IMG/VR virus record: IMGVR_UViG_3300049489_000501
Span: 1-42,185 of that record
Reading direction: 5' to 3' (one strand)
From: a virus
Length of the DNA stretch: 42,185 bases
The notes beneath the pieces are model-generated. The model had not been told where the DNA came from. It ran no database searches and was given only the letters and a program-made list of their open reading frames with translations. Both the position numbers and the translations under genes were made by a program. Of the stretch, positions 1 to 42,185 are shown one piece after another; positions within the stretch are counted from its first letter, which is position 1; every line of letters begins with the position of its first letter.

Positions 1-127
1 TTTAAATACTCAAGCGTTTCCTCATCTGTGAGACCTGCTCGTTTTGGATCACCTGCAAAAAGCTCAGCGACTCCAAGCTTTGAACGTGCTGCCTGAATCT
101 CTTCATCTGTTGCGAGCATTCGATCAA
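1..127. repeat. Terminal direct repeat, copy 1 (circular contig overlap)
   Basis: Bases 1-127 are identical to 42059-42185. Both copies lie inside the same open reading frame, which continues in phase through the junction. This shows that the contig closes on itself, giving a unique length of 42,058 bp. A repeat of exactly 127 bases is what a de Bruijn assembler leaves at k=127, so it is probably an assembly overlap and not the physical terminal repeat of the virion DNA. The true packaging ends (cos, pac/headful or direct terminal repeat) cannot be read from it. Confidence 0.96.
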
Positions 128-3100
128 AGACCTCTGTAATCTCAGGAGTCATCTCAACATTAAGATTCTTAACTCTCTGATAAATAGAAATGAGCCATTG
201 CTTAAATGTTGCAAACGCTTTTTTCAAAGACTCAGACGGCGCTTTACCCTCCATAAGGTAAGCCTCAAAAGCCCTTGCGATTTTCTCATGCTGATCTGTC
301 TGGACTTCGCTGCGAGTTTTAACTCCGACGAAATCAAGCATTTTCTGATAATCATTTTTTATTGAGTCAGGAGCATTCTTCGCCTCTGCCAAATCTGCCA
401 TAACTTCAAAAAAGAAATGCGCAGATTCATGCAAGAATGTTGACTCGTCTTTTGTCTTAAATAAATCGATATTAAACTGACGGTTATTTCCGAACCTGAT
501 TCGGCCACGAGTTTCTTGATAAAGCTCAAAGCCTTGGTTAAGTGCAGCGTCTTTAAGTTCTGGCGTTACGTCTAGGGAATGGACCTTCTGATCATCGACC
601 TCAGTCTCGCCAACCTTAACGCCGAATTTTTTAAACAACTTCTCGGCAGACTTGATCAGGATGTTGTCGTAAAAACCTTTCATCCCTTCGCCGCCGACTT
701 TGAGATCTGCGTTTTCAAGAATGTGAGTCGAGTAGTTTTTGTATTTATCTGACTTAAATTCAGGCTTAAGAATCTTGTCCGCAGCCTCTTTGCCTATGTA
801 ATCAGACAAATCTTCTTTTGTTTCAACCCATCTATCAATTACAGATGAACCACCTTTGTCAGTTGCCGTAAGATAATATCCAGTTGTCCCTCCGGTAGGA
901 TGAGGGCTCTTGGAGTTTACAAGATCAGTTACAACAATTCGGTCAATCTGTTTACTTAAATCAAACCGCTCAGCCTGTTGTTCGCCAGTCGTCCATGCGA
1001 CTCTTTCATAACCGCCTTCAGCTGCCATGCGCATGATTCTCTTAAGAGCAAACTCATGCCATGTTTTTTTGAATGGAGCATCTGGGACTGCGCCTGATCC
1101 CTGCTCATTTGCGGCAGGCTCAACAAGCTGATCGTACCTAGACCTTTCCTCATCTGTGAGTTTTGCAAAATACGTCGGCCCATACTTATCAGTCATTTCT
1201 TTTCTAAAATTTTCAAAAGCATTTTGTGCTGGACTATCTGATCGATACCCTTTTTTCCTACCAGCTTGATGCCAGTCGGACTGGATCTCTTCGACAAATA
1301 AAACTTTCTTCCCATCTGCATCGACTCGGTCATTTAACCGAACGTGGGCTAAGATATTTTTTTCTTCGAAGTGGGATGATTTGTAAGTATCCGTTCGCTT
1401 GTCATCCTTTGTTTTTTGAAGTTGAGACTCAATCTCAGCAACAGCCTCCTCAAAAGTTTTAAAGTAAACTTTTTGGCCAGCTTGTTTTCCGGTATAAAAA
1501 CCCTCACCCTCAGTGTTGGTATTGTAAATCACAAGATTTGATCCATCGAAAGTATCACGTCGCTTGTAAACAGTTTCCTTAGGAAATGGAAACAGCATTG
1601 AATTATATTTTTTAATCAGGCCGTTTATCTTATCTGCGACCTCTTGCTTATCTGTATTTAGATCATCAGGTTTGAGATCAGATCTGTATGTCGTTGCAAG
1701 AATTTTATCCAAAAGCTCATTGATTGCCTTTGGCTTCATTTCTGGAAATTCTTTTTTAAGATATTTCGCAGTATCTTTTTTCTCTTTTATAAACTCTGGA
1801 CTTTCCTCAACCTCTGTTTTCGAAGCTCTCTTAAAAGATGATCTCTCTGACTTTTCCCAAGTACTCTGATCTTTATAAGAATCATCAAGAATATTTCCTT
1901 GAATTTCCTTCGGAGGCATCGTGAGCAGAACCTCTCGATAATTCTCACCGCCTGGCAAGGTGTATTTTGAGTATTGAGTTTGCCGACCGCCGCGAGATCT
2001 CATCAAAGAAATTTCTGTCTCTGCCCCGTCCTCAGATGACCAACCAGATGAAACCTCCTGTCCAGTCGCCTGATCTAAAACGGAATACTCACCACTATCG
2101 TCTGGCCCAGTAACTATCAAATCGCGCTGATCCCCTCCCTTAGTCACCTCAACCACATTCAAACTATTGGCTCGAATAAAATCCAACAATTCTTGTTTAT
2201 CAATCTTTGTCTTGTCTTTAATAAATTCGTTAAGGCCAAGCCATTTAACCTCATCCTCTTTAAGTTCTTTCATCATGGCTTTAACTTGGTTCACATCTGT
2301 AGACTTACCTTGAACTTTTTCTAAAACCATCTTTTCAAACTTAGAATAAAATCCAAGATCAGAAACCTGAGGGCCGCTTTGAAAAAACTGACTCTCTTTA
2401 CCTACAACATACTGCATGTAGGTCTTGCCGTTTCTTTGGACTGGCCTGAACCCATACGACCGCAAAGCATTCATGCCCTCTTTAAAATTATTACCAAATG
2501 AATTCTCGCTAAACACCACAAGGGGCGCTTTATTATCCCTTGCCATATCAATAGCAATATCGATCAAGGCATTCGTGTCAGATGTTAATTCTGGATTGTA
2601 ATTAAAATTGTTTACCTCTAAGACGCCGACGCCCTCAGATCCTTTAGATACGCGCATATTCATCGTCGTCTTTCCATCCTGAGATGTGAAATCAACAGAT
2701 CTATCCTCGCGCTTTGATGGGCTAAAAAACTCTTGAAGTGACTGATTATACATTGTCTGAGGATCGACAACAGGATCAACCGTTTCATCCTGAAGTGTGT
2801 TTATCTTAAGACCGTACTTATTAAAGAGATCAAGAGGCATCTGCCCCGACTTCATCCCTTGCATTGCAAAGAACTTCTCATAAAGTAATGCCTGAGCCTT
2901 CGCTGCCTTTGGAGCAAACCCATTCTCCTTTAACTGTTGCTCAATGTTTTTACCGACCTCTCGCGCCGATGATTCAACGGTGTCAACCTCTTCGTTTGTC
3001 TTGCCCTCTTTGGCTTTATTGTACTCCTCTTCGATCTGGCGTTTTGTTTCCGCCTCAGACTCACGAGCCTCTCGCATGGTCATTTCTTCAGGATTAAACT

Positions 3101-4655
3101 TAACGTCATCCTTAAGGCCCTGATAGTATTCTGTGCCTGCGACTTTCTCAGCCATTACAGCCGTTGAAACTTCAATGTCAGATCCAGATTCAACCGCCTT
3201 ATTATATTCTTTCGAAATACCAAGCTCTATTGCGGCCTGCTCGGGAGTCATATTCTTTGACTGAAAGTATGAAGTAAACCCCTCTTGATTAATATAGACC
3301 TTTTCAACAGGTCCATCCTTCGTTACCTTTTCAACAAACTCACGGTATTTTTCTGGCAGTCTTTGTTTAAGCTTTGAGTTTTCAGCACTCTCACCAATGG
3401 CCTGATAAAGCTCTTGATTTGTTTTTGCCTGTCTAATCTGACTCTGCTTTGCAAGCCCTGCCTGAATACCAACAGGAGACACAAGACCAACGCCTGTAAA
3501 TCCCCCGACAAGCCCTGCATTTATGGCCCTTTCAAATGATCCCTTCATCGCATCTTTGTTCACGCCTGTTGCATAATCTGCAAAGTCCTGCGCAAAAGAA
3601 GTCGCGGCCTCTTCATTTCCTTCAGCTAAGAAAGAATAACTCAAAGTTTTTCCGACGTTCAACATAACCTCTTTCGAAGTCTGTTTACCGAATTCTTTCG
3701 TTAAAGCTTTTTCCCAAGTCTTTAAAATCCCCATGGTCCCAAGTGATTCAAACGCTGCCTCGAACGTCCCCTTAAGAGATGCCGATGACGATGCCTGCTC
3801 AACGCTCACTCCCGGCTTATCAACATTCTCAGCGAATGATTCACTCGCCGTCGATAATCCTGCAGCGCCAAGACCTAAAGCTCCATATCCTGTCGATGCC
3901 GCCGCCAATATTCCAAGCGTACTCGGTGAACTTGCAATGACATTTAAAGCAATTAACTGGCCAGCCTGAGACATATCACCGCGCTTTAACGAGTCCCATG
4001 TTGACTGATTTAACATCGGTGCCTGAGCCCTTAGATCAGCTGCCTTTTGATCAAGGCCCTTAACAAACTCATTCTCTCGAAAAAACTTTGTTGATTCTGC
4101 AACATCTTTATTTGAAGGGAGGGCAAAATTAATCTCGTCCTCTGTGAGCCCCATCATTTCAAGTCTGCCTTGCTGCATTTGATTACTCATTACCGCAAGA
4201 TAACTCGGAGACTTAGCAAGCGCAGATCCAACCCCTATCGCGCTGGCCTTAAATCCAGACAATGCCTGAGACCAAAATCCATGCTCTTTGGTTTTCTTTT
4301 CAAGCTTTATAAGCTCATCAAGATCGTCCTTTGCGACTGTCAAATTATCAGGATCAGCCGTAAACTCAGAGGTCAAAGGCGCGACAACAGATGCCTCGCC
4401 AAGTTTTCCCTTTAACTGATAAGCCTGTCTCTGTTTTTCGATTACATCATAATTCTCTTCGACAAACTTAGACTTAGATCCAAGCTGTTCAGCGATACTC
4501 AATACCTTCGCATGCTGATCTGGATTTTTCTCAGACGCTATTTCAGACGCAGCAAACTGGGCCTGTTGCTCAAAGCTATCAGCCGCAGTCTCATAAGGAT
4601 TGTCGGTCTTGCCAAATTGTTCATCATAAACTTTTTCATACGGATTATCGCTCAT
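1..4655 (-). CDS. Giant polyvalent internal virion protein, N-terminal 1,551 residues (joins 38791-42058)
   Basis: This is the N-terminal part of a 2,640-aa protein whose gene crosses the contig ends. The start ATG is at 4655, overlapping the end of the upstream gp15-like gene by 11 nt. Visible in order: an acidic N-terminus; a hydrophobic Ala/Gly-rich stretch near residues 230-260; Glu/Lys-rich coiled coil near 500-560; a segment with EEIQSDWH (residues 1122-1129) followed by WTTGEQQAERFDLSKQ (about 1215-1230), typical of phage polyvalent proteins; and a zincin motif HESAH (1409-1413) with a downstream FEAYL glutamate (E1464) as likely third zinc ligand, matching the polyvalent-protein metallopeptidase pattern. 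By position after the gp14- and gp15-like genes it takes the T7 gp16 role: a protein packaged in the capsid and ejected into the host with the DNA. Protease activity is inferred from the motif only. Confidence 0.85.
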   Translation of the reverse strand, partial: MSDNPYEKVYDEQFGKTDNPYETAADSFEQQAQFAASEIASEKNPDQHAKVLSIAEQLGSKSKFVEENYDVIEKQRQAYQLKGKLGEASVVAPLTSEFTADPDNLTVAKDDLDELIKLEKKTKEHGFWSQALSGFKASAIGVGSALAKSPSYLAVMSNQMQQGRLEMMGLTEDEINFALPSNKDVAESTKFFRENEFVKGLDQKAADLRAQAPMLNQSTWDSLKRGDMSQAGQLIALNVIASSPSTLGILAAASTGYGALGLGAAGLSTASESFAENVDKPGVSVEQASSSASLKGTFEAAFESLGTMGILKTWEKALTKEFGKQTSKEVMLNVGKTLSYSFLAEGNEEAATSFAQDFADYATGVNKDAMKGSFERAINAGLVGGFTGVGLVSPVGIQAGLAKQSQIRQAKTNQELYQAIGESAENSKLKQRLPEKYREFVEKVTKDGPVEKVYINQEGFTSYFQSKNMTPEQAAIELGISKEYNKAVESGSDIEVSTAVMAEKVAGTEYYQGLKDDVKFNPEEMTMREARESEAETKRQIEEEYNKAKEGKTNEEVDTVESSAREVGKNIEQQLKENGFAPKAAKAQALLYEKFFAMQGMKSGQMPLDLFNKYGLKINTLQDETVDPVVDPQTMYNQSLQEFFSPSKREDRSVDFTSQDGKTTMNMRVSKGSEGVGVLEVNNFNYNPELTSDTNALIDIAIDMARDNKAPLVVFSENSFGNNFKEGMNALRSYGFRPVQRNGKTYMQYVVGKESQFFQSGPQVSDLGFYSKFEKMVLEKVQGKSTDVNQVKAMMKELKEDEVKWLGLNEFIKDKTKIDKQELLDFIRANSLNVVEVTKGGDQRDLIVTGPDDSGEYSVLDQATGQEVSSGWSSEDGAETEISLMRSRGGRQTQYSKYTLPGGENYREVLLTMPPKEIQGNILDDSYKDQSTWEKSERSSFKRASKTEVEESPEFIKEKKDTAKYLKKEFPEMKPKAINELLDKILATTYRSDLKPDDLNTDKQEVADKINGLIKKYNSMLFPFPKETVYKRRDTFDGSNLVIYNTNTEGEGFYTGKQAGQKVYFKTFEEAVAEIESQLQKTKDDKRTDTYKSSHFEEKNILAHVRLNDRVDADGKKVLFVEEIQSDWHQAGRKKGYRSDSPAQNAFENFRKEMTDKYGPTYFAKLTDEERSRYDQLVEPAANEQGSGAVPDAPFKKTWHEFALKRIMRMAAEGGYERVAWTTGEQQAERFDLSKQIDRIVVTDLVNSKSPHPTGGTTGYYLTATDKGGSSVIDRWVETKEDLSDYIGKEAADKILKPEFKSDKYKNYSTHILENADLKVGGEGMKGFYDNILIKSAEKLFKKFGVKVGETEVDDQKVHSLDVTPELKDAALNQGFELYQETRGRIRFGNNRQFNIDLFKTKDESTFLHESAHFFFEVMADLAEAKNAPDSIKNDYQKMLDFVGVKTRSEVQTDQHEKIARAFEAYLMEGKAPSESLKKAFATFKQWLISIYQRVKNLNVEMTPEITEVFDRMLATDEEIQAARSKLGVAELFAGDPKRAGLTDEETLEYL

Positions 4656-6297
4656 TTGCATTTGCCTTCATTATAAATAAATCCAAGATGTTTTTTTCAG
4701 TCGCAGGCTTACCTTTTTTATTTAAGACCTCAATGATCTGAAGTCTGTCACTCTCTGGTATAGTTTCTTGATCAATTAAAAACCTTGGCTTTTTTGTATC
4801 CCACAAAAATCCCTTTGAAGTTACAACCTCAAGAGTTTGTTGTTTTGCCAGGTCACGAATTTCAGAGTTTGTAAGATTGCCGCCTTTTTTCTTTTTCGCC
4901 TCAAGTACAACCTCGTCGAGTCTGTTCTTAAACTTTGAATAATCCTCAACGTCTTTGGTATCAAACCCAGCCTCTTTATAAACATTCTCAACGACCTGAG
5001 CATCAGAGTAAATACCATCAAGCTCTTTACCTGCAGAGTCTTTACCCTCTTTAATATTCTTTTGATAAGTTCGAAGTTTCTCGAAGTGATCTTTTGAAAG
5101 GTTCGGCATTTCTTGTAAGAGATCATGGTTTGCAAATTTTTGACGAGTCTCTGGATTTGCTGCCATTTGTTGCAGCTTATAATATAAAACCCCATCGTCT
5201 CGCATAGGATTTCGTTCTCTGTATTTATCGAGCATCTCTTTGTATTGAGGTTTAAGAGACGTGATGGCCTTGGTTAGCTCAGGAGGATAGTCCCCTGTTT
5301 TATCAAAAACCTTCGCCGCATACTCAACAATGTCCTGTTGCCTTTGATTCTCAGCTGCCTCTCTCTGTCCATAGGCTTTGGCAATCCTCGCCTCTGTTGC
5401 CTCTCTAAGCTTTGGACTTTCAATCTTTGCTGCCTGAGAATAGGCCTGAGCCTCAGACATTCCAGACCTCATGAACTGATCAACAGACCTTTGAGAAGCA
5501 CCCCTCAATGATCCGATCTCAAGTTCTTTTTCGACCTGCTCAATGTTACCGCCAGTTATGTCCGGCTTAACCTTTGCGAAGTATGCCTCTGCTCCAAGGT
5601 CATCCCCATTTGCTATCATTCTTGAGATAACATCTGAGTGCGTTTGAGACCGTGCAGACTCAAGTTGGTATTTTAAAGTTTCAGGAGGCAGACCATTTCT
5701 ATCTGCAAACTCTTTGATTTTAGTTTCTTGATTATAAAGTGACTGCGCTACAGCCTCAGGATCTTGGTAATTAACAACGGCCTTTTCGCGCTCCGATTTC
5801 ATGTACGAGGTAAAGGTATCTTGCTCGTATTTTTCAATTTCATTTGCCACATGACGAGAGACTTGTCTGTTTAACTGAGCCTCTCTTTGCAAAGCCTTTT
5901 GAGAGAACATGGCCTTTTGATTAGGGTTTGACAGACGATTTAAGATTTCGTCGCGCTTTTTGTTAAACTCTTCTCTTGCAAGCTTTGGAGTTTCAAAAGC
6001 ATCTTTCCCTTTTTTAAAGGCAAGTCCCACGCCTTTCTTACCGCCTTGACCATCGTCCTCACCTTGCGAGTACATAAGCTGCGTTTCAAAGTCGTTCATT
6101 TCCTTTTCGACTTCCATAACAGCCAAAGAGTCGGCGCGTTCTTTCACATTCTCAGCAAGACCTACCGCCGCGCTCGTGAGTCTACTTAATCCTTGGCCGC
6201 CGCCAAATGCCTCAACATCTTGTTTTTCTGTTACTCTAATATTAGGATTAACCTCGGCCTGCGTTTGAGCCTGGCCGTATCTTTGAACCGTTGGCAT
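4645..6297 (-). CDS. Internal virion protein (T7 gp15-like position), 550 aa
   Basis: A long, highly charged, almost wholly helical protein with no membrane segment: Glu/Lys/Gln-rich coiled-coil stretches cover most of residues 60-540. It lies between the gp14-like core protein and the giant polyvalent protein, the place of T7 gp15, a virion core component ejected into the periplasm. The start ATG at 6297 has a GAGG ribosome-binding site about 6 nt upstream and follows the previous stop by 3 nt; its 3' end overlaps the start of the giant gene by 11 nt, suggesting translational coupling. I recognise no enzymatic motif. The assignment rests on gene order and composition, not on visible sequence identity. 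Confidence 0.72.
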   Translation of the reverse strand: MPTVQRYGQAQTQAEVNPNIRVTEKQDVEAFGGGQGLSRLTSAAVGLAENVKERADSLAVMEVEKEMNDFETQLMYSQGEDDGQGGKKGVGLAFKKGKDAFETPKLAREEFNKKRDEILNRLSNPNQKAMFSQKALQREAQLNRQVSRHVANEIEKYEQDTFTSYMKSEREKAVVNYQDPEAVAQSLYNQETKIKEFADRNGLPPETLKYQLESARSQTHSDVISRMIANGDDLGAEAYFAKVKPDITGGNIEQVEKELEIGSLRGASQRSVDQFMRSGMSEAQAYSQAAKIESPKLREATEARIAKAYGQREAAENQRQQDIVEYAAKVFDKTGDYPPELTKAITSLKPQYKEMLDKYRERNPMRDDGVLYYKLQQMAANPETRQKFANHDLLQEMPNLSKDHFEKLRTYQKNIKEGKDSAGKELDGIYSDAQVVENVYKEAGFDTKDVEDYSKFKNRLDEVVLEAKKKKGGNLTNSEIRDLAKQQTLEVVTSKGFLWDTKKPRFLIDQETIPESDRLQIIEVLNKKGKPATEKNILDLFIMKANANER

Positions 6298-6300
6298 CTG

Positions 6301-6783
6301 TTACCTCTTCTTATCAAAGTATCCGTATTTATTTGCCGTATCAGCCGCAGACAACCCCCCAGCAAGTAGAGTCTGAGCGCCCGAGGATCTGGCCCCTGAC
6401 TGTGCAAATCTGGCATTTCTTAATCTGTCATCAGCCTCGGCTTGAAATCCCATGGCCTGCAAAAACGCATTGTTTCGAATGGATCTTGTCTCTTCAATCG
6501 CGGCCTGCATAGTTTCTTCTTGAACAAGCTTTGCCGATCCTGAATCAACCTCAACCCCTTGAGATGCGAAACCTGCTCGCTGAGATCCTAAGATCTGATT
6601 AAATTTTTTCTGAGTTTTAATCGCATCAATGTTACCTTGCTTTATCATTCGCTCACCTTGACGGCGAGCCTCCTCAGCATTAATCGATGCCATTTCTTTT
6701 TGATAATCTGCCTGAGCCTCTTGAGCGCGCATTTGCCCATACGCGCCTACGACCTGCAGGCCTGCTACTGCCCCAGCTGCCAT
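6301..6783 (-). CDS. Virion core / internal protein (T7 gp14-like), 160 aa
   Basis: Small Ala/Gln/Glu-rich protein with an N-terminal mildly hydrophobic stretch (AAGAVAGLQVVGAYGQ, residues 2-17), then a charged helix and a C-terminal Gly/Ser/Ala-rich tail (SGAQTLLAGGLSAADTA). The signature ILGSQRAGFASQGVEVDSGS (about residues 64-83) is characteristic of the gp14-type virion core proteins found after the tail nozzle gene in podoviruses. It abuts the nozzle stop codon (TAG at 6784-6786) and precedes the gp15-like gene. Probable role: part of the ejected core that extends the DNA channel through the outer membrane. Confidence 0.75.
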   Translation of the reverse strand: MAAGAVAGLQVVGAYGQMRAQEAQADYQKEMASINAEEARRQGERMIKQGNIDAIKTQKKFNQILGSQRAGFASQGVEVDSGSAKLVQEETMQAAIEETRSIRNNAFLQAMGFQAEADDRLRNARFAQSGARSSGAQTLLAGGLSAADTANKYGYFDKKR

Positions 6784-9432
6784 CTATGAACCCCCAGGAA
6801 AAGGTATGTATCCAGTCGGTGCGATACTTAAAATCGAACACGGTACAGGATCAGTCTGTCTGATAAATACTCGTCCGTTATTATTCCAAGTCGCCTCAGT
6901 AATAATGTCAACAGGATCGGTCTCAAGATCGACCGGACTATCGTAGGGCTCACCCTCTCGAATCTTAAGTTCTGTAAGGCCATCTAAGAAATCAACCGTC
7001 TCATCTGGCGGCCTAGTCCCAGCCCATAGTCCTCTTGTTTTTTCAACGTACAAAGAAACTTTAGAGATCAATTTATTTCTGTCGATCATTGTATTCGCAG
7101 AGGGGGTATCAATGTTCAAGGTCTCAATGTCAGAGGTAATCGGTAAACCAACATAAATCACCGCATAGTTTTCTGATAAAGTGATCTGCCCATTTGAAAC
7201 CATGATTTCCTCATAGGCATCATTGTTCGGATTTCCAACGACAAGACCATCAGCATACACGCTTACAGACTGGCCCTCTAAATGCCACAGACCTGAGATC
7301 GTATCAACAGCACGAGCCCAGTTCGAAGTCGCAACAGCCTGCAAAGTCACTGGCACAGTTCTGTTAGGTCTACCGCTTACAACCGTCGCAGATGTGTAGG
7401 CCGTGATTTCAAACCTAATAACAGTCCCATCAGTATCATAGATCTGGATCTCATTACCTACGTCTGTCGAGACAAACGTCGAGGCGCTTGCCGTGAGAGT
7501 TAAAGTATCAGTATAGGCCCATCCAGATCCAGAGAGAGTCATTGTCGTTGATCCAGTATTTCTGCCATCATAAGATAAATGAGAATCTAAAATAGCAATG
7601 TCTTTAATGTCTGATATTTTACGAGAAACAAACTTTTCAATATATCGAACCTCTTTACCATCGATGATTCTAAGGACCGTCATATAAAGCGTATCCTCAG
7701 ATCCTTCAGGTATTGAGCACACACTTTCAACAAAACCATTCTCAAAGTCGTGCTGATGCCATGCGAGCATTTGCTGTTCTCGAACGTAAGTCATGCCCAG
7801 CATAGTGCCGTCATCTCTTACCATCCAAAGAATCGAGTGAGGGATTTGCTGATAAGCCCAGTCAACCAATTGAAAATCATCAACCAAGTGAGCGGAGTAA
7901 ATAGATAATTCATCCCCAGTATAGTCGTTCGATTCGAATTTAAAATTAATATCTCGGACATTGTTACCCCGAGACTGGACATAGATCGCGCTGTTTCCAA
8001 TAACAATCGGAGCAAGACGAGAGTTAGATCCATTATAAGATGACTGCCTTGAGTTAATAGCACTCGGAGTAAGTGTGCCGCCCTGATCTCCATTGGCAAC
8101 GAATTCACCCGATTCTGTAAACATAATCAAAACGCCAAGGTCAACCAAGTGATTCACTCTGTTTACCTGTCTGCCTGATAAGTTAAAGATCACCGCATCG
8201 TCATCTTGAATCGGCTGAGAAGTTGAGAAGTCATAAAAATTACCAGTCTTTGAACACCATACTTTTTCGATCTCATTATTGGTATTCGCTAAGCAAAGGC
8301 GCTGCTGATAATAAGTTACCGTCGAGGGGTAATCATCAGCCGCATTAAAATCCTCGACAATACGAGGAGGCGTGTCTGTTGTATCAATGTCGTAACCAGT
8401 ATCAACGAACGATGTAACCCCAGAGGAAACGCCGATAAATCCATAAACGCCGTTGATCTCACGATAGATATTAAATTCTAAGTCAGCCGCCACATATCCA
8501 TACAAAGAAGTCAGCGACCATGAGACCGTGATAGAGTTCGTTGCAGTTAAATTCGCATTCCCATTTGCCACTGTCGCAAGATACGCACCGCTCGGAGGCA
8601 CGGCCTTAAGAGGAGTCTCTTGACCTGTTAATGGATCAAACGCAGTAACGGTATATTTATAGGTCGTCGAGCCAGTTGTACCATTTTGAACAGCCGTGAT
8701 CGATGTAGGATAATCGACCTCAGGCTCAAAGGTAATTGTCGTCAAAGTCCAAGATGCATCTCCTGTACGAGCAAGCCGTCTCGGAGCATACGAGGGGTGA
8801 ACAATATTAACAACGTCTGCAGATTGAACATACTTAAGCTGAGCAAGATCAGCCTCTAAGTACGGCGTTGCTATCTCATAGATTTCTTCAAGAGTGCCGC
8901 CAGATGTGTACGCACCAAACGAAGTCGAATTAACATTTGTGCCGTCATTATAATCAAGCTCAAAAGTATTCGAACCTGTATTCACATTTGCGACTTTAAA
9001 CTGTCTGCCATTTAAGTAAGTGCCAATCGGTCCAACTATCCCAGAGATATAAACAGTATCACCATTTGCGTAGGTATCAGATCCAGAGTAAGTCACCACG
9101 CAAGGATTAGCATTCGTGATACCTGTAATCGCCTGAGAGGTTAGCTTTATGTACTCGCCGTTTTTAATAACTCTCATGTAGAGATTACCAAACTCAAGGC
9201 AATATGTCTGAGTCGTATTAAACACAAAAGGTATTAGCCTGACTTCTTTTGAAGAGTCTTTGACCTCACCAACGTACTGAGTGCCTGGACGATTCGTTGC
9301 ACCGCCATGCCTCATCACATAAAAATTTCGGCATTTTCTTAAAGCCGTTTGATATTTTGCAACGTCTGTTCTGGCATAAAGAGATGGACTTAGTTCACCT
9401 GCAGAGAACGCCTTTTGCATAATGGCCGTCAT
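6784..9432 (-). CDS. Tail nozzle / tail tubular protein B-like (T7 gp12-like), 882 aa
   Basis: The N-terminus reads QKAFSAGELSPSLYARTDVA followed by CRNFYVMRHGGATNRPGTQYVGEV, the hallmark of podoviral nozzle (gp12-type) proteins. The rest is beta-rich, with many Thr/Ser/Gly repeats and no membrane segments, as expected for the stacked beta domains of the nozzle. Two nearby ATGs are possible (9432 and 9420); 9432 is preferred for its GAGG about 7 nt upstream. It follows the staple-like gene by 2 nt and abuts the core protein. Role: distal tail tube that completes the short tail and binds the fibres. Confidence 0.88.
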   Translation of the reverse strand: MTAIMQKAFSAGELSPSLYARTDVAKYQTALRKCRNFYVMRHGGATNRPGTQYVGEVKDSSKEVRLIPFVFNTTQTYCLEFGNLYMRVIKNGEYIKLTSQAITGITNANPCVVTYSGSDTYANGDTVYISGIVGPIGTYLNGRQFKVANVNTGSNTFELDYNDGTNVNSTSFGAYTSGGTLEEIYEIATPYLEADLAQLKYVQSADVVNIVHPSYAPRRLARTGDASWTLTTITFEPEVDYPTSITAVQNGTTGSTTYKYTVTAFDPLTGQETPLKAVPPSGAYLATVANGNANLTATNSITVSWSLTSLYGYVAADLEFNIYREINGVYGFIGVSSGVTSFVDTGYDIDTTDTPPRIVEDFNAADDYPSTVTYYQQRLCLANTNNEIEKVWCSKTGNFYDFSTSQPIQDDDAVIFNLSGRQVNRVNHLVDLGVLIMFTESGEFVANGDQGGTLTPSAINSRQSSYNGSNSRLAPIVIGNSAIYVQSRGNNVRDINFKFESNDYTGDELSIYSAHLVDDFQLVDWAYQQIPHSILWMVRDDGTMLGMTYVREQQMLAWHQHDFENGFVESVCSIPEGSEDTLYMTVLRIIDGKEVRYIEKFVSRKISDIKDIAILDSHLSYDGRNTGSTTMTLSGSGWAYTDTLTLTASASTFVSTDVGNEIQIYDTDGTVIRFEITAYTSATVVSGRPNRTVPVTLQAVATSNWARAVDTISGLWHLEGQSVSVYADGLVVGNPNNDAYEEIMVSNGQITLSENYAVIYVGLPITSDIETLNIDTPSANTMIDRNKLISKVSLYVEKTRGLWAGTRPPDETVDFLDGLTELKIREGEPYDSPVDLETDPVDIITEATWNNNGRVFIRQTDPVPCSILSIAPTGYIPFPGGS

Positions 9433-9434
9433 GA

Positions 9435-9773
9435 CTAGGCCTCTTCTTTTTCTTCACCGTAAAGAGCCTCCATGGGATCTTTCTTTTTTTCTTCAGATCC
9501 AAGAGACATGTCTGTAATTTGAAGTTCTAAAGTTTTGTTACCGTCATCAAGCCTTTGGCCAACGACCATAACCTTCGCCTGCATTGGTAAGAAAGATCCA
9601 ACCGCTGGCAGGTCTTTCATTTCGAGCATGTTAAGTTCATCTTGTGATAAATATATTTTAAGACAGTAGGGATATTTTGGCGCTGATTTTTCAGTGATAC
9701 CCTTATTCGAGTAACCAACATTTGCAACAACTTCATCGCTTAATGCAATCGCCTTCATTGCCATACTTTTCAT
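9435..9773 (-). CDS. Capsid-staple-like small virion protein, 112 aa
   Basis: Small protein with a central block APKYPYCLKIYLSQDELNML and a following LPAVGSFLPMQAKVMVVG, then an acidic C-terminal tail rich in Glu/Lys. The pattern 'PKYPYGL-I-L---LE-L-LP-VG-----A-V-V' is that of small phage capsid staple proteins found beside adaptor and capsid genes. The start at 9773 is chosen for AAGGGAG five nt upstream. It sits between the gp11-like adaptor and the nozzle. Staple function is a family inference; the protein could instead be an accessory head protein. Confidence 0.6.
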   Translation of the reverse strand: MKSMAMKAIALSDEVVANVGYSNKGITEKSAPKYPYCLKIYLSQDELNMLEMKDLPAVGSFLPMQAKVMVVGQRLDDGNKTLELQITDMSLGSEEKKKDPMEALYGEEKEEA

Positions 9774-9775
9774 AA

Positions 9776-10381
9776 TTACTCCCTTGCTGCAATCGACTCA
9801 GTGTCTTGTCTGATGCTCGAGTTATCCTCGTTAAATTTGTTCGAACTTGCTTTGCTGATTTCAAGTTCATACTTTGCGTTTGCCTTATCACCCAATCCAA
9901 ATGGATCACCTGCTGTAAGCCTCGGCGCTATGTAATGAGCAAGCCTGTAAGATAATGCGAGAACAAAATCAGATGGGAATAAATCAGCCGACTCCTCATC
10001 TTTCGTGTACTCAACGACTGCATCAGGTTGATCAGTATAAATGAGCATGCCTTGACTGTCCTGACCTATTTTGTAAACAATTTTTGTTGCCTCAGTGTCA
10101 TCCCTAAAGCCTGATAAAATCCTTCGAATATATATACAGTCAACAGGATACCTGTAAGAGTATGCCCACTCCTCTGTTGGATTTTCTTGAATCAGTCCAA
10201 GCTCTACAAATTTTGTAGCGAACGGCCAAGGGTAATCATTTAAAACTGCCTTTCTTGTCTCGTCATAAAAACGCCGACAAGCCTGAGCCTCTTTAGATTG
10301 CTCGGTCTGCACGTTAGCAATTTCTTTTGAAATCCCAAGGTGCGATAAAGCAATATTGCAGACATCAGTCTTTGAGGCCAT
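9776..10381 (-). CDS. Head-to-tail adaptor / tail tubular protein A-like (T7 gp11-like), 201 aa
   Basis: The N-terminus KTDVCNIALSHLGIS, then EQSKEAQACRRFYDETRKAVL and DYPWPFATK, is the classic pattern of the podoviral gp11/gp4-like adaptor that docks the tail to the portal. Family members are usually about 190-220 aa, so 201 aa is full length. Its ATG overlaps the preceding stop by one base (TAATG), indicating coupling. It lies in the expected place between head-decoration genes and the nozzle. Confidence 0.88.
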   Translation of the reverse strand: MASKTDVCNIALSHLGISKEIANVQTEQSKEAQACRRFYDETRKAVLNDYPWPFATKFVELGLIQENPTEEWAYSYRYPVDCIYIRRILSGFRDDTEATKIVYKIGQDSQGMLIYTDQPDAVVEYTKDEESADLFPSDFVLALSYRLAHYIAPRLTAGDPFGLGDKANAKYELEISKASSNKFNEDNSSIRQDTESIAARE

Positions 10382-10692
10382 TAGAACCTACCGACTGCGA
10401 TAACTGAAACGCCTGCAGCTGTTGTCACTTTCCATCCTGGCGTCGTCGTGTTTCTGCATACAGCGCCGATCTCAATTGAGTAACATCCAACAGGAGTATT
10501 ACTCGGCACGACCGTAATTGCAGAACCGTTGCCATCTTTGATCTGTACTTGTGATGTTGCAGATGTTGTCACGTTGACAACGAGTCTTTCTAAAATCTGT
10601 CCGACATTTCCGACAGAAACATTAATTGCCTGATCCGTTTGAGACGCAGCAACAGTCGTATAAGTCGTGTTAAAACTTGTTCTATCGTCCAT
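10381..10692 (-). CDS. Small beta-rich virion protein, 103 aa
   Basis: Not recognised at family level. A Thr/Val/Ser/Gly-rich, strand-alternating sequence without Lys/Glu-rich helices, consistent with a single beta-sandwich head-decoration or head-completion protein. Its composition resembles the 115-aa protein at 16493-16840. The start is supported by GAGG about 6 nt upstream. It is the first gene after a hairpin terminator, and its stop overlaps the adaptor start. Confidence 0.55.
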   Translation of the reverse strand: MDDRTSFNTTYTTVAASQTDQAINVSVGNVGQILERLVVNVTTSATSQVQIKDGNGSAITVVPSNTPVGCYSIEIGAVCRNTTTPGWKVTTAAGVSVIAVGRF

Positions 10693-10705
10693 TATTCACC
10701 TCAGT

Positions 10706-10730
10706 AAAAAGGGGAGCTTTTAACTCCCCC
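10706..10730 (-). terminator. Rho-independent terminator between small head genes
   Basis: Read on the minus strand: stem GGGGAG (10729-10724), loop TTAAAAG, stem CTCCCC (10716-10711), then TTTTT. It follows the stop of the 73-aa gene at 10737 and precedes the RBS of the 103-aa gene, so it probably attenuates, and does not end, late transcription between capsid and tail genes. Confidence 0.75.
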
Positions 10731-10736
10731 TTAGTT

Positions 10737-10958
10737 TTACAGGACCTCGTCGCTCTTGTCTTGGACCTTTGGTAAATCCTCGACCATTTCGACTTTTTGC
10801 TTTTTGCCTCCAACGACTTCAGCCCATTTAGGGGAAAGGATTTCTCCCTTCGCCCCTTTAGTAACATCCTTGTCGTCGATCCAAAAAACTTGCCCCTCTT
10901 TAACTCTCTTGTGGTCAACGTAACCAGTCTTGAGAGCCTTCATTTGAATTCGCGCCAT
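10737..10958 (-). CDS. Small hypothetical head-region protein, 73 aa
   Basis: Product begins MARIQMKALKTGYVDHKRVKEGQ and has VFWIDDKDV and SPKWAEVV, a small beta-barrel-like pattern of a type common among short phage head proteins; the C-terminus is acidic. I use ATG 10958, not the GTG at 10964, because AAGGGG lies five nt before the ATG. The gene sits between the Bbp16-like cement protein and a terminator. Function unknown. Confidence 0.55.
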   Translation of the reverse strand: MARIQMKALKTGYVDHKRVKEGQVFWIDDKDVTKGAKGEILSPKWAEVVGGKKQKVEMVEDLPKVQDKSDEVL

Positions 10959-10970
10959 GATCACCCCTTA

Positions 10971-11396
10971 TTAAGAAATGACAAAACCATCAGGATATAC
11001 AGCATCGTTTTGTACCATGCTCATTGGCTGAAGGTGTGTCGTGACTGTGATCGTAGGCGAAGTCCCACCCATTGTATAGTTGATGCGAAGGTAACGCTCT
11101 GTCGCAGTCCCAGGAGGGATCGGCAAAACGTATTTCGCGCCAGCTGCAAATGCTGAGAAAGTAGGGCTAACCACCACTGTCGTCGCAGATGAAAACCCAG
11201 CATTGTCGTCAGACTGCAAAGTCGCGATCATGGTAGGTGAAGTCCCACCCATAGCAACGTCGCACCCAATAACAACACACATAGGCTCGCCAATACCAAG
11301 GCGTCTCTCTTGGCCAAGGTCGATCAAGTCTGTCGATGCCGCAGTAGCCGTGAGCGCCTGAGCATTTGAAAATAAATTCTCTCTATCAACGTACAT
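10971..11396 (-). CDS. Bbp16-like capsid cement (decoration) protein, 141 aa
   Basis: Begins MYVDRENLFSNAQALTATAA followed by STDLIDLGQERRLGIGEP, then IATLQSDDNAGFSS and a C-terminal RYLRINYTMGGTSPTITVTT. This order (FS-AQA-TATA-STN-IDLG, Q-SDN--F, RYLR--Y) is that of the Bbp16 cementing protein of Bordetella phage BPP-1, a beta-barrel that clamps capsomers on the outer shell. It follows the major capsid gene and has a strong RBS (AAAAAGGAG), nearly the same leader as the capsid gene. About 140 aa is the normal family size. Confidence 0.8.
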   Translation of the reverse strand: MYVDRENLFSNAQALTATAASTDLIDLGQERRLGIGEPMCVVIGCDVAMGGTSPTMIATLQSDDNAGFSSATTVVVSPTFSAFAAGAKYVLPIPPGTATERYLRINYTMGGTSPTITVTTHLQPMSMVQNDAVYPDGFVIS

Positions 11397-11410
11397 AAAA
11401 ACTCCTTTTT

Positions 11411-11441
11411 AAAAATTGAAAGAGGGGTGCAATTACACCCC
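11411..11441 (-). terminator. Rho-independent terminator after the major capsid gene
   Basis: Minus-strand stem GGGGTG (11441-11436), loop TAATTG, stem CACCCC (11429-11424), followed by a T-rich stretch (TCTTTCAATTTTT). It lies 8 nt past the capsid stop codon and before the cement-protein RBS; it probably lowers expression of downstream genes relative to the capsid protein. The U-tract is interrupted, so termination may be partial. Confidence 0.7.
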
Positions 11442-11448
11442 CATTAAA

Positions 11449-12447
11449 TTAAACCGCTGCCTCTGTCTCAAGAATCGCATCGCAAGTTCGAACTGGAATA
11501 CCTCGGAAAGATGGGATCAACTTACCATCAACATCGTTGTAAACCAATGAACCGCCGGACTGAACGTCATCGCGTCTTTGAATATCGAGCATTTGTTTAA
11601 CTGTTCGATTCATATAAAACGCGCATTTGCCCATGCCCATTGCTGGGATACGGTGATAAGCCCGAATCATCAACTCGGTAAGGTCGGCCGATGAGCTTTT
11701 ACTTACCAAGTTCGACACGTCGATTGAACCGATTCGAACTGCATAGCGCCAGTCACGAACAGCAACGCCGCATTTCCATTGCCACTGATCTTGGTATGCT
11801 CTCATCCGTTGGCCAGCAATACCCGCAGTCGTTTCAACAGTGACCTCGCCATGGTCTTCATGCATGAGACCTGCTTTAGATCCCTTTGGAAAGATCCCAT
11901 GAACAGTCTGAGCGCCCCAGCAAATGAGCCATACAGACGTGTTATCAGATCCAGAACCGCCAGCATCCAAAACATTTTGACCGTTTGTAGCTGCAGGATC
12001 AGAGTATCGAACAGACAGTCCAGTAAACTCCTCAGCCGCAAGGCCAGAGTTTCCATAAAACAATGTCTGAGCCATCTCTTGATTCATTGCCTCGATAAAT
12101 GCCTGAGCTTCAGACAATCTGAATGCTGCAGTATTTCCGTTCAACAAAGCCAAATCTTTATCAACTTCAGACCATGCCTCGAGCATCCCACACTGTTCAT
12201 CGATCTGTGCAGTTGTAGACTTTGAAGGTTGAACACCTTGATTCAAAAGTCTCCATGCTACAGTCGGAAGTCCAGTTCGAACAGATGTTCTGTGGCCAGT
12301 CGGCAAGTTACCTTCAAGCCATAACATGTCCTGCAAGATCTCATTCGTTTGAGACAAAAGCTCAACGATAGATGGGACCTTTCCATCTGGATCAAGCCTC
12401 TTTGCCCAGTCTGCTAATGTAAGCGCATTTGCTCCAATTGTTGCCAT
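11449..12447 (-). CDS. Major capsid protein (BPP-1 Bbp17-like), 332 aa
   Basis: A 332-aa protein placed directly after the scaffold gene and before a Bbp16-like cement protein. Recognisable capsid segments include the N-terminal LADWAKRLDPDGKVPSIVEL, LEGNLPTGHRTSVRTGLPT, an E-loop-like WRLLNQGVQPSK and the helical SEAQAFIEAMNQEMAQTLFYG (about 110-130), followed by a beta-rich P/A domain region. This is the HK97-fold capsid type of BPP-1-like podoviruses. It has a strong RBS (AAAAAGGAG) and its own terminator, fitting high expression. Confidence 0.85.
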   Translation of the reverse strand: MATIGANALTLADWAKRLDPDGKVPSIVELLSQTNEILQDMLWLEGNLPTGHRTSVRTGLPTVAWRLLNQGVQPSKSTTAQIDEQCGMLEAWSEVDKDLALLNGNTAAFRLSEAQAFIEAMNQEMAQTLFYGNSGLAAEEFTGLSVRYSDPAATNGQNVLDAGGSGSDNTSVWLICWGAQTVHGIFPKGSKAGLMHEDHGEVTVETTAGIAGQRMRAYQDQWQWKCGVAVRDWRYAVRIGSIDVSNLVSKSSSADLTELMIRAYHRIPAMGMGKCAFYMNRTVKQMLDIQRRDDVQSGGSLVYNDVDGKLIPSFRGIPVRTCDAILETEAAV

Positions 12448-12462
12448 ATTTTAAACTCCTTT

Positions 12463-13074
12463 TTAATTTTTGTTTCCATAAAAAATTTCAGTCAATTCCT
12501 TCGAACCGCCAGTGTTAGCACCTGGTACGATCATCTTTGACTCGGCCATCATTCGGCCTATTCTTGCAAACACCCTAACCAATTCAGGATGATTGCCGTA
12601 ACCAGAGGAATCAAGAGCCTGTTTAAACTGCGGAGTACTAAACTTCTCAAGTGCCCTGTGTGCATGCTCTACGTTTTCAGCGAACTTCTCGCCGCCAATC
12701 TCCGCATCTGCCTGAGCTTGCTTTTTCCAGTTCTCAGTCGTCTCTGCCCATTTAGATCTCTGAGCCTCAAGATACTCTCTTCGAGTCGCATCCTCTCTTT
12801 GTATTAATTCTTGCGCTTGTTCTTGCGTGAGTTTCTTTTCCTTTGCATAGGTCTGAAACTTTTCAAGATAGCTCGAATCAATAAGAGAACCCTCGTCTAG
12901 CTTAAGCTCATACTTTTCAGGTATGACTGGCTCAGCTGGCTTAGGTACTGCGTCCTGCGTTTGAGTTTTTTCTTGAACTGATGCAGCTGCAGCTGTTTCT
13001 GCGGCAACGGCCTCATTAGCTTGAACGGCATTCGGTGTATCTGTAGCCGCTACTTGCGTTTGCTCTGTTGACAT
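12463..13074 (-). CDS. Capsid scaffolding protein, 203 aa
   Basis: Ala/Gln/Glu-rich N-terminus (residues 1-45, disordered), then VIPEKYELKLDEGSLID, a long charged helix with KKLTQEQAQELIQRED, and a C-terminal basic/helical part. Such KYE-K---G and 'T-EQAQ-L' patterns are typical of podoviral scaffolds, and the gene lies directly upstream of the capsid gene. ATG 13074 is chosen over GTG 13080 because AGGGGAG is correctly spaced five nt before the ATG. The scaffold would guide prohead assembly and then leave. Confidence 0.82.
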   Translation of the reverse strand: MSTEQTQVAATDTPNAVQANEAVAAETAAAASVQEKTQTQDAVPKPAEPVIPEKYELKLDEGSLIDSSYLEKFQTYAKEKKLTQEQAQELIQREDATRREYLEAQRSKWAETTENWKKQAQADAEIGGEKFAENVEHAHRALEKFSTPQFKQALDSSGYGNHPELVRVFARIGRMMAESKMIVPGANTGGSKELTEIFYGNKN

Positions 13075-13076
13075 AT

Positions 13077-13376
13077 TCACTCCCCTTTATTGCTTTTGAC
13101 CATTTTCAAATAGCTATCAGGATCAACGCGCATTATGTCTGATAATAACTTTAGACCGATGTTGCGTTGTCCCTCAAGAAAAAAAGTCTCACTAGACCCC
13201 GTAAAGCTTGACTTGAAAACTCCACACATTTCGAGAAGTTTCCAAATAAAACGACGGCCCTGATCAGTCGCTAGTAAGAATCTTAAATCATTATCCTCAT
13301 TATCTTGCCTCAACTTTTGTCGAGTTTTTTCCTCGCGGATTTTCTCTTCATCGGCGGCGTTTCTAGGTTTACTCAT
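13077..13376 (-). CDS. Bbp19-like structural/assembly protein, 99 aa
   Basis: Contains DLRFLLATDQGRRFIWKLLE and FTGSSETFFLEGQRNIGLKL, the signature of the Bbp19 family known from Bordetella phage BPP-1 and relatives. The start at 13376 (product MSKPRN...) is fixed by an ATGA overlap with the small upstream gene; a longer GTG start at 13421 would run through that whole overlap and has no RBS. It is followed directly by the scaffold gene. Its biochemical role in the virion is not established to my knowledge. Confidence 0.8.
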   Translation of the reverse strand: MSKPRNAADEEKIREEKTRQKLRQDNEDNDLRFLLATDQGRRFIWKLLEMCGVFKSSFTGSSETFFLEGQRNIGLKLLSDIMRVDPDSYLKMVKSNKGE

Positions 13377-13510
13377 AGTGATCTTCGAGGCCTTCGTCTG
13401 AATGTAATTGGATATGGGCACGACTCTTCATCTGGCAAAATGATCGTGCCAGTAGGCGGCCAGTATGTACCGCGAAAATATGTTGCTGCGAAAAAAGACT
13501 TTGCAAACAT
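13373..13510 (-). CDS. Small 45-aa head-region protein
   Basis: A short gene whose ATG at 13510 overlaps the previous stop (TAATG) and whose TGA at 13375-13373 overlaps the Bbp19-like ATG (ATGA), so both ends are fixed by coupling. The product starts MFAKSFFAATYFRGTYWPP and ends in an Arg-rich tail (FRRRPRRS). The aromatic 'F-A-YF---YWPP' N-terminus is the style of very short proteins seen in head modules of many environmental phages. Function unknown; easily missed by gene callers because of its size. Confidence 0.7.
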   Translation of the reverse strand: MFAKSFFAATYFRGTYWPPTGTIILPDEESCPYPITFRRRPRRSL

Positions 13511-14292
13511 TATGAGTCACTCACATCGTAGGTTAAAGCTGTTCTGTTTCCGTTACTGTCCACGGTAGCAACAATTCTATTTTTGTCATCAACAATATTT
13601 CGGAAAGTTATTGTCGTCGTCTCGGCACCGCTTACTTTTCCAGCAACAGATGAGAGAACAATTCGAAGTGCCTCTCTTAATGAGTAGCCTGTTTCAATGT
13701 CTTGATTATCGAGTAACTCTGCAGATAAACCCTCAGGACTAAGAGGAGTCGCGCCCCCTGCCTCAGCCTCCATGAATGCAAGCGCTGTTAAAAACGATGT
13801 GCCTGTACCTGTTATGGACATTGATCCAGATGCAAGAATAGGAAAGATGCCGCCAAGCTGAGCAGATGTGACAGATAAAGTAAGAGTGCCAGTCGCGCCC
13901 ATAGCCGCCGCAGCTGCAAGCGCCGCATTCGTTGCCGTAATTGATAGCCCGACCGTCGCTGCCATCGATGCGATTTTATCAAGCTGAGCATTCGTGACTG
14001 TGATCGTGAGATTACCTGTCGCCTCCATAGGCTTAGCAGGCACAAGGTTTGCCGTCCCACCAATTGATACATAAACCTCTGTATATGAAGAGATAGAGCC
14101 TGATCTGTTCGGCAGGATGAATGCTGATGGGTGCAAATGTCCATTCCCATAAGCAGAGAACGTCTGATCAAATGCACCCACGTTTCTATTTCTAAGGCCG
14201 CCTTTAATCCAGTTACCAGATTGTAACGACTGAGTGCCCAGGTATGATCCTGGGTTTTGAAACACTGATCTGCCGCTTCTAACTAAAGCCAA
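13510..14292 (-). CDS. Ala/Thr-repeat structural protein, 260 aa
   Basis: Unrecognised, but its internal structure is clear. After an Asn/Gly-rich N-terminus there are three to four imperfect repeats of about 31-32 residues with the core 'ATGNLTITVTNAQLDKIASM', 'ATVGLSITATNAALAAAAAM', 'ATGTLTLSVTSAQLGGI', 'ASGSMSITGT' (about residues 91-170). The C-terminal part (about 190-260) reads LSAELLDNQDIETGYSLREALR, SGAETTTITFRNI and DDKNRIVATVDSNGNRTALT, a domain often found at the end of small phage virion proteins in this position. Start is TTG 14292 with GGGGG upstream. It lies between the tandem paralogues and the Bbp19 gene and is probably a head or neck appendage. Confidence 0.65.
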   Translation of the reverse strand: MALVRSGRSVFQNPGSYLGTQSLQSGNWIKGGLRNRNVGAFDQTFSAYGNGHLHPSAFILPNRSGSISSYTEVYVSIGGTANLVPAKPMEATGNLTITVTNAQLDKIASMAATVGLSITATNAALAAAAAMGATGTLTLSVTSAQLGGIFPILASGSMSITGTGTSFLTALAFMEAEAGGATPLSPEGLSAELLDNQDIETGYSLREALRIVLSSVAGKVSGAETTTITFRNIVDDKNRIVATVDSNGNRTALTYDVSDS

Positions 14293-14295
14293 TGA

Positions 14296-15177
14296 TTACC
14301 CCCAACCAAATTCTGTAGCGCCGTAAAAATTAGTTGATGCCGCCGTCGCTGCTCCTGCAAAATAAAGCCAAGTTAAACAAGCGCCGTCTGGTATTCTTGG
14401 GAGAGATGGTATCTGATTTAAAAAATCCCTCTCACTTGCAACGGTCGCAGTCGTTAAAGGTATTGTCATAATAGGACGAGCAAGAACAAGGGCCGCAGTC
14501 CCAGCGCCAGATGCCGCCGAGATCGTAACAGATGCCACGTTTCGAATACCATAATCACCATTTGCAAGAGGTAAAAACGGACCATAGTTATTCGCCGCAG
14601 TCCCAGAATGAGTGATGTGAGGAGTAATCGCAGACGCCGTACATGCCACAGTAACAGGTAAAGTATTTCCAGTGTTTCCATCCTGATCAGTGTATGACAT
14701 GGCCACGTTATGAGCAGTCGCGCCAGACGTTGCAGTTATAACTAGATACGCCCTAACCCCATTTCCATTTGTATATCTTAATGTCGGTGTGCCAGACAAG
14801 TTTTGCGCAGATGACGAGTTCATATTGATACCAGGCCAGTATCCGCACATATCAACGAGCATTAACTGAGACGGCACACCTGTCGCTACAGCCGTAACCG
14901 CAGATGCATTTAGCAAATGTTTTGTATCCGCAGATACATCGCCGCCGTGCCTTAGTCCAAAAATCTGAGTGCCGTTTCCAGTAGACTCATTGCAAGGCGT
15001 ATAAGTCAAAGACGTGCCTGCCCAGGCATTAGCAATTGGAGTCCCTCCAAGTGCGCTCATGTCATACCACCTACCAGCTGCATAGGCCGCACCGCCTGTA
15101 ATTTTATTCCAGTCTTGTCGCCAAAACTTGCCGCCAGTTATCTCAGACACTAAGTCGTCAATTGAAGTAAATCCCAT
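14296..15177 (-). CDS. Structural protein, paralogue B of a tandem pair, 293 aa
   Basis: Begins MGFTSIDDLVSEITGGKFWRQ, then GGAAYAAGRWYDMSALGG, GTSLTYTP, TKHLLN, DMCGYWPGI, LRYTNGNGVRAYLVI, LPLANGDYGIRN and a C-terminal PRIPDGACLTWLYF. The same blocks occur in the same order in the adjacent 289-aa protein, so the two arose by tandem duplication. Composition is beta-rich with Ser/Thr/Ala/Gly and no membrane segment. The start has GAGG upstream. Likely a virion appendage or decoration protein; no enzymatic motif seen. Confidence 0.65.
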   Translation of the reverse strand: MGFTSIDDLVSEITGGKFWRQDWNKITGGAAYAAGRWYDMSALGGTPIANAWAGTSLTYTPCNESTGNGTQIFGLRHGGDVSADTKHLLNASAVTAVATGVPSQLMLVDMCGYWPGINMNSSSAQNLSGTPTLRYTNGNGVRAYLVITATSGATAHNVAMSYTDQDGNTGNTLPVTVACTASAITPHITHSGTAANNYGPFLPLANGDYGIRNVASVTISAASGAGTAALVLARPIMTIPLTTATVASERDFLNQIPSLPRIPDGACLTWLYFAGAATAASTNFYGATEFGWG

Positions 15178-15188
15178 TTATTTAGTCC

Positions 15189-16058
15189 TCATGTGTTTAT
15201 AAAAATTAGTTCTGATCTTAAAGATCCTGCAAGAGTGCCGGACCTTTGTATTAAAAAGTTTAAGTAAGCGCCCTGTTTTATCTCAGGCAGGTTTTGCTTT
15301 TCAAACCCATACATTTTTTCAACAGGTATATTAGACTCATAAGTCATAATAGATGACAGAGGTTTGACAAGTGCAGCACATATAAACCCCCCTGCGCTTG
15401 ATGAGAACTGTACCGACTCGATAAGCTTTACTCCATTACAGCCACTCGCCAAAGGAATAAATGGAGTCACTTCGCCAACGCCGCCAGCTGTACCTGTACC
15501 TGTCGCGCATACTCCAATGGCCGCACCTGGAATAAGATTTACCGTTGTCGTTCTGCCTGATACGTTACTTGAGTTTGTATAAGTAATCGTTAGAGACGCA
15601 GTAGCCGTGATCGGAGCCTGAACGATTAAAACAATCCTCACCCCATCTGCATCTGTATATCTTGTAAGGCCGACAGAGTTATCCATTGGCTGAATATCAA
15701 TATCATCACAGTCGATTAAAGGATAAAAACCCAAATAATCACAGAGGTGAATATGGTCCGGCGGTATCGTGTTCGCTGCAGTATTCGTATTTAAGACCTG
15801 CCATCTCAAAAGATGCTTTGTTGATCCAGTCAAGAAAGGGCCAACATATACCCCTGCATTTCCAGATCCTTCAAGCGGAGTAAACGAGAGGGATGATCCT
15901 GCAAACGCATTATATTTTGGCTGGCCTGAGGTTTGATTCATATCAACAAAATAACCAGCGGTCCCAGGTACAGGAGTCGCTGTCTTGGTAACGTACTGAT
16001 AATGATACTTACCATCATCAAACGCTTTACCTATTTTTGCAAATGAACCAAAACCCAT
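15189..16058 (-). CDS. Structural protein, paralogue A of a tandem pair, 289 aa
   Basis: Shares with the next gene the ordered blocks MGF-S, Y--FVDM (vs W-DM), NAFAGSSLSFTPLEG (vs NAWAGTSLTYTP), GSTKHLLRW, LCDYLGFYPLID, LTRYTDADGVRIVLIV, TPFIPLASGCNGVKL and LPEIKQGAYLNFLI. It differs in having several Cys and a more divergent N-terminus. It lies between a small beta-rich virion protein and its paralogue, with an 11-nt gap. Probably both form trimers or decorate the head/neck, but that is inference. Confidence 0.65.
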   Translation of the reverse strand: MGFGSFAKIGKAFDDGKYHYQYVTKTATPVPGTAGYFVDMNQTSGQPKYNAFAGSSLSFTPLEGSGNAGVYVGPFLTGSTKHLLRWQVLNTNTAANTIPPDHIHLCDYLGFYPLIDCDDIDIQPMDNSVGLTRYTDADGVRIVLIVQAPITATASLTITYTNSSNVSGRTTTVNLIPGAAIGVCATGTGTAGGVGEVTPFIPLASGCNGVKLIESVQFSSSAGGFICAALVKPLSSIMTYESNIPVEKMYGFEKQNLPEIKQGAYLNFLIQRSGTLAGSLRSELIFINT

Positions 16059-16083
16059 CTAGCCGCCTATAAATAAACTATGT

Positions 16084-16491
16084 TTAATCTAATGTGAATA
16101 CCAGTGCCGCACTCGCGAACTGCGGTTGAACGCCAGTCGATACAGATATGGAGCTATTCAGGGCCGCTCGAACAATGATAGTGCCAGCGCCCGACGACGT
16201 TGTAACAATAGATGCATGAGTAATTGTTTCAGAACCGCCAGTGCACTGAGGAAATTGCTCAAGGTTTGCGTTTGATACCTGATTACCAGATACCGTAAAG
16301 TCCGTTGCTCTTGTAACTGCGACACGAGCATAAGACGTGTATGCGGCCTCTGAAGTTACCGCAGTCCCAGCCTCGCCAGGGTCAGCCGTATGGAGGGCTA
16401 ACCATAAATCAGTATTGCCATCCCATGAAACATTTGTGCCCTTAAACACATAATCTAAAACCGCAGTTTCAGCCGTATTACTAAATGACAT
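16084..16491 (-). CDS. Phage tail-fibre-like / virion protein, 135 aa
   Basis: The N-terminus has FSNTAETAVLDYVFKG, then LWLALHTADPGEAGTAVTSE and AYTSYARVAVTR. This 'LHTADPGEAG...SEA.Y.SYARVAV' signature is shared by a widespread family of small phage proteins usually annotated as tail-fibre-like or hypothetical virion proteins. RBS TAGGAG precedes the ATG. It is one nt from the next small structural gene. Exact location in the virion is unknown. Confidence 0.7.
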   Translation of the reverse strand: MSFSNTAETAVLDYVFKGTNVSWDGNTDLWLALHTADPGEAGTAVTSEAAYTSYARVAVTRATDFTVSGNQVSNANLEQFPQCTGGSETITHASIVTTSSGAGTIIVRAALNSSISVSTGVQPQFASAALVFTLD

Positions 16492-16492
16492 A

Positions 16493-16840
16493 TTATCTCC
16501 TAACTAAAGTAATTATATTTATACTAACGCCAGTGCCGCCAGTAACAGACGGCCTTATGTACCTTGTGATTTCCATTACCTGCTCAATCTTTGCCGAAGT
16601 CAACGCGATGTTGTTACCTTGAGGATCTGTTAATAAAGCCCAGTTCGTCCCATCGTTTGAGCCTTGAATATTCACAGTCGCGCCGCCGAATGTGCCTGTC
16701 GCTTGAATCGATCTATCTGCCCACCCAGTCATCTCAAGAGGTTGGCCAGTGTCGTTCGTTGATAAACCAGACCACGTCACGACGCTCGCTCGATCTCTCC
16801 ATGTAACCAAAGTCTCAACCGAGTAATTAACAACAGCCAT
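16493..16840 (-). CDS. Small beta-sandwich virion protein, 115 aa
   Basis: A Thr/Gly/Val-rich sequence with the blocks WADRSIQATGTFGGATVNIQ, GSNDGTNWALLTD and ITRYIRPSVTGG, typical of small beta-sandwich decoration or neck proteins with a 'GSNDG--W--L' turn. Its ATG overlaps the portal stop by one base (TAATG). Likely a virion accessory protein. No closer identification can be made from the sequence alone. Confidence 0.6.
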   Translation of the reverse strand: MAVVNYSVETLVTWRDRASVVTWSGLSTNDTGQPLEMTGWADRSIQATGTFGGATVNIQGSNDGTNWALLTDPQGNNIALTSAKIEQVMEITRYIRPSVTGGTGVSINIITLVRR

Positions 16841-18567
16841 TAGTTAATACCTGCATTCGCAAGACCTAACATCGCACCTAAAGCACTGTCCTCGCCAATC
16901 GGAGTCTGACCTAGATCCTTCGCCGTCGCAGCTGCAGCTTGTGTCATCTGCATTTGCTGAGCTTGTTTCTGAGCCTGAGCCCTTTGACCTCTTATCTCTG
17001 CAACCTCGTCATCAGTTCGAACAATCGAAGGCGGCAAAGAAATCGTGTCAGCATAAACATCTATTATTTGATCTGAGTTTATCTTATCCAATATGCCAGG
17101 ATCAGCCGCAGCTACCTGAGATACAAATCCAGTGAATCTCTCAATCGATGAGATACCAAGTAATTTCTGAGCCTGAGCCATGACAGAAATGTACTCAACC
17201 TTTAGATCCATGCCTTGAATTTCATCAGGAGGAGGGGGTAATAAACCTTGCCTCATGTGAATATCAAAAACAATATCTGTCATCGGATCGAGCAAGTCCT
17301 GATTTAATTGCTCAAGTACTGGACCTAGAGCGAGCAATTTCTCTTCGTGTCTTTCCTCGATCTCACGCGCAGTAATCTGGCGTCGATCAGAGTTTGCCAG
17401 CATTAAAAACAGATCCTCATAAAACGCTCGCTGAATTCTGTTTCTGATCTGATCCTGCTTCATTTCCATCTCTTGAATTCTAAAGTTAATCTCATGAGAT
17501 GGTCTGAAACCTTGCTGCCCTGATACCGTATCAACGTATGTAATATCGCCAGGCAATATGCTGGCAGTTGAATTCTTAAGTGATGTAGGACCTGTCATCG
17601 GAGGTCTAACCATTTTATCAACGGCCTCCATGACTCTTCTCTCTCCATGCTGAAGTTGTTTAATATCCCCCAAGGCATCCATACCTGGACAGCTTGTGCC
17701 GTAAACATCCTCACCTGTCGTCTCCCATCTAGGGCATAAGACAGGAAAATAATCATAGCCGCCAGCCTCTAGCATCCTGTCATCATAGACAGAATCAAGA
17801 CCGCTATTCGTGCCTGACTCATAGTAATAAGAGAGAAACTTTTTAAACTTAGAAAATGGATTGTTCGGATTATAATCCTTGTTCGGCATAATGATGTGAG
17901 TAACATCGATCCATGCCTGATACTGTCCTTGATCATATAAGTTACGGACGTGTGTTGAGAAATTATCCCAAAGATACTTACCTGACTTAGTGTCGCGTTT
18001 ACCGAATTGCTCTACAAGCTGCGCGACTGTCATCCTGAATTCACGCATGAAGGTATTGATTCTTCCGTTCGGCGATTTTGCGATTGAGTATGAGCCTATA
18101 GGAAAGCTCTTTGAATGAATAACTTCGCCAGTAAAATCCTCTTCAATACTAATAGGTGCAGTCCCAAAAACTCCAAGATCACCGTACATGATAGGCAGAA
18201 TGTTATATAGGTTAGATTTAAGATAAGAGGTCGTCATGATCTGTTGAACTTGATCGAGCCATCTTTTTACCGATCCAAATTCTGCAAGGTCTGGATCTGG
18301 CGTGGTGAGACGAAACCACGGTCTTGCAGGTGAAGTGATCCCAGCCATCATTCCAGACCTGAGAGTCCTTGCCGCAAGTGTGGCCGTTGAGTCGATGATC
18401 TTTTGGTTTTTCTTCTCGCCCCTATTCGCATCAGATAAGTTAAACCTGGCACGTCTTGGTAATATGTGATCAGAAATGTCTCGCCAATGAGAAATGAAAG
18501 ATGCCCTCTCACTCTCAAGTTGGTTTTTCATAATGTCGAAATGGTGCCGCTTTGATTTGTAATCCAT
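16840..18567 (-). CDS. Portal (head-to-tail connecting) protein, 575 aa
   Basis: The N-terminus has the helical ESERASFISHWRDISDHILP followed by RRARF, then ARTLRSGMMAGITSPARPWF. A central region has PFSKFKKFLSYYYESG-type strands, QLQHGERRVMEAVDKMVRPP and DQIRNRIQRAFYEDLFLML. These are hallmarks of the podoviral head-tail connector family. The C-terminus is Gln/Ala-rich. Its 575 aa fits the family. One-base TAATG overlaps at both ends tie it to its neighbours. Role: dodecameric portal through which the terminase packages DNA. Confidence 0.92.
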   Translation of the reverse strand: MDYKSKRHHFDIMKNQLESERASFISHWRDISDHILPRRARFNLSDANRGEKKNQKIIDSTATLAARTLRSGMMAGITSPARPWFRLTTPDPDLAEFGSVKRWLDQVQQIMTTSYLKSNLYNILPIMYGDLGVFGTAPISIEEDFTGEVIHSKSFPIGSYSIAKSPNGRINTFMREFRMTVAQLVEQFGKRDTKSGKYLWDNFSTHVRNLYDQGQYQAWIDVTHIIMPNKDYNPNNPFSKFKKFLSYYYESGTNSGLDSVYDDRMLEAGGYDYFPVLCPRWETTGEDVYGTSCPGMDALGDIKQLQHGERRVMEAVDKMVRPPMTGPTSLKNSTASILPGDITYVDTVSGQQGFRPSHEINFRIQEMEMKQDQIRNRIQRAFYEDLFLMLANSDRRQITAREIEERHEEKLLALGPVLEQLNQDLLDPMTDIVFDIHMRQGLLPPPPDEIQGMDLKVEYISVMAQAQKLLGISSIERFTGFVSQVAAADPGILDKINSDQIIDVYADTISLPPSIVRTDDEVAEIRGQRAQAQKQAQQMQMTQAAAATAKDLGQTPIGEDSALGAMLGLANAGIN

Positions 18568-18974
18568 TAGCTACCTAAGAGAGTTTTGCCCGATGCCGCT
18601 GCCTGATCAACAGGAGTGCCAAGGGGTGAGGTTAGAATGGTTGATGCTCGGCCTTTGCCAGCTGCACCTTTTTGTTTGTTTCGAAGTCCTTGAAACTTAT
18701 CTCGGTTAGCGCCCTTCATTTCTTGCTCGGCGATTTGCTGATTTCTTTCCATCTGAGCACGACGAGCAGACTGTTTCTCTGCCTCAGCTGCCTCTCTTGC
18801 CGACTCGCCAGTGATGCCTTTAACAAAGTCATCGCCTGACTTTTTCCATTTCTTTCCCTCTTCAGTTTGATTCAAACCGCCAGTAAACTGAGTCTCAGCT
18901 ACAGGCCTGATAGTTTGATCAATAAAGTTTTGGAATGAATCGAATACACCACCGCCGCCTGAACCGCCGCCCAT
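18567..18974 (-). CDS. Gly-rich small protein upstream of portal, 135 aa
   Basis: Begins MGGGSGGGGVFDSFQNFIDQ, continues with a long charged helix rich in Glu/Gln/Arg/Lys (residues 55-100) and ends with STILTSPLGT and a C-terminal KTLLGS. The 'TSPLG....KTLLG' ending is often seen in small proteins next to podoviral portals. No catalytic motif. It is coupled by TAATG overlaps to the HNH gene upstream and the portal downstream. It may be a head-assembly cofactor, but this is not shown. Confidence 0.6.
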   Translation of the reverse strand: MGGGSGGGGVFDSFQNFIDQTIRPVAETQFTGGLNQTEEGKKWKKSGDDFVKGITGESAREAAEAEKQSARRAQMERNQQIAEQEMKGANRDKFQGLRNKQKGAAGKGRASTILTSPLGTPVDQAAASGKTLLGS

Positions 18975-19396
18975 TATCTGCTCCTTGTTTTTATTTTATA
19001 AGCCCTGTCGCAAGCTTTACAAGCGCGCTCTTTGCCGTTGTTTTTATATCTTGTGTTTTCTTCGTTATACTCGTGCCCATTTTGACAATGAGTTTTTCTT
19101 GAGCTTGCATGTCTTTTTTTTCGAACTGAATCATCGATGTTATCTTTATTGTCTCCAAGGAATAAATGGTCTGGATTTACACACGCAGGAGTATCGCACT
19201 TGTGACATACGAATAATCCATCTGGTATTTCTCCTTTGTGCAATAACCAAGAGACTCGATGTGCTTTTTGTTTTTTAGAAAAGAAACCAATCTCACCATA
19301 GCCTTTATAGTGAAGTCGCCCAGCCCATAACCAACATCCAGTATTTGGTTCAGGCATGATCTTATCGAAAAAATCATCTGGCGTATTTACGTTCAC
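18974..19396 (-). CDS. HNH endonuclease, 140 aa
   Basis: N-terminal GCWLWAGRLHYKGYGEIGF and AHRVSW (H46, R47), then VCHKCDTPACVNPDHLFLG (C64, H65, C67, C72, N74, H77), the HNH/zinc core of phage homing-type endonucleases, followed by DNKDNIDDS. The C-terminal C-x3-GHEY and CKAC could bind a second zinc. The start is GTG 19396, overlapping the acetyltransferase stop (TAGTG). HNH proteins near terminase can assist packaging, but this one looks like the selfish, freestanding homing type inserted cleanly in the operon. Confidence 0.85.
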   Translation of the reverse strand: MNVNTPDDFFDKIMPEPNTGCWLWAGRLHYKGYGEIGFFSKKQKAHRVSWLLHKGEIPDGLFVCHKCDTPACVNPDHLFLGDNKDNIDDSVRKKRHASSRKTHCQNGHEYNEENTRYKNNGKERACKACDRAYKIKTRSR

Positions 19397-19854
19397 TAAA
19401 ACCTCTTTCCCATTAAAACATCGACTTCACTATAGCCGCATCTGTAAAGCATTTTTCTATACGCTTGGCCCTGAGATACAGGGGCACCACATAAAATATA
19501 TTTAGCGCCCTTTGATCTTAAAGCATTCTCTGCATATCCGAGTAAGAACGGAGCAACACAAGACTTCGTTTTTCTGTGCTCAGGACTTACATAGATCACA
19601 TCTTGGTAGGCCTGAAACGCATTAACGTGAGGATGTTTATTAAGAAAAAATGCCGTGTATCCTACGATCTTTCCCTCAACGCTTGCCGTGAAACATGGAT
19701 AAAAACCAGAGTCATTCATCTTAAACAAAAACTCTTTGTTTAAATCGAATTCATTATTGTTATGCCATGACGATTCTTTAAAGTTACTGGTAAGCATCTG
19801 CTCGATCTCATGATAAACTTCAGAGAATTTCACTTCTTTAATTTCAACATCCAT
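19396..19854 (-). CDS. GNAT-family N-acetyltransferase, 152 aa
   Basis: GNAT fold pattern: N-terminal strand-helix, then VEGKIVGYTAFFLN (beta 2-3), QDVIYVSPEHRKTKSCVAPF (beta 4 and the acetyl-CoA pyrophosphate loop, here a degenerate R-x-x-x-x-C), and a C-terminal GYSEVDVLMGKRF. The protein is 152 aa, a normal single-domain length. Such genes are common between terminase and portal in podoviruses; the acceptor is unknown. The ATG at 19854 has no clear RBS, and a 41-nt gap separates it from the terminase stop. Confidence 0.78.
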   Translation of the reverse strand: MDVEIKEVKFSEVYHEIEQMLTSNFKESSWHNNNEFDLNKEFLFKMNDSGFYPCFTASVEGKIVGYTAFFLNKHPHVNAFQAYQDVIYVSPEHRKTKSCVAPFLLGYAENALRSKGAKYILCGAPVSQGQAYRKMLYRCGYSEVDVLMGKRF

Positions 19855-19895
19855 CGAGTTAAATCGTGTTTTAATTATTCACATTAATCAACGAC

Positions 19896-21311
19896 TTATT
19901 TGTACTCTGTCGGATCATACTCGGACTTTAGACGAGGAGTCTTATTCATAATCATTTGATCGAATGAGCCAGGTGCCTCATCAATTGCAAAGGTTAGACA
20001 TAATGCGTCGGCAAGATCTGGGGAAAAACCAAGGCGCTCTTTAATGAGATCCTTTGATTCAAGCTGAAACTTACCGTTCTGAAATGTGTACTGAGGTGCC
20101 GTGAGTTCGCGCTGAAGTTCTGGCATGTTCGGTATCCAGCCGCCTCGCTTAATCCAGTCGGCCATTTTAAACCACATCTCTGAGCGTTTGTTAAAGTATG
20201 CAGGATCGTTCGCCTTACCAGAGAAGTGAATCTCTAATGGAGATCCCCCAGCTTGCAACATCTGATCGACAACGCCTGAGCCATAGCCGCCAGTGCCATC
20301 AACGAATTCAATCTCTGATCCCCATTTATTCTTTGCAGACATAACCCTTGCTGCAATCTCTTGAGTCCTCGCGCCTTGCATGATGACTGGCTTAAATGCT
20401 CTTAACCCCTGGCGTGGGAATATAACCGTTCGATCAACGCCGAAACGAGCCACGTCAACGCCAAGCCTTTTCTGTGCCCACATATAATCCTTCTCATGAT
20501 ACGCACGTTGCATCGCCATTGAGACCTCATGAGGGCCAAGTAATGAATTGATAGAAGAGGGGGGAAATCTGCCGAGGACGTTGACGATATACCATGGAGA
20601 GTCTGCACCATACTTGTCTCTCTGTTCGATTGCCCACTGAAGAGAGACTCTGGTTGAGCGCTTAGGATTATCAGGATCAGATGTGATCTCGGTCACATGC
20701 CAGAGGTGCCGCTCGTTCGTTGCTGCCCTATAGAGAGGACCTTCGAGATGCGTAGGATTACCTGCCATGATGATCTTAGTTTCGATACCAGATGCAAGAC
20801 CTGCCTCAGCTGCGGCCATAACACCGTCCGGAATGCCGCCTACTTCGTCCAATACAAAAAGGACATAATCGGCGTGGATGCCTGCAAGGCTGTCCGCTTG
20901 TGAGCTTGAATCGCCAGACCTTGACCATGTACGAGCAGACATAAACCAAGTCTCAGGATAGTCGCGATTAAAGATGCGAGTCTTAGTCCATTCGAATTGT
21001 GTTTTCAGTAATGGTGATACGTTTAACCACTTTGCCATCTCGGTCCATAGACCATCGGCTAAGTTGTCATACGATATAGAGGTCGCAACGATTTTAGGAT
21101 GAGGACGAGTAAGCAGAAAGTTCCATGCGCACCATGATAAGAGGGCCGTCTTACCTGTACCCTTTGAGGACTGAAGTGCTACACGGTTTGTTTTTGCAAA
21201 CGCTGCAAGTACATCGCATTGCCAGTTGTCTGGCTCGATACCAAATACCTCACGCACGAATGAGACTGGATCTCGTTTCCATTTATCAAGGACTGCGGCT
21301 GAATTACTCAC
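19896..21311 (-). CDS. terL: Terminase large subunit, 471 aa
   Basis: N-terminal ATPase with Walker A SSKGTGKT (residues 48-55) and Walker B LFVLDE (151-156). The C-terminal RNase H-like nuclease has the acidic RLGVDVARFGVDRTV, EFVDGTGGYGSGVVD and DLADALCLTFA motifs. Length fits the family (about 450-500 aa). It overlaps the small-subunit gene by 8 nt, as usual for a packaging pair. It acts with the portal to translocate DNA into the prohead and cut it. Confidence 0.93.
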   Translation of the reverse strand: MSNSAAVLDKWKRDPVSFVREVFGIEPDNWQCDVLAAFAKTNRVALQSSKGTGKTALLSWCAWNFLLTRPHPKIVATSISYDNLADGLWTEMAKWLNVSPLLKTQFEWTKTRIFNRDYPETWFMSARTWSRSGDSSSQADSLAGIHADYVLFVLDEVGGIPDGVMAAAEAGLASGIETKIIMAGNPTHLEGPLYRAATNERHLWHVTEITSDPDNPKRSTRVSLQWAIEQRDKYGADSPWYIVNVLGRFPPSSINSLLGPHEVSMAMQRAYHEKDYMWAQKRLGVDVARFGVDRTVIFPRQGLRAFKPVIMQGARTQEIAARVMSAKNKWGSEIEFVDGTGGYGSGVVDQMLQAGGSPLEIHFSGKANDPAYFNKRSEMWFKMADWIKRGGWIPNMPELQRELTAPQYTFQNGKFQLESKDLIKERLGFSPDLADALCLTFAIDEAPGSFDQMIMNKTPRLKSEYDPTEYK

Positions 21312-21849
21312 CCTTTGATTTCTGCGTACTCATGATGAGATCGTCAAGAGTTACCTTGCCAGTATGCTCGACCTGCTCAGTCAATAGCTTTAAGTTCTTA
21401 GCCTGCATCTCAATAGCACGGACTTTATCGACGAACTTAATTTTCTTCATAATGCCTGTCTGGATTTTCTCTTGGCCTTTGCCTTCAAAGAGATCAGCCA
21501 CGTCCATACCGACAACAGCTTTAGCGACTTCATCTGGCCAGTCTTTCGGGGCAAGTACTGAGCCATCCTCAGCAAGGATTTTTCTAATGTCGAAGTAAGA
21601 GAGTTCGCGCATTTCGCGAAGTACTTTTTCTTTAGCCCATTCTTTACGTTCTTCAAGGGCCTCGTCATATAGTTTTTTTCTTGGCAAGTCTTGTTTTATC
21701 CAACGCATAATGTCGCAGTATTGGATCTTACTCAGCGCAGCAATGTCGATGACTGAGCCTCCATTTGCCACATGTCTACAAATTTTATTTATGAGTTCTG
21801 GGTCTGAAAAAAAGATATATTCTTTGTCGATTTGAGTAAGTTCTGCCAT
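21304..21849 (-). CDS. terS: Terminase small subunit-like DNA-binding protein, 181 aa
   Basis: N-terminal helix-turn-helix pattern (NKICRHVANGGSVIDIAAL...YCDIMRWIKQD, about residues 20-55), then a charged helical middle with EERKEWAKEKVLREMRELS, and a C-terminal LLTEQVEHTGKVTLDDL. This matches phage small terminases that recognise packaging sites. It is directly upstream of terL and is the first gene of the late block. The ATG at 21849 has no Shine-Dalgarno sequence; see the candidate promoter at 21849-21914. Confidence 0.8.
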   Translation of the reverse strand: MAELTQIDKEYIFFSDPELINKICRHVANGGSVIDIAALSKIQYCDIMRWIKQDLPRKKLYDEALEERKEWAKEKVLREMRELSYFDIRKILAEDGSVLAPKDWPDEVAKAVVGMDVADLFEGKGQEKIQTGIMKKIKFVDKVRAIEMQAKNLKLLTEQVEHTGKVTLDDLIMSTQKSKGE

Positions 21850-21914
21850 GTGAAAAATCTGTCATGATCTTAAAGGTCGGTCAATACTTGTCTACGCATC
21901 TACGGGTCTACGGC
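21849..21914 (-). promoter_or_regulatory. Candidate late promoter with activator-like octamer array
   Basis: On the minus strand there is TTGACC (21884-21879), a 17-bp spacer and CAGATT (21861-21856), a weak -10. Transcription would start at about 21849, the A of the terS ATG. Just upstream of the -35 are three octamers at 8-bp spacing (TCTACGCA, TCTACGGG and TCTACGGC on the plus strand, 21891-21914), i.e. CGTAGA on the minus strand, at about -42 to -65 where activators bind. The boxes and repeats are seen; the function is inferred. Confidence 0.45.
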
Positions 21915-22131
21915 TAAAAGTCCATATAGCTCAGAGATTTTATAATCTATACCCCTAACGAGCTAAGTAGTTGATGCGCGGTGCGTCATTTTACCAATAC
22001 CTATCATCTCTCTTTTTTTATATATGTTATAAAATAGGAGTAGACAGAGTAGACAGAGTAACCTACTTGAAATCATTAAGGAATTCTGTCTACTTGTGTC
22101 TACGGCGTCTACCCGTCTTATCTACGGGTAG
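21890..22131. promoter_or_regulatory. GTAGAY repeat array at the early/late junction (operator or iteron region)
   Basis: Intergenic stretch 21850-22173 (324 bp) has no gene. It holds nine GTAGAY (= RTCTAC) motifs: three at 21891, 21899 and 21907 (8-bp period); two in the opposite orientation at 22040 and 22049 (9-bp period, GTAGACAGA twice); and four at 22089, 22099, 22108 and 22121. The last pair lies in a perfect inverted repeat CTACCCG/CGGGTAG (22109-22115/22125-22131, 9-bp loop). An AT-rich segment (about 22010-22035) and a TATAAT (21941-21946) lie between the clusters. It could be an operator array, a replication origin or a packaging site. Confidence 0.6.
22025..22033 (+). promoter_or_regulatory. 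Candidate rightward promoter (extended -10)
   Basis: TGTTATAAA is an extended -10 (TGn followed by TATAAA) in an AT-rich run with no good -35. Transcription would start near 22040, exactly at the two GTAGACAGA repeats, and read into the 77-aa plus-strand gene after a leader of about 130 nt. Repeats at the start site would suit repression. Confidence 0.4.
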
Positions 22132-22173
22132 CTTTTGCTCAAGTTTATAGCAAACTAGACCGACAAGTTTAGT

Positions 22174-22407
22174 ATGCAAAGCGTTAGATTAGTCCATACA
22201 ATGTGGTATAAAGTGATCGTAATGATGGGTGAAAACGGTAAGCCTGGCACATCTCATGCGTTCATGCGCGTAGATGACGAGCCAGCTGATGACGTTATTA
22301 TTATGTTACAGAAATTAAAGTCGTTGTCTAAGTGCGAATGGTATGTTAATTCTGAAGGTTTTCTTGAGTGCCATATACCTTTAGCCAACGAAAAATCAGT
22401 GTCTTAA
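22174..22407 (+). CDS. Small plus-strand protein at the early/late junction, 77 aa
   Basis: Unrecognised. Sequence has a beta-alpha-beta look: MWYKVIVMMGENGKPGTSHAF, MRVDDEPADDVIIMLQKLKS, KCEWYVNSEGFLECHIPL. No HTH motif and no membrane segment. Start could be ATG 22174 or, perhaps better, ATG 22201 (68 aa); neither has a Shine-Dalgarno sequence. It is the only plus-strand gene near the control region and ends 1 nt before the primase-helicase gene that converges on it. Placement suggests a small regulator or accessory protein, but that is not shown. Confidence 0.55.
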   Translation: MQSVRLVHTMWYKVIVMMGENGKPGTSHAFMRVDDEPADDVIIMLQKLKSLSKCEWYVNSEGFLECHIPLANEKSVS

Positions 22408-22408
22408 A

Positions 22409-24622
22409 CTAAATATTTTTTCGCCAAATTTTATATGATTTTCTCTGCCTATCTTTAGACACAACTTGCTCATACCCCAGTGCCTTTAAAGATCTCGCGA
22501 TAGACTTTGATGCCTTCATATCAAGTCTTGAGGGATCACCATTTAAACAGTCAATCCATACCTCAGCAGTCGTGAAACTCTCTTTCCTGCCCTCCCAAGG
22601 TTTATTCGGATTACCCCTCTCAAGCCATTCAGCAATGATCTCCTCATAGGGATCAGCCTCTCTACGCGCCTCTTGTTCATCCTTTGCCTGCTCAGGCACA
22701 TCGTACCAAGTCTCTCCATTAAGATAAGCCCGATAAGCCTCAGCAAATAACTGATCCCTATTCTCTTTAATGTACTCAGTATCGCAGACCGTAACCTTAA
22801 TGGGCCAAAACCTGCGAGCCCCTGTCTCATCCTGAAGGTACTTATCTTTGTTCGTTGTACCCACAAAGACGCAAGTTCTCGGGGCCTCAATTGGCTCACG
22901 TCCATACGGCGGCCTGAAGTAATCAACAGCGCACGAGAGTTTTTTCTTAATAAGCGTGTTATCTGATTTTCGAAACTGATCAAGCTCGCCAAACTCGACG
23001 ATCATCTTTCCTAATAACCCATGCTCAAAGTCTTTTGAATCAAGGTTACTCTGTGCCTCGGTAAAGTACTTACCCCCTAAGATCTGTAGCGACGTTGATT
23101 TAAACGTACCTTGCGAGCCCTCAAGAATAACCATGGTATCAACCTTACAGCCTGGCTCCATGATCCTCGCAGCAATTGATATAAAAAAGTTTCGCCCTAT
23201 CGCAAGCGAGTAATCGCTGCCCTCGGCCCCCATGGCTCTTATAAAAAACTCTGAGATCCTTGGACTTCCATCCCATTTAAGAGATCTCATCCAGTCCTGA
23301 ACTTCGTTTCGTCTGTTTAAATACGCAGCCTCTCTAATGCCATCAATGACCGTAGACTTTGGGATCTTGGTAAGCTCATACGCAGACTGAAGGCGAGTCA
23401 TAACTTGAATATCTAATAAGTCAGACCATATCCTTCGCGGCCCATTCCAGGTCGTGTAAATTTTCTGAGTAAACTCCTCAAAGAATATCTGCCCCTTAAA
23501 CTCAGGCATATTGTAAATAATCTTTGCCACATTAAACGCATTTAAAATAATCTTTCCATTTGATGAGGACTTAAGGCCGAGGTTTATATAGGTTAAGTGA
23601 AGGTTATTTGAAACCTGGACCTCGTCTGGATTGTCTTGAGGTTTATCCTGAGTGCTGGGAGTTTCTTTATCCATTACCTCAACAAGCTCAGGCTTAAGGC
23701 ATGTCTTAACAAGAGGCTTTGCCCAGGCAACAAACGAGTCATGAGTCATCCCTTCAGCAAGCGCATCGGCTGCGTCCCATCCCCCATCTCTATCTGTCAT
23801 GATAACCTTTACCTCTTGGCAGATCTCAATCAGGATTGATGAGAGTCTTGCCATGCAGGTATCTCCGGCCTCATCAGCGTCGGGCCATAGGATAACCTTT
23901 CGGCCCCTTAATACAGTCCAGTCAGCCTTTGATACAGACTGAGCCCCAGACGGCCAGGACGTTGTTATATAGGCGCTCGTGATCTTTGCCGCAGCGTCGG
24001 CAGCCTTCTCACCCTCGGCTATTAGGATGGGTTTATCTGAGTTTTTAAAGATCACATCCAGGTTATAAATAGGCCTTGGATCTGGCCACATCCTATTAAC
24101 CCAAAGGCCAGAGGATGAATAAGACAAAGGTCTGAATTCTTTGTATGGCTTACCGTCTTTATCTTTCAGGTCATACCTAAGCACATAAAATAAAGGATCA
24201 CCTTGACCGTCTCTGTAGCACCATGTATAGGTTGGCGCAGATCCTAATAGGATTTGTTGTGGGGGGCTGGCGTTCGTCGGTGGTTTGATGATAGCTGGCC
24301 TTTCTTTTTTGACCACCGGATAGTTATGTTTCGGGGTTTTAATCTCACCCAAAAACCTGTCTGATAATTCCTTTAAAGCCTGTCCGTTGTTTATATTTTT
24401 AATCTTGGAATAAAGAGAGACAATGTCAGATCCTTTTTCCCCAGATGCAAAATCTGCCCAGACTCCTGTCCTTAAATTAAATGAAAACGACTGGCCCTTA
24501 CCTCCTGAGATCGTCGAGGCCCTGTACTCTGTGCCCCTGACTTCACCGCCAGGGCATATCTCAAATAGAATAGAATCTTGATAAGGCTTTAATGCCTCAA
24601 CCTTTGATTTAAAATCCATCAT
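22409..24622 (-). CDS. Primase-helicase with Toprim and VirE-type ATPase domains, 737 aa
   Basis: Likely replication initiator/helicase. An N-terminal primase-like region (about residues 20-95) has FSFNLRTGVWADFASGEKGSDI. A Toprim fold follows with IAEGEKAADAA (201-211) and WPDADEAG (246-253). The C-terminal half carries a Walker A EGSQGTFKST (501-510) and Walker B region MIVEFGELDQF (540-550), as in virulence-associated E / superfamily-3-like phage helicases, with TCVFVGTTNKDKYLQD and GARRFWPI following, typical of the family. No DNA polymerase is encoded, so host polymerase would copy DNA unwound and primed by this protein. It is the last gene of the early operon. Confidence 0.85.
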   Translation of the reverse strand: MMDFKSKVEALKPYQDSILFEICPGGEVRGTEYRASTISGGKGQSFSFNLRTGVWADFASGEKGSDIVSLYSKIKNINNGQALKELSDRFLGEIKTPKHNYPVVKKERPAIIKPPTNASPPQQILLGSAPTYTWCYRDGQGDPLFYVLRYDLKDKDGKPYKEFRPLSYSSSGLWVNRMWPDPRPIYNLDVIFKNSDKPILIAEGEKAADAAAKITSAYITTSWPSGAQSVSKADWTVLRGRKVILWPDADEAGDTCMARLSSILIEICQEVKVIMTDRDGGWDAADALAEGMTHDSFVAWAKPLVKTCLKPELVEVMDKETPSTQDKPQDNPDEVQVSNNLHLTYINLGLKSSSNGKIILNAFNVAKIIYNMPEFKGQIFFEEFTQKIYTTWNGPRRIWSDLLDIQVMTRLQSAYELTKIPKSTVIDGIREAAYLNRRNEVQDWMRSLKWDGSPRISEFFIRAMGAEGSDYSLAIGRNFFISIAARIMEPGCKVDTMVILEGSQGTFKSTSLQILGGKYFTEAQSNLDSKDFEHGLLGKMIVEFGELDQFRKSDNTLIKKKLSCAVDYFRPPYGREPIEAPRTCVFVGTTNKDKYLQDETGARRFWPIKVTVCDTEYIKENRDQLFAEAYRAYLNGETWYDVPEQAKDEQEARREADPYEEIIAEWLERGNPNKPWEGRKESFTTAEVWIDCLNGDPSRLDMKASKSIARSLKALGYEQVVSKDRQRKSYKIWRKNI

Positions 24623-24626
24623 AGAT

Positions 24627-25022
24627 TTAACCTAAGTCATCAGTTGAGTATGCGATTTTGCCGATGCCGCCAGCTTTATTCACGGCCTCAATAAATCTTA
24701 TTTGATCCTCTGTTGCTTTATGCCCTAGTGTCTTGCACTCAATGGCCGTAAAGATTGCAACGGTTTTCCCTACCATGTCGGGAGTAATTGTTTTCCTCGT
24801 CCATCCGATCATGTCAGATGAGCCCTTACAAAGACCTGCATGAAGAGGTCTTGCATTTTTAATGACGACATCCTGGGGTGACAAGCGAACAGATGTTTCC
24901 ATAGGAGGTTTAAAGAACTTGGCCCCCACCCAGCCAAATCCAGTATTCTGCCGAAAGATCCTATCCCCCCGCTCGGTAAAAAAATACTGAACTTTCTTTA
25001 TCAGATCTTGCTCGCTTGCCAT
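24627..25022 (-). CDS. VRR-NUC-domain nuclease, 131 aa
   Basis: The stand-alone VRR-NUC pattern is seen: N-terminal DLIKKVQYFFTERGDRIFRQN, KGSSDMIGW (D70), AIECKT (E95, K97) and a following EDQIRFIEAVNKAGGIG. D70, E95 and K97 form a PD-(D/E)XK active site. ATG 25022 (MASEQDL...) is preferred to the TTG at 25034 because GGGGG lies about 5 nt upstream of it. Such nucleases are usually near a helicase gene and act on branched or flap DNA. It follows the DExH helicase by 23 nt and precedes the primase-helicase by 4 nt. Confidence 0.85.
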   Translation of the reverse strand: MASEQDLIKKVQYFFTERGDRIFRQNTGFGWVGAKFFKPPMETSVRLSPQDVVIKNARPLHAGLCKGSSDMIGWTRKTITPDMVGKTVAIFTAIECKTLGHKATEDQIRFIEAVNKAGGIGKIAYSTDDLG

Positions 25023-25045
25023 CCATGCCCCCAACTAAACAGATG

Positions 25046-26434
25046 TTATTGATTTAATTTTCTTCGCTGCCTCGACTGCATTATATGATGAACCCAACCG
25101 TGAGGTTTTTTATATCCACGTTGTACTGCGAGTGCGAATAACTCATCTTTAGTTTTGGCCTTGGATCTTTCAATATCTATTTTTGTTTTTCTGACCTGCG
25201 TCTTGTCGATTTCTTTAAGGGACTCGTTGTTAAATTCAAGGGGTTTTGTTTCCTTTGCTATTCTTTCAAACTCATAACCGCACGAATCGCACGAATATTT
25301 AGCAGACGGCATCGCAGCAAAGCACATCGGGCAAAGCTTTGCAGGCGGCATATCTGATTTATTTTTTTTATTAATACCATCGAGCGACCATTCTCTGTAA
25401 TCATCTGGCAGGCCATGCCTATTCCAGTTGCCGACGTGATCTATTATAATCGCGTGAGTCTTACCAGGCGAAGGTCTTAAGGCGCGTCCTACTTGCTGCA
25501 GGTATAAAGATAGGGACTGCGTAGGCCTTAACATGATAACGGCCTCAATTGAGGAAATGTCAAACCCCTCCCCAAAAAGGTCCACGTTGCAAAGGATCTT
25601 TGTTTCACCGGACTCAAATCTTTTTAGCGCTGCAGACCTGTGGACCTTATGAGTCGTGCCGTCTACGCATTCAGACCTTATGCCAGCCTCATTAAATAAT
25701 TTACTTACATACTCTGAGTGCTCAATAGAAACGCAAAATACAATTGCTCGCTTGCCATCGCAATGTTTTCGATATTCGTTTATTGCGTTACCTGTAAACT
25801 CGTTTTGTTTAACTAAGTTCTCTACTTGAGAGGTAACATAGTCACCCATCCTAGACTTAACGCCAGTTGTATCAACGGTTTGGCTGGCAAAGAGTTTGTA
25901 ATCCGAAAGAAATCCTTGATCTATAAGATCCCTCATCGATGGGCCGTCTACAATCTTAGAAAAAAAATCCTTAAGACCTTTACCGTCTAACCTGCAAGGC
26001 GTTGCCGTAAGTCCAACACGATACGACGATGAAAAATAATTATAAATCATGGCCCAGTTTTTTGCGGGTAGGTGATGACATTCGTCATAAACAATTAAAC
26101 TAGGATTATATTTTAACAAAGCAAGTCTACGCGATAGAGTTTGAATAGATGCTATCTGTACTTTTTTACTTGGCTCAAAAGGAAAGTCAGGCGAGATCAC
26201 TCCAAATGGTACGCCGATAAGATCAAAGGCCTTTGCCGACTGCATAACAAGTTCGCGCCTGTGAACTATAAATAAACTAGATAGACCTTTATCGTAGGAT
26301 GTTTTAATCATGTGCGCAGTTAGCGCCGTCTTGCCGCCGCCAGTACTTAGCTGAACTAAAACATTCCTCACGCCATTTAAAAAATTCTCACGGACTCGGT
26401 GGATTATCTCTTCTTGGTATGACCTGAGCTTCAT
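25046..26434 (-). CDS. DExH superfamily-2 DNA helicase, 462 aa
   Basis: Two RecA-like domains: motif I LSTGGGKTAL (29-38), motif II YDECHH (116-121, DECH box), motif III GLTATP, IVFCVS (motif IV) and motif VI QQVGRALRP. The C-terminus has a four-Cys zinc ribbon (CPMCFAAMPSAKYSCDSCGYEF) and a basic tail. The zinc ribbon plus VRR-NUC neighbour is a common phage recombination/replication arrangement. Its start lies 47 nt inside the upstream 72-aa gene and has no clear RBS, so it may be coupled. It may open replication forks or recombination intermediates. Confidence 0.9.
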   Translation of the reverse strand: MKLRSYQEEIIHRVRENFLNGVRNVLVQLSTGGGKTALTAHMIKTSYDKGLSSLFIVHRRELVMQSAKAFDLIGVPFGVISPDFPFEPSKKVQIASIQTLSRRLALLKYNPSLIVYDECHHLPAKNWAMIYNYFSSSYRVGLTATPCRLDGKGLKDFFSKIVDGPSMRDLIDQGFLSDYKLFASQTVDTTGVKSRMGDYVTSQVENLVKQNEFTGNAINEYRKHCDGKRAIVFCVSIEHSEYVSKLFNEAGIRSECVDGTTHKVHRSAALKRFESGETKILCNVDLFGEGFDISSIEAVIMLRPTQSLSLYLQQVGRALRPSPGKTHAIIIDHVGNWNRHGLPDDYREWSLDGINKKNKSDMPPAKLCPMCFAAMPSAKYSCDSCGYEFERIAKETKPLEFNNESLKEIDKTQVRKTKIDIERSKAKTKDELFALAVQRGYKKPHGWVHHIMQSRQRRKLNQ

Positions 26435-26606
26435 CGACTGTTTTTTCCTTCAAAGTCTTAACTTGTTTCATAATAAAATCATGAGCAAAGATAGAGCCTT
26501 GAACGAATTTATCAATGTCCTCTCGCTTAATTGTAGTTTCTTGTGAGGTCATAACATAGTGCCCAGCGGCCAGATTTCTAAAGTCGTCTCGTTTAATTTC
26601 CATCAT
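26388..26606 (-). CDS. Small hypothetical protein between RecT and helicase, 72 aa
   Basis: Begins MMEIKRDDFRNLAAGHYVMT, a soluble charged sequence with no motif that I recognise. The ATGATGA start overlaps the RecT stop, and its 3' end overlaps the helicase start by 47 nt in another frame. The tight coupling on both sides supports it being real. Small RecT-adjacent proteins may modulate recombination, but no function can be given. Confidence 0.6.
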   Translation of the reverse strand: MMEIKRDDFRNLAAGHYVMTSQETTIKREDIDKFVQGSIFAHDFIMKQVKTLKEKTVDEAQVIPRRDNPPSP

Positions 26607-27478
26607 AGAGGCACCTCATTGTTAGCGCCTGGCGCGTAGTTAATTGGTTTTTGTTTAGTCGATGAATTTACCAAAGGCGATGGCTCTACTTGAGGACCTG
26701 ATACGATTACCTCTGCCTCATCGGTATGAATGTCCTCACCAATTAATTTCTCAAGCCTAGATGTTGGCGCTTGCTGCGAGATAGGAGAGGGAGATACATC
26801 AGTCTCGTCAAATGCATAGTCCTCATCCTCTGCTTTAATCGCGTTATCCAAATCAGTTGATAAAGGGAGGCGCTTTATTAGTCGTCTCAGTACTGATTTT
26901 TTATACATCTCGTGCTTAAATGGTCCGGCCCATGGTCCGTTATTCTTTGACCTTGATACGTTTCGAACAGCGTCGATCTCATTCATGGTCATGACTTCAA
27001 TGTAAACAGCCAGGTCTTTAGTCTTTGCCAGGGCATAAGCGCCGATAACATTACCTCTGTCTGAAAACATCTGAGGCTCATGGTTTAAATGCTCGCCGTC
27101 TGAATCAACCCAGTACTTAAAAACATCTTTCTCGTAAATGATTTGCGACGTGATGGAAAGAAGTTCGCCAGAGTTACGGACGAGTTTAAGCATCCCCTGC
27201 AGCATGGGCATAAACTGCGCTTTATCGCCGAACATAACAAGCGCACTCTCTTTACCGTCTGGCAATAACCCAGTGCTCGCAGACCTAAGGCAGGCCGCGA
27301 AGAGTGAGTTTCTATCGGCCTTCACAAGATCTGGATTTTGCTGAATCGCCGTCATAATTGTTCGAGTAAATTTCTCAACAGAGACGTGCGCAGGTAGAGC
27401 CATTTTAAACTGTGGCTCAAGGGCTTTAATCGAATGGCGAAGAGAATCAATCGGCGTGATCGCTTTAGACTGGGACAT
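26603..27478 (-). CDS. recT: RecT-family single-strand annealing protein, 291 aa
   Basis: RecT family features: FTRTIMTAIQQNPDLVKADR, NSLFAACLRSASTGLLPDGK, KAQFMPMLQGMLKLVRNSGE, VFKYWVDSDGEHLNHEP and AYALAKTKD, ending with WAGPFKHEMYKKSVLRRLIK. The last 70 residues are acidic/Ser-Pro-rich and poorly conserved, as in the family. A good RBS (TAGGAG) precedes the ATG. It works with the YqaJ-type 5'-3' exonuclease encoded at 31645-32562; the pair gives Red/RecET-type recombination, here split by about 4 kb of other genes. Confidence 0.92.
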   Translation of the reverse strand: MSQSKAITPIDSLRHSIKALEPQFKMALPAHVSVEKFTRTIMTAIQQNPDLVKADRNSLFAACLRSASTGLLPDGKESALVMFGDKAQFMPMLQGMLKLVRNSGELLSITSQIIYEKDVFKYWVDSDGEHLNHEPQMFSDRGNVIGAYALAKTKDLAVYIEVMTMNEIDAVRNVSRSKNNGPWAGPFKHEMYKKSVLRRLIKRLPLSTDLDNAIKAEDEDYAFDETDVSPSPISQQAPTSRLEKLIGEDIHTDEAEVIVSGPQVEPSPLVNSSTKQKPINYAPGANNEVPL

Positions 27479-27492
27479 GACAACTCCTAAGT

Positions 27493-28986
27493 TTAGATTT
27501 GCTGTGCGACAATTCTTGCCTTAACGTAGAGATCAAAGCAAGTGAAAAACATACACGGCACCATGTTTAAAAAGCCGTACTCCATGCCCCTATAAATGCA
27601 CAAAATGATTATGAATACGCTCACAAAACAAGAATACTTTAAGAGTTTCATAGCTCTTTCATAGACCTTTGTCTTGACTGCGACTCCTGTAGACTGCCAA
27701 GGCGTGACAGATTTTGTAAGATATTCAATAAGTGCAAAGAGGTGCGCATGGTAAGAAAGAATTCTCGACATTGGCACATACCATCCCCATCTGTTGATGG
27801 ACCAGATTGCCATTACGACAGTCCCAAATACAAAGCTCGGCACCGTATAAATAAGACTCCAAAAAAACATAGCCTCCGGTTTAAAAAACAAAAGCGCGAG
27901 ACTAGGAATGAAACCAGCAATGAGCATAATCCCAGTCGTGATATAATAGAACATGCCCGAGAGATAACAGAGTCTCTGCATGAGAGTGAGATTGTTAACC
28001 CAGAATTCTTTAGAGAAAAACAAAGAGATTGAACCAAGCGCCCAGCGATGTTGCTGCAGAAAAAAAGCAGGCATCGTATCTGGACAGATCCCTTTTGCAA
28101 GGCATGCAGGTATGTACTTTAATTTCCATCCATCAACCGTACAGCGAAACCCAGTTCGAACATCCTCAGAATATGGGATTAAAGCTGTACCACCATGAGG
28201 CTCCAAGGCAGTCCGGCGATAAAGAGCATTCGTCCCCACGCAAATCGCCGCATTAAAATGGCAGCGGCTAACCTGTATTAAGCGATAAAATAATTCTTGC
28301 ACATAGGCCGCGCCCTTACCAACCCATGTCCTATGGTCATCTAATTCGAAATACTGAGGCGTCTGAACGATAGCTATCGTTTCATCATGCAACATCCAAG
28401 GCACCGTGTGATTAAAGAAATTATAATCAGGACAGAAATCGGCATCAAAGATTGCAATAAACTCACCGCTTGTTTTTGAAAATGCGTATCTTAAATTGCC
28501 TGACTTTTTATCCTGGCCTGGATTATCTCGCCTTAAGTATTTAACTCTGCATTTAAAATTCTCAGCTGCCCAGAATGCATCTGACTTATGAGCGCCGTCC
28601 TTTGAGTCATCAAGAATATTCACTGTACAGTTTCGGCCATAGTATTCTGCAAGCTCACAGATAGATGCAAGCGCACGTCTCACCACAGTTATATTCTCAC
28701 CACATACGCAGTAAAAAATATCTATCGAAGGCCTGGCATTAAGGTAAGTAATCACATGTTGATGGTGCTTAACCCAATTAAAGTCTTTCGAAGCTGATCC
28801 AATAAAAAACCCCAAGAGCAAGTAAAAGGATACTAAACCTGCAAATGGGGCAAATATAAAAAAAATAGGATCAGAAAAAGAAAATAAGAACAAGCCAATA
28901 ATCAACGCGCTCAAGGTGATGGAGGATAGCGAATAAATTAATGGCCTGTTAGTTTTTGAATACTTATAAATGTCCGAGATAGTCAC
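27493..28986 (-). CDS. Membrane-bound family 2 glycosyltransferase (cellulose-synthase-like), 497 aa
   Basis: Two N-terminal membrane helices (about residues 15-62), a cytosolic GT-A domain and four or more C-terminal helices (about 340-400 and 455-490). All four signatures of processive GT2 enzymes are present: ILDDS (D126, D127), DAD (181-183), SED (273-275) and QQHRW (311-315). It should therefore be an active sugar-nucleotide transferase at the inner membrane, building or modifying a surface polysaccharide. The start is GTG 28986, 3 nt after the outer-membrane-like gene, with which it forms a pair. A full-length processive GT is unusual in a 42-kb podovirus and suggests acquisition from a bacterium. 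Confidence 0.88.
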   Translation of the reverse strand: MTISDIYKYSKTNRPLIYSLSSITLSALIIGLFLFSFSDPIFFIFAPFAGLVSFYLLLGFFIGSASKDFNWVKHHQHVITYLNARPSIDIFYCVCGENITVVRRALASICELAEYYGRNCTVNILDDSKDGAHKSDAFWAAENFKCRVKYLRRDNPGQDKKSGNLRYAFSKTSGEFIAIFDADFCPDYNFFNHTVPWMLHDETIAIVQTPQYFELDDHRTWVGKGAAYVQELFYRLIQVSRCHFNAAICVGTNALYRRTALEPHGGTALIPYSEDVRTGFRCTVDGWKLKYIPACLAKGICPDTMPAFFLQQHRWALGSISLFFSKEFWVNNLTLMQRLCYLSGMFYYITTGIMLIAGFIPSLALLFFKPEAMFFWSLIYTVPSFVFGTVVMAIWSINRWGWYVPMSRILSYHAHLFALIEYLTKSVTPWQSTGVAVKTKVYERAMKLLKYSCFVSVFIIILCIYRGMEYGFLNMVPCMFFTCFDLYVKARIVAQQI

Positions 28987-28989
28987 GAA

Positions 28990-29331
28990 CTACCAAAGCT
29001 CGTAACCAAGTTTAAGGTAAGCCTTTTCCTCGGTGTATGATTTCCCGATCTCTTTTGAGAACTGAAGTCCTGGCTCAATAGATAATCGCATGATGTGAAA
29101 TCTGAGACCGTTCTTAATTGAAAGATCCTCAGCGCCTTCGTTGCGATCAAAGTCTGCACCTACATAGCCTGAATAAAACACTGAGCCCATGATCTTTTGA
29201 TCAACAGCAAGGCCAAGTTTGTAAGATGTTTTTTCTTTACCTTTGATTTGATAGGGCTCGGCGATTAACTTACCGCCAGCAAGCGAAGACAAAGACATAA
29301 GCAGAACTAATACACTGATAACATATTTCAT
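28990..29331 (-). CDS. Secreted small outer-membrane-type protein, 113 aa
   Basis: Sec signal peptide MKYVISVLVLLMSLSSLAGG, followed by short alternating strands (YKLGLAVDQKIMGSVFYSGY, LRFHIMRLSIEPGLQF, AYLKLGYELW) and a C-terminal Trp, like the terminal signature of outer-membrane beta-barrels. At about 95 mature residues it would make only four to six strands, so it could be a small barrel, an oligomeric barrel or a periplasmic beta protein. Strong RBS (GAGGGG) and own promoter (29357-29384). It is coupled with the glycosyltransferase; I infer a superinfection-exclusion or host-surface-modification role. Confidence 0.65.
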   Translation of the reverse strand: MKYVISVLVLLMSLSSLAGGKLIAEPYQIKGKEKTSYKLGLAVDQKIMGSVFYSGYVGADFDRNEGAEDLSIKNGLRFHIMRLSIEPGLQFSKEIGKSYTEEKAYLKLGYELW

Positions 29332-29356
29332 ATTAACCCCTCGTTTTGTTTCTGAA

Positions 29357-29384
29357 ATCGTATCGAAGGGTATTAAAGAGTCAA
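29357..29384 (-). promoter_or_regulatory. Promoter for the outer-membrane-protein / glycosyltransferase pair
   Basis: Minus-strand TTGACT (29384-29379), 16-bp spacer, TACGAT (29362-29357): five of six and four of six consensus positions. It lies about 25 nt upstream of the secreted-protein ATG and inside a 94-bp gap in an otherwise tightly packed operon, supporting independent expression of this accessory pair. Confidence 0.55.
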
Positions 29385-29399
29385 GATGTGCGAGGCGTT

Positions 29400-29420
29400 A
29401 TTTCCCCTCCCCATTAGCGT
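29400..29420. repeat. Imperfect direct repeat, copy 1 (degenerate gene 3' end)
   Basis: ATTTCCCCTCCCCA followed by TTAGCGT, matching 29661-29684 with a 3-nt gap. Read on the minus strand it would spell ANGEGK-stop, nearly the AKLGEGK-stop end of the 87-aa protein, but it is not joined to an open frame. The two copies flank the 78-aa gene, which suggests duplication or recombination that brought this gene in. Confidence 0.65.
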
Positions 29421-29425
29421 CTAGT

Positions 29426-29662
29426 CTAGATTATTTTCTTTCGTATAAATGCGCAACCACTCATTCCGGGCCCGTTGTAAACATCCCAAATATAAATGAA
29501 AGGAGTTTCCTCTGATCTTTCCCACTCGTATTTTTCCATCAAGCAAGTAACACGAATTCCAAAAGCCTCAAATACAGTTTGATATTTATATGGTCCACAT
29601 CCACAGCCATGAACTCTTAATCGTCTGTGTTTTCTCAAAATCCTTACTAAAAATTCAATCAT
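29426..29662 (-). CDS. Small Cys/aromatic-rich hypothetical protein, 78 aa
   Basis: Product MIEFLVRILRKHRRLRVHGC, then GCGPYKYQTV, RVTCLMEKYEWERSEETPFI and a basic end. Four Cys and many aromatic residues suggest a compact fold or metal binding, but no known motif is seen. The ATG overlaps the stop of the 87-aa gene (ATGA) and has an excellent RBS (GGGGAGGGG). Flanked by the imperfect repeat described above. Function unknown. Confidence 0.6.
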   Translation of the reverse strand: MIEFLVRILRKHRRLRVHGCGCGPYKYQTVFEAFGIRVTCLMEKYEWERSEETPFIYIWDVYNGPGMSGCAFIRKKII

Positions 29663-29922
29663 TTCCCCTCCCCAAGTTTAGCGTAGAATTTTTGAAGGGC
29701 TTGCCTGGCTTTATCTTGCAAGCACCAATCGCTTTTTTCTATATCCTCCAAAGCCAAAACAAGCTCTAAAAGGATTTCGCGTTGGGAATCGAAGCCTAGT
29801 TTGTAATGTCTTGCCCGTGCATCTGCCTCTTGCAGTTCTAACAAACTACGACAAGCAAAAAGCTCGGCGTCTCGATCTCGCATCTCATCCAAAGCCTTTT
29901 CGATTTCAGCGCGTGATTTCAT
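29659..29922 (-). CDS. Small helical protein, 87 aa
   Basis: Glu/Lys/Arg/Leu-rich and predicted nearly all helical: MKSRAEIEKALDEMRDRDAE, then LLELQEADARARHYKLGFDS and LVLALEDIEKSDWCLQDKAR. Coiled-coil-like, without a membrane segment. ATGA overlaps with both neighbours. Unknown function; similar short coiled-coil genes are common early phage genes. Confidence 0.6.
   Translation of the reverse strand: MKSRAEIEKALDEMRDRDAELFACRSLLELQEADARARHYKLGFDSQREILLELVLALEDIEKSDWCLQDKARQALQKFYAKLGEGK
29661..29684. repeat. Imperfect direct repeat, copy 2 (3' end of 87-aa gene and RBS of 78-aa gene)
   Basis: ATTTCCCCTCCCCAAGTTTAGCGT on the plus strand. On the minus strand it gives the last codons of the 87-aa gene and the GGGGAGGGG ribosome-binding site of the 78-aa gene. 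Matches 29400-29420 except for a 3-nt insertion. Confidence 0.65.
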
Positions 29923-30110
29923 TTTATATGATTCCTAATCTCAGCAAATGCTTGTGCCGCATGCCACTGAGTAAATTGACTTTTGTCGCATTCCCACTCA
30001 GAAAGAACAGAACGCAAAGCTTCAATTTCTTTTTCTAAAACTTGAATTTTAAACTCATAATTTTTGACAAGTTCGTAATCTGTTTTTAATTTCTCAAAAT
30101 CATTTCTCAC
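29919..30110 (-). CDS. Small coiled-coil protein, 63 aa
   Basis: The heptad-like LKTDYELVKNYEFKIQVLEK and EIEALRSVLSEWE make a long coiled coil, with a C-terminal WHAAQAFAEIRNHIK. Start ATG at 30110 lies 11 nt inside the 94-aa gene; its 3' end shares ATGA with the 87-aa gene. Possibly a partner of that protein. Function unknown. Confidence 0.55.
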   Translation of the reverse strand: MRNDFEKLKTDYELVKNYEFKIQVLEKEIEALRSVLSEWECDKSQFTQWHAAQAFAEIRNHIK

Positions 30111-30384
30111 TCAACACCCTTTCTACTTGAGCCTGCGCTGTGTATGCTTCTATTTCGATAAAACCAAGCTGTTCAATCGCATCCGTTAAAGAATCGGGAC
30201 CTTCTATTCTGTTGTCAATTTTATCCAAAGCCTCACTCATCAAACGGCAAGCTTGGATTAACTTGGTGATGTTGTTTAAAGCTAATGATTCAAATTCAAA
30301 ACCTTGGCCGCTGTAGTTTGGATTTCCTGCCTTACTTCTCGCATCTGCCAATTGATCTAAAAGCTCTTTAAGTTTTGGGGTCAT
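30100..30384 (-). CDS. Small helical protein, 94 aa
   Basis: MTPKLKELLDQLADARSKAG followed by NYSGQGFEFESLALNNITKL and a helical C-terminus. Unrecognised and soluble. ATGA overlap with the methyltransferase stop fixes the start. Part of the coupled early run 30809-29426. Confidence 0.6.
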   Translation of the reverse strand: MTPKLKELLDQLADARSKAGNPNYSGQGFEFESLALNNITKLIQACRLMSEALDKIDNRIEGPDSLTDAIEQLGFIEIEAYTAQAQVERVLSEK

Positions 30385-30809
30385 GATTCACCTTTCAAAA
30401 TAAAACAAGCAACGTGTCTTCCAATTCCTTTACCAATGGATCCGTCTTCTGTTGCAATCCATCGCACGTCTTTTAAGTTTCTTACTTCTTTTGTGTGTTC
30501 TAAAAGCATTAAAATCCACTTATCTACAGGATAAACAAGCACCACATCTTTGCCTTTTTTATACTCTGCTATTGCTTTTTTTGCCCACGCCGTGGGCCCT
30601 TTCTTTTTACCGTTTTGGATAATGGATCCAAAAGGTGGGTTAACGTAATTTGATTGTCCCCACTCACAAGCAAGACCGTCAAAACCGTCGGGCAATGGGT
30701 ATGGACAAGGGTCAAAATCAAATTTAAATTCTTGGCTTAAACTTTTGAAAAGATCCGGCGGAGTAAGCCAATAATGCTTACCGTCTTTATTCCCATTTAA
30801 AAAACTCAT
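30381..30809 (-). CDS. Phage Dam-type DNA N6-adenine methyltransferase, 142 aa
   Basis: Compact phage Dam family: HYWLTPPDLFKSL (residues 12-24), FDFDPCPYP (about 30-38), NYVNPPFGSI (the NPPF catalytic motif, about 55-64), then VVLVYPVDKW and a C-terminal GRHVACFIL. It is somewhat short for the family (usually about 160-180 aa), but the catalytic blocks are there. RBS AAGGGGAG upstream of the ATG. Methylation of phage DNA would protect it from host restriction or mark packaging or control sites; the recognised site is not readable from sequence. Confidence 0.85.
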   Translation of the reverse strand: MSFLNGNKDGKHYWLTPPDLFKSLSQEFKFDFDPCPYPLPDGFDGLACEWGQSNYVNPPFGSIIQNGKKKGPTAWAKKAIAEYKKGKDVVLVYPVDKWILMLLEHTKEVRNLKDVRWIATEDGSIGKGIGRHVACFILKGES

Positions 30810-30930
30810 ACTCTCCCCTTAAAGATGGCCTAGCGATGCTTGTGACAGTTACTAAACCTAGCGTCGAACAAAGCGCCGACCTCTGGAATTCACCTACGCC
30901 ACAGAACACCGCTCGGCCAATAAAAATTGT

Positions 30931-31173
30931 TTACAATCCTTTATTTATAGCCTTTAAAACTCGCTCAATGTCTACTGATTCAAGCTTTTGTTCAAGTAAA
31001 ACTGACTTTTCTACATAAGGCTTAATTACAGACTTATATCCATATTGCTCTGGGGGGTTTGGCTCTTTCATTTTTGGATGTTCACTTTCATAAAGCCGAA
31101 CAAACTCTTGTTGTTCTTTTACGCCAGTGGTGTGTTTTTCAACGGTAATTTTATAGAATACTTCTTGAATCAT
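30931..31173 (-). CDS. Small hypothetical protein, 80 aa
   Basis: MIQEVFYKITVEKHTTGVKE, then YESEHPKMKEPNPPEQYGYK and a helical C-terminus with LLEQKLESVDIERVLKAIN. It has a good RBS (AAAGGA). No recognised domain. A 121-bp gap follows (30810-30930), in which I see neither gene nor tRNA and no convincing promoter, only a TTGTTTACAA near-palindrome (30928-30937) overlapping this gene's end. Confidence 0.55.
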   Translation of the reverse strand: MIQEVFYKITVEKHTTGVKEQQEFVRLYESEHPKMKEPNPPEQYGYKSVIKPYVEKSVLLEQKLESVDIERVLKAINKGL

Positions 31174-31194
31174 TTTGTTTCCTTTCTTTATGGT

Positions 31195-31368
31195 TTATTT
31201 CTCTACTTCGATTCTGAGGCACTCAGCCAAGAACGTACTCTTCACCTGCAAAGCATCCGACCTGTAATATTCGCAATGCTCGAGATTGTTAAATACTCCG
31301 CGCTCGGTTACTTCATAGCCTTGTTTATTCGCGCTTAACATTACAATTATTAAAACCCATACGCTCAT
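31195..31368 (-). CDS. Small secreted or membrane-anchored protein, 57 aa
   Basis: Start ATG 31368 is preferred over an upstream one because of GGAG 7 nt before it and an ATGA overlap with the 40-aa gene. The product has an N-terminal hydrophobic segment (MSVWVLIIVMLSANKQG), which may be a signal anchor, and a soluble tail with two Cys (HCEYYRSD, AECLRIEVEK) that could form a disulphide in the periplasm. Function unknown. Confidence 0.6.
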   Translation of the reverse strand: MSVWVLIIVMLSANKQGYEVTERGVFNNLEHCEYYRSDALQVKSTFLAECLRIEVEK

Positions 31369-31487
31369 ACAAACTCCGATATAAAGTGAACCCAGCAAAA
31401 CACTAGGACTAATAAAATTAAAACAGCGCAGGCAGTAGAGAGAAAAAAACAAAATGAATACGCTATAAGCTTAGTAAATAAATCCAT
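31365..31487 (-). CDS. Small membrane protein, 40 aa
   Basis: A 40-aa product MDLFTKLIAYSFCFFLSTAC followed by AVLILLVLVFCWVHFISEFV: one long hydrophobic stretch, probably one or two membrane helices. The ATG at 31487 has AAGGGGG upstream, and its TGA overlaps the next ATG (ATGA), which supports it strongly. Too short for most gene callers. The pair with the 57-aa gene is probably a membrane micro-operon; function unknown. Confidence 0.6.
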   Translation of the reverse strand: MDLFTKLIAYSFCFFLSTACAVLILLVLVFCWVHFISEFV

Positions 31488-31498
31488 GAGTCCCCCTT

Positions 31499-31526
31499 AA
31501 AAAACAGCGGCCAGAAACCCAGCCGC
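31499..31526 (-). terminator. Attenuator/terminator in the early operon
   Basis: Minus strand: GCGGC (31526-31522) and GCCGC (31511-31507 region) form a 5-bp GC stem extended by U-G/G-U wobbles around a GUUU loop, followed by TGTTTTTT (31506-31499). It lies after the exonuclease and the 22-aa gene and just before the 40-aa membrane gene, so it may attenuate early transcription at this point. The 92-bp gap 31488-31579 holds no other gene. Confidence 0.6.
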
Positions 31527-31579
31527 CGCAATCGTATCAAGTGCCTGTCTACGGTTTAACTTATTACGATTAATAATAC

Positions 31580-31648
31580 CTAGTACTTACCTTTAGTTTT
31601 TGGCATTGGCTTTTTAGAGCCTGCCTTTTTCTTTGTCGTTTTTTTCAT
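31580..31648 (-). CDS. Tiny polybasic peptide, 22 aa
   Basis: Product MKKTTKKKAGSKKPMPKTKG then KY: 10 Lys in 22 residues. The ATG at 31648 overlaps the exonuclease stop (ATGA) and has a near-perfect RBS (AAAAGGAGGGG), so translation is likely. Lys-rich peptides of about 20 aa occur beside replication or recombination genes in many phages. It may bind nucleic acid or acidic proteins; function unknown. Confidence 0.6.
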   Translation of the reverse strand: MKKTTKKKAGSKKPMPKTKGKY

Positions 31649-32562
31649 AACCCCTCCTTTTGTTTTTTAAACGTCACTTTAAAATTTCTATATCCTTCGC
31701 GCTTAACCACATACTCAGATGGTCCGACCATGCCTGCAGATATTGTAAAGCCTTCGCCTTTAACTTTTTCAGCGTCTCCTATCATCGTCAAGAGTTTTGC
31801 CTTACACCCATCCTTTGCCGCCTCAAGGTCTTTAATCTTTGCACTCACCTCTTGATACATTCTTGCCTGCTCAATGATCTCATCCGTTGCATCAACGATC
31901 TTGTTAGGTTCTGCATGAGAGTAAAGCTCTTTAATAAAACGAGCGTCCTTTTCAAAATCGACCTGAGGCTCTTTTCCGATTTCTATTCTGTGCCAGAATG
32001 CCTGGGCTTTTTTCAAAATAGAGTTTCCAATGGCAGGTGCAAACTGCCTCTCTATTACAGTGAGTGAGTTACCGCCAACGAGCGCGACAAGGTAGCATCT
32101 TTGAATGCCAGCGACTAACATCTGATGTTGGATCTGAAGTTCTATATGAGGAGGTGCCTCAAGGTTTATGCCGTCATCAATCCAGTTCTTCGCATACTGA
32201 ATGCCATCAACATTCTTGATCTCAACCAAGGCCGCAGACTCAGTCCTGTAATAATCAAACGATGATCCGATCCTAAACTCTGGCACCCTTGCATAGTCTT
32301 TAAATGGTACAATATCTCGCCATTCTTTTTCTTCAGCAACGCCTCTTGCAATAGAGTCCTCAAGGCGATTACCCCATTTCATTCTCTGGTTTTCTTCGAT
32401 AGAATAAACCTTGCCTGACTTCTTTCTGTGATAAAGTTCAAACTCTGTCAGGTAGGGAGAGATGCCGAACAGTGCGGCCATATCGGTAGAGGTTAGATCC
32501 TGAGATCTCAAACTGAGCCAGTGCTCACGAGACTCGGGCTTGATCCATTTTCGAATAAGCAT
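31645..32562 (-). CDS. YqaJ-type viral recombinase / 5'-3' exonuclease, 305 aa
   Basis: PD-(D/E)XK alkaline-exonuclease fold: RSQDLTSTDMAALFGISPY at the N-terminus, MKWGNRLEDSIA (E68), GSSFDYY (D103) and LVEIKNV (E114, K116) form the catalytic centre. The C-terminal half is helical. Start ATG 32562 (MLIRKWIKPE...) has TAGGAG upstream and is preferred to the in-frame ATG at 32607. First gene of the early operon, and the exonuclease partner of RecT. Confidence 0.9.
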   Translation of the reverse strand: MLIRKWIKPESREHWLSLRSQDLTSTDMAALFGISPYLTEFELYHRKKSGKVYSIEENQRMKWGNRLEDSIARGVAEEKEWRDIVPFKDYARVPEFRIGSSFDYYRTESAALVEIKNVDGIQYAKNWIDDGINLEAPPHIELQIQHQMLVAGIQRCYLVALVGGNSLTVIERQFAPAIGNSILKKAQAFWHRIEIGKEPQVDFEKDARFIKELYSHAEPNKIVDATDEIIEQARMYQEVSAKIKDLEAAKDGCKAKLLTMIGDAEKVKGEGFTISAGMVGPSEYVVKREGYRNFKVTFKKQKEGL

Positions 32563-32587
32563 ATCAACTCCTAAATGTGATTTGTTG

Positions 32588-32624
32588 TGAGACGGTTTAT
32601 GTCTCATCTTGATACAGATTGCAA
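32588..32624 (-). promoter_or_regulatory. Early leftward promoter with palindromic operator
   Basis: Minus strand TTGCAA (32624-32619), 17-bp spacer and CATAAA (32601-32596). A perfect inverted repeat TGAGAC/GTCTCA with a 7-bp spacer (32588-32606) covers the -10 box, as in many repressor operators. About 35 nt downstream is the exonuclease RBS. The divergent lipoprotein gene starts at 32666, so one site could control both directions. Confidence 0.6.
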
Positions 32625-32665
32625 ATTAAATTTAAGTCCCCCAAAAAATAGGCGATAATAATGGT

Positions 32666-33103
32666 ATGAAAAAAATCATCTTTGTAGTTTTAACCATGTC
32701 TTTATTATCAGCCTGCCAACCCCCATCAGGAGGAGGATCTAATTCAGGCGGCGGTACAGCTGCGGCACCAACAGTGAGCGCGAACTGCCAAGGTAAACTT
32801 AATAGAGCGTGGGTTAATGAGAACACTAACCTTGCTTATGAGTTCGGATCTAACTGCATGGGAAAGATCCCATCTTGCGAGGCAAGCTTTGAATATCAGA
32901 TCCAAGAATCCGATTCATCTGGCGGCACCATTTTAATTTATGTATCTGCCTCGACTCCATATAACAACCTCTGCCCTGCACCTGGCACAGGCACGACTTG
33001 TACCTATGACTTTGATACAGACAGAGGGGTAACAAGAGGCATGTTCGTCAGATGCGACGGCGGCCAAGTTGTTTATTATAGATCATCTTACGGCGTTGAA
33101 TAG
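32666..33103 (+). CDS. Outer-surface lipoprotein, 145 aa (accessory gene)
   Basis: Lipoprotein signal MKKIIFVVLTMSLLSAC with lipobox LSAC (C17), then a low-complexity Gly/Ser linker, then a mature domain of about 105 residues with six to seven Cys (NCQGK, NCMG, SCEA, LCPAP, TCTYDF, RCDGG) that could form disulphides. No known domain. It is on the plus strand between the early promoter and the endolysin, with which it overlaps 3'-to-3' by 21 nt. A GATAAT lies just upstream; the RBS is weak. A lone lipoprotein in such a place is the typical context of a superinfection-exclusion or lysogenic-conversion 'moron'. Confidence 0.75.
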   Translation: MKKIIFVVLTMSLLSACQPPSGGGSNSGGGTAAAPTVSANCQGKLNRAWVNENTNLAYEFGSNCMGKIPSCEASFEYQIQESDSSGGTILIYVSASTPYNNLCPAPGTGTTCTYDFDTDRGVTRGMFVRCDGGQVVYYRSSYGVE

Positions 33104-33826
33104 CCTCTCTCGAAACTTACTCATTGGTAAAGAGAGGCTCCCACCGGGGTCCACTTTCCTCCACTTACCTATTCCTTTAACGCCAGCCACCTCATGGTGA
33201 CCGAGCACATAATCAAAGCTAAACACCTCAGGATTGTTCGACTTAAGCCACAGCAAGAGCTTAACTAAAGACTCCTCTTGTGCCTCAGTATATTTTTTGT
33301 AAATACCCTTTGGACATTCATGAGCATCCGTGACAACTCTTGTTTCCTCTTTCGGATACTTAACCCCAAACCATGAAGTATAATTATCATCCAGCTTGCC
33401 AGCACAAGAAACCTCAATGCCTACCAAGTAACGACTCACCCCAGATCCAAGTCCAGGCCATTTACTCTCACCTGCATGATAACCCCAACGATCAAGGGGA
33501 AACGATTGATAAACAACCCCTGTTGGTCCGATCACAAAAAACGTGTATCCGTTTTTAATCCCACCCATCACAGTATTCTCAGCATTTTTTTCTGTCTGAT
33601 CACGGCCTGAGGTATAGTGAACAATCGCGCCCTCAGGATAACCTTTGCGGTATTTACCTTGTGTCGGCATCTCTGCTCCCTTCAAGATAACTGCATCAGG
33701 ATACCAGAGTTTTTTCTGTCCAACGGCATCCATGTTCGGACGAGGAGGCTCGGCCTTTGGAGGCACGATCATAGGCGCTGCGCTAACAAATAAAGACTTA
33801 ACCCATTCAATAAATTTCTGAAACAT
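33083..33826 (-). CDS. N-acetylmuramoyl-L-alanine amidase endolysin, 247 aa
   Basis: Amidase_2/PGRP-type zinc amidase: IVHYTSG (H70), a mid-domain GYHAGES (H117) and SRYLVGIEVSC, then VLGHHEVAG (H210/H211) and KVDPGG (D226) as zinc ligands/catalytic residues; length is normal. The N-terminus has a hydrophobic, aromatic FIEWVKSLFVSAAPMIVPP (residues 5-23), which could be a weak signal-arrest-release or membrane-association segment. RBS GAGGG. It cleaves peptidoglycan for lysis and is the last gene of the late block, separated from the lysis cassette by the plus-strand cassette. Confidence 0.9.
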   Translation of the reverse strand: MFQKFIEWVKSLFVSAAPMIVPPKAEPPRPNMDAVGQKKLWYPDAVILKGAEMPTQGKYRKGYPEGAIVHYTSGRDQTEKNAENTVMGGIKNGYTFFVIGPTGVVYQSFPLDRWGYHAGESKWPGLGSGVSRYLVGIEVSCAGKLDDNYTSWFGVKYPKEETRVVTDAHECPKGIYKKYTEAQEESLVKLLLWLKSNNPEVFSFDYVLGHHEVAGVKGIGKWRKVDPGGSLSLPMSKFRERLFNAVR

Positions 33827-33896
33827 AAAACCCTCTTTTCAATTGATGATTACTCAAACCAATGTTGAGATCAACCAAAACAAATGAGGGGGAAAC

Positions 33897-34112
33897 TTGG
33901 CTAAAGTAGAGATTATTATTGAGGACTTGCCAGATGGAAAGGTCAAGATAACATCAAATCCAACTATGGAGACGATGATCAAAATGGAAATATCTGGATC
34001 AAGAGAACTAACCTCAGCGCATGGATACGCGTATGCCTGCTTAAACGAGATTAGAAAACTCTCAAAGTCCTTAGATCCTACAAATAAATTGATCATCCCA
34101 AGACTTAAGTGA
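33897..34112 (+). CDS. Small conserved-type phage protein, 71 aa
   Basis: Product reads MAKVEIIIEDLPDGKVKITS, with METMIKMEISG and LTSAHGYAYACLNEIRKLSK. The 'IEDLPDGKVKI-S-P--E-M-KM-ISG--LTSAHGYA' pattern belongs to small phage proteins of unknown function that I have seen repeatedly in environmental phages. Start is TTG 33897 with GAGGGGG upstream. First gene of a plus-strand cassette; the promoter would lie in 33827-33896, which has a CTCAA/TTGAG inverted repeat (33853-33857/33865-33869). Confidence 0.6.
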   Translation: MAKVEIIIEDLPDGKVKITSNPTMETMIKMEISGSRELTSAHGYAYACLNEIRKLSKSLDPTNKLIIPRLK

Positions 34113-34303
34113 CAGTCGAAACTCAAATATCAGAATGCGGTACAATTATCCTGATCATCCTTAAACAAGAGGATGAGGATACAATAAAGATCGAAGTTGA
34201 TATTGATGAGTGCAGAGAACTAATGCTTATGCTCAACGAAACCATAATCAAAGCTGGGGTGATGAGTGAGTTCTTCGCCGGAAAATTCAAATCCAAAAAC
34301 TAA
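34109..34303 (+). CDS. Small plus-strand protein, 64 aa
   Basis: Product MTVETQISECGTIILIILKQ, then EDEDTIKIEVDIDECRELML and a helical C-terminus. Start GTG 34109 overlaps the previous stop (GTGA), so it is coupled. Related in style to the 71-aa protein (acidic, beta then helix), perhaps a diverged copy. Its 3' end overlaps the CsrA-like gene by 38 nt. Function unknown. Confidence 0.55.
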   Translation: MTVETQISECGTIILIILKQEDEDTIKIEVDIDECRELMLMLNETIIKAGVMSEFFAGKFKSKN

Positions 34304-34454
34304 GAAAGATTTCGGTAAGCTTAGAGTGACTGTTAAGCAAGGCCAGCCGATTTATATTGGCGAGGATATTGTTATCGCATTTAAGTTCGACTCAAGATCT
34401 CAATTGCAATTACTCGTTATCGCACCAAAGGAAATCAAAGTTCGCAGGGGATAA
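34266..34454 (+). CDS. CsrA/RsmA-like RNA-binding regulator, 62 aa
   Basis: Residues 19-62 align without gaps to the whole beta-barrel core of CsrA (E. coli residues 2-45). Identical or equivalent positions include T22 (T5), G26 (G9), I31-G32 (I14-G15), Q46 (Q29), V51 (V34), APKE 53-56 (36-39), V59 (V42) and R61 (R44), the key RNA-binding arginine. L4 and R6 of CsrA are replaced by Val, and the C-terminal helix is missing. A 17-residue polar extension precedes it. Start GTG 34266, with no good RBS, so the exact start is uncertain. Likely role: binding GGA-containing leaders of host or phage mRNAs, or competing with host CsrA. Confidence 0.72.
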   Translation: MSSSPENSNPKTKKDFGKLRVTVKQGQPIYIGEDIVIAFKFDSRSQLQLLVIAPKEIKVRRG

Positions 34455-34459
34455 ATAAG

Positions 34460-34720
34460 TTAGTTGCATTTATTCTGGTTATTGATAACGTACTCTTTCA
34501 CTTCAGCAAAATCTTTTTGGCTTAAACAAAAATATCCGTTCATCTCTTTGACTGGGATCGTTCGATCAAACTGAATAATGAAATTCTTTTTATCGATGAC
34601 TTTATAAACCCTGCCTTCATCAAGCTGAGTATCTAGTACGGTAGGCTCAACGTCTGGAAACTCAGAACACGCGGCAAAGATAAGCGCCGTAATAATGATG
34701 CTACTTTTTAGATATTCCAT
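34460..34720 (-). CDS. Small lipoprotein, candidate outer-membrane spanin, 86 aa
   Basis: Signal peptide MEYLKSSIIITALIFAAC with lipid-acceptor C18 (sequence FAAC, a weaker lipobox), then a 68-residue mature part. It overlaps the end of the preceding 91-aa gene by 20 nt and lies in a cassette with two other membrane/helical genes. Position after a membrane/coiled-coil gene in a lysis cassette suggests an o-spanin, though it is less Pro-rich than usual Rz1 proteins; it could be another periplasmic lipoprotein. Confidence 0.55.
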   Translation of the reverse strand: MEYLKSSIIITALIFAACSEFPDVEPTVLDTQLDEGRVYKVIDKKNFIIQFDRTIPVKEMNGYFCLSQKDFAEVKEYVINNQNKCN

Positions 34721-34976
34721 TTATTAACGCCTCTTCGAGTTTGATTTTTTCAAGCCTGAGTTTTTCTTTTTCCTCAAGTGTAAGTCCACCCTTAGCGTCT
34801 GAGATAGCGTCGAATTTTAAAACGAGATCCTCATATTGAGCGATAGTTTTTTTGACGTGCTCCTCAATGCGCTTTGAGGCAAGCTGATCCTGTAGCTCTT
34901 TAGATGCCTTAGCCCATAGATATTCTAGGAGCTTAGGAATAATCGCCGCCAATAAACCAGCCAGCCACGCCTGCAT
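34701..34976 (-). CDS. Lysis-cassette protein with N-terminal hydrophobic segment, 91 aa
   Basis: ATG 34976 lies one base from the previous stop and is preferred to the earlier in-frame start at 35009. Product MQAWLAGLLAAIIPKLLEYL starts with a hydrophobic/amphipathic helix, followed by a long coiled coil (KELQDQLASKRIEEHVKKTI) and a Glu/Lys-rich tail. It could be an i-spanin or a holin-like protein. Placement among lysis genes is the main evidence. Confidence 0.5.
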   Translation of the reverse strand: MQAWLAGLLAAIIPKLLEYLWAKASKELQDQLASKRIEEHVKKTIAQYEDLVLKFDAISDAKGGLTLEEKEKLRLEKIKLEEALINGISKK

Positions 34977-34977
34977 A

Positions 34978-35184
34978 TTACTTAACCAACTCAGCTTTAA
35001 TATAATCAATCGCCTTCAAGAGGATCTCTTTATCAAGGTCAGTCCCTTTGATAAGATCAACATCTCCCGCCTCGATCTTTGCCTTTAGAGCATCAACCGC
35101 AGGGATAACCATTGCCGCAACAGCAACAGATACGACAACTTTCCCCTCTTTATAATCTAGCTCAACACCATTTAAAACTTCCAT
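34978..35184 (-). CDS. Small lysis-cassette protein, 68 aa
   Basis: MEVLNGVELDYKEGKVVVSV followed by AVAAMVIPAVDALKAKIEAG: one moderately hydrophobic stretch (about residues 15-33) between charged segments. No recognised domain. RBS GGAAAG before the ATG. Could be a small virion or lysis-control protein; the class (holin or antiholin) is not clear. Confidence 0.5.
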   Translation of the reverse strand: MEVLNGVELDYKEGKVVVSVAVAAMVIPAVDALKAKIEAGDVDLIKGTDLDKEILLKAIDYIKAELVK

Positions 35185-35185
35185 T

Positions 35186-35431
35186 TTACTTTCCTTCCTT
35201 AGATGAATCGAGTTTCGTCTCGATCCTTGTTAATCGATCATTGATTTGAATTAACTGCAATCGCACTTCTTTGTTGATCTCTTTTGATTCTAACTTAATG
35301 TCAGCAATCTCAGAGGCAGATGTATTCGAAGTGTATGCGATAAAAGATAACCACATGATACCGCCAACCAAGGCGGGTATGCTCGCAAAGACTGCCCATA
35401 TTGGTATCGTGGTTTTCTCGTTCAAGTTCAT
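35186..35431 (-). CDS. Single-TM coiled-coil protein, candidate holin or i-spanin, 81 aa
   Basis: Start ATG 35431 overlaps the fibre stop (TAATG). One N-terminal membrane helix (IPIWAVFASIPALVGGIMWL, about residues 8-28) followed by a periplasmic-looking coiled coil (KLESKEINKEVRLQLIQIND and RLTRIETKLDSS). This is the topology of an inner-membrane spanin or of class III-type holins. Together with the lipoprotein at 34460-34720 it could form the spanin pair. Confidence 0.55.
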   Translation of the reverse strand: MNLNEKTTIPIWAVFASIPALVGGIMWLSFIAYTSNTSASEIADIKLESKEINKEVRLQLIQINDRLTRIETKLDSSKEGK

Positions 35432-37278
35432 TAGCGGGGTCCTACGCAAGTGATGTTTACATTAAATGCATCGACCGGACCAGTGCCAGGTACAGAGCAT
35501 AATATAGGAATGTTCGTAGACGAAACTGCCGAGGCTGTATTTATTAAACAAACTGCACCGCCGGTAATAGTACAGCTTGGCGCAGATGAAAAAACGCCTG
35601 AGTTTATTGGCACAGTATATAGTCCTGTTGACGTTCTGGTTACTGTACCAAATGCACCGCTTGTCACATAAGTCGTACAAGGCGAGGACGTACAATTTGA
35701 AGATGACGTGCCCCCTGAAAATGTAATGTGTTCAATTCTTGTTAGGCCTGCGCTACCGCTCGTCACCCCGCCAACCAAGAGAGGCGCGTTTTGGTTTGTT
35801 GTCCAGCCTACGATAGGTACGCGATAAAAAAACTTTACGACCTCTCCTGAGTTTGCAATCTGATTACCATTTGCAGGGACTACTGAGTTTGTCGAGCCTG
35901 CTCTATTTACCCCAAGATTTATGTATGTTTGATTCGATGCAGGCATTAGAGAATTAATTTCATTCGAGTTTATAATACTGATACCACCCATGCCGACAAC
36001 ACTAGCTGCAGCAACTACCGATGTATCCGCAGTAACATTACCCGAAACGCCTCCAAATCCTAAAGATACACGACCCTCAACAGCTGTCGATGTGCCAGAC
36101 GTGAATGTCACAAAGCCCTCTAAAAACTGCCCGTCTCGCCTAGAACAGGCGCTTGAAACTGTTACCGTACCAAAGCCAGTATATGTCGGTGTATATGGAA
36201 TACAGTTTGTGTCCGATTGATCCATGCGAACGGCGTTTTGGGATGAAGTAGGGAAATAATAAACGTCGAGCTTAAACTGAGTGCCAGCGGCATCTGCGCG
36301 AATCTGACAACCTGTCGTCGTAATTGAATTCGATTGAATGGTGAAGGTCGTTGATCCTTGTCCTGCAGTATAATTTATATACGCAGATCCAGGCGTTGAT
36401 CCGGCAGAGGTCGCACCTATACCAAAAGCATTTGATGCATTTGTGCCATCTGAAATCCTGAAAGTACAAGTACCAGCGGAGTCACTGAAAAAGTTTCCGG
36501 CAGGTTGAAACATATAAACGCCAGGCTTAATACTTGGTAAAATCAAACCGGGTATTTTTGTACCAGGCGCTTGAGCTTGCCCGGCCACAGCCTGAGCGCC
36601 GCAATCTGAATCGGCTGCAAATGTTAAGAAAGTTGATCCCGTGTTATTGTTATTCCAAATACAGTTGGACGCGCCTGCAATAGTAATTGCCCCAACCCAT
36701 TCAGCCTGAGCAACAGGTCCGACGTTTCTTGCAAGACCTGCATAAAAATTATCAAGCTTAATATTTGTGCCTGTTGTATTATTCGAATCAATGACTAGAT
36801 CATAAGGCCCATCAGTCGATGATCCACATGGAGCATTCACGCGGTATCGTTGAGATCTGTTTGACTGTTCAACCATTGCAGTCGTTGTGCCGCTAACCTG
36901 AGTCCCATTATTTTCTAAGTAAACATCGTAATGAGGCACCGCTGTTGCCGATGTAAACACATCAACAGAAAACTCGCAGTTCTGTCCATAGAGTTCTCGG
37001 TCAAAAGCTTTTGCTCTTAACTTCACAGTCCCAGATGCAGACGTTGCAGTTAAACTTAGAGACTGAGTCCCTTGAAGTTTTTCAGTCGTCGTGAGTGCGC
37101 ACGTTGCAAACGATGTGCAAGTAACCCCTGCCAAGTTCTTATCAAAGTAGGGATTGACTGCATAGTTTCTAAAGCCTGAGTTATTTCCATCAATATAATC
37201 AGCGTTTAAAGTTCTCACAGACTGAGCATCTGCGACCGATGCGATCAAAATTAAAATAACTAAAATCAATTTATTCAT
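35431..37278 (-). CDS. Secretion-signal-bearing fibre-like protein, 615 aa
   Basis: Start ATG 37278 is chosen over an in-frame start at 37320 because AAGGAG is correctly spaced and it begins 4 nt after the fibre stop. Product begins MNKLILVILILIASVADAQS, a good Sec signal peptide with an Ala-x-Ala-like cleavage region, then a carbohydrate-binding-module-like N-terminal domain (SATVKLRAK..., NSNNTTGTNIKLDNFYAGL, about residues 20-190) and repeated Ser/Thr/Gly beta-rich domains of the type found in receptor-binding proteins (about 190-615). Location directly after the tail fibre suggests a second receptor-binding protein, yet the signal peptide would send it to the periplasm. Confidence 0.65.
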   Translation of the reverse strand: MNKLILVILILIASVADAQSVRTLNADYIDGNNSGFRNYAVNPYFDKNLAGVTCTSFATCALTTTEKLQGTQSLSLTATSASGTVKLRAKAFDRELYGQNCEFSVDVFTSATAVPHYDVYLENNGTQVSGTTTAMVEQSNRSQRYRVNAPCGSSTDGPYDLVIDSNNTTGTNIKLDNFYAGLARNVGPVAQAEWVGAITIAGASNCIWNNNNTGSTFLTFAADSDCGAQAVAGQAQAPGTKIPGLILPSIKPGVYMFQPAGNFFSDSAGTCTFRISDGTNASNAFGIGATSAGSTPGSAYINYTAGQGSTTFTIQSNSITTTGCQIRADAAGTQFKLDVYYFPTSSQNAVRMDQSDTNCIPYTPTYTGFGTVTVSSACSRRDGQFLEGFVTFTSGTSTAVEGRVSLGFGGVSGNVTADTSVVAAASVVGMGGISIINSNEINSLMPASNQTYINLGVNRAGSTNSVVPANGNQIANSGEVVKFFYRVPIVGWTTNQNAPLLVGGVTSGSAGLTRIEHITFSGGTSSSNCTSSPCTTYVTSGAFGTVTRTSTGLYTVPINSGVFSSAPSCTITGGAVCLINTASAVSSTNIPILCSVPGTGPVDAFNVNITCVGPR

Positions 37279-37282
37279 AAAC

Positions 37283-38737
37283 TTAGTCTCTCCTTGAAGT
37301 TTCAACCCAGACAGATCCATCCCAAATTAAACTTAAATTAGTTTTATTGTATGAAAACCATGGACCATCTAAACTTAACCCAGTGCCGTCATCAAGCTTT
37401 ATATAATCAGTATCCGACGTGCCATGGATCTGCATTCTTTGACCAACGATTGTACCAGCTGTAATCTGAGGACTTGCTGATATATCACTCTCTCCTGCTA
37501 CAGATCCGACAACAAAAATAATCTGATCATTCGCAGTCGTTGACATGTGCGAGGCCCCTGATGTGATACCTGTTGCAGCAACGACAGATCTCGGTGATCC
37601 AGTTGATCCGAACAAAGTTGTATTGCCGCCGCCAGATCCCCCAATAACTTGCCATCTGGATGAGTTAGAATCATAACCCAAAATTACAGCTGAGCCTGCG
37701 AGCATAGTAAGATCTTGGCCAGTGCCAGTTAAGATCCTGTTCTCAGCCGTGCCGCCTGAATTATTTATTAACGTGATGGTAACGCCTGTATCGTTTTTAA
37801 GAATAATGATCTGACCATTTTGAGGGGATGCGATGTTGTTAATCGAAACAAGTCCTGCATTTGTTAAATCAACAAACGATCTTGTCGGAGTAATGCTCTG
37901 GCCCGATCCTGCAGTTGTCGAATCAACTTGCTGTTCTAATCTTAAAAGCGCCTGCATAATCAAAGCGCCTGTCATCGTATCGCCAGCTTTTGCGACTCTG
38001 TTATCAATGTCGCCTTGGAGTTCTGCAAGGGCCGCGTTTAATTCTGTCGCTGCCAAGTTTCCAGATGCCGCCGTCGTAAACGTGTTACTTGCGACAACAA
38101 AAGTTTTATTCGTAACAGTCTTTGTATTATCCTCAGTCAGCAATAAAGAAGTATCTGCAATGCCATGGATATTTGTCGTATCAGCCTCATGCGCTGCAAT
38201 CGAGGTCACTGTCGGGCCAACATCTAACCCATCGCCTGTCGGATTTACAATGATCGATGCGCCTGGATTTCCAACGATAGAGGCAGGTATTGTCGTATCA
38301 AACGCAGACGGCAAAACAGTCGTTGCCATTTTAAGAGACCTATCAAGATCATCTTGCTGTTGCTGATCGATCATCACAAGCTTATCAAACTGATCCTCAT
38401 GGATCTCTGGATAAAACGCGCCCTGATTTCTAATATCAGTTTCTTGAACTAATGGGATTATTCGCCTGATCGTAATCACATAACCAGACTTTAAATCACC
38501 CTCAGCGTCGATCCAGTCAAACGCTCCATTCACAAGCGGTATAGTGCCGCCGCTTGCAGATCCAACCCCTGTCACCGTGTAGTGAGTCGTCTTAGTTAAA
38601 ACAGTTTCAACGTCATCAGTATCTCGAACAATGACCTGAATATCGTCATCGTCAAAGATTCGAAATGTGTAGTTGTAAGTATCAACCGATCCGTTTCCAA
38701 CATAATCATTTCGATTGTTTGCATTTGATAAACTCAT
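37283..38737 (-). CDS. T7-type tail fibre protein, 484 aa
   Basis: The N-terminus is the gp17-like fibre-anchor domain: GNGSVDTYNYTFRIFDDDDI, VETVLTKTTHYTVTGVG, YVITIRRIIPLVQETDIRNQ and DQFDKLVMIDQQQQDDLDRS (about residues 14-155), which binds the adaptor/nozzle. The remainder is Thr/Ser/Gly-rich with a helical stretch (ELNAALAELQGDIDNRVAKA) and ends in a beta-rich tip, which would bind the host receptor. RBS GAGG. It lies after the giant virion protein and before the signal-bearing fibre-like gene, as in other T7-like gene orders. Confidence 0.85.
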   Translation of the reverse strand: MSLSNANNRNDYVGNGSVDTYNYTFRIFDDDDIQVIVRDTDDVETVLTKTTHYTVTGVGSASGGTIPLVNGAFDWIDAEGDLKSGYVITIRRIIPLVQETDIRNQGAFYPEIHEDQFDKLVMIDQQQQDDLDRSLKMATTVLPSAFDTTIPASIVGNPGASIIVNPTGDGLDVGPTVTSIAAHEADTTNIHGIADTSLLLTEDNTKTVTNKTFVVASNTFTTAASGNLAATELNAALAELQGDIDNRVAKAGDTMTGALIMQALLRLEQQVDSTTAGSGQSITPTRSFVDLTNAGLVSINNIASPQNGQIIILKNDTGVTITLINNSGGTAENRILTGTGQDLTMLAGSAVILGYDSNSSRWQVIGGSGGGNTTLFGSTGSPRSVVAATGITSGASHMSTTANDQIIFVVGSVAGESDISASPQITAGTIVGQRMQIHGTSDTDYIKLDDGTGLSLDGPWFSYNKTNLSLIWDGSVWVETSRRD

Positions 38738-38790
38738 TTATGAACCTCGATTCATTTCAAGAAAAATCCAATCCTTAGTCAATCCAATTA

Positions 38791-41700
38791 TTATTGATCT
38801 CCTGCCTTACCAGTTATGAGACCTCTCGTAAAATCAACAGGTCCAGATGGTTTAGCTTTTCCAGATTCAACATCCATCAAGTATCCTGCAGGTCGTCCCA
38901 ATGGGCCAGTCGGAAGTCCAGTCATAATGCCTATCATTTGCAAAGAGTCCTTGACGGTTTTCTTTTTTAACTCACCCCTGTCCGAGGCATCTTTGTAAAT
39001 CTGTGCCGGAGTACTTACCGCAGACTCGACAATCGAAATCACTGGCGACAAAGACAATCTGTCATCAGCAACATTTTTAGTAAATGCTTTATTGTATGCC
39101 GAAACCCCAGCCTGTCCAACATAAGGCACCATTGCCATCGAAGTCTTAAACTGTGATCCAAAGAATATCGTCATTGCATCGTCAAGATACTTATCATCGT
39201 CATCGTCATCCCAGTTATTACTCATGGCCCGAACGATAACTTCAGACAAAACCGCAGGCAGCATGAACGCGGTAAGGTATAAATAAAACCCCCTGCCCAT
39301 GCCTTTCCTTAATCCTACTTCTCTTTGAATTCTCTGGATCTCAGATCCGTTAAGATTTGCCAGCATGTTAAAATAAGAAACGAACTGTTTAAACAGCATG
39401 CCTGTCGCAGTCCCAGTCTCAAACCTTGAAACATCCTCTGGGTTATTCGTGCCTTGCGTAGTTCTAATCGCCTCATCTGCAAACCGTACAGCCTCAATCT
39501 CAGTCATCCCTTTTTCAATTGACTGATCATAAGCGCCTTTCCAGACAATCGTATTAACCATGTTCTGCGCATGCATCTGTAAAAAGTAAGTATGCTTTTG
39601 AGTAAAGTCCTTCGCCTTTTCAAACGTCGAGGGATTAAGCAAGATCTCACTAACAGCCTGATGAAGTTCAAAGATGTTCGATCCTTGAGTCGATTTCATC
39701 CAAGCTGATTTTTCCATAATGGCCTCAGTCGTGCCTTTATTATTTGTTACATAATCCCATAGTCCATTTCGAATATACTTAGGATTTACTTTTGACATAG
39801 CGACAACCAAGCCAGTCACCTGCTGCAAGGTATTCGTTACGTTACCCATCATGATTTGAGTCGCAACATTTCGTCTTAATACCCTTGCCACGGCGTCGGT
39901 CGCTCGACCTATGCCATCCTCAGACGGCAAGACTGTCTTTTGCTGAGCGGCCCTTTGTAGCCACGGCACAAGAATATCCGAGCCTGCCATTGAGTCCACA
40001 TTCGCAAGTGCTGCGCGAAACCCCTTATCAACGACAATCTTTGAAACTTCTTTAACCCTTGGCTCAATAAACGTAAACCTTAAAACCCCATCAATATGAG
40101 ATCCAAGTAAACCCATATCAAGAGATAACGGCTGAGTATAATTCTCAACCCTTGATTTCGTGAACCCTCTGCCCGTCGTCGGAAACTGAAACGAGTTATT
40201 GTTATTCTCAAACTCTTCTCGCTCTTGCCTAATCCTGCCGTCCTCAACAGTCAGCACATCAACCTTTGCAGGAATGTATCCGCCTCTGTAATCTCCGAAC
40301 CTTGTCGGGATAGCGTTTGCCGTGATCTCGTTAAAGTAATACCCGAACATCTGTTTATGAGCTTTTTGAGCGCCAGGTTTTAAACCCTCGAGCATATCCC
40401 AAATGCTTTGAGCAAAATCAAAGTCAGCCTTTGTCAGAGTCCCATTCTCTTGAAGTCCATCTAAAAACCGAAACCATTTCTCAGTATTAACCGTGCCATC
40501 TGCATTCTGCTCACCCCAACCTCTACCAAGTAACAACTTCTTTAAGTTCGACTCATTACCTGAGTGCAGAATTGCCATCATTAACTCGGCCTTGTTTTTA
40601 AAGATAAATTTTCCCTCTTCAAAAACGATCTTATCCTGAGTGATGTTTTTCTCGTATCCTCTCAACAAATCAACGTACTGTTTTAAAACTGTATTTTTCT
40701 GCAATCTATAATTCGTCACCGCATCTGAAACAGGTTGCCAAATGTATCTATGAAATGGACCATTGTCTTTAACGTCCATCGCCTTAGTCCAAGCCTCAGC
40801 CCTTACAAGAGATGACTTAAATCCTAAGAGCTTCATCTTTGCCTGGCCCCATTTATCGACCGTTTCTGAATACTGAGACTTAGCCTCTGGGGTAATAGAT
40901 GCAATCTGATTCGTTAACTCTTCTTTAACCTTATCAATGTCCATTCGAACACCGTCGATCTCAATTTCCTTTCGAGACTTTGCAAGATCATAAAGAGCCA
41001 TTACAGCATTTCTCATCTCAACAAAAGTGTCGTAAGTGACAGACTGATAATCTCCCTTATTCGCCGTCGCTTGATCGACTAAGTTCTTTACAACAGAGTA
41101 TCCCTCTGGATCATAGGCCTGCATTGATTTTAAATACTCATCAGCCGTCTTGCCTGCTCGCATGATACCAAAGTCTGCAAGGATAGCCTTTGCCGCATTA
41201 ACAAGATCAACGTCCCTAGACTTTGCCATGTCCTCGTCGTTACGTTTAAAGATCTTTTTAAAATCATTGATGGATTTTTTAACATCCTCTTGAGCGTCCA
41301 TCGCAGCGACATATAGCTCAAAGTTTAGATATTCTTTTCTCTTCGCCTCAAATGCTTTAAAGAAATCACCCTGCTTAAATGCCTTAGCCGCCTCAATTGA
41401 AAATCTTTTCTCAGCCGCTCTATGAACCGCCGGACGAACTTCTCGAACACTTGTCGATGCAATTAAATTAATCGCTTGCTGTTTAACTTCTTTCTGAGAT
41501 GGCATCCTTCGAATCAGCTTTGATCCGATATTCTTAACCATATCAGGATCGTTCTTCATAAGATGCTTTAACTCTAATCGCTTAAGCTTTCTTGCGTTCT
41601 CATTATGAAGTGCACGAATGGCCGTCTCTGATAACTCAGGACTCTCCAAAAGTTCAGGATAGGTTTTTTTAATCTCTGTCGCCACACGAGACTCAACAAA

Positions 41701-42185
41701 ACTCTCAATGCCTCTTTGATATGGAGCTATTGCCTGCAGCATAGCCTGGCCGTTTTCAAATCCTAAAATACTTGCTACCACATCAGGATGTTGGCCGCCG
41801 TCTAAGATCGTCGAGCCTCTTGGGATCGTATTCTTAAATACAGAATACTGATCATTAACCACGTTCTTAGATAACTTCATCTCGCCTGTAATTAAATCAA
41901 TCGCTTTAAACTCAGGCATTTCTTTTGCCTTCGCCATTTCAGCGTCATAGATTTCTTTGTACTTAGCTTGATAAGCTTTATCTTTTTTCCTGATCAAATC
42001 TTTCATGACCTGAGCTTGAAGGTCTGCCTCGGCATCAATACGAGCAAAGGCCTGAGCGTTTAAATACTCAAGCGTTTCCTCATCTGTGAGACCTGCTCGT
42101 TTTGGATCACCTGCAAAAAGCTCAGCGACTCCAAGCTTTGAACGTGCTGCCTGAATCTCTTCATCTGTTGCGAGCATTCGATCAA
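38791..42185 (-). CDS. Giant polyvalent internal virion protein, C-terminal part (continues from 1-4655)
   Basis: C-terminal part of the 2,640-aa protein; it has no start of its own, because the frame enters from base 1 across the circular junction. It begins with a long charged helical region and holds a segment on virion-associated helices. Near residue 2470 there is a hydrophobic helix (FYLYLTAFMLPAVLSEVIV), then a run of six Asp (WDDDDDD, about residue 2499). The end has TGLPTGPLGRPAGYLMDVESG and a terminal FTRGLITGKAGD, the style of ending seen in large polyvalent protein associated domain 38. The stop TAA is at 38791-38793. One gene thus takes about 19% of the genome, twice the length of T7 gp16 (about 1,300 aa). 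Function as an ejected internal virion/DNA-delivery protein is inferred from gene order and family. Confidence 0.85.
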   Translation of the reverse strand, partial: DRMLATDEEIQAARSKLGVAELFAGDPKRAGLTDEETLEYLNAQAFARIDAEADLQAQVMKDLIRKKDKAYQAKYKEIYDAEMAKAKEMPEFKAIDLITGEMKLSKNVVNDQYSVFKNTIPRGSTILDGGQHPDVVASILGFENGQAMLQAIAPYQRGIESFVESRVATEIKKTYPELLESPELSETAIRALHNENARKLKRLELKHLMKNDPDMVKNIGSKLIRRMPSQKEVKQQAINLIASTSVREVRPAVHRAAEKRFSIEAAKAFKQGDFFKAFEAKRKEYLNFELYVAAMDAQEDVKKSINDFKKIFKRNDEDMAKSRDVDLVNAAKAILADFGIMRAGKTADEYLKSMQAYDPEGYSVVKNLVDQATANKGDYQSVTYDTFVEMRNAVMALYDLAKSRKEIEIDGVRMDIDKVKEELTNQIASITPEAKSQYSETVDKWGQAKMKLLGFKSSLVRAEAWTKAMDVKDNGPFHRYIWQPVSDAVTNYRLQKNTVLKQYVDLLRGYEKNITQDKIVFEEGKFIFKNKAELMMAILHSGNESNLKKLLLGRGWGEQNADGTVNTEKWFRFLDGLQENGTLTKADFDFAQSIWDMLEGLKPGAQKAHKQMFGYYFNEITANAIPTRFGDYRGGYIPAKVDVLTVEDGRIRQEREEFENNNNSFQFPTTGRGFTKSRVENYTQPLSLDMGLLGSHIDGVLRFTFIEPRVKEVSKIVVDKGFRAALANVDSMAGSDILVPWLQRAAQQKTVLPSEDGIGRATDAVARVLRRNVATQIMMGNVTNTLQQVTGLVVAMSKVNPKYIRNGLWDYVTNNKGTTEAIMEKSAWMKSTQGSNIFELHQAVSEILLNPSTFEKAKDFTQKHTYFLQMHAQNMVNTIVWKGAYDQSIEKGMTEIEAVRFADEAIRTTQGTNNPEDVSRFETGTATGMLFKQFVSYFNMLANLNGSEIQRIQREVGLRKGMGRGFYLYLTAFMLPAVLSEVIVRAMSNNWDDDDDDKYLDDAMTIFFGSQFKTSMAMVPYVGQAGVSAYNKAFTKNVADDRLSLSPVISIVESAVSTPAQIYKDASDRGELKKKTVKDSLQMIGIMTGLPTGPLGRPAGYLMDVESGKAKPSGPVDFTRGLITGKAGDQ
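42059..42185. repeat. Terminal direct repeat, copy 2 (circular contig overlap)
   Basis: Exact second copy of bases 1-127. Joining base 42058 to base 1 keeps the giant minus-strand gene in frame: 4655 + 3268 = 7923 nt, which is 2641 codons including the stop. That is independent support for circular closure. Confidence 0.96.

Follow-up and report, generated by a model that had tools for sequence, protein, structure and literature searches.

The window, as we call the whole 42,185-nucleotide stretch of viral DNA analysed here, encodes a 62-residue protein that is a genuine, divergent member of the CsrA family. We read it, with about an even chance of being right, as a divergent CsrA-fold RNA binder with altered contacts that is accessory in one epsilon15/BPP-1-like lineage. 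Phages with CsrA genes have been reported before, and phage CsrA homologues are not rare; what appears new from the alignments is a form without the tail helix and R6, kept in the same unusual shape by a related phage. An earlier note on this DNA had placed an open reading frame at 34266-34454 on the plus strand, and both coordinates and strand were confirmed. The gene was recovered again by a search of the whole record. A Shine-Dalgarno-like stretch, GGGG, lies at 34256-34259, and the GTG start aligns with the ATG of the ortholog in the related record G003. The gene and its parts are as follows.

34266..34454, plus strand: CsrA-like gene, 62 aa, GTG start; PF02599 above cut-off, ortholog in G003 and G009
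34266..34319, plus strand: 18-residue N-terminal tail before beta1, pLDDT 51-64
34320..34448, plus strand: CsrA core, residues 19-61, equal to CsrA positions 2-44 in gap-free HMM and phmmer alignments
34326..34334, plus strand: codons 21-23 (V-T-V), by alignment L4 to V, T5 kept, R6 to V

Family membership, proposed in the earlier note, was supported by the Pfam CsrA profile (PF02599), which matched the 62-aa product significantly at 30.3 bits (E = 4e-7; curated cut-off 27). The ortholog from G003 and G009 scored 34.0 bits, also above the cut-off. The window protein matched PHROG 9500, "CsrA-like regulator", with E = 0.0011. All seven phmmer matches in the PDB were CsrA, RsmA, or RsmE (best E = 0.033), and core identity to these cellular proteins was 23-39% over the aligned part. 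A single-sequence, one-chain AlphaFold2 model reached pLDDT 74.9 and pTM 0.48 and was unchanged after the ortholog was added to the input. Its strands at residues 29-31, 35-41, and 47-52 occupy the places of CsrA beta2-beta4. Beta1 and beta5 were absent from the one-chain model, as expected, because in CsrA both pair with the other subunit (PMC7652899). When this chain was compared with the PDB by Foldseek, the best 15 matches were all CsrA, RsmA, or RsmE; ranks 1-11 had probabilities of 0.99-1.00 with E-values of 0.04-0.1, and the best matches gave TM scores of 0.50-0.54 against CsrA chains for the single-chain model. In predicted structures of viral proteins, the top two matches were phage carbon storage regulators. 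The N-terminal tail, which has no counterpart in cellular CsrA, is probably disordered, as suggested by the low model confidence, and the tails of the window protein and the ortholog have a common K-T..D-F-G-K pattern in the alignment.

We next consider the RNA face, for which the window protein was numbered against CsrA positions by alignment. The gap-free core described in the earlier note held over residues 19-61. The APKE block (residues 53-56), the I31-G32 pair, and R61 (equivalent to R44 and the last residue of the core) are kept, as had been claimed. The claimed replacement of L4 and R6 by valine (V21 and V23) and the loss of the C-terminal helix were likewise verified, supporting an altered RNA face. 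One residue follows R44, so that the chain ends at position 45, and R31 is replaced by Q (CsrA numbering). In the ortholog, which has 63 aa, the chain ends exactly at R44 (R63, the final residue), with V at position 4, L at 6, and K at 7. The helix with E46 and I47 is therefore absent from both proteins, and R44 is common to both despite about half of the core residues differing. Since the change of L4 to V is conservative, what the window protein has truly lost is R6, R31, and the whole chain beyond position 45, with E46, I47, and the helix.

According to the ranking of Mercante 2006 as it is cited in PMC6692469, alanine mutations in E. coli CsrA act, strongest effect first, at R44, V42, L2, I47, V40, L4, R6, and R7. 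Three of these eight positions are kept in the window protein (R44, V42, and L2), three are changed mildly (V40 to I, L4 to V, and R7 to K), and two are lost (R6 and I47). The R6A mutation lowers RNA binding by E. coli and C. jejuni CsrA, and E46 and I47 are also sensitive (PMC6692469). A36-P37 is kept, beta5 is more basic (K-V-R-R), and the net charge is +6 in the window protein and the ortholog versus +1 in E. coli CsrA. In a cellular sample of 42 CsrA domains from one bacterial phylum (that of a single MAG, described below), collected by a search biased to classical sequences, L4 was present in 40/41, R6 in 40/41, and R44 in 41/41. A canonical CsrA regulator was rejected as an identity for the window protein because R6 and the C-terminal helix are absent.

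An exact 127-bp terminal repeat (1-127 and 42059-42185) and a giant internal-protein gene that runs across the join of the ends (3..4661 and 38791..42177, both minus strand) indicate that the window covers the complete genome, about 42 kb long, of a virus. The portal (16840-18567) is 44-48% identical to those of BPP-1, Carin1, and phiV10/epsilon15, and the giant internal protein is 40% identical to that of phage zth2-2; on these two proteins the genome is placed with the epsilon15/BPP-1-like podoviruses. The minus strand carries all of the large genes, and the plus strand carries a three-gene cassette (33897-34454). The other two genes of the cassette and its neighbours are listed here.

33897..34112, plus strand: cassette gene 1, 71 aa, without known family; better conserved than the other two cassette genes, 90% aa identity to G003
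34109..34303, plus strand: cassette gene 2, 64 aa, overlapping genes 1 and 3; no Pfam or PHROG family
33083..33826, minus strand: N-acetylmuramoyl-L-alanine amidase (endolysin), divergent neighbour; PF01510 at 48.6 bits, PHROG amidase/endolysin
34460..34720, minus strand: small exported protein with a lipobox-like AACS, convergent neighbour, identified by sequence; ortholog in G003 at 48-49%

A gap of 5 bases separates the last of these genes from the csrA stop. The earlier note had the cassette running against the lysis genes, where timing would matter. The amidase side of this claim is clear; on the other side the genes are at best a lipoprotein and a weak holin match, and gene position is what would point to a role in lysis timing. 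No promoter-like site turned up when the intergenic stretch ahead of cassette gene 1 was scanned, and promoter-like sites in the cassette region were no more numerous than in shuffles. Elsewhere in the window, a primase-helicase with a VapE-like domain (PF05272, 235 bits) is encoded at 22409-24622 (minus strand). A membrane glycosyltransferase family 2/cellulose-synthase-like protein (PF13632, 67 bits) at 27493-28986 (minus strand), adjoining the RecT gene, is an unusual cargo with a possible role in surface modification.

Relatives were found by a portal-alignment scan of IMG/VR, which gave 80 related loci; 50 whole records were searched for CsrA. The gene was present in 2/50, G003 and G009, a freshwater lineage with a portal 84% identical to that of the window. 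As G003 and G009 are identical over the 3.1-kb stretch compared, they were counted as one lineage. Both carry gene 1, gene 2, and csrA in the same order as the window, so the three-gene plus-strand cassette described earlier is conserved. Between the window and G003, aa identity was 90% for gene 1, 57% for gene 2, and 47-48% for csrA. For csrA, dN was 0.49 and dS about 1.7, giving a rough dN/dS of 0.29 with dS near saturation; the dN/dS of gene 1 was 0.04, and gene 2 showed a strongly synonymous pattern. Homologs of gene 1 at 52-59% were found in G007 and G008 (L108 and L109), both without a CsrA match, and by these alignments gene 1 represents a small, strongly conserved family without a known name. 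In the related phage (L095; 227-988, 1629-2257), a metallophosphoesterase-like gene stands at the amidase position and two HNH-endonuclease-like ORFs directly follow csrA.

The same cassette and truncated form in a related lineage, together with a dN/dS of about 0.3, indicate that csrA is under purifying selection and has not decayed. A neutral moron gene that derives from a captured host csrA and is now decaying would fit the divergence of the protein and the absence of a CsrA match both from 48/50 related IMG/VR records, many of which are fragments, and from six named relatives (zth2-2, ctQRb9, DC33, Ab9, Carin1, and BPP-1). However, the gene is intact, its truncation and cassette order recur in the second lineage, and the ratios for csrA and gene 1 are low. 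The conserved orthologous cassette thus largely refutes decay, which we regard as very improbable. A chance ORF was ruled out because the ortholog has its place in the matching cassette, is 47-48% identical, and differs mostly by synonymous changes. When viral contigs were scanned with the CsrA-like protein alone or the giant internal protein alone, no relatives came up; a scan with the exonuclease gave one distant contig, and the portal alignment alone yielded full-length relatives. Plasmid relatives of the CsrA-like protein appeared only at E > 0.5. From its distribution in these searches, csrA is an accessory gene of one epsilon15/BPP-1-like podovirus lineage, yet one that is retained.

A search for GGA triplets in hairpin loops, suggested in the earlier note, gave no enrichment: the 46 phage gene leaders contained 6, versus 15.8 +/- 3.9 in shuffles. 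This result offers no sign of a classical CsrA regulon among the phage's own genes. On the host side, a genome-contig scan with the portal found one MAG with a related portal (54% identity). CsrA is encoded in 40/46 genomes of that MAG's bacterial phylum, and the csrA of the portal-bearing MAG stands before a gene reading like fliW. These leads bear on a decoy or dominant-negative partner, which would lower host CsrA activity either by exchanging strands with it, so that heterodimers arise in which one RNA face is crippled, or by soaking up Csr small RNAs. Without a C-terminal region, such a partner would evade antagonists like FliW, whose action is close to that part. The loss of R6, the cut C-terminus, and the retained dimer core are consistent with such a partner, as are the CsrA genes of the MAG's phylum and the fliW-like neighbour of csrA in the MAG itself. 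There are also precedents: the plasmid protein RsmQ, which binds GGA/AnGGA sites and rewires its host, heterodimerises with host Rsm proteins (PMC9928087), and CsrA dimers mutated on one face showed that full repression needs bridging of two sites (PMC7652899). Against this partner, the link to the MAG is a portal at 54% identity, and the retained R44 and more basic beta5 are needless for a pure decoy. We consider this explanation unlikely.

The RNA-binder reading is favoured by the Pfam scores of the window protein and its ortholog, the retention of R44, V42, and L2, the fold matches, purifying selection, the charge of +6, and the precedents among phage and plasmid CsrA proteins. Against it stand the loss of R6, E46, and I47, the lack of GGA-hairpin enrichment, and a model of one chain with pLDDT 75. 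The protein most likely forms the interlocked dimer of the CsrA type, whose reshaped beta1/beta5 face would bind RNA of the phage or of the host. During infection it would probably regulate expression post-transcriptionally, with a target choice that may be weaker than or changed from that of host CsrA, and it would be free of control through the C-terminal region.

CsrA homologues of phages and plasmids are suspected to direct host physiology, but tests of them are very few. A naturally occurring CsrA that is cut to R44, has no R6, and is under selection offers a test of the contacts that the fold needs for RNA. The window protein also offers a test of whether phages use an altered CsrA to redirect or block the host Csr system.

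The earlier note's view that phage Csr homologues have seldom been described no longer holds. A 2020 table by Sobrero and Valverde lists 30 csrA-bearing phages (PMC7366521), and our tblastn search with E. coli CsrA matched 91 phage records, of which a few are probably contigs of bacteria deposited as phage. Plaques shrink when the PTXU04 homologue is knocked down (PMC11879866), and the CsrA-like protein of JC1 was detected in purified virions by a single peptide (PMC9144972). Compared with cellular CsrA/RsmA/RsmE (PF02599), the window protein has the same beta-strand core, I-G pair, APKE block, V42, and R44; it differs in the loss of R6, the changes of R31 to Q and L4 to V, the N-terminal tail, and the missing C-terminal helix. 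The classical phage proteins (F116 RsmM-type, PTXU04/Bas95, and VvAW1) are likewise phage-encoded with a CsrA fold, and in Bas95 csrA is near the endolysin gene, as in the window; unlike the window protein, they retain R6 and residues after R44.

A second set comprises the head-module CsrA-like proteins (PHROG 9500 type) of BcepIL02, JC1, PEp14, Itty13, SopranoGao, Parlo, Skulduggery, and the second copy of F116, of which ten were examined. F116 has both a head-module CsrA-like protein and a classical CsrA. In 8/10 the gene order is portal, one or two genes, csrA, and capsid.

L114 5000-5194, L116 1498-1692, L117, L118, L119, L120, L122, and L123: csrA in the order portal ... csrA - capsid
L115 2989-3195 and L121 1492-1704: csrA amid other structural genes

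Like the window protein, these proteins have an aliphatic residue at position 6 (Leu/Ile in 10/10); R44, kept in the window protein, is lost in 5/10, and about 20 residues follow position 44 where the window protein has one. Such proteins in Lessievirus, Pavtokvirus, and F116-type phages may no longer act on RNA, which is the precedent for a CsrA fold recycled in the window as a protein-binding or virion component. The aliphatic position 6, the frequent loss of R44, and the virion peptide of JC1 speak for this role. In contrast, the window gene adjoins amidase and lipoprotein-like genes outside the structural module, R44 is kept, and the protein scores 31.7 bits with the classical CsrA profile versus 6.3 bits with a profile of the ten head-module members. 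Membership in the head-module family was rejected on these scores and on gene position, and a virion or protein-binding role is quite unlikely.

An aliphatic residue replaces R6 in 12/12 phage proteins from two groups (the ten head-module proteins, and the window protein with its ortholog), versus R in 40/41 cellular domains from one phylum, and no paper remarking on the loss of R6 in phage CsrA was found among open-licence papers. Tentatively, phages may have made an "arginine-6-less" CsrA at least twice independently, here in a minimal, R44-ended form that might read a different RNA motif or act as a host-dimer poison escaping C-terminal control.

Closest in sequence to the window protein are the CsrA-like products of two human-gut contigs labelled "Bacteriophage sp." (MT837633 and MT837916), at 40-42% over 43 aa.

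L004 696-995 and L013 5606-5923: gut-contig CsrA-like genes, one adjoining a flagellin gene

Because of this flagellin neighbour, the contigs are probably bacterial chromosome fragments. In their proteins, as in the window protein and its ortholog, position 6 is aliphatic (Leu), position 7 is Lys, and R44 is present; the C-terminus is longer than that of the window protein. Plasmid RsmQ is, like the window protein, a CsrA homologue on a mobile element, and it interacts with the host Csr/Rsm system; RsmQ retains the VHRE/D motif and binds AnGGA (PMC9928087), whereas the window protein has VRRG.
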